Assembly: GCA_903835265.1 (NCBI GenBank)
Contig: CAILMG010000158.1
Span: forward strand, 1-36,661
Length of the DNA: 36,661 bases
Direction: 5' to 3'
DNA from: an uncultured Methylococcus sp.
Lineage (GTDB): Bacteria > Pseudomonadota > Gammaproteobacteria > Methylococcales > Methylococcaceae
The notes beneath the pieces were generated by a model that made no database searches, had not been told where the DNA came from, and worked only from the letters and a program-made list of their open reading frames with translations. Below are positions 1-36,661 of this stretch, one piece after another. Every line of letters starts with the position of its first letter. Position 1 is the first letter of the stretch. A program made the translations under genes and the position numbers.

Positions 1-2
1 CG

Positions 3-320
3 CATGTCCTCAATAAAATAGAGGCGCCTATTTATCGCCAGCTCACGGTTGAGACGCTCATGACCTTAGCCGCCATTTTTGAGGCGCATCCTGATTTTAG
101 AATCAATGATACGATCGTCATCGACATTCTTTTAGGACATGCCGTCAGACTAGATTGGCTCTCCTCACACCCTGAACATGAAGCCGATTATGGACAGCAC
201 GTCGCCCAAGCCTGGGAGCACCTTTATCACCTCGATCCCAGCCAACTGGGAGAGGCTATTGTGCACGCACTGAATTACCTGATGACGCTTGATAACAGCT
301 TGAAGGAGACTAACCCATGA
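3..320 (+). CDS. C-terminal part of a probable GH15 / phosphorylase-kinase-alpha-like protein (partial, runs off left edge)
   Basis: The reading frame is open from the left edge (first full codon at base 3) to a TGA at 318-320, so only about the last 105 residues are present. The ATG at 60 is probably internal. The stretch around IGHAVRLxW-like 'LLGHAVRLDWL', followed by an acidic helical tail, resembles the C-terminus of bacterial glycoside hydrolase family 15 proteins related to phosphorylase kinase alpha. I recall this resemblance from memory and have not confirmed it by a search. The stop overlaps the glk start (ATGA, 317-320), which suggests translational coupling. A role in alpha-glucan breakdown or its control would fit glk and glgC nearby, but that is inference. 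The N-terminal catalytic part is outside the window. Confidence 0.55.
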   Translation, partial: HVLNKIEAPIYRQLTVETLMTLAAIFEAHPDFRINDTIVIDILLGHAVRLDWLSSHPEHEADYGQHVAQAWEHLYHLDPSQLGEAIVHALNYLMTLDNSLKETNP

Positions 321-1360
321 AGCTCGCTGGCGATATCGGGGGAACCAAAACCTCGCTAGCCTTAGTTGAAAAAGGATCAACGGGGCCTCTCATCTTGCGA
401 GATGAAACGTTTAGCAGTCGCCATTTCACTTCTTTTGATCAGCTTCTCGACGCTTTCGTTGGCTCGGATGAAGTCATCGAGGACGTCTGTCTTGGGATTG
501 CAGGCCCCATCATGAATGACGCCTGCAAGACCACCAACCTGCCTTGGAATATTGAAGCAGACGCCCTAAGAAAACGCCTTCAAACTCAAAAGGTCACTCT
601 TTTGAATGACCTTGAGGCCATGGCGCTCGGTATGCTTGAACTCCCTCATGAGGACTGGGTCACCTTGCAGGAAGGGGATGTTGCAGCGCTAGGGCACCGT
701 GCAGTCATCGCTGCTGGAACCGGGCTGGGCGAGTGTTTTTTGCACTGGGATGGGAAAGGTTTTCGAACCATGGCGACAGAAGGCGGACATGCCGACCTTG
801 CGAGCCAAAACGACCTTCAAGATGACCTTCTCCGCTATCTTCGCGGTCAGTTCCATCCCCATGTCAGTATTGAACGTATCCTCTCCGGGAGTGGCTTTGG
901 CGTCCTCTATGATTTCATCGTGACGACCCAAAGGGCTTCTGAATCCAGCAAGGTACCGGATGGGAACCTTATTGGAGGCGTCGATCGGAATGCGGTCATC
1001 TCACAGCTGGGTCTCGAAAAATTGGACCCTGCCTGTAGCCAAGCCCTCGATCTCTTTGTCGATCTCTTCGGCGCCGAGGCAGGTAACCTCGCGCTAAAAG
1101 GTTTGACCAAAGGAGGCGTCTACATCGGAGGCGGCATTGCACCAAAGATTTTGCCTGCCCTTCGCGATGGCCGCTTTATAGAGGCCTTTAGAGCCAAGGG
1201 ACGTTTCCGATCTCTTCTAGAAACGCTACCGGTTAAAGTGGCCACCAATCAAAGAGCCCCTCTGATCGGGGCGATGCACTATTGGATCCGCCAGGAAACA
1301 ACCGAAGAAGATGTCCCATCCCCTGGTCTCAGGCAGAGGCGGCCTGGGCCAATTGGGTGA
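317..1360 (+). CDS. glk: Glucokinase
   Basis: The product is a 347-residue cytoplasmic glucokinase that phosphorylates glucose to glucose-6-phosphate with ATP. The N-terminal phosphate-binding motif [16 protein letters not shown], the central [11 protein letters not shown] and the EGGHADLA loop are those of the Glk family (E. coli Glk is about 321 residues). The start overlaps the previous gene by 4 bases. The last residues, ending RQRRPGPIG, are an Arg/Pro/Gly-rich tail encoded where the gene overlaps the end of eda on the other strand. That tail is probably not part of the fold. The product feeds glucose-6-phosphate towards the Entner-Doudoroff enzymes beside it; zwf and pgl, needed to reach 6-phosphogluconate, are not in the window. 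Confidence 0.93.
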
Positions 1361-1943
1361 TCGCAGACCAATCCTTAGCTTTCACGAGCTCCCTGGGCGC
1401 AAGCCAGGATCCCCCGACGCACGCCACGTTGGATAGGGAGAGATAGGAACGATAGTTCTCAGGCGAGATCCCCCCGGTCGGACAGAATATGACCCCCGGG
1501 AGCGGTCCCTCAAAGGCCTTCAGCATCGGAATCCCGCCGGCCGCAGCGGCAGGAAAGAACTTGAACGCGCTCAGCCCACCATCAAGGCCCTGCATAATCT
1601 CAGACAGTGTTGCCACACCCGGAATCAGGGGGATGGGACTATCAGTCGCTGACCTTAGAAGGCTAGGCGTTAACCCAGGACTGATCGCGAAGGCCGCACC
1701 GGCGGCCTGGGCCTGATCCAGCTGCCGAGGATTTAATACCGTTCCTGCACCCACCACAGCGCCCTCAACGGCTTCTGCGATGTGGCGAATCGCCTCAAGG
1801 GCAATCGGCGTTCTGAGGGTGATTTCAAGGACCCGCACGCCACCTAAGACGAGCGCACGCGCCAACGGGATCGCATCGTGGAGATCGTCGATGACCATCA
1901 CCGGAATCACCGGGCCCATGGTCAGAATGTCTTTGGAATTCAT
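1329..1943 (-). CDS. eda: KDPG aldolase (2-keto-3-deoxy-6-phosphogluconate aldolase)
   Basis: The product is a 204-residue class I aldolase that splits 2-keto-3-deoxy-6-phosphogluconate into pyruvate and glyceraldehyde-3-phosphate, the last step of the Entner-Doudoroff pathway. It has the usual family length and motifs: E40 and R44 in VLEITLRTP, the GAGTVL strand, the Schiff-base lysine K128 in FKFFPA, and the phosphate-binding CPTGGI loop. The start has a GAGG ribosome site about 7 bases upstream. It lies 56 bases after edd on the same strand, so edd-eda is almost certainly one transcript. Its 3' end overlaps the 3' end of glk by 32 bases, tail to tail. Confidence 0.95.
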
Positions 1944-1999
1944 CAGTTACCTCGCGTGAAAGCCCCGAGTTGGGAGAGGAGAGAGCGTGGGGGCTTTCT

Positions 2000-3820
2000 T
2001 CAGTCCACTACAAAAAGGTTGCTGGCACCGGTCTCAGCCGTGGTAGCGCCAAGCCGGAAGCCACCAAACAGTTCACGACCCATCCCAATATGGTGATTAT
2101 CGGCAGAGCTCTCATCAGGAATTCGGCCATTGAACTCTGTTTCATCGACCAACACATTGACGATGCCAGCCATGATATCGAGATGGATAAGGTCGCCATT
2201 GCGGACTTTAGCCAAGGGTCCACCATTGATACATTCAGGGTACATATGAATCGCAGAAGGCACTTTACCGGAAGCGCCCGACATCCGGCCATCGGTTAAA
2301 AGCGCCACTTTAAAGCCGCGATCCTGCAGGAGCCCTAAGGCGGGTGTCAATTTGTGAAGTTCAGGCATCCCGTTCGATCGGGGCCCCTGAAACCTCAGAA
2401 CAGCGACAAAGTCCCTTTCAAGTTCACCCTGACGAAAAGCTTCAAGCATCTCCTCCTGATCATCAAACACCATAGCTGGGGCCTCGACGACCTGATGCTC
2501 TTCAGAAACGGCGGATACTTTTGAAATCCCGCGGCCGAGATTACCTCGCATCAGGTGGATTCCACCCACCGGTGCAAAGGGCTCTGCAACCCGACTGATC
2601 ACGAGAGGATTTCTTGATGCTTTAAGGGTATCGCGGTACTGGAGCGCACCGTCTTCAAGGATAGGCTCTTCAACATATTGCTGCATGCCGCGTTGATCCC
2701 CAACGGTCAGAATATCGCCATGCAGCAGGCCATTGTCTAAAAGCTCCCGGATCACCATAGCCATCCCACCGGCATGGTGAAATTCATTCACATCGGCCGG
2801 ACCATTCGGGTAAATACGGGCGATCAAGGGAATGACTTTGGAGAGATTGTCGAAATCGTTCCAGTTGATAATGATGCCGGCCATACGGGCGATAGCAACC
2901 AGATGCATCGTGTGATTGGTGGAGCCACCGGTGGCAAGGAGACCGATAATGGCATTGATAATGGCTTTTTCATCAACGACATGGCCGATCGGCCGATAAT
3001 CTTGGCCACGGGCGGTAAACCCTAGCACCTGCGCGGCGGCCTTTTCCGTCAAACGTTCCCGGAGCGCGGTATAAGGGTTAACAAAAGAACTCCCTGGGAG
3101 ATGGAGACCCATGATCTCCATCATCATCTGGTTGCTATTGGCCGTTCCATAAAAGGTACAGGTCCCTGGGCTGTGGTAGGACTTCGATTCAGAATCTAGT
3201 AATTCTTCGCGCGACAGTTTGCCTTCCGCATATTTTTGACGGGCCCTGGCTTTTTCCTTGTTGGTGATGCCGCTGGGCATAGGACCCGCAGGAATGAAGA
3301 TCCCCGGCAAATGACCAAATGAGAGCGCTCCCATCAGAAGTCCCGGAACAATTTTGTCACAGACACCGAGGTATAACGCCCCGTCAAACATGTTGTGGCT
3401 TAGGCTAATCACCGTCGACATCGCAATCACGTCGCGACTAAACAAGGACATTTCCATGCCAGGAAATCCCTGCGTAATGCCATCGCACATCGCCGGCACA
3501 CCCCCTGCGAACTGGCTGACCCCGCCCGCCGCATCGATGGCCGCCTTGATCTGTTCAGGGGCCATGCGGTAAGGCTCATGCGCCGACAACATGTCGTTGT
3601 ATGAGGAAACGATCGCGATATTGGGTTTCGTATCCGCTTTAAGATCGGCTTTTTCAGCAGCACTGCAGGCCGCAAATCCATGCGCCAAATTGCCACAACC
3701 CAAAACCTTGCGGGAAGGCCAAACAGCGCGAGCGTGTTCAATACGCTCCAGATAGGTCTCGCGGGTTCGGTGACTGCGATCAATCACTTCGCGAGTAATT
3801 TTTTCAAGCTGTGGATGCAT
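2000..3820 (-). CDS. edd: 6-phosphogluconate dehydratase
   Basis: The product is a 606-residue dehydratase that converts 6-phosphogluconate to KDPG, the committed step of the Entner-Doudoroff pathway. The length matches E. coli Edd (603). It belongs to the IlvD/Edd family of iron-sulfur enzymes. Visible family signatures are [12 protein letters not shown] near the N-terminus, the [16 protein letters not shown] block, [15 protein letters not shown], and [20 protein letters not shown] near the C-terminus; the cysteines in the second and third are the expected cluster ligands. A GGGGG stretch about 7 bases before the ATG can serve as ribosome site. It is the first gene of the edd-eda pair. The 191 bases between it and glgC show no clear promoter to me. 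Confidence 0.96.
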
Positions 3821-4011
3821 AGGAAACCCCCAACGTCATCAATTGAAAATCCATCATGAGTCTTCATCTTCGATGGAAAGGCGCATAAGACAAGAAGCAT
3901 GAACTCCCCATGCCTGAACCGTCCAACATCGGTGAAGCGGCGTCAAACAAACCCGGGATGGCGCGTGCACCATCTTTGAGGGGGAATCGCACCATCGAGG
4001 GCCTAAAACCA

Positions 4012-5238
4012 TCAAGCAGGGTCGAAGCGATAACCCCGAGGCACCACGATGATGCCCTCATCTGAAACCGTGAACAGGTGTTGATCCCTCTGGCGATCGA
4101 CACCAATGGTCGTTCCAGGTGGGATATCGACATACTTGTCGATGATACAACGGCGGAGAACCGCACCTTCACCCACCGTCACATGATCGAAAAGGACAGA
4201 ATCTTCGACCAGAGCGCCCTCACCGACTCGAACTCTCGAGGCGAGGATAGAGCGCTTAACGATCGCCCCCATCAGCAAGGCCCCTGCACCCAGGATGGAA
4301 TCGACCAAGAGACCCTCGGCGCCCGAAGGGCCAGGAACCATTCTCGCTGGCGGATTCTGGCCATGATAAGTTCTGATTCCCCAGTTCTCTTGGTAGAGAT
4401 CGAGGGGCGGCAGCGGCTTCAATAAGTCCATATTGGCCTCATAAAAAGCATCAATAGTGCCGACATCGCGCCAGTAATAATCGGCGCTCACGCGGCCCTT
4501 CGAACCGCCGAAGGCATAGCCATAGACGCGATCGCGTTGAATCATTCGGGGAATAATGTCCTTACCGAAATCATGATCTGAGGTCAGGTCCAGGTTATCG
4601 TCCGCCAAGGCCTTGCACAACACCTCCTTGGAGAACACGTAGATCCCCATAGAGACCAAAGCGGTCGCCGTATCGCCAGGCACCGTAAAGGGATTATGAG
4701 GTTTTTCCTGAAACTCGATAATCCGCTCATCATGATCAATACCCATCACCCCAAAGGCACTGGCTTGGCTCACCGGGACCTTCATACAGGCAATCGAAAG
4801 ATCGGCCGATCGCTCCCGGTGGAGAGCGATCATGGCCGCATAGTCCATACGGTAGATGTGATCTCCGGCGAGAATGAGCACCTGATCAGCCGTACTGCGT
4901 TCAATCAGATATAGATTCTGATGAAGCGCATCGGCCGTCCCTGCGTACCAGGAATCACTGGTGCGCATCTGCGGCGGCACAATCGTAATGTATTCTCCGC
5001 ACTCAGGATTGAAAATACTCCAGCCATCCCTCAAATGGCGGTGGAGGGACTGCGATTTATACTGGGTCATGACCAATATCTTGCGGAGCCCCGAATGCAA
5101 ACAGTTGGACAATGAAAAATCGATGACCCGGTATTTACCGCCGAATGGGACGGCCGGTTTGGCGCGATCGGCGGTTAATGGATGCAACCGAGCACCCTGT
5201 CCACCCGCAAGCAATATAGTCAGCGTATTATTTGGCAT
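4012..5238 (-). CDS. glgC: Glucose-1-phosphate adenylyltransferase (ADP-glucose pyrophosphorylase)
   Basis: The product is 408 residues and makes ADP-glucose from glucose-1-phosphate and ATP, the committed and allosterically controlled step of bacterial glycogen synthesis. The nucleotidyltransferase signature LLAGGQGARLHPLTADRAKP, with PAVPFGGKYRVIDF after it, is at the N-terminus. WYAGTADALHQN and the IIEFQEKP block follow, then the left-handed beta-helix C-terminal domain with repeated hexapeptides. I chose the ATG at 5238 because the family begins here and AGGGAG lies upstream; the frame is open 48 codons further but that extension has no family similarity. It is divergent from kdgK across 132 bases. 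Storage of glucose would balance the catabolic genes around it. Confidence 0.95.
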   Translation of the reverse strand: MPNNTLTILLAGGQGARLHPLTADRAKPAVPFGGKYRVIDFSLSNCLHSGLRKILVMTQYKSQSLHRHLRDGWSIFNPECGEYITIVPPQMRTSDSWYAGTADALHQNLYLIERSTADQVLILAGDHIYRMDYAAMIALHRERSADLSIACMKVPVSQASAFGVMGIDHDERIIEFQEKPHNPFTVPGDTATALVSMGIYVFSKEVLCKALADDNLDLTSDHDFGKDIIPRMIQRDRVYGYAFGGSKGRVSADYYWRDVGTIDAFYEANMDLLKPLPPLDLYQENWGIRTYHGQNPPARMVPGPSGAEGLLVDSILGAGALLMGAIVKRSILASRVRVGEGALVEDSVLFDHVTVGEGAVLRRCIIDKYVDIPPGTTIGVDRQRDQHLFTVSDEGIIVVPRGYRFDPA

Positions 5239-5370
5239 GAAGTCGTTATCGCTCCCTGAAAACGGTCGGTGTGATCGTGAGATCATCCCCCATGAAGTGA
5301 TTCGCTTTTTTAACAAGCACGATTCGGGCCGACACGGTCTGTATCTCCCTTTATCTCCCACCATCACAAG

Positions 5371-6312
5371 ATGACTGTCCACCAGCGGCGCTATGACGTC
5401 ATCACTTTAGGCGAGGGCTTGGTCGAGTTTAACCAAACCTCAGCCAGCGCTGCCACCTACCTCCAGGGCTTCGGTGGAGACACCTCGAATGTGGCGATCG
5501 CTGCCGCTCGGCAAGGGGCCCGCGTGGGCTATCTGTCTCGCCTGGGCGCCGATGATTTTGGTGCGATGCTCAAACAACTGTGGGATCGAGAAGGTATCGA
5601 TACGACCTATGTCAGCATCGATAAAGAAGCCCCCACGGGTCTCTACTTTATTACGCATGGTCCGAGTGGCCATCGGTTCAGCTACCGACGACAGGGCAGT
5701 GCGGCCAGCTTGATGAACGCCGAGATTCTCGCGGGAGACATGATCCAAAGCGCCTGGATGCTCCATCTATCGGGCATCAGTCAAGCCATTAGTTCTTCCG
5801 CTGAAACCGTCGTTCGGCAGGCGGTGGATCTCGCGAAGAAAGCGGGCACCCAGATCTCTTATGACACCAATTACCGCCCTCGCCTCTGGTCCCCTGACCA
5901 TGCCCTCAAGGCCCTTCTTGAGATCCTCCCGTTGACGGACCTTTTTCTACCGAGCATGGAAGACCTCCGCCTGCTGACGGGGCTTAAGGACCCTTTTGCT
6001 GTGCTGGAATGGTCCCGTCAGCACGGTGCCCGAAGGACCATCCTGAAACGGGGCCCTGAAGGTGTCTTGGTCGATGACCAGGGAGACATCCAGATCCTTT
6101 CTGGACACGCCGTGAATACCATTGACGCCAGTGGTGCCGGCGACTGCTTTGTCGGGTGCCTACTAGCCCGCCTCAGTCTCGGCGACACCCTGTTAGATGC
6201 GGCCGCCTATGGCAATGCAGCGGCCGCTCTATCAACCGAGGGATTCGGCGCTGTGGCACCGATTCCTTCGAGCCCCGAGGTCCGAGTAAAGCTCCTTTTG
6301 CACCATGACTAA
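5371..6312 (+). CDS. kdgK: 2-keto-3-deoxygluconate kinase (PfkB family)
   Basis: The product is a 313-residue PfkB/ribokinase-family sugar kinase. The GFGGDTSNVAIAAARQG block, the YRRQGSAAS substrate loop, and DTNYRPRLW are typical of KDG kinases rather than fructokinases or ribokinases. IDASGAGDCF carries the catalytic base D258 and the anion hole. It would phosphorylate 2-keto-3-deoxygluconate to KDPG, the substrate of Eda encoded nearby, so sugars entering as KDG (for example from uronate or a semi-phosphorylative route) could join the same pathway. No good ribosome site precedes the ATG. The substrate call rests on motifs and context; a fructokinase is the main alternative. Confidence 0.8.
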   Translation: MTVHQRRYDVITLGEGLVEFNQTSASAATYLQGFGGDTSNVAIAAARQGARVGYLSRLGADDFGAMLKQLWDREGIDTTYVSIDKEAPTGLYFITHGPSGHRFSYRRQGSAASLMNAEILAGDMIQSAWMLHLSGISQAISSSAETVVRQAVDLAKKAGTQISYDTNYRPRLWSPDHALKALLEILPLTDLFLPSMEDLRLLTGLKDPFAVLEWSRQHGARRTILKRGPEGVLVDDQGDIQILSGHAVNTIDASGAGDCFVGCLLARLSLGDTLLDAAAYGNAAAALSTEGFGAVAPIPSSPEVRVKLLLHHD

Positions 6313-6516
6313 GACGTGCCGCCTTTTTTTGGGCAGGCGGGTGATCTTCTGAGGCCAATCATCGTCATCCGCCCCCAACAACGCGGCTTGAGGGGTGGTT
6401 ATCGTCGGCCTAAATCCTGCATGATAAAAAGCGCTGTGCAAAAGGGTATCGCCGAATCAGAGTCCTTTTAAGCCAGCATCCATGTCGATTTGCCGATGAC
6501 ACCAGAGGGAAACACC

Positions 6517-7812
6517 ATGCCGAGCCCAAATACCATTTGCCTGTCCGATCCACAGCAAACCCTTTGTTCGCTGCCGATTCATACCGGTTCGATGGGGCCC
6601 GAAGTCATCGATGTCCAGACCCTCTACAAAGAAACGGGAAAATTCACTTACGACCCTGGCTTTAACTCAACGGCCAGTTGCCGGTCTCAGATTACTTTCA
6701 TCGACGGCGAAGAAGGCGTTCTCCTCTACCGAGGGTACCCCATCGAACAACTCGCCGAGACCTCTCATTTTCTCGAGGTCTGTTATCTCCTCCTCCATGG
6801 TGACCTCCCAACGCCAGAGGCCCAAAAGGCCTTCGAGCATGACATCACGATGCACACGATGGTCCATGACCAGCTCACCAATTTTTTTAAAGGTTTTCGG
6901 CGCGATGCGCATCCGATGGCCATCATGGTGGGTGTCGTGGGCGCTCTGTCGGCCTTCTATCATGAAGCGCTCGATATCCGATCCAAAGCCGATCGCGAGA
7001 TGGCGGCGATCCGTCTCATCGCCAAAGTGCCAACGATTGCTGCGATGTGCCACAAATACAGCACTGGCATGCCGTTCATGTACCCACAGAATCAACTTGG
7101 ATATGCGGAGAATTTTCTTCGGATGATGCACGCCACGCCATGCGATCACTATGCGGCTAACCCCGTGCTGGTCCAGGCGTTGGATCGTATCCTGATCCTC
7201 CACGCCGATCATGAGCAGAATGCCTCGACATCGACGGTTCGGGTCGCAGGATCCAGTGGCGCCAATCCCTATGCCTGTGTGGCCGCAGGCATTGCCTGCT
7301 TGTGGGGAGCCGCCCATGGCGGCGCCAATGAATCCGTCCTTCATATGCTGCGGACGATTGGCGATAGCTCGAGGATTCCAGAGTTCCTAGCAAAGGCCAA
7401 GGATAAAAACGACCCTTTCCGTCTGATGGGCTTTGGCCACCGGGTCTACAAAAATTTTGATCCCCGCGCCAAGCTGATGCGAAAGACCTGCCATGAAGTG
7501 CTTGATGCTTTGGACCTCCATGACAGCGCCCTCTTTAAGTTGGCCATCGAACTTGAACAGATTGCCCTCGAAGATGAGTACTTCAACAGCCGTAAACTCT
7601 ACCCCAATGTGGATTTCTATTCCGGCATCGTGCTGCATGCCCTCGGCATTCCTACCAACATGTTTACCGCCCTCTTTGCCATGGGACGAACGGTGGGCTG
7701 GATTGCCCATTGGGACGAAATGATTTCAGACCCTGAACACCGTATTGCACGCCCTCGCCAGCTTTACACAGGGCCTGGACGCCGGAATGTCCCTGGGTTT
7801 CAGCCATCTTGA
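6517..7812 (+). CDS. gltA: Citrate synthase (type II)
   Basis: The product is 431 residues and condenses oxaloacetate with acetyl-CoA to form citrate. It has the length of the hexameric, NADH-sensitive type II enzymes (E. coli GltA 427). Active-site blocks are present: [11 protein letters not shown] (first catalytic His), [16 protein letters not shown] (second His) and NVDFYSGI (Asp). The frame is open further upstream from a TTG at 6490 and an ATG at 6496, but GAGGGA at 6504-6509 sits 7 bases before the ATG at 6517, which decides the start. It appears to be a single-gene unit between kdgK and gltB. Confidence 0.95.
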
Positions 7813-7899
7813 GCCTCATGGTTTCGCTCAGATGAAGGGTTTGTCACCCCAAACGGTCTCGTTCGCCAGCGTCTTTAGATCAAGCAATGGGTATAAATC

Positions 7900-7928
7900 T
7901 TGAAAACTGGCCTCCAAACCTATATATT
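7900..7928 (+). promoter_or_regulatory. Probable sigma-70 promoter of gltB
   Basis: TTGAAA at 7900-7905 and TATATT at 7923-7928 are separated by 17 bases, each matching the consensus in 5 of 6 positions. Transcription would start near 7935 and leave a leader of about 165 bases before the gltB ATG. This is read from the sequence; no start site is known. Confidence 0.6.
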
Positions 7929-7953
7929 TTTCGGCCATTTGCTCGAGTGCCTG

Positions 7954-7969
7954 GCACCTTATCAGGTGC
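7954..7969 (+). promoter_or_regulatory. Short perfect hairpin in the gltB leader
   Basis: GCACCT (7954-7959) and AGGTGC (7964-7969) form a perfect 6-base stem with a 4-base TATC loop. It falls just downstream of the predicted gltB transcription start. No T-run follows on either strand, so it is not a simple terminator. It could be an operator or a leader structure, or chance. Confidence 0.35.
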
Positions 7970-8099
7970 TTCATAACAGGCCGCGATGGCTCCGAGTGCA
8001 AAAGCCCGCCGTTCAGCTTCAATCCATGTACTCTGTGTTGCATGCGATGCTGCTCAAGGTGAGCCGGCCATCCCATCAGGTTACCGACCGAGGTATTGA

Positions 8100-11000
8100 A
8101 TGAGTTTTAACGCGATTCCTGACAAGCAGGGTCTTTATGATCCACGTAATGAACATGACGCCTGTGGCGTTGGCTTTATTGCGCACATCAAGGGACATAA
8201 AAGCCATGAAATTGTCGCCAAGGGCCTTGAAATCCTTCGGAATCTGACCCACCGCGGCGCGGTCGGCGCTGATCCTCTGGCCGGGGATGGTGCCGGCATC
8301 CTGATTCAGATGCCAGACCTATTTCTCCGTGCTGAAACCAGCGAGCTCGGATTTGCCCTCCCTGCCGAGGGACACTATGGCGTTGGGGTGATTTTCCTCC
8401 CTCAATCAGCGACGTTTAGAACGACCTGCGAACAGATTGTTGAAGAATTCATTGCGGCTGAAGGTCAGTCGGTGCTGGGTTGGCGGGATGTCCCCGTTGA
8501 ACGCGAAGGGCTGGGTGAGTCGGTCAAAGCCAGTGAACCCTTCATTCGACAGGTGTTTGTCGGCCGCGGCGCGAATTGTCAAGATCAGGACAGTTTCGAA
8601 CGAAAATTGTTTGTCATCCGGAAGCAAATCGACAACCGAATTCGAGACCTTAAACAGAATGAAAGTAAGATGTTCTACATCCCTTCGTTCTCGTCTCGAA
8701 CGCTTCTTTATAAAGGGATGCTCCTCGCCGATCAGGTGGGGACTTACTACCGCGATCTCACCGATGAACGGGTCATCTCGGCCTTGGCATTGGTTCATCA
8801 ACGTTTCTCGACGAATACCTTCCCCACTTGGGATCTGGCGCATCCATTCCGAATGATCGCTCACAATGGCGAGATCAATACCGTTCGGGGCAACATCAAC
8901 TGGATGGCCGCACGGCGTCATTCCATGTCATCGAGGATTTTAGGCGAGGACCTTGACAAGATCTGGCCCTTGATCGGCGAAGGCAAATCAGACTCGGCCT
9001 GTTTTGATAATGCCCTTGAACTCTTGGTCATGGGGGGATATTCCCTCGTTCACGCCATGATGCTCCTCATTCCGGAAGCCTGGGCGGGCAATCCGCTGAT
9101 GGATGATCAGCGTCGTGCCTTCTACGAATACCATTCGGCCCTGATGGAACCATGGGATGGCCCTGCGGCGGTGGCCTTTACCGATGGCCGTCAGATTGGG
9201 GCGACGCTGGATCGCAATGGTCTTCGCCCCGCTCGTTATCTGATCACCGACGACAACCATGTGGTTATGGCCTCAGAAATGGGCGTATTGACGATCCCTG
9301 AACACAAGATCGTCAAGAAGTGGCGCCTGCAGCCTGGCAAGATGTTCCTGATCGACATGGAACAGGGCCGCATTATCGACGATGCCGAAATTAAAAATGA
9401 ACTGGCTGCCAAAGCGCCCTATCAACAATGGTTAACCGACACCCAAATTCAACTTGAGAACCTGCCGGCTGAAATCTCCGCGATGCCTCCCGACAGTCAG
9501 ACCCTGATGGATCGGCAGCAGGCTTTTGGTTATACCCAGGAAGACATCAAGTTTTTCCTGACGCCGATGGCCCTTACCGGCCAGGAACCCGTTGGATCGA
9601 TGGGAACCGACGCTGCTTTGGCGGTCCTGTCAAAGCGCCCGCGCATGCTTTACGACTACTTCAAACAAGGCTTTGCGCAGGTGACCAACCCCGCGATTGA
9701 TCCGATCCGGGAAGAACTGGTGATGTCATTGGTCACCCATATCGGCCCGCGCCCGAACTTACTCAACCTTGACAATGCGGGCAGCCACCGCCGCCTTGAA
9801 GCGCATCAACCGATCCTGAGCAACAAAGATCTTGAAAAGATTCGGCGGATTGAAGCAAGGACGAACGGGGCGTTCAAAACCACGACCTTAAGTCTCTGTT
9901 ATCCCGTCGATCTCGGTGCATCGGGCATGGAAGAGGCCTTGGCGATCCTTTGCCGGAACGCCGAAAAGGCCGTCTTTGATGGCAACAATATCCTCATCAT
10001 TTCAGATCGTGCGATGGATGCCGAACACATCGCCATTCCTGCGCTCTTGGCCACCTCCACCGTTCATTACCACTTGATCCAAAAGGGGCTCCGCACGGAG
10101 GTTGGGCTGGTGGTTGAAACCGGTGAGGCCCGTGAAGTGCATCATTTTGCCCTGCTGGCGGGGTATGGCGCTGAAGCGATTAATCCTTATCTTGCGTTTG
10201 ATTCCCTGTCGGCACTGATCCATGAACTCCCTGAAAAGGTGAGTGCGGATGATGCCCATAAGCGGTATATCAAAGCCATCGGTAAAGCGCTCCTGAAGAT
10301 CATGTCGAAAATGGGTATTTCGACTTATCAATCCTACTGCGGGGCTCAGGTTTTCAATGCCGTGGGTCTGAGTGATGAGTTTCTTGCCTGTTACTTCGTC
10401 GGAACGAGTGCCACGACGGGTGGCGCCGGATTGAAGGAAATCGCCGCCGAGACTGTCACCCGCCATCGGCTGGCCTTCAGTGATGCCCCGATTTATCGTC
10501 ATGCCTTGGATGTCGGTGGTGAATATGCCTATCGCGTCCGCGGTGAGGATCACGTCTGGACTCCAGAAACCATCTCCAAGCTTCAACTGGCCACCCGGAC
10601 AAATAACTTCGAGACCTACCTCGACTATACCCGCTCCATCAATGAACAGAATGAGCGGTTTTTGACCCTTCGTGGCCTCCTCGATTTCAACTACGATCGA
10701 GTGGGGGTTCCACTTGAGGAAGTCGAATCGGCGAAAGACATTGTGAGGCGGTTTGCAACAGGCGCCATGAGCTTTGGCTCTATTTCCTACGAAGCCCATA
10801 CCACGCTTGCCATCGCGATGAACCGGATTGGCGGCAAATCCAATACCGGTGAAGGTGGTGAACTCCCGGAACGCTTCAAACCCTTGGCCAATGGCGACTC
10901 GATGCGCTCAGCCATCAAGCAGGTGGCTTCTGGGCGTTTTGGCGTCACGACGGAGTACCTGGTCAACGCCGATGACATCCAGATCAAGATCAGTCAGGGC

Positions 11001-12728
11001 GCAAAACCCGGGGAAGGCGGCCAGCTCCCAGGACATAAAGTCGATGCGACCATCGCACGGGTTCGGCATTCGACCCCTGGCGTCGGCCTCATCTCACCGC
11101 CACCGCATCATGACATTTACTCGATCGAAGACCTGGGTCAGCTGATTCACGATCTGAAGAACGTGAACCCTTCGGCGCGCATCAGTGTCAAGCTGGTGTC
11201 GGAGGTAGGTGTTGGAACGGTTGCCGCTGGCGTTGCTAAGGCCCATGCCGATCATGTCACCATCGCGGGTTATGATGGGGGCACTGGAGCCAGCCCCATC
11301 ACCTCGATTAAGCATGCCGGACTTCCGTGGGAGATTGGCCTTGCAGAAACCCATCAGACGCTGGTCCTCAATAAGCTCAGAAGCCGGATTTGCGTGCAGG
11401 CTGATGGTGGTATGCGCACCGGTCGCGACGTCGTTTTTGGCGCGCTCCTTGGCGCCGATGAATTCGGCTTTGCCACGGCGCCACTGATTGTTGAAGGCTG
11501 CATCATGATGCGTAAATGCCACCTCAATACCTGTCCTGTTGGGGTTGCAACGCAGGATCCCGAACTCCGTAAACGGTTTACAGGACAACCCGAACATGTG
11601 GTCAACTTCTTCTTCTTTATTGCCGAAGAAGTCCGTCAATTGATGGCCAAATTAGGCTATCGCCGCTTTGATGAGATGATTGGACAAACTGACCGTCTTG
11701 ATATGCGAAAGGCCGTCGAGCACTGGAAGGCCTCTAAAATTGATCTTCAGCGCCTGTTGTTTAAGCCCCATACCGACAGCCACGACGCGCTCCATCATAC
11801 GGAAACACAGGATCATGGCCTCGATAAGGCGCTTGATCATGTGCTGATAAAAGGTGCCCAGCCGGCCCTTGAACGTCGTCAACCCGTCCAACTTGAAACC
11901 GATATCCGCAATTTCAACAGGACCTGTGGGGCGATGCTATCGGGTGAAGTGGCGAAGCGCTTTGGGCATCAAGGACTCCCCGACGATACGATTCACGTCA
12001 AACTCCATGGCACAGCAGGTCAGAGCTTTGGGGCCTTCCTTGCGGCGGGCGTGACCCTTGAACTCTCCGGTGAAGGCAATGATTACGTGGGTAAGGGTCT
12101 TTCTGGTGGCCGGCTGATCATCTACCCGCCCGCCATCACGCCCATCATTGCCGATCAAAACATTATTGTCGGCAATACCGTCCTCTATGGTGCCATTCAG
12201 GGTGAATGCTATTTCCGTGGGGTGGCTGGTGAACGTTTCGCAGTCCGCAATTCGGGCGCTATCGCCGTGGTTGAAGGGGTTGGCGATCATGGCTGTGAAT
12301 ACATGACGGGTGGGGTTGTCGTCGTGCTCGGGGAAACGGGTCGCAATTTCGCTGCGGGCATGTCGGGCGGTATCGCTTATGTGCTTGATGAAGCGGGTGA
12401 CTTTGGTCACCGTTGTAACCTTTCAATGGTTGAACTCCAACCCATTCCGGTCGAGGAAAGGGCTCTTGAACGGTTTGATCATCAAGGTGGCGATCTTGAG
12501 AACCATGGCCTGGTCGATATTCTCCGTAATATGACCGGGGATGACGAAAAACGCCTCAAGGTCTTGGTGGCAAAGCATGCGCGGTATACAGGTAGTGACA
12601 AGGCGAGACGCATTCTAGACAACTGGGCCGAATTTGCTCCTCGTTTCGTCAAGGTGATGCCGGTCGATTATCGACTGGCGTTAGAAAAGATGCAGCAGGC
12701 TCAGATACAGGCAGAAGCCAGCCACTAA
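8100..12728 (+). CDS. gltB: Glutamate synthase (NADPH) large alpha subunit
   Basis: The product is 1542 residues and transfers the amide nitrogen of glutamine to 2-oxoglutarate, giving two glutamates. An N-terminal propeptide is expected to be cut before C22 in HDACGVGF, exposing the nucleophile of the class II glutaminase domain. The FMN-binding synthase domain follows with NTGEGGE, then [17 protein letters not shown] and [11 protein letters not shown]. The 3Fe-4S cysteines are in [15 protein letters not shown], and the C-terminal Gly-rich beta-helix domain contains repeats such as [18 protein letters not shown] six bases before the ATG supports the start. Together with GltD it forms GOGAT; long antisense frames inside the gene look like shadows. 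Confidence 0.98.
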
Positions 12729-12844
12729 ACTTATCCAAGCCGCTCACCAAAGTCTTGACTGGGTGCGCGGCAAGGGGCCTCCCAAGGGCTCCTCGAAACA
12801 ATCAACAGCGGTGCCTTAAGGCATCTCATCGAGGTTAACAGCAG

Positions 12845-14284
12845 ATGGGCAAACCTACCGGTTTCATGGAAATTTCGCGTCAGGATCGACGCTATCGCTT
12901 GGTCGCTGACCGGGTCCAAAATTACCAGGAATTCGTTATTCCCCTGTCCGAAGACGAGCTTAAGAAACAGGGTGCTCGTTGTATGGATTGTGGTATCCCT
13001 TATTGCCATAACGGCTGTCCGGTCAACAACAGTATTCCTGACTGGAACGATCTGGTTTACCAGGGCAACTGGCTCGAAGCCATCGAAGTCCTCCACAGTA
13101 CCAATAACTTCCCTGAATTCACCGGCAGAATTTGTCCGGCCCCTTGCGAGGCGGCCTGTACGCTTAATCTGACGGATGAGCCTGTAACGATCAAATCGAT
13201 CGAATGCTCGATTGTTGACAAGGGCTGGGAGATGGGTTGGATTCAACCTCAGATAGCGCCTCACAAAACAGATAAACGCATCGCTGTCGTTGGCTCCGGT
13301 CCCGCTGGCCTGGCTGCGGCTCAGCAATTGGCCCGCGCTGGCCACGACGTCGTGGTCTTTGAAAAGAGTGACCGAATCGGTGGTCTACTCCGCTACGGTA
13401 TCCCTGACTTTAAGATGGAAAAACATCTGATTGACCGCCGCATTGCTCAGATGCAGGCTGAAGGGGTGGTCTTCCGCCCTAACTGGCATATCGGGACGGA
13501 TATCCCCACGGCGCAATTGCTCGAAGATTTTGATGCCGTGATTCTCGCCGGCGGTTCTGAACATTCTCGTGACCTCCAGTTGCCAGGACGTGAACTTGAC
13601 GGTATCCACTTCGCCATGGATTTCTTGCCACAACAGAACAAGCGGAACGCCGGTGATACCCTCCGTGAGGACGTCAACTTCCTCGCCACCGGTAAGTCGG
13701 TTATTGTGATTGGTGGCGGCGACACCGGATCTGACTGTATCGGAACCTCTCAGCGTCATGGTGCAGCATCCATCACCCAGCTTGAAATCATGCCGAAGCC
13801 ACCGGTCAAAGAAGACAAGGCCTTGACCTGGCCAAACTGGCCGAACAAGCTCAGGACCTCGAGTTCTCACGAAGAAGGCTGTGATCGACTCTGGAGTATC
13901 GATACCGTGTCCTTCGAAGGTGATAACGGCAAGGTGAGCACCATCCATTGTGTCAAGGTCGAGTGGACTCAGGAACAAGGTCGGTGGGTGATGAGCCGGG
14001 TTCCAGGGAGTGAATTTAGCTTAAAAGCGGACTTGGTTCTCCTCGCGATGGGCTTCGTTCATCCGGTGCGGGATGGCCTTTTGATGGATCTTGGTGTTGA
14101 ACTCGATGAACGTTCAAACGTCAAGGCCAATACCCATGATTATAAAACATCGATCAATAAGGTCTTTACGGCTGGCGATATGCGCCGTGGCCAATCGCTC
14201 GTGGTTTGGGCCATTCGTGAAGGTCGTCAGTGTGCCCGTGCGGTCGATGAATTCCTCATGGGCCAAAGCGAACTTCCACGCTAA
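12845..14284 (+). CDS. gltD: Glutamate synthase small beta subunit
   Basis: The product is 479 residues and passes electrons from NADPH through FAD to the 4Fe-4S clusters and on to GltB. The N-terminal cluster domain shows C46, C49, C54 and C58 in [15 protein letters not shown] and a second group in [14 protein letters not shown]. The FAD-binding [16 protein letters not shown] and NADPH-binding [10 protein letters not shown] Rossmann motifs follow. The C-terminal block is [17 protein letters not shown]. It lies 116 bases after gltB. The gap contains the short palindrome GCCTTAAGGC at 12812-12821 but no obvious terminator, so co-transcription is likely. A hairpin terminator follows the stop codon. 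Confidence 0.97.
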
Positions 14285-14301
14285 TTCTGCGCCTTGTGTG
14301 T

Positions 14302-14328
14302 GGCCGGCACCTCCCCGGGGTGCCGGCC
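14302..14328 (+). terminator. Probable terminator after gltD
   Basis: GGCCGGCACC (14302-14311) pairs perfectly with GGTGCCGGCC (14319-14328): a 10-base GC-rich stem with a 7-base loop, 17 bases after the gltD stop. The following bases are pyrimidine-rich (TCTCCTCCTTAT) rather than a clean T-run, so efficiency is uncertain. Confidence 0.6.
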
Positions 14329-14452
14329 TCTCCTCCTTATTCTAGGTCTCCGCCTCCCGAACGCCTCCTAAAAGGGTCACGAAACCGTGGCTTCAGCCTT
14401 CTTTATTCTCCCGCTCCCACCCTGTCGACGGCTCTATCTGTAGGCCAGAAGC

Positions 14453-14468
14453 TTACAACATCTAGTAT
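14453..14468 (+). promoter_or_regulatory. NrdR box 1 upstream of nrdB
   Basis: TTACAACATCTAGTAT matches the core of the known NrdR box consensus (acaCwAtATaTwGwgt) at the C, W, A, AT, T, W and G positions. It shares an exact 11-base word with a second box 31 bases downstream. Paired boxes about three helical turns apart are the usual NrdR arrangement. NrdR is the ATP/dATP-sensing repressor of ribonucleotide reductase genes. Confidence 0.7.
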
Positions 14469-14480
14469 CCATAAATTTAT

Positions 14481-14511
14481 TAGACACAACATCTAGGAGT
14501 TGAACTATAAT
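14481..14511 (+). promoter_or_regulatory. Probable sigma-70 promoter of nrdB
   Basis: A perfect TATAAT (14506-14511) follows TAGACA (14481-14486, 5 of 6 matches to TTGACA) with a 19-base spacer, slightly longer than ideal. Transcription would begin near 14518. This excludes the TTG at 14500 as the start of nrdB and fits the ATG at 14581. Confidence 0.6.
14484..14499 (+). promoter_or_regulatory. NrdR box 2 upstream of nrdB
   Basis: ACACAACATCTAGGAG matches the left half and core of the NrdR consensus very well and repeats ACAACATCTAG exactly. It overlaps the probable -35 element and spacer of the nrdB promoter, a position where a bound repressor would block RNA polymerase. Confidence 0.72.
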
Positions 14512-14580
14512 CAACCCAACACTGTCGGATGGAACGATGGTCCCCTTTTTGTTATTTATCCTGACCCTGGAGCCAATGCC

Positions 14581-15801
14581 ATGTTGAATTGGGAAGACCC
14601 CCTGACCGGATTGACCCCTCAAGCGGCTAAACCGAAGGCCCTATCGGCTTCTGACTTTAGTGATCTCCTCTCGGACGTCACGGAAGCACAACAGGCGCCA
14701 GCCATCTCGGCACCCACGAGACTTCCTCTAAATGAGCCTGTGCAGCAAGGTGCTACCGGACTGGAGCACATCGAGATTGGTGCCAAGCGCATTCAGGTCG
14801 ACGATAAGAAGATTATCAACTGCCGTGCTGATCTCAATCAGTTGGTTCCCTTCAAGTACCGCTGGGCTTGGCAAAAGTATCTGGATGCCTGCGCGAACCA
14901 TTGGATGCCGCAGGAAATCAACATGAATGCCGATATTGCTCTTTGGAAAAGCGCCGATGGCTTGACCGAAGATGAACGGATGATCATCAAGCGCAATCTC
15001 GGATTCTTTTCAACGGCAGACTCACTGGTCGCCAATAATCTGGTGCTGGCCGTCTACCGGCACATCACCAACCCGGAGTGCCGCCAATACTTATTGCGAC
15101 AGGCTTTTGAAGAAGCTCTGCACACCCATGCCTACCAATATGTGGTCGAATCTCTTGGGATGGATGAGGGTGAAGTCTTCAATATGTATCGTGAGCTCCC
15201 AGCGGTCGCCCGCAAAGCGGAATGGGCGCTCCCGTTCACCCGCTCTCTTGGAGATCCCAACTTTGTCACCGGAACACCCGAAGCGGATCAGCGACTTTTG
15301 CGTGACCTGATCGCGTTCTACGTCATTTTTGAGGGTATCTTCTTCTACGTAGGTTTCACCCAGATCCTATCCATGGGACGCAGAAACAAAATGACCGGGA
15401 CCGCTGAACAGTTCCAGTACATTCTTCGTGATGAATCCATGCACATGAACTTCGGTATCGACGTCATCAACCAGATTAAGATCGAAAATCCGCACCTCTG
15501 GGGCGCTGACTTCCAGCAGGAAATCACGACGCTGATCACCGATGCGGTGGATATCGAAATCCAGTATGCCCATGACACGATGCCGCGTGGTGTGCTCGGA
15601 TTGAATGCGCCGATGTTTGAGGAATATCTGAAATTCATTGCCAACCGTCGCTGCAATCAAATTGGGCTCTCAGAACAATACGTGGGCGCGCAAAACCCCT
15701 TCCCTTGGATGAGTGAAATTCTCGATCTTAAGAAAGAAAAGAATTTCTTTGAAACGCGGGTCACCGAGTACCAGACCGGTGGTGCGTTGACCTGGGATTA
15801 A
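14581..15801 (+). CDS. nrdB: Class Ia ribonucleotide reductase beta subunit
   Basis: The product is 406 residues, the diferric-tyrosyl-radical subunit that generates the radical needed by NrdA to reduce ribonucleotides. It closely resembles my recollection of the long Pseudomonas-type NrdB. The radical-site block EALHTHAY gives E178, H181 and Y185, spaced exactly like E115, H118 and Y122 of E. coli NrdB. The frame is open to a TTG at 14500, but that codon lies upstream of the predicted -10; the ATG at 14581 has GGAG eight bases before it. About 60 N-terminal residues precede the conserved core. No nrdA lies next to it, so the large subunit must be encoded elsewhere. Its stop shares TTAA with the stop of thiE. 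Confidence 0.95.
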
Positions 15802-16460
15802 TTGACATCCGATTGAAAAAGGTCCCGGAACGAACGAGCGTTCTGTTCCGGGTCACCCTCCCCAAAAATTCCCTCAATCACCGCCAGAAGATCTGCGCCC
15901 TGCTGCAAGAGGGTCTCACCGTTTTTTAACGTAATACCCCCGATAGCGACCACGGGCACCCGAATCATTGACCGGGCCCTTAGAAGCGTCTCCATGGATG
16001 CGGTCGGGGCACCCGGCTTGGTCCTAGAAGGAAAAAATCGACCAAAGGCCACATAGTCGACCCCCTGCTCCACGGCGTCTTTCGCCCGGTCGATGTCGTC
16101 ATAACAAGAAACACCAATCAGCGCTTTTGGTCCTAATTGTGCGCGAGCGACCGAATAGGCCTGATCCATCGATCCAAGATGAACGCCATCCGCTCCAACC
16201 GATTGGGCTAAGTCGATATCATCGTTGATAATCAATGGGATGCCGGCGCTCCGGCATAAAGCCAATAGTGCAGTAGCCTCTGAGTAGGGATCTAATGGGC
16301 GTTTCGCCCGATATTGAATAACGGCCGCACCGCCTCGGACCGCTTTGGCCACTTCTTCCACTAAAGAGGCCCGATCACCCTCAAGATCACGGGTAATGGC
16401 ATAGAGACCTTGTGCTGGAAATTTTGGAGCTTGATTCATCTTCATCATTCTCATTCTCAT
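15798..16460 (-). CDS. thiE: Thiamine-phosphate synthase
   Basis: The product is up to 220 residues and couples HMP-pyrophosphate with thiazole phosphate to give thiamine monophosphate. Family blocks are present: [18 protein letters not shown] (substrate phosphate), [34 protein letters not shown] and [13 protein letters not shown]. The start is unclear. The N-terminus [10 protein letters not shown] holds five in-frame ATGs generated by a short ATGAGA repeat, none with a good ribosome site, so the true start could be any from 16460 to 16439. The gene is divergent from argG across 86 bases, and I see no TPP riboswitch there. It converges on nrdB with a 4-base overlap of the stop codons. Confidence 0.9.
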
Positions 16461-16485
16461 TCTAAGGAGGAGACGTTAGAAAGGG

Positions 16486-16514
16486 TCGGCAGCTCCGCCT
16501 GTAAGCCCTATAAT
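16486..16514 (+). promoter_or_regulatory. Probable sigma-70 promoter of argG
   Basis: A perfect TATAAT (16509-16514) lies 17 bases after TCGGCA (16486-16491, 4 of 6 to consensus). Transcription would start near 16521, giving a leader of about 26 bases. No clear ARG box is visible. Confidence 0.55.
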
Positions 16515-16546
16515 GCGCTATTTCACTCAATATCAGGGATCGCTCT

Positions 16547-17773
16547 ATGTCCAAGCAGACCGTCAAGAAAGTTGCTCTTGCCTACTCCGGTGGGCTTGAC
16601 ACTTCCGTTATCCTCCAGTGGCTCAGAGAAACCTATCACTGCGAGGTGGTCACCTTCACAGCGGACATCGGGCAAGGCGGCGAAGTCGAACCCGCTCGTG
16701 CCAAGGCACAGGCTATGGGCATTCAGGAAATTTATATCGATGATCTGACTGAAGAGTTCGTTCAAGATTTCGTTTACCCCATGTTCAGGGCCAATACCGT
16801 CTACGAGGGCGAGTATCTCCTCGGCACCTCCATTGCACGTCCCCTGATTGCAAAACGTCTCATCGATATTGTCAATGAAACGGGTTGCGATGCCATCTGT
16901 CATGGTGCCACCGGTAAGGGGAATGATCAGGTTCGTTTCGAATTAGGGGCCTATGCCCTTAAGCCCGACATCAAAGTGATCGCCCCCTGGCGTGAATGGG
17001 ACCTCAACTCTAGGGAGACCCTGCTGGCTTACGCCGAAAAGCACCAGATTCCGATTGAGATGAAACGCGGAAAAGCGTCGCCTTATTCGATGGATGCCAA
17101 TCTGCTCCATATCTCCTATGAAGGGGGCATTCTTGAAGATCCATGGTCTGAACCTGAAGAGGATATGTGGCGCTGGAGCGTGTCTCCAGAAGCAGCGCCT
17201 GACGCCCCAACCTACCTCGAACTGACCTATCACCAGGGGGACATCGTAGCGCTCGATGGGGTCTCGCTGAGCCCTGGAAAGACGCTTGCCCGCCTCAACG
17301 AGATCGGCGGATCCCACGGCATTGGTCGTCTTGATATTGTCGAAAACCGCTACGTCGGCATGAAATCCCGCGGCTGTTATGAAACACCCGGCGGCACCAT
17401 CATGTTAAAAGCCCACCGCGCCATCGAATCATTAACCCTTGATCGGGAGGTGGCTCATCTTAAGGATGAACTGATGCCGCGATACGCCAGCCTGATCTAC
17501 AACGGATATTGGTGGAGCCCTGAACGCTTATTGCTTCAACAAATGATCGATGCCTCCCAAGCCACTGTGAACGGCGTGGTCCGGGTTAAGCTCTATAAGG
17601 GCAACGTGACCGTGGTCGGTCGCCAGTCCCCGTCTAATAGCCTTTTTGACATGAACATCGCAACTTTTGAAGACGATCAGGGCGCCTACAATCAGCAAGA
17701 TGCCGAAGGCTTTATCAAGCTCAATGCACTGAGGATGCGCATCGCCGCCAAGAAAGGCGTGACATTCCTTTAA
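16547..17773 (+). CDS. argG: Argininosuccinate synthase
   Basis: The product is 408 residues and joins citrulline and aspartate with ATP to form argininosuccinate, the penultimate step of arginine synthesis. The N-terminal PP-loop [13 protein letters not shown] binds [11 protein letters not shown], the [13 protein letters not shown] block and [17 protein letters not shown] are family signatures. The length matches the short bacterial type. It appears to be transcribed alone from its own promoter and is followed by a strong hairpin. Confidence 0.97.
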
Positions 17774-17785
17774 CTCCTTACTTGA

Positions 17786-17815
17786 GCCGGCAGGCCGCTT
17801 AACCCTCCTGCCGGC
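17786..17815 (+). terminator. Probable terminator after argG
   Basis: GCCGGCAGG (17786-17794) pairs perfectly with CCTGCCGGC (17807-17815), a 9-base stem with a 12-base loop, 13 bases after the argG stop. It is followed by CCTTTCGACTT, a weak T-tract. It lies in the convergent gap to the next minus-strand gene and may act on both strands. Confidence 0.6.
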
Positions 17816-17824
17816 CCTTTCGAC

Positions 17825-18583
17825 TTATGATTCCGAGCGGCCTGGCAAAAATCGCCACAAAGGCCAATGGTTGACATGAAGATACTTCCGGATGGGGGTC
17901 TTGATCACGGACACGCACAGGGCAATCGAAAAAAGGCACCAGACCGCCGCATACTCATTAGGATCATCCGTGGTGATATCGGAGATCCAAGGACCGACCA
18001 AATAATGAAAACCAACGAAGCGCCAGGAGCCATAAAAGATCGGCATCCAGAAGGCCGCCAAAATATAGGTGAAGGCGTGGAGCCCCCAGCGAAAGCCCAG
18101 GAGCTTGGTCGCGCCATCATCCGACATCAGTCCGTTCAGTGGCATCTGCCAGGCAATATGCCAGGCCCCTGAAACGGAGCAGACCCTGTCCCCACAAAAC
18201 CCTTCAATACCCACCAGACAGTGGCCCGCCCAAGCGAAGGGATACATCTTGACCAACATGGCAACCGCTGCCACTGCGCAGAGCGCATAAACCGGAAGGG
18301 CGATCTTTTCTTTGACCCTGACGGGAATAAAGTAAAGGGCCACCATATTGGCAAAAAAAGGCTGAAAGGCGATGTGGAGATAGCCAAACAGCGTCAGTAT
18401 CTGGTTTGGGGGGGCATCGCAAAGATTGATGTAGAGATAGGTCGCTGCCTGGAGGAGTTCCATGCAGGCGAAATAGGTCAAGGGAACCCACAATTCCTTC
18501 GATTCTCCTTGCTTAGCGACATAGGCCGCCGTTCCAAATCCAGCCATGGCCAATACCGCCGATGCCTCGCCACTCCAACACAT
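17825..18583 (-). CDS. Multi-pass membrane protein of unknown function (N-terminal MCWSGEAS, DUF5765-like)
   Basis: The product is 252 residues with about seven hydrophobic segments. It begins MCWSGEASAVLA, which I recall as the start of a conserved family probably listed as DUF5765; the number should be checked. Conserved-looking polar and cysteine elements include CMELLQ, GHCLVGIEGFCGDRVC and GAWHIAWQMPLN between the membrane segments, which could bind a metal or a cofactor. A strong AGGAGG lies 6-7 bases before the ATG. It starts 30 bases after the stop of the sigma-54 activator gene on the same strand, so the two are probably co-transcribed. No function can be assigned from sequence; location in the inner membrane is inferred from the hydrophobic segments. 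Confidence 0.75.
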   Translation of the reverse strand: MCWSGEASAVLAMAGFGTAAYVAKQGESKELWVPLTYFACMELLQAATYLYINLCDAPPNQILTLFGYLHIAFQPFFANMVALYFIPVRVKEKIALPVYALCAVAAVAMLVKMYPFAWAGHCLVGIEGFCGDRVCSVSGAWHIAWQMPLNGLMSDDGATKLLGFRWGLHAFTYILAAFWMPIFYGSWRFVGFHYLVGPWISDITTDDPNEYAAVWCLFSIALCVSVIKTPIRKYLHVNHWPLWRFLPGRSES

Positions 18584-18613
18584 AAGATCCCTCCTGTTTA
18601 TTATGGTTATATT

Positions 18614-19555
18614 TTAGGTGATGCCGTGCTTTTGCATGCGATAGAGTAAGGTATCGCGGCTAATCCCCAGCAATTTAGCCGCCCTACTCCGATTACCATG
18701 GGTTCTTTCAAGCGCCTGACGAATCAGATCAATCTCGACGTCCTCAAGGTTAATGCCATACTCCGGGAGGGCAATCTCTCGAGGCATTTCGGAAGGCTCC
18801 TTCTGGATCTCCAAGGGAAGGTCATCGTCATCAATGGTCTGTCCGGCTTTGAAGATCGACAAACGCTCACAGATGTTCCTGAGCTCCCGGACGTTTCCTG
18901 GCCAAGAATAATTGTTCAGTCGCGCCATCGCAGCCTTGCTGATGATGGCCGGCTGAACACGATGTTCCAGCGCAAAATGACTCATAAAATGATGAATCAG
19001 TACCTGAACGTCGCCGATACGCTGACGTAAGGAGGGAATCTCGATCGGCACCACATTGAGCCTGTAGTAGAGGTCCCGGCGGAACTCACCGCGCTGAATG
19101 CGATCATGGAGATCGGCGTTGGTCGCCGCAATGATCCGGACATCCACCATCTGGGTTTTCGTCTCGCCAACCGGTTGGATCTCTCCCGTCTCAAGGAATC
19201 GAAGGAGTTTCGCCTGGAGGGTGATGGGCAGTGAATCGACTTCATCAAGAAAAACGGTTCCACCATGAGCGGCTTGAAGCCGTCCCGTTTGGTGACCGAT
19301 CGCACCGGTGAAGGAGCCTTTCTTGTGGCCAAATAATTCAGACTCTGCCAGCGCCTCAGGGAGTGCTGCACAGTTGATCGTGATCATGGGCTGATGCGCC
19401 CTAGGACTTTGCTGCTGTAAGGCGTGGGCGAGAACCTCCTTGCCGGTCCCTGTTTCTCCAACAATCAGTACCGTGACATCGGTTGCAGCCACCATCCGTG
19501 CACTTCTTAGGAGCGACTCGAAATTGGGGGATTGTCCGATCAGCTTCTCAAACAT
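18614..19555 (-). CDS. Sigma-54-dependent transcription activator without receiver domain
   Basis: The product is 313 residues. The AAA+ domain starts at the N-terminus: Walker A GETGTGKE at 33-40, the sigma-54 contact loop ESELFGHKKGSFTGA with GSFTGA at 80-85 (the common form is GAFTGA), Walker B TVFLDEV at 100-106, and the arginine-finger region RRDLYYRLNV. WPGNVREL follows, and a Fis-type helix-turn-helix (NRSRAAKLLGISRDTLLYR) ends the protein. There is no N-terminal receiver, GAF or PAS domain, and only 19 bases separate it from the preceding gene, so none has been missed. In layout it resembles PspF, which is controlled by a partner protein. Target genes are unknown; the flanking membrane-protein genes are candidates. 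Confidence 0.9.
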   Translation of the reverse strand: MFEKLIGQSPNFESLLRSARMVAATDVTVLIVGETGTGKEVLAHALQQQSPRAHQPMITINCAALPEALAESELFGHKKGSFTGAIGHQTGRLQAAHGGTVFLDEVDSLPITLQAKLLRFLETGEIQPVGETKTQMVDVRIIAATNADLHDRIQRGEFRRDLYYRLNVVPIEIPSLRQRIGDVQVLIHHFMSHFALEHRVQPAIISKAAMARLNNYSWPGNVRELRNICERLSIFKAGQTIDDDDLPLEIQKEPSEMPREIALPEYGINLEDVEIDLIRQALERTHGNRSRAAKLLGISRDTLLYRMQKHGIT

Positions 19556-19574
19556 AGCGCGGCAGAGCCACTCT

Positions 19575-20300
19575 TTAGTGCATCATGGTGTGACGCACCA
19601 TAGGATTGAGTCCCGGGAATGCGGCCATCAGCGCCAGAAGGATCAGCGTCACGCCGGCCAGTTGGCGAAAACCTTTAAGGGAGGAGAGGCGGACCATCCA
19701 GGAAGTCATGATGCCAACACCCATCACCGCCGGCATGGTACCTAGACCAAACGCCAGCATGGTAAAGCCACTCCGAAACACATCGCCGGTGGTCGCTGAA
19801 AGCGCTAGGGCGGTGTATACCAGACCACAGGGTAACCATCCCCAGATCATGCCGAAAACAAAGGCTCTCGGCAGGGTATCGACAGGAATAAGCCGCCGCC
19901 CATAAGGTTCAAGGCGCCGCCATACACCAATGCCAACCTTCTCGATATAAGCAAAACGAGGGAACCAGCCTGCAAGATGAAGGCCAGCGCCTAGCATCAC
20001 CAAAGCACTAATGATCTGTAATAGACGATGGCCATGACCCTCCCCAAAAGGAGACGTCAGAACCCGCTCAAGGATTCCGGCTAAAAGCCCCGCCAAGGTA
20101 TAACTAAGGACTCGTCCCGCGTTATAGGAGGCCACAAACGGGATGAGTTCACGTTTACTATCACGGATCTCCCGCTTGAGACTCAAGGTTAAGGATCCGA
20201 TGATGGAGCCACACATGCTAAGACAGTGCACCGCACTGAAAAGGCCCATGAGGAAGGCTACAAAGTAGGAGGTACTGAAGGCGGAATCAAGAGAGTTCAT
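19575..20300 (-). CDS. SafE/DsbD_2-like membrane protein (sulfite exporter TauE/SafE family)
   Basis: The product is 241 residues with about six membrane segments. Motifs GLFSAVHCLSMCGSIIG near the N-terminus and WGWLPCGLVYTAL in the middle are typical of the family annotated as sulfite exporter TauE/SafE or DsbD_2 (UreH-like), often found beside cbb3 oxidase assembly genes. The paired cysteines suggest thiol or metal (possibly copper) transfer across the inner membrane, but the substrate is not known. It is the first gene of a minus-strand set with the sigma-54 activator 19 bases downstream. I see no clear ribosome site and no sigma-54 promoter in front of it. Confidence 0.8.
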   Translation of the reverse strand: MNSLDSAFSTSYFVAFLMGLFSAVHCLSMCGSIIGSLTLSLKREIRDSKRELIPFVASYNAGRVLSYTLAGLLAGILERVLTSPFGEGHGHRLLQIISALVMLGAGLHLAGWFPRFAYIEKVGIGVWRRLEPYGRRLIPVDTLPRAFVFGMIWGWLPCGLVYTALALSATTGDVFRSGFTMLAFGLGTMPAVMGVGIMTSWMVRLSSLKGFRQLAGVTLILLALMAAFPGLNPMVRHTMMH

Positions 20301-20376
20301 GTGGAAATAAACGGTGGAGCCCTTTGGCCCTCAGCAATACTTGGCGGTGACAAGAAGACTGACGAACAGCTTCAGG

Positions 20377-20418
20377 TAAAAAATCAACGCCCGTTCAAAG
20401 AAATAAGAATGGGCGCTG
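20377..20418 (-). terminator. Rho-independent terminator after the amber-interrupted gene
   Basis: On the minus strand CAGCGCCC pairs with GGGCGTTG (8 pairs, one G-U) across an 18-base loop and is followed by ATTTTTTACC. It begins 9 bases after the stop of the broken secreted-protein gene. The loop is long, so strength is uncertain. Confidence 0.5.
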
Positions 20419-20427
20419 GTAATAGAG

Positions 20428-20952
20428 TCATATCATCCGATTATTGTCCCACACGGACAAACACCAAGGCACTATGGCTCGGCCGTAATCCACCTGTTGT
20501 GGATCGTAAACTTCCATGGTATCGGAGATGGTCAGCGTCTTCTTATCCTTTGACTGATTGAAAACATAACTCCGGGGGTCATCAGGCAGTAGGGCATCGA
20601 CAAAATTGATGTAGTTACCGACATTTAGGATTTGGTGAGAATACCAGTAACCATCAGGGCTTTTTGTTGAGCCAAGCACCCCGACATTATGGTGATAGAC
20701 GCCCTTGCCTTTTTTGAAGCTCATGGTGAGTATCTCGTTGTCCACACATTTTGAAAACTAAACGACGATCGCCGGGGTTCCTGGAGGCAAAGGAAACTGC
20801 CCGGGACAAGTAATGGTCTTCCCATTGCTCTCAATGTGAGTCAACTTCCATTGACCCACTAAGGCCTTCGGCGTTTCAGCCATCAACGACAATGGAGCCA
20901 TCAGTGAGAGGGCAAACATAAACTTTTTAGCATCTTTGTGTCCTTGCCTCAT
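20428..20952 (-). pseudogene. Small secreted (lipocalin-like?) protein interrupted by an in-frame TAG
   Basis: Two frames, 20758-20952 (64 residues) and 20428-20745, lie in exactly the same reading frame, separated only by a TAG at 20758-20760 and five sense codons (FSKCV). Read through, they give one protein of about 174 residues. The N-terminus is a signal peptide with a hydrophobic core around FMFALSLMAPLSLMA and likely cleavage before ETPK. The mature part begins ALVGQWKLTHIESNGKTI, which resembles the first strand of small lipocalin-like proteins. A terminator follows. A recent nonsense mutation or a sequencing error is most likely; amber readthrough is possible. I do not recognise the specific family. 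Confidence 0.6.
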
Positions 20953-21045
20953 CTAACCGCTTGGATCTTGGGCCTCTTATTGAGCCGCTATGCAATCTAT
21001 CACACTCCGAGCAATCAGCAAATTGATCTAAATGGAACAGTGGAT

Positions 21046-21204
21046 TCAAGCAAATCGAGGCCCAAGCACCACGATATTGTCTTTCAACCCGGTCGAATCA
21101 CGAGTAATCAAGGTCAAATAAACCCTTGTAACACAGGTCACTTTAGCCTGAGAATGCAAGCCATAGGCTCCTCCGATAGCTAAGATCAACCCTAACCATT
21201 TCAA
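21046..21204 (-). other. Possible remnant of a second signal-peptide gene
   Basis: This short minus-strand frame of 52 codons, from a TTG at 21204, begins with a hydrophobic stretch LKWLGLILAIGGAYGLHSQA that looks like a signal peptide and then ends after about 30 residues. The residues just before it (KDTKALKW) resemble KDAKKFMF at the start of the broken secreted-protein gene 250 bases away. It may be a decayed paralogue or chance. It lies in the 274-base gap before the Nudix gene, which otherwise shows nothing. Confidence 0.25.
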
Positions 21205-21226
21205 CGCTTTTGTATCCTTCGCATTT

Positions 21227-21664
21227 ATGGCTAGACCTGTCACTCCCGAGATTGCGGCCGATATCATTATCGAATTAGTTGACCGGCCAGGTCGGCCGAT
21301 TGTGCTCATCGAAAGACTCTATGAACCCTTTGGCTGGGCCATCCCCGGTGGATTTGTCGATGTCGGGGAGCGGGTCGAGCACGCAGCCCGGCGAGAAGCT
21401 TTGGAAGAGGTTGGACTTAAGGTCCAACTCAAGGTCCTCTTAGGGCTTTATTCAGACCCCACCAGGGATCACCGGGGCCATACCGTGACAGCCGTCTACG
21501 TCGGTGAGGCTCGAGGCGTTCCCGTCGCCGCGGACGATGCGAAAGCCGCGGCGATTGTCGATATAGACGCCATCCCCTCACCACTGGCCTTCGACCATCG
21601 TCAGGTACTGGACGATTACCTTCAATACCGAGAGAGGGGCACGGTGACGCCGCTGCGCGGCTAG
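21227..21664 (+). CDS. Nudix hydrolase
   Basis: The product is 145 residues, a typical single-domain Nudix pyrophosphatase. The Nudix box is complete: GGFVDVGERVEHAARREALEEVGL reads as GX5EX7REUXEEXGU, shown here as GGFVDVGE, then REALEEVGL. The tail contains an acidic stretch (ADDAKAA, DIDAIPS) often seen in ADP-ribose or NDP-sugar type enzymes, but the substrate cannot be set by sequence. It stands alone on the plus strand, converging on kup with a 5-base gap. Confidence 0.88.
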   Translation: MARPVTPEIAADIIIELVDRPGRPIVLIERLYEPFGWAIPGGFVDVGERVEHAARREALEEVGLKVQLKVLLGLYSDPTRDHRGHTVTAVYVGEARGVPVAADDAKAAAIVDIDAIPSPLAFDHRQVLDDYLQYRERGTVTPLRG

Positions 21665-21669
21665 TCGCG

Positions 21670-23562
21670 CTATAACTCGACCATCAAACCCAGTTCGACC
21701 ACACGATCGGCAGGGATCCGCCAAAATCGCATGGCATTTTCAGCATTCATGGCCATCCTAATGAAAAGTCGCTCCCGCCAGGTCGACATACCGTCACGGG
21801 AAGAAGCGATCATATGTTCTCTTGATAAGAAGAACGTGGTCGTGGCCAAATCAATCTCGAGCCCATGGGCCCCACATCGCATGATGGCATCCGGAATATC
21901 AGGTTCCTGATTGTAACCATAGTAGATCCTGACCCGGTAGATCTGGTCTCCAAAAGGGCGGATCTTGACGCGATCCTCCAGCGGTATCCAAGGTTCATCC
22001 TTGGTAACGACCGTCAATACAATCACCTGCTGGTGCAGAATCTTGTTGATCTGCATGTTTTGGAGGAGTGATAAAGGCGCCCCGAAACGACTAGCGGTGA
22101 GATATACCGCCGTTCCGGAGACCCTTGGCAACGGATGATCGTGCAACCGAGAAACCAACTCCTCAAGCGGAATCGCTTTGTCGTTGAGACGACGTAGCAA
22201 CAACTCTCGCCCCAGCGTCCAGGTAGAAAGCATTAAATAGAGTGCGCCAGCGATGGCCAATGAAACCCAACCCCCTTGCTGGATCCTCGGGGTATTGGCT
22301 AACAAAAGAAGAAGATCCATCAGCAAAAAAAACAAGAACAACAACCCGGTAACCCAGCGAGTCGTTCGCCAAATGCGTCGCAGCAGTCCAAACGCCAATA
22401 GCGTGGTGACCACCATCGTCCCGGTGACGGCAAGTCCATAGGCGCCCGCCAGTTTTGAAGAGGCCCCAAAGCCGATTACCAACGCCGCCGTTCCGAGACC
22501 GAGAGTCCAGTTGACCGCGGGAACATAAATCTGCCCGTAACGCCCATCCGACGTATGCCGCACCAAAAGCCTTGGGAGATAGCGCATACGAACCGCTTGT
22601 GCCGAGAGAGAGAAGGCACCTGAAATAACAGCCTGGGACGCAATGATGGTCGCGAGCGTCGCTAGACCCAATAAGGGAACGAGACCCCAGGCGGGCGCCA
22701 GAAGATAAAAAGGGTTAGACACGGCCGCAGGGTCTCTCAACAAGAGCGCACCCTGTCCAAGATAGTTGATGATCAGGGCCGGAAAGACGAAGGTAAACCA
22801 GGCCACCCGAATCGGCTGTACGCCAAAATGGCCGATGTCAGCATACAAGGCTTCCGCACCGGTCACCACCAGGACCACGGCACCTATCACCAAGAAAAAC
22901 TTCATCTTGGCTTCGAAAATAAAATGCAGCGCATGGATCGGATTGAGCGCTTCTAAAACAACCGGCGTCTTGGCAATACTGATGGCACCGAGAAGAGCGA
23001 TGACGAAGAGCCAGAGCATCATAATCGGACTGAATAGGCCCGCAATGAAGGCGGTCCCTCGACGCTGAATCAGAAAGAGGATGGCGAGAATGATGAGGGT
23101 GATGGGGAGAATCAATTCTTTGAGCGATGGCGCCGCCAATTTGAGCCCTTCGACCGCACTCATGACGGAAATGGCAGGCGTAATGACCGCATCACCAAAG
23201 AACAGCGCCGCGCCCATGAGGCCGATCGAAAGGACGATCAGGCGAAGCTTTGGGCGATCAATCACGGTTCGCTGGACCAAGGACAACAGCGCCATGATGC
23301 CGCCCTCGCCTTTGTTGTCGAGACGCATGATCAAAAGGGCATATTTGAGGCAGACGACCACGATCAGTAGCCAAAAAACCATCGAGAGAACGGCCAAAAC
23401 ATGATCTGGGGTGACCGAAAGGCCACTACGCCCCCCAAAAGCGACCCGCAAGGCGTAGAGGGGGCTCGTGGCAATATCACCAAAGACAACCCCCATGCAG
23501 CTGAGCACCAAACCCCACTGGAGACCCTTAGAGCGGTCAGATCCACGTTTGATCGTCAACAT
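21670..23562 (-). CDS. kup: KUP-family potassium uptake protein
   Basis: The product is 630 residues, an inner-membrane K+/H+ symporter of the KUP/HAK/KT family. Family signatures are MGVVFGDIATSPLYALR, LIMRLDNKGEGGIMALL and YADIGHFG, followed by about twelve membrane segments and a soluble C-terminal domain of about 180 residues with TASRFGAPLSLLQNM. The frame is open to a TTG at 23631 that would overlap the FTR1 stop. I prefer the ATG at 23562 because the extra 23 residues are not family-like, although neither start has a good ribosome site. It follows the iron permease gene closely and may be in the same transcript. Confidence 0.92.
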   Translation of the reverse strand: MLTIKRGSDRSKGLQWGLVLSCMGVVFGDIATSPLYALRVAFGGRSGLSVTPDHVLAVLSMVFWLLIVVVCLKYALLIMRLDNKGEGGIMALLSLVQRTVIDRPKLRLIVLSIGLMGAALFFGDAVITPAISVMSAVEGLKLAAPSLKELILPITLIILAILFLIQRRGTAFIAGLFSPIMMLWLFVIALLGAISIAKTPVVLEALNPIHALHFIFEAKMKFFLVIGAVVLVVTGAEALYADIGHFGVQPIRVAWFTFVFPALIINYLGQGALLLRDPAAVSNPFYLLAPAWGLVPLLGLATLATIIASQAVISGAFSLSAQAVRMRYLPRLLVRHTSDGRYGQIYVPAVNWTLGLGTAALVIGFGASSKLAGAYGLAVTGTMVVTTLLAFGLLRRIWRTTRWVTGLLFLFFLLMDLLLLLANTPRIQQGGWVSLAIAGALYLMLSTWTLGRELLLRRLNDKAIPLEELVSRLHDHPLPRVSGTAVYLTASRFGAPLSLLQNMQINKILHQQVIVLTVVTKDEPWIPLEDRVKIRPFGDQIYRVRIYYGYNQEPDIPDAIMRCGAHGLEIDLATTTFFLSREHMIASSRDGMSTWRERLFIRMAMNAENAMRFWRIPADRVVELGLMVEL

Positions 23563-23627
23563 GTGGTTGTACCGTTGGGCGATTGTGTGCTTTCCCTGTT
23601 CACCGGAGTCAGCCGCAGGCCCATTAT

Positions 23628-24461
23628 TCAAGCACCCTTGTGGCCAGGGTTTGGTCGACTGGAGTGGGCCACCATACGCATCATCAGATGGGTTAAAAGG
23701 AGGGTCCCGATATAAAACAGGACTTCAATCCCATCTGGATGATCGACATAGCCCACCAGCGCATGAAGAATCTGGCCTATGAGACTTTTCTCCGGCAGCC
23801 ATTCAGAGGTATCCCAAACACCCTGCCCCAAAGCCGGCAACCAGTCGGCTTCAACCAGAAAAGCGGCGGCCTGGGCGGCGAGACCTGCGGTGAGGAAGAG
23901 AATCAACAGACCGGTCACTGAGAAGAAATACCGGAGCGGAATTTTGGCTAGCCCGAAATAGAGCACAAGGCCTACCAGAGCCCCTAAGAGGAGACCCAGG
24001 CCGCCACCCCCGAAAAGGGCCATGAGCCCCCCTTCCTCGGCACTGACCAGCCCATAGAGGAAGAGAATCAGCTCTGAGCCCTCCCGAAGCACCGCCAAGC
24101 CAACGACGACCGAAAGGCCATGAAGGGGACGTTGCCCCTCCAAAACCTCTCGGCCCAATTGATTCATATCGCGGGCCATCTCACGGCCATGCTGCTGCAT
24201 CCAGACGCTGTGCCAGGTCAGCATGCCGACAGCAACCAATAAGACCCACGCATTGAAAAGCTCCTGCCCTACACCCTCAACCGCTTGTGCGAGACGATCC
24301 GCTATGAGCGCCAAGACAAGAGAGCCCAAAAGGCCGAGGAGGACTCCCCCGAAGACCCAACGCCCACGGTGCTGAGCACCCCGACTGGCTGCCATCACGA
24401 TAGTGATGATCAGAGCAGCCTCAAGGACCTCCCGAAACACAATGACAGCAATACCCCACAT
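23628..24461 (-). CDS. ftrC: FTR1-family iron permease (FtrC-like)
   Basis: The product is 277 residues with about seven membrane segments. It has two acidic REXXE iron-binding motifs, REVLE at 10-14 and REGSE at 126-130, each in a hydrophobic segment, as in Ftr1, EfeU and FtrC. It carries oxidised iron across the inner membrane after ferrous iron is oxidised in the periplasm. The cupredoxin-like gene just upstream (20-base gap) matches the FtrB-FtrC arrangement of Bordetella and Brucella. The other parts of that system, FtrA (P19-like) and FtrD (a polyferredoxin), are not next to it. The symbol is by analogy. Confidence 0.85.
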   Translation of the reverse strand: MWGIAVIVFREVLEAALIITIVMAASRGAQHRGRWVFGGVLLGLLGSLVLALIADRLAQAVEGVGQELFNAWVLLVAVGMLTWHSVWMQQHGREMARDMNQLGREVLEGQRPLHGLSVVVGLAVLREGSELILFLYGLVSAEEGGLMALFGGGGLGLLLGALVGLVLYFGLAKIPLRYFFSVTGLLILFLTAGLAAQAAAFLVEADWLPALGQGVWDTSEWLPEKSLIGQILHALVGYVDHPDGIEVLFYIGTLLLTHLMMRMVAHSSRPNPGHKGA

Positions 24462-24481
24462 AACGAATGTTCCGCCTGAGA

Positions 24482-24814
24482 CTAGCGAACCACTAAACGG
24501 CCTTTAGCCGTTGATTCGTGGAATTCCCCGACAAAGTCGTAAGTCCCAGCCTCGAGAGGGCCGAGGTTCATGACGATTTCGCCATGTCCTTTCACGACTT
24601 TCTCGCGCTTCAAGGTCTTACTTTCGAATTCTTCGGGCGTTGCATCCTCGTTACGAACGATCAGTTTGAATTTCTGCCCCGCAGGGGCCATCACTTCCTC
24701 AGGCTCAAAGTGATGGTTACGGATCACGAGCGTTGGACCCTCCGCAGCGAAGAGGGGTGCCATACTGGAACATGCAAGAACCAGAGAAGCGGCAGTCAAA
24801 CGAAGAGAAGACAT
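24482..24814 (-). CDS. ftrB: Periplasmic cupredoxin-domain protein (FtrB-like)
   Basis: The product is 110 residues: a signal peptide (MSSLRLTAASLVLACSSMAP, cleavage likely at FAA-EG) and one cupredoxin-like domain. Possible metal ligands are the histidines in IRNHHFEPEEV, KGHGEIV and VGEFHEST. In copper cupredoxins the last loop normally carries a cysteine near the histidine; here the position reads YDFVGEFH, with no cysteine. This is common in iron-transport cupredoxins and suggests a non-blue site or iron handling. As the first gene of the set, it probably oxidises or delivers iron to the FTR1 permease. No convincing Fur box is visible in the 137 bases upstream. Confidence 0.82.
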   Translation of the reverse strand: MSSLRLTAASLVLACSSMAPLFAAEGPTLVIRNHHFEPEEVMAPAGQKFKLIVRNEDATPEEFESKTLKREKVVKGHGEIVMNLGPLEAGTYDFVGEFHESTAKGRLVVR

Positions 24815-24951
24815 AGGGGTTTCCTCATGAGGGACAGCGAATTCAATAGATGGAGATCAAGTGGCCGGCATTATAGCCCAGCGTCTTCCAAAGAGCGCGG
24901 GGGGCTCTCGGCATGGTAGAGTCTTGGCTTCACACATTTTGAGGCAGCAAC

Positions 24952-25473
24952 ATGTCACAAGAGCGCACGTTCAAGCCCTTACATCTGGCCATCCTGACCG
25001 TCTCCGACACCCGAACGTTTGAAACCGACACCTCCGGCTTACTGCTCCAGCAAAGTGCACAACAGGAGGGCCATGAGGTCGCCATTCGGCGTATTGTGCC
25101 TGATGATCGCTATTTGATTCGCGCCGTCGTCTCCGCATGGATCGCCGATCCACTCATCACCGCCATCGTGACCACCGGCGGCACTGGCGTGACGGGACGT
25201 GATGGAACGCCAGAAGCTGTGGGCGTTCTATTAGATAAGACGCTCGAGGGCTTTGGTGAGGTCTTTCGGGCGCTTTCCTTTCAAGACATCGGCACCTCGA
25301 CGATTCAGTCGCGAGCGATCGCCGGGGTTGCGAACGGGACCTTCATCTTCTGTCTACCAGGTTCTTCAGGGGCCTGCCGACTGGGCTGGGACAGCCTCAT
25401 CCGGCCCCAACTGGACTATAGGACCAAGCCCTGCAACTTAGTCGAACTCATGCCAAGACTGCTTGAAACCTGA
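24952..25473 (+). CDS. moaB: Molybdenum cofactor biosynthesis protein B
   Basis: The product is 173 residues of the MoaB/Mog family, which adenylylates molybdopterin ahead of molybdate insertion or has a related role. LAILTVSDTRT and TSGLLL at the N-terminus, the molybdopterin-binding TTGGTGVTGRDGTPEAV and the LPGSSGACRLGW block are diagnostic. The start has GAGG about 7 bases upstream. It converges on moaA with only 6 bases between the stops, so these two cofactor genes face each other rather than forming an operon. Confidence 0.93.
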   Translation: MSQERTFKPLHLAILTVSDTRTFETDTSGLLLQQSAQQEGHEVAIRRIVPDDRYLIRAVVSAWIADPLITAIVTTGGTGVTGRDGTPEAVGVLLDKTLEGFGEVFRALSFQDIGTSTIQSRAIAGVANGTFIFCLPGSSGACRLGWDSLIRPQLDYRTKPCNLVELMPRLLET

Positions 25474-25479
25474 TTATCT

Positions 25480-26547
25480 TCAACCACCGGTCGCATTCAT
25501 GTGCCTGAAGATGACCGGTTGTGCCTTGAGATCAAACTCATGTTGCAAGGGCTTAAGATCCATCGCCTCACGAATCGCCTGTTGCAACGCCTCAGGATCA
25601 AAGGGGGTCTGACGCAGCCATGGCTTGAGATCCACCGCATGTTCGTTCCCAAGACAAAGCAGAAGGCGCCCTTCAGCGGTCACCCGGACTCGGTTACAGC
25701 TGCTACAAAAGTTATGGCTGTGAGGCGAAATAAAGCCCACCCGCGTCTTGCTTCCCGCGACTCGATAGTACTTTGAAGGGCCTCCTGTTGTCTCCGTTGA
25801 GGCCAAGAGCTCCACGAATGGGCGCAGTTGGGCCCGAATCTCGTCGCTCGAGACAAAATCCAAAGCCCTGTCGCGGCCATCAAGGATGCCGAGAGGCATT
25901 TCCTCAATAAAACTGATGTCGATGGCGCGATCGATCGCATAATGGACCAGATCCACCACCTCATCCTGATTGCGCTCACGAAGAATAACGCTATTCAGCT
26001 TGATGCCATCAAATCCCATCGCCCGCGCGGCTTCGATGCCTTGCAGCACCTGTGCAAGATCCCCGACGCGAGTCATCTCTCGGAACCTCTCAGGCCTCAA
26101 ACTGTCAAGACTGATATTGATCCGGTTAATACCGGCAGCCTTCAGATCCTTGGCGGTCTCCTGAAGTTGGGCTCCATTGGTGGTGATGACCAGTTCCCGA
26201 AGGCCCTTGAGACGACCCATATCCCTCAGGAGTCCCAAAGCGCCTTTGCGAACCAAAGGTTCACCCCCCGTGACACGGATTTTGCTCACCCCAAGCGCAA
26301 CAAAGGCCTCCGCGAGGGCCATAATGTCCTCAAGACTCAGAATCTCACTCCGGGGCAGAAACACCATCTTTTCGCTCATGCAATAGACACAGCGAAAATC
26401 ACACCGATCGGTAATCGATAGCCGAACATAATTGACTATGCGTCCGAACCGATCAATGAGAGGCGGGGACGGATGAGGCATCAAGGGATCCAGATGAGGA
26501 AAGAAGGAATGGACTTTCATTGTCCCATGATCGAAAGCATTCACCAA
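25480..26547 (-). CDS. moaA: GTP 3',8-cyclase (molybdenum cofactor biosynthesis protein A)
   Basis: The product is up to 355 residues, a radical SAM enzyme that converts GTP to 3',8-cyclo-7,8-dihydro-GTP, the first step of molybdenum cofactor synthesis. The radical SAM cluster motif is C49, C53 and C56 in RCDFRCVYC. RVTGGEPLVRKG and NISLDSL are family motifs. The second cluster is in FCSSCNRVR with a third cysteine in LLLCLG. The start is uncertain: TTG at 26547 and GTG at 26544 have AGGG-type sites upstream, while the ATGs at 26520 and 26481 lack good ones. All would leave the catalytic core intact. Confidence 0.94.
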   Translation of the reverse strand: MVNAFDHGTMKVHSFFPHLDPLMPHPSPPLIDRFGRIVNYVRLSITDRCDFRCVYCMSEKMVFLPRSEILSLEDIMALAEAFVALGVSKIRVTGGEPLVRKGALGLLRDMGRLKGLRELVITTNGAQLQETAKDLKAAGINRINISLDSLRPERFREMTRVGDLAQVLQGIEAARAMGFDGIKLNSVILRERNQDEVVDLVHYAIDRAIDISFIEEMPLGILDGRDRALDFVSSDEIRAQLRPFVELLASTETTGGPSKYYRVAGSKTRVGFISPHSHNFCSSCNRVRVTAEGRLLLCLGNEHAVDLKPWLRQTPFDPEALQQAIREAMDLKPLQHEFDLKAQPVIFRHMNATGG

Positions 26548-26659
26548 ACCCTACCCTCGTTCATCCAAGAGCATTACCGGTGATTGAACTTGGTCCATAA
26601 TGGCATGACATAGAGCCACTCAATGACGATTATTGCGCGTCCATCATCGACCTCAGACC

Positions 26660-29458
26660 ATGAATAAGCTACAGGAGTTATTTGAGGGATCAGCAGCCAT
26701 TGCCGAAGACAACCTTGGTTTTCTTGAAGACCTGTTTGCCCGATTTCAGGAAGACCCTGAATCCGTCGATCGGAGTTGGCGGGATAAGTTTAGTGCCCTT
26801 CAAGGGGTGTCACTCGACAATCGATTCGAGCAGGATGGAAAAGACGGGATTTCATGCCCCGGGGCCACCGATGCCATGGCTTTGCGACAACAGGCGGCGG
26901 TTGACCGTCTGATGATGCATTACCGAACCCGTGGCCATCAGGTTGCTGAAAACAATCCCTTACGAAGTACCCAAGCTCCGGCCCTGAAGCATCTCGATCC
27001 GGCCTATTATGGTTTCACCGAGGCCGACTTTGATCAGCTTTTCTACATCGATATTCTTCATCACCAGCGGCAGCTCCCCCTCAGGGAAATCCTGAACCTT
27101 CTCAAACAGACTTATTGCAAAAGTATCGGCGCTGAATACATGCACATCGTGGATGCCGACGTCCGCGTCTGGATTCAGCAGCGACTTGAAAATTCAAGAG
27201 GCCAAGCCTTTCAAGACCCCGATCATCAAAAAGCGCTCCTCAAAACACTGACCGCAGCCGAAGGGATTGAACAGGTTCTCCATCGCCAGTACGTCGGTCA
27301 AAAGCGCTTCTCTCTGGAAGGCGCCGAATCACTGATTCCGCTGTTAGACGAGATCATCGAGCGGGCCAGCGAAAAAGGCGTCGGCGAAATGGTCATCGGT
27401 ATGGCCCATCGGGGACGGCTCAATGTGCTTGTCAATCTCTTTGGCAAGCGCCCAAGAAGCCTTTTTCAGGAATTTGAAGGCACCCACCCCGCCTCGCCTT
27501 TAGCGAGTGCGGGAGACGTCAAGTACCACACCGGCTTTTCCTCGAATATCAAAACGCAGCACGGACCGGTCCATATTGCACTGGCATTCAATCCGTCTCA
27601 CCTTGAAATCATTGATCCTGTCGTCGAAGGATCGGTGAGGGCGCGGCAAGATCGACGCAGTGGTCACGGTGAAGAGGGGGTGATGGCCATTTTGATCCAT
27701 GGCGATGCCGCCTTTGCGGGGCAAGGCGTGGTGATGGAAACGCTCAACATGGCAGAAACGCGCGCCTACACCACCGGCGGCACCATCCATGTGGTGATCA
27801 ATAACCAGATTGGCTTCACCACCAGCGCCCCGTTTGATGCACGCTCGACCCTCTACTGCACCGATGTGGCTAACATGGTTCAAGCTCCTGTTTTCCATGT
27901 CAATGGTGATGACCCTGAAGCCGTGCTTTTTGTCACCCGACTGGCCGTCGACTATCGAATGAAGTTCAAGCGTGATGTCGTCATCGACATGCTCTGCTAT
28001 CGCCGTCATGGCCATAATGAAGCCGATGAACCGGCTGTGACTCAGCCGATGATGTACCGTTTTATCCGGCAACACGCCTCGGTCAGGCGACTCTATGCGC
28101 AGCGCCTGATTGACAATGGCTTGATCACCCCGGTTGATGAACGCCAGCTCGAATTAGACTATCAGATGGCCCTGTCTCAGGATGAGATCGTTTCAAGACC
28201 TCTGATTGAAGGCGAAGACGTTTTCCAAAAACCCTCCTGGCAGCCTTATCAAAGTCGCTCCTGGCGGGCACCCCACACCACAGCGCTCCCGCTGCAGCAA
28301 CTGGCGTCAATCGCCCTTGAGATGCTGCGCCTCCCGGAAGGTTTTGCTCTCCATCCCCGGGCCCAGGCGATCTATGACAGCCGACGATCCATGGCCTTAG
28401 GTGAACGACCGATTGATTGGGGGTTTGGTGAAATGTTGGCCTATGCCAGCCTCCTCAAGGAAGGGACCGCCATTCGTTTGACCGGACAGGATGTCGGCAG
28501 AGGAACCTTCTTCCATCGTCACGCCATCGTTCATGATCAGGAGAAGGGGATCCCCTACACCCCTCTCCATCATCTAGCCGCCCCCTCGGCCTCCTTTCAG
28601 ATCTTCGACTCCCTCCTCTCTGAAGAGGGTGTCTTAGGTTTTGAGTATGGCTATGCCAGCTCAGCCCCCGAGGTCCTCGTCATTTGGGAGGCCCAATTTG
28701 GTGATTTTGCGAATAATGCCCAGGTCGTTATCGACCAATTCATCGCCTCAGGCGAAAGCAAGTGGGGACGGCTGTGTGGCTTGACGCTCTTATTGCCCCA
28801 TGGTTATGAAGGTCAAGGTCCTGAACATTCATCGGCACGAATTGAGCGCTATCTCCAATTGTGCGCCGAAGACAACATGCAGGTGACCATTCCGACAAAT
28901 CCAGCACAGATCTTCCATCTTTTGCGGCGACAAATCAGGCGTCCCTTTAGAAAGCCCCTGATTGTGATGACCCCCAAAAGCCTTCTCCGCCACAAGCAGG
29001 CGACATCGTCACTTGATGAACTTGAGCAGGGCGCCTTTCTGCCGGTCATCGGCGACACCAGCCAAAAGCCGAAAGAAAACATTCGACGGGTCATTCTCTC
29101 CAGTGGAAAAATCTACTACGATCTGCAATCGGCCCGGGATGAGGCTTCCCTGGACCATGTCGCTTTAATCAGGGTCGAACAGCTTTATCCTTTTCCAGAC
29201 AGCGAACTTGCAGCAGAACTGGCACAATATCCCTCCATGGACGCCTTGGTCTGGTGCCAGGAAGAACCGGAGAATCAGGGGGCTTGGCGCTACATCCAGC
29301 ACCATTTCTTAAATCAGGCCCCTTTGGCCCTCCCCCTTCAGTACGCTGGCCGCGCCGTCTCGGCCGCGCCCGCCGTCGGTCAATACCAGCGGCATATCGT
29401 TGAACAAAAGCGCGTCATCGAAGAGGCCCTCAAAGGCCCCCTGACGCCCACCGGATGA
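26660..29458 (+). CDS. sucA: 2-oxoglutarate dehydrogenase E1 component
   Basis: The product is 932 residues, matching E. coli SucA (933). It decarboxylates 2-oxoglutarate with thiamine diphosphate and transfers the succinyl group to the lipoyl arm of SucB. Visible blocks are FAFNPSHL-type ALAFNPSHLEI, the ThDP/Mg region IHGDAAFAGQGVV, RRHGHNEADEPAVTQP, and the C-terminal transketolase-like parts LTGQDVGRGTFFHRHA and LLPHGYEGQGPEHSSAR. The frame is open to a TTG at 26633, but the family start and the ATG at 26660 agree. The ribosome site is weak. sucB follows after 18 bases, making a sucA-sucB unit. Confidence 0.96.
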   Translation: MNKLQELFEGSAAIAEDNLGFLEDLFARFQEDPESVDRSWRDKFSALQGVSLDNRFEQDGKDGISCPGATDAMALRQQAAVDRLMMHYRTRGHQVAENNPLRSTQAPALKHLDPAYYGFTEADFDQLFYIDILHHQRQLPLREILNLLKQTYCKSIGAEYMHIVDADVRVWIQQRLENSRGQAFQDPDHQKALLKTLTAAEGIEQVLHRQYVGQKRFSLEGAESLIPLLDEIIERASEKGVGEMVIGMAHRGRLNVLVNLFGKRPRSLFQEFEGTHPASPLASAGDVKYHTGFSSNIKTQHGPVHIALAFNPSHLEIIDPVVEGSVRARQDRRSGHGEEGVMAILIHGDAAFAGQGVVMETLNMAETRAYTTGGTIHVVINNQIGFTTSAPFDARSTLYCTDVANMVQAPVFHVNGDDPEAVLFVTRLAVDYRMKFKRDVVIDMLCYRRHGHNEADEPAVTQPMMYRFIRQHASVRRLYAQRLIDNGLITPVDERQLELDYQMALSQDEIVSRPLIEGEDVFQKPSWQPYQSRSWRAPHTTALPLQQLASIALEMLRLPEGFALHPRAQAIYDSRRSMALGERPIDWGFGEMLAYASLLKEGTAIRLTGQDVGRGTFFHRHAIVHDQEKGIPYTPLHHLAAPSASFQIFDSLLSEEGVLGFEYGYASSAPEVLVIWEAQFGDFANNAQVVIDQFIASGESKWGRLCGLTLLLPHGYEGQGPEHSSARIERYLQLCAEDNMQVTIPTNPAQIFHLLRRQIRRPFRKPLIVMTPKSLLRHKQATSSLDELEQGAFLPVIGDTSQKPKENIRRVILSSGKIYYDLQSARDEASLDHVALIRVEQLYPFPDSELAAELAQYPSMDALVWCQEEPENQGAWRYIQHHFLNQAPLALPLQYAGRAVSAAPAVGQYQRHIVEQKRVIEEALKGPLTPTG

Positions 29459-29476
29459 TCCCTTTAGGAAAGCCCT

Positions 29477-30682
29477 ATGCGTATTGAAGTGCTCGTCCCT
29501 CAACTCCCGGAGTCTGTCTCCGATGCGATCCTTGTTAGCTGGCATTCAAAGGCCGGTGATGCTGTCGAGAAGGATCAATCTTTGCTTGACCTTGAGACCG
29601 ACAAGGTGGTCCTCGAAGTGCCGGTTCCGGCATCAGGCACCCTCCTCGAAATTCGTCGCAGCCAAGGCGATGTGGTCGCCAGTGGCGATCTTCTGGCCGT
29701 GATTGAGACCACGACTGAACAATCGCAGATGGACGCCACGACCAAGAATCCCGACACTCCACCCTACCCCAAGCCGAACGCTTCCCCGACGGCGCTTGAA
29801 CCCCCCGTCAGTCCTGCGGTCCGCCGCCTTTTGACCGAACACCAACTGTCACCGACCGATATCCCCGTGGAAGGACGCATCAGCAAACAGGACGTCCTCA
29901 ACTTTATCGAACGACGTGCCCACTCGGCGGTGCCCAAAGAGGCCATGGAGCAGGCTCCCGTGAGTCCCATCCGCCCCTTGACGCCCCTTGAACGTCGAGT
30001 TCCGATGACCAGGATCCGGGCAAGAATTGCAGAACGCATGGTCGAAGCTCAAAAGACGACGGCGACACTAACGACGTTCAATGAAGTGAATCTAGAAAAG
30101 ATATTCTCACTTCGTCAGCAACATCGTGCTCGCTTTGAGAGCGTGCACGGCGTCAAACTCGGATTGATGTCCTTTTTTGTCAAGGCCTCCATCGAGGCAC
30201 TCAAACGGTTCCCCATCATCAACGCCTCACTGGATGGGCAGGACATCGTTTATCACGATTCTTACGACATCGGGATTGCCGTCACTACGGAACGGGGACT
30301 GGTGGTCCCTGTCCTCAAGGATGCTGACCATTTGGGATTTGCTGAAATTGAGAAGGCGATCAACGATTATTCGCTGAGGGGCCGTGATGGCAAACTTCAT
30401 TTTGAAGAACTCACCGGCGGCACCTTCACTATCACAAATGGCGGTATTTTTGGATCCATGTTGTCGACCCCCATTCTGAATCCGCCTCAAAGTGCGATTC
30501 TCGGGATGCATGCCATCAAGGAGCGACCCGTGGTCGAAGAAGGACAAATTGTCATTCGTCCGATCATCTATCTTGCTCTTTCCTATGATCACAGGATCAT
30601 CGACGGTCGTGAGGCCGTGTCCTTCTTATTCACCATCAAGGAACTCTTAGAGGACCCGTCACGGTTGCTGCTTCATCTTTAA
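29477..30682 (+). CDS. sucB: 2-oxoglutarate dehydrogenase E2 (dihydrolipoamide succinyltransferase)
   Basis: The product is 401 residues with the usual order of domains. A lipoyl domain comes first, with the lipoylated lysine in [11 protein letters not shown] proline-rich linker and a peripheral-subunit-binding domain ([13 protein letters not shown]...ISKQDVLNF) follow. The catalytic domain ends with [17 protein letters not shown], which holds the His and Asp of the active site. It moves the succinyl group to CoA and forms the core of the complex. The gene for E3 (lpd) does not follow; the next gene converges from the other strand, so E3 is encoded elsewhere, perhaps shared with pyruvate dehydrogenase. 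Confidence 0.96.
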
Positions 30683-30725
30683 GATCCCATCAAATGAAGG
30701 GGCCCCTATGGATTCTGGCCTTTCT

Positions 30726-31274
30726 TTAGCCGAGCATCCTCGCCATTACAATGGCATCTTCGCGCCCATGGCGTGCGGGATAGTAGCCTTTTCGGGTGCC
30801 GATTTCATTAAATCCCATACTGCGGTAAAGCTTAATTGCCTTGGGATTTGAAGGGCGAACTTCGAGAAACATGCTGTCAGCTTTGAATCGGGTCGCCTCC
30901 TGAATCAAGTGATTGAGGATCAAGCGGCCAACACCCCTTCCTTGATGGTCCGGGGCAACACAGACGTTAAGAACATGAGATTCCCCCGCACCGATCGTTG
31001 AAATACCATAACCCACCACATCACGGGCGCGCTCTGCAATCCAACAGTGATAGCCGATCTTGAAGCAGCTTCTAAAGGTCTCAAGCTCCCAATGAAATTC
31101 ATAAGCAGCCGTCTCAATCGCGTACAAGCGATCAATGTCGGCCCGCACCATCGGTCTGAGGTTTACTTCGGCGTTTTCCACAAGCGAAGGAAAATGTTTG
31201 TAATAAAAAGAAACCTCCGCGTCATAAGTCATCCAACGACGCGCCTTGTCCAAAATATCAAAGAAGAAGTCCAT
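30726..31274 (-). CDS. rimI: Ribosomal protein S18 alanine N-acetyltransferase (RimI-like), with N-terminal extension
   Basis: The product is 182 residues of the GNAT family. VCVAPDHQGRGVGRLILNHL is the acetyl-CoA-binding loop, and LEVRPSNPKAIKLYRSMGF followed by GYYPARHGREDAIVMA is specific to RimI. E. coli RimI is 148 residues. Here about 40 extra residues precede the domain, starting MDFFFDILDKARRWMTYD. GAGGG about 6 bases before this ATG supports the long form. It overlaps the preceding glycosylase gene by 17 bases, so the two are translationally linked. Confidence 0.88.
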   Translation of the reverse strand: MDFFFDILDKARRWMTYDAEVSFYYKHFPSLVENAEVNLRPMVRADIDRLYAIETAAYEFHWELETFRSCFKIGYHCWIAERARDVVGYGISTIGAGESHVLNVCVAPDHQGRGVGRLILNHLIQEATRFKADSMFLEVRPSNPKAIKLYRSMGFNEIGTRKGYYPARHGREDAIVMARMLG

Positions 31275-31983
31275 TCGAGGCCCTCTTGACAGTGGCGCCG
31301 GCCAGGGTCTGCCGGGCTAGCTTCAAATCCTCCCAGGCTCTTCGCTTTTCCGTCTGGGCGCGCAAAAGGTAGGCTGGGTGGTAGGTCACCACCAATGGAA
31401 TTCCATGGTAATCGTGAACAACGCCCCGAAGTTTTCCAATGGGCGTCGTGGTTTTCAGAAGATGTTGGGCGGCGATCCGACCCACTGCCACCAACATCGA
31501 TGGTGCGACCAGGTGTAACTGATCGAGCAGATGAGATTCGCAAGCCTCCGCCTCAAAGGGCAAGGGATCCCGATTCTTGGGAGGCCGACATTTAAGGACG
31601 TTTGCAATATAGACGGATGAGCGCTCTAGCCCCAAAGCCTTGACCATTTCATCCAGCAGCTGTCCGGCACGGCCGACAAAGGGCTCACCCTTGAGATCTT
31701 CCTGTTCCCCTGGGGCCTCGCCAATAAACATCCAGCGAGCTTGCTCATCTCCGGCCCCAAAGACGGTCTGTGTGCGGGTCTGGTGGAGTGAACAGCGCTG
31801 GCAGTCCCGTACCTTTGCTTTAAGGGTCGTCCAATCTATCAGGCCATCAAGGCAGTCGCCTGCCGGATGGATGGCTTCCTGTAATCTTGACAGCGCCTGA
31901 GGACCATGAGGCGGCGAGAGATCCCTCAGGGTCCACGTATCGATCCCCATGATCTTGAGACGTGCGTTACGCTGAGATTCCAT
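31258..31983 (-). CDS. Uracil-DNA glycosylase, family 4 (iron-sulfur type)
   Basis: The product is 241 residues and removes uracil from DNA. The four cluster cysteines of family 4 are present at C61 and C64 (CQRCSLH), C132 (LKCRPPKNRDP) and C148 (EACESHL). Catalytic blocks are GEAPGEQEDLKGEPFVGRAG and the later HPAYLLR. The N-terminal 50 residues resemble those of the phage-SPO1-polymerase-like group. AGGAG 8 bases before the ATG at 31983 decides the start; GTG and ATG codons just upstream are too close to that site. It overlaps rimI downstream. Confidence 0.92.
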   Translation of the reverse strand: MESQRNARLKIMGIDTWTLRDLSPPHGPQALSRLQEAIHPAGDCLDGLIDWTTLKAKVRDCQRCSLHQTRTQTVFGAGDEQARWMFIGEAPGEQEDLKGEPFVGRAGQLLDEMVKALGLERSSVYIANVLKCRPPKNRDPLPFEAEACESHLLDQLHLVAPSMLVAVGRIAAQHLLKTTTPIGKLRGVVHDYHGIPLVVTYHPAYLLRAQTEKRRAWEDLKLARQTLAGATVKRASNGLLL

Positions 31984-32008
31984 GCCCATCACTCCTGATC
32001 AGAAGACT

Positions 32009-33556
32009 TCAGACCTCGCCCGTCACCTGAGGGTGCATGCGGGTGGTGGGCAGCAAGAGCTTGTTGACTGCATTGAGGTAGGCCTTCGCCGATGCAACCA
32101 CAATGTCGGTATCAGCGCCCTGTCCATTCACAATTCGTCCTCCCTTCTCAAGGCGCACCGTGACTTCTCCCTGCGCATCGGTCCCGGTGGTGATATTGCT
32201 GACCGAGTAGAGCAGCAGCTGAGCGTCGGTTTTAAGAACCGCCTCAATCGCCTTAAAACTCGCATCGACGGCCCCGCCTCCCGTTGCCGTCGCGGTGATT
32301 TCCTCCTGATCCACTCGAATCGTCACCCGAGCCATCGGTACTTCACCGGTCTCGCTACAGACTTTGAGTGCCACTAGTCGCGTCCCCTCTTCCTCCGAAG
32401 CGCCGGCGGCATCAGTAATCAGGGCCTGAAGGTCTTCATCGAAGATGTCATGTTTCTTATCGGCGAGCTCTTTAAAGCGGGCAAAGGCATCATTGAGCTC
32501 GGCTTCTGAAGTAAAGTCGATCCCGAGCTCATGCATCCGGGTCTTAAATGCATTGCGGCCGGAGTGCTTCCCGAGAACCATCCGGTTGGCACTCCAGCCA
32601 ACATCCTCCGCGCGCATAATTTCATACGTTTCACGGTGTTTAAGGACACCATCTTGGTGGATGCCGGATTCATGGGCAAAAGCATTAGCTCCGACAATCG
32701 CTTTATTAGGCTGAACCGGGAATCCAGTGATATTCGACACCAGTTTGGAACAGGCCAGAATCTCCCGCGTATCGATCGTGGTATGACAAGGGAATACATC
32801 CTGTCGGGTCGTCACCGCCATCACCACTTCCTCGAGCGCGGCATTACCCGCCCGCTCACCAAGCCCATTGATAGTGCATTCAACCTGACGAGCGCCATTG
32901 ATCACCGCCGATAAGGAATTGGCGACGGCCAACCCAAGGTCGTTATGACAATGAACAGAAAAAATAGCTTTATCGGCATTGGGGATTCTCTCGCGCAGCC
33001 GCCGAATGGTGTATCCAAAGGGTTCAGGCAGACTGTACCCGACAGTATCGGGAATATTGAGCGTGGTCGCACCCGCATCAATAACGGCTTCTAGGATCCG
33101 GCAGAGGAAATCCTCTTCAGAACGGCCCGCATCCTCGGGAGAGAACTCCACATTGTCGGTGTATTGGCGCGCTCTTTTCACGGCCTTAACCGCATGGGCA
33201 ATGACCTCCTCCGGGGACATCCGAAGTTTCAGCTGCATGTGAATCGGGGACGTCGCAATGAAGGTATGGATGCGCGATTGAGCGGCCTCCTTTAGCGCCA
33301 ATCCGGCCTGATCAATATCCCGATCGAGTGCTCTTGCAAGACCACACACCACGCTATCACGAATGGTTCGAGCCACCGCCTGAACGCCCTCAAAATCTCC
33401 CGGGCTTGCCGCAGGGAAGCCCGCCTCGATCACATCGACCCGGAGTCGCTCCAAGGCCTTGGCGATTCGAACTTTTTCATCACGGGTCATCGAAGCGCCG
33501 GGGCTTTGTTCCCCATCCCGCAAGGTGGTATCAAAAATAATGAGTTTCTCGCTCAT
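32009..33556 (-). CDS. leuA: 2-isopropylmalate synthase
   Basis: The product is 515 residues and condenses acetyl-CoA with 2-ketoisovalerate, the first and feedback-controlled step of leucine synthesis. The TIM-barrel domain starts with [32 protein letters not shown] carries the metal-binding His-Asn pair, and [17 protein letters not shown] is the family signature. The C-terminal third is the leucine-binding regulatory domain, with [22 protein letters not shown] lies about 7 bases before the ATG at 33556; a GTG two codons upstream is less likely. It appears to have its own promoter downstream of pssA. Confidence 0.96.
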
Positions 33557-33683
33557 GCACACTCTCTCAAATCAAATCGCAGCGAATCGCAAGTCCTTAT
33601 GGCGGGCTCCCATGCGCCCTATCGCCTGACATGGCAACAACCATCAAACAGCCCCCATCGCGCCCCCTCAACACGCGTCCTTC

Positions 33684-33712
33684 ACTATAGGCCGCCCGCA
33701 CCTTTGAGACAA
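33684..33712 (-). promoter_or_regulatory. Probable sigma-70 promoter of leuA
   Basis: On the minus strand TTGTCT (33707-33712) and TATAGT (33684-33689, 5 of 6) are 17 bases apart. Transcription would start near 33677, giving a leader of about 120 bases. The leader contains only very short frames and no leucine-rich leader peptide, so classical attenuation is not evident. Confidence 0.5.
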
Positions 33713-33739
33713 CGAAAGGTATCGGGGGTCAAGCCCTCC

Positions 33740-34483
33740 TCAAGCGCGTCGTTCGGTCCGGATCCGGCGACGGCGCCCCAAGGTCAACACCAACCCCGAT
33801 AACGCGTAAACGGTAAACAGGGTAAACAGAACCAAAGGGGGATTGGTGAAGAGAAACGCGAAGATGAGCATGACCAAAATAGCCCAGAGAAAGGAAACGC
33901 GACCATGGAGATCAATATCCTTAAAGCTGTAGTAACGAAAATTACTCACCATCAAAAGACCTGTGGACACCGTCAGGCCGAGGGCCGCGTAACGAATGGA
34001 TTCAAGGGGCCATTCGTATTTGACCGAAACCCAGACAAAGCCCGCGAGAACAGCGGCGGCTGCCGGACTAGGTAATCCTTGAAAATACCGCTTGTCCTGG
34101 ACGGCCAGCTGGGTATTGAAACGCGCCAAGCGGAGGGCAGCGCCCGCCGCATGCACAAACACAGCGACCCAGCCCGCTTTACCGAGACTGGCCAGAGCCC
34201 AGGCATAGATCACCAAACTCGGTGCCACGCCGAAGGAAACCATATCCGCCATGCTGTCGTACTCCGCACCAAAGGCGCTTTGAGTATTGGTCAGACGAGC
34301 CACTCGACCATCAAGCCCATCTAAGATCATCGCAAGGAAAATTAACTCGGCAGCGATCTCAAAGCTGCCGTTCATGGCCGAGGTGATGGCGTAGAACCCA
34401 GCGAAGAGGGCTGCCGTGGTTAATAAATTAGGGAGCAAATAAATGCCGCGGCGCCGGTGTTTCTTGGGAGTATCCTGTTGCAT
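33740..34483 (-). CDS. pssA: CDP-diacylglycerol-serine O-phosphatidyltransferase
   Basis: The product is 247 residues with about eight hydrophobic segments. The CDP-alcohol phosphotransferase signature DGX2ARX8GX3DX3D is perfect: DGRVAR, then G, D and D in GAEYDSMAD. GIYLLPNLLTTAALFAGF at the N-terminus and RLARFNTQL are typical of the membrane-bound (type II) phosphatidylserine synthase. It makes phosphatidylserine, the precursor of phosphatidylethanolamine, in the inner membrane. It sits between ilvC and leuA, an order I recall from several proteobacteria. A 7-base hairpin (34522-34541) lies in its leader. Confidence 0.94.
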   Translation of the reverse strand: MQQDTPKKHRRRGIYLLPNLLTTAALFAGFYAITSAMNGSFEIAAELIFLAMILDGLDGRVARLTNTQSAFGAEYDSMADMVSFGVAPSLVIYAWALASLGKAGWVAVFVHAAGAALRLARFNTQLAVQDKRYFQGLPSPAAAAVLAGFVWVSVKYEWPLESIRYAALGLTVSTGLLMVSNFRYYSFKDIDLHGRVSFLWAILVMLIFAFLFTNPPLVLFTLFTVYALSGLVLTLGRRRRIRTERRA

Positions 34484-34521
34484 CGGGTGTCCGAAGGTGA
34501 TGAATCCTTGAGGGTTAAACG

Positions 34522-34541
34522 CATCGAGACGGCGCTCGATG
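34522..34541 (-). promoter_or_regulatory. Small hairpin in the ilvC-pssA gap
   Basis: CATCGAG (34522-34528) and CTCGATG (34535-34541) form a perfect 7-base stem with a 6-base loop, 39 bases before the pssA start. No T-run follows. It may be a leader structure or operator; function unknown. Confidence 0.3.
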
Positions 34542-34585
34542 GCTGACTGAGGATGTCATGAGGGACCCCCGATAACCAGGAGGGC

Positions 34586-34622
34586 CCATAAAACAAAGGG
34601 TGAGACTAGCCCACCCTTTGTT
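34586..34622 (-). terminator. Rho-independent terminator of ilvC
   Basis: On the minus strand AACAAAGGGTG (34612-34622) and CACCCTTTGTT (34592-34602) form an 11-base stem with a 9-base loop, followed by TTAT. It starts 18 bases after the ilvC stop. This would end the ilvIHC transcript before pssA, at least in part. Confidence 0.75.
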
Positions 34623-34640
34623 GGAGTTCAAGACCTGAAA

Positions 34641-36185
<1,545 letters not shown>

Positions 36186-36189
<4 letters not shown>

Positions 36190-36661
36190 GCGAGTTCCCT
36201 ATCCGTGCTGACCCCCGGCGCCATCCGCATCTCATGATGCCCCTTACCCGCTTCAATCATCGGATAAACGTTCTCAGCAGGATCCGTGAGAATATCCAGG
36301 AACACTGTCCGATCCTTCAACCGAAAAGCCTCTTCAAGCGCCGGGCGAACATCACTGGGTTGATCCACCCGGATACCCACATGGCCATAGGCTTCAGCGA
36401 GACGAACGAAGTCGGGAAGGGTTTCGAGGTAAGACTCGGAATAGCGGCTTTCATAGGAAAATTCCTGCCATTGGCGAACCATTCCCATGTAACCGTTATT
36501 GAGATTAATAACCTTGATGCCGGTCCGGTACTGTAGCGCCGTCGCTAGCTCCTGGATGCACATCTGAATGCTGGCCTCGCCAGTGACACAGGCCACATCC
36601 GCCTCGGGATGTCCCAGTTTGACGCCGATCGCGGCGGGTAATCCAAACCCCATGGTGCCAA
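36186..36661 (-). CDS. ilvI: Acetolactate synthase large subunit (C-terminal part, runs off right edge)
   Basis: About 157 C-terminal residues are present; the frame stays open to the window edge, so the ATG at 36653 is internal. The segment contains MGFGLPAAIGVKLGHP, the ThDP-binding region VTGEASIQMCIQEL with the downstream LNNGYMGMVRQWQEF, and SLPDFVRLAEAYGH-type LPDFVRLAEAYGHVGI. The enzyme condenses pyruvate with pyruvate or 2-ketobutyrate. ilvI versus ilvB cannot be fully decided from the fragment, but the ilvH partner favours ilvI. Confidence 0.94.

Follow-up and report, generated by a model that had tools for sequence, protein, structure and literature searches.

In ordinary bacterial pseudogenes the damage, a stop codon and small deletions, is limited to a single dispensable gene with intact orthologues in sister genomes; according to one published account, assembly errors underlie many of the pseudogenes claimed in bacteria (PMC11017572). 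The locus described here resembles the ordinary case in all of these features and differs from it in nothing of note, its lesions being young and accompanied by no detectable relaxation of selection. It lies in a contig of an uncultured Methylococcus sp. (CAILMG010000158.1; C158 among the 310 contigs of a 2.45-Mb draft genome with 94% completeness), the whole 36,661-nucleotide stretch of which was analysed and is termed the window below. The minus-strand region 20428..20952 is, with a probability of roughly 0.86, a recently inactivated gene, an ordinary pseudogene of a lipocalin-like and probably secreted protein that has a native length of 164 amino acids in the sister genomes.

Structure of the interrupted frame

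Read on the minus strand from 20952 to 20428, the region constitutes a single frame that only one stop interrupts, the TAG at 20758-20760. Counting from the ATG at 20952, which is the window's own, there are 64 codons (20761..20952, minus strand) before this TAG, and the upstream half thus delimited holds the first of two conserved cysteines and an N-terminal segment with a hydrophobic stretch that resembles a signal peptide by eye. Four sense codons separate the TAG from a GTG-opened downstream ORF that ends at 20428 (20428..20745, minus strand; 105 amino acids), the last part of which is out of the native frame. An intrinsic-terminator-like hairpin followed by a T run (20380..20420, minus strand) lies beyond this ORF, with a folding energy of -16.8 kcal/mol and a z-score of -5.9 (0 of 200 shuffles as good). 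It was missed by a consensus scan because the scan allows loops of up to 8 nt and the loop here has 10. The same hairpin also forms in both sister genomes, significantly so in G005 (z -4.9) and not significantly in G003 (z -1.1). No tRNA and no Rfam family at its gathering score was found in the window. The earlier note, made from the letters of the window alone, had described a secreted-protein gene split by a single amber codon, with a signal peptide in its upstream half and a terminator after its downstream half. The shared frame, the single TAG, the signal-peptide-like stretch and the terminator all hold, while the five sense codons it placed between the halves are four before the downstream GTG.

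Orthologues, synteny and distribution

When the read-through protein, with the TAG rendered as X, is compared with a set of relatives, matches at E 0.001 occur in 4 of 61 genomes, namely the window's own and G003, G004 and G005. These represent four of the six genomes of the genus, and none of the 55 genomes outside the genus matches at the same threshold. A search of a class sample with a three-row profile similarly returned, among the matches listed, none of 273 genomes besides the window's own at E 0.001. The G003 protein matches none of the plasmid records, and a mobile or plasmid-borne origin was rejected on this ground. The gene would encode a small secreted protein with a patchy distribution, which these searches detected in four of the six genomes of the genus and in no other genome, and which is decaying in two of the four.

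Intact orthologues occupy the same place in G003 (public record RFVA01000001.1, Gammaproteobacteria MAG WB5_2B_046) and G005, where they are flanked by the same DsbD_2-like and NUDIX genes. They align with 84% identity over residues 6-152, across the position of the TAG and with no stop inside, and code for a protein of 164 residues if read from the ATG common to both. The joined frame is thus, as judged from these alignments, one gene and not two. The search for full-length homologues of the joined protein that the earlier note had advised bears this out, as the proteins of G003 and G005 and a remoter relative in G004 (contig C10) span both halves. The interval between the DsbD_2-like and NUDIX genes is about 180 bp in G001 and G004, as against 926 bp in the window, and the gene is therefore absent at that place in these two genomes. 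G002 showed no DsbD_2-like neighbour nearby. In G003, the match to a second DsbD_2-like copy (G003:C217:1514-2235, minus strand, L019) is split into overlapping pieces, one covering residues 1-96 and the other 89-241, a pattern suggestive of a frameshift in that copy.

Lesions in the window copy

Alignment with both sisters reveals three differences in the window copy. At native codon 59, where the sisters encode glutamine, it has the TAG at 20758..20760 (minus strand); an A run just within the native start has lost 1 nt (20928..20929, minus strand); and a 1-nt deletion at 20500..20501 (minus strand) puts the final 19 native codons into a different frame. At all three sites G003 and G005 agree against the window copy, so the differences are derived in the window lineage. 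From the start shared with the sisters, the window frame ends after 10 codons, and it is open past the start-side deletion only by way of another ATG upstream, of the use of which no sign was seen. A further ATG a few codons inside is also in frame with the window reading. Since in-frame ATGs thus lie both upstream (20952) and downstream, the start-side deletion does not have to inactivate the gene on its own. The second deletion lies 19 codons short of the native end and yields a different C-terminus, and by eye the C-terminal end of the G004 C10 relative is closer to the native end of the sisters than to that of the window.

As the in-frame upstream ATG and the run-on C-terminus mask the two deletions, these are invisible in the window alone, where the earlier note had seen no damage other than the TAG. 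That statement is overturned by the alignment with the sisters, and of the options in the note, a very recent nonsense mutation fits in so far as the break looks recent from the substitutions on the window branch, while two frameshifts stand alongside the single nonsense change. A seemingly solitary stop can hide further damage that is visible only against sister genomes.

Selection and age of the break

Substitutions were polarised with G005 as the outgroup, and 11 ambiguous differences were dropped. The window branch carries 14 synonymous, seven nonsynonymous and one nonsense change, and the G003 branch 14 synonymous and 12 nonsynonymous changes. These ratios (8:14 versus 12:14) give no sign of relaxed selection (Fisher P 0.57), and neutrality would very rarely leave the window branch with so few nonsynonymous changes (P 5e-5). 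The dN/dS of 0.165 between the window and G003 is likewise close to that between the intact sisters (0.193). The neighbouring genes measured show values of 0.013-0.167, below the 0.165-0.193 of this gene save for the NUDIX gene (0.148, 0.167), which is similar. The purifying-like substitutions on the window branch thus imply that selection acted for most of the branch and that the break came late. The missing relaxation is expected for a very recent inactivation and gives no positive support to the pseudogene. Based on an intergenic rate of 8.4 substitutions per indel and an assumed nonsense share of 0.04, the chance of at least two further lesions is about 0.19 if five neutral substitutions have followed the first lesion and about 0.04 if two have. 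To find three lesions beside hardly any neutral substitutions is therefore slightly to somewhat unexpected, and this is the main remaining support for an error in the assembled sequence.

Integrity of the neighbouring genes

From the stretch of G003 that matches the window, 33 non-overlapping ORFs of at least 100 amino acids were taken, 31 of which match the window. Twenty-nine of these are open in one stretch, the others being the pseudogene at 20428-20952 and moaA. The G003 moaA ORF reads 24 codons further upstream than that of the window (26551-26619, minus strand), where the window has a stop. This 5' extension is probably over-called and not coding, and moaA was rejected as a second broken gene, its stop (~26551) preceding the point at which the conserved part likely starts.

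Among 28 window ORFs hand-picked from 56 listed, indels are located near the ORF ends, are in frame or form pairs 3-4 bases apart, and those at the ends are judged to be over-called starts or shifted stops. Eleven indels were counted in 33,858 aligned genic bases (ends hand-trimmed and the gene at 20428-20952 included) and 50 in 2,733 intergenic bases. For two frameshifts placed randomly among the genic bases, the probability of both lying in this gene is about 2e-4. Pairs of a 1-nt insertion and a 1-nt deletion relative to G003 occur inside genes at 5663/5667 and 18968/18971, the frame being restored in each case, and may be either real compensated shifts or alignment artefacts. An insertion of 13 nt relative to G003, comprising a repeated CATTCT-like unit, is found at 16440-16455, where it adjoins the start of a thiamine monophosphate synthase-like gene.

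Alternative explanations

An error in the assembled sequence, with a consensus that misreads at least one of the three sites of a gene still intact in the organism, is the likeliest of the alternatives and is nevertheless considered unlikely. The draft genome is fragmented into 310 contigs, one of the deletions sits in an A run, the substitutions are purifying-like up to the tip of the window branch and a clustered assembly error would look the same as a recent inactivation. Against these points, no stop interrupts 29 of the 31 matching sister ORFs in the window, which makes general sequencing error, one of the options raised in the earlier note, less likely. The other 27-odd ORFs also show no uncompensated frameshift in their core, so that three errors within a gene of 0.5 kb would need local clustering. 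That the two ORFs are now separate short genes is the least credible of the alternatives. Both halves are listed as ORFs and the downstream one has a GTG start, but its C-terminal tail is out of the native frame, homologues that cover both halves exist in the two sisters and on contig C10 of G004, and no homologue consisting of one half only, which the earlier note had named as the mark of two genes, was found among the matches of both homologue searches.

Programmed or suppressed amber readthrough yielding a functional full-length protein, which the earlier note had also offered, is very improbable. The frame past the TAG stays open apart from the C-terminal shift, and 11 synonymous versus five nonsynonymous substitutions are located after the TAG. 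The sisters G003 and G005, however, have a sense codon for glutamine at this position, so readthrough is not a conserved trait, and given the two 1-nt deletions it would not by itself give the native protein, as the shift near the C-terminus would leave other residues in place of the final 19 native ones. The TAG is moreover an ordinary stop in this organism, since RF1 is encoded in the genome and TAG ends four of the 28 hand-picked window ORFs. In the search for an amber suppressor tRNA that the earlier note had advised, none of the 24 confirmed tRNAs among 25 genome matches (one at a contig end, and the set incomplete, in this 94% complete assembly of 310 contigs) has a CUA anticodon. Only two matches to PylS were obtained, both below the cut-off and like those in 12 control genomes, and on this incomplete set a suppressor tRNA or pyrrolysine was judged improbable. 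A variant in which the TAG is partly read through and the window-specific N- and C-termini form a remodelled, still exported and functional lipocalin-like protein would, if true, explain the purifying substitutions after three apparent lesions, and is more doubtful still.

The predicted intact protein and its probable loss

On the preferred reading as a recent pseudogene, the protein of the intact ancestor would have had some 164 residues, a start resembling a signal peptide and a remote likeness to the small beta-barrel family Lipocalin_4 (PF13648), and was probably exported. The window lineage would then have gained a nonsense codon in the first half of the gene and lost single bases at two sites, next to the start and ahead of the last predicted strand. 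At most, a short truncated fragment would now be translated and exported, the remainder being lost. The gene appears dispensable, as two other genomes of the genus, G001 and G004, have no copy at this position. Within this reading, the loss of function, the export, the binding of a ligand and the order of the lesions are predictions.

The size, the signal-like start and a partial strand pattern fit Lipocalin_4, and the G004 C10 relative, with 25.9 bits, passes the curated cut-off of 22.4 bits. The window copy (X at the TAG; 14.6 bits, E 0.062) and the G003 protein (15.7 bits), by contrast, score below this cut-off, and the G005 protein gave no Lipocalin_4 match in the profile search. A single-sequence model of the G003 protein consists mostly of strands at poor confidence (mean pLDDT 41), and the only match among solved structures (E 0.36) is taken as chance. 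There is consequently modest support for the intact protein as an exported lipocalin-like ligand binder, and by analogy with the family it perhaps binds a small hydrophobic ligand.

Two remoter copies of the family are encoded elsewhere in G004. That on contig C10 is intact and 34% identical to the G003 protein, while that on contig C85 has decayed as well, with internal stops and large deletions relative to the C10 copy (L013, contig positions 5876-6130; L006, 1446-1851).
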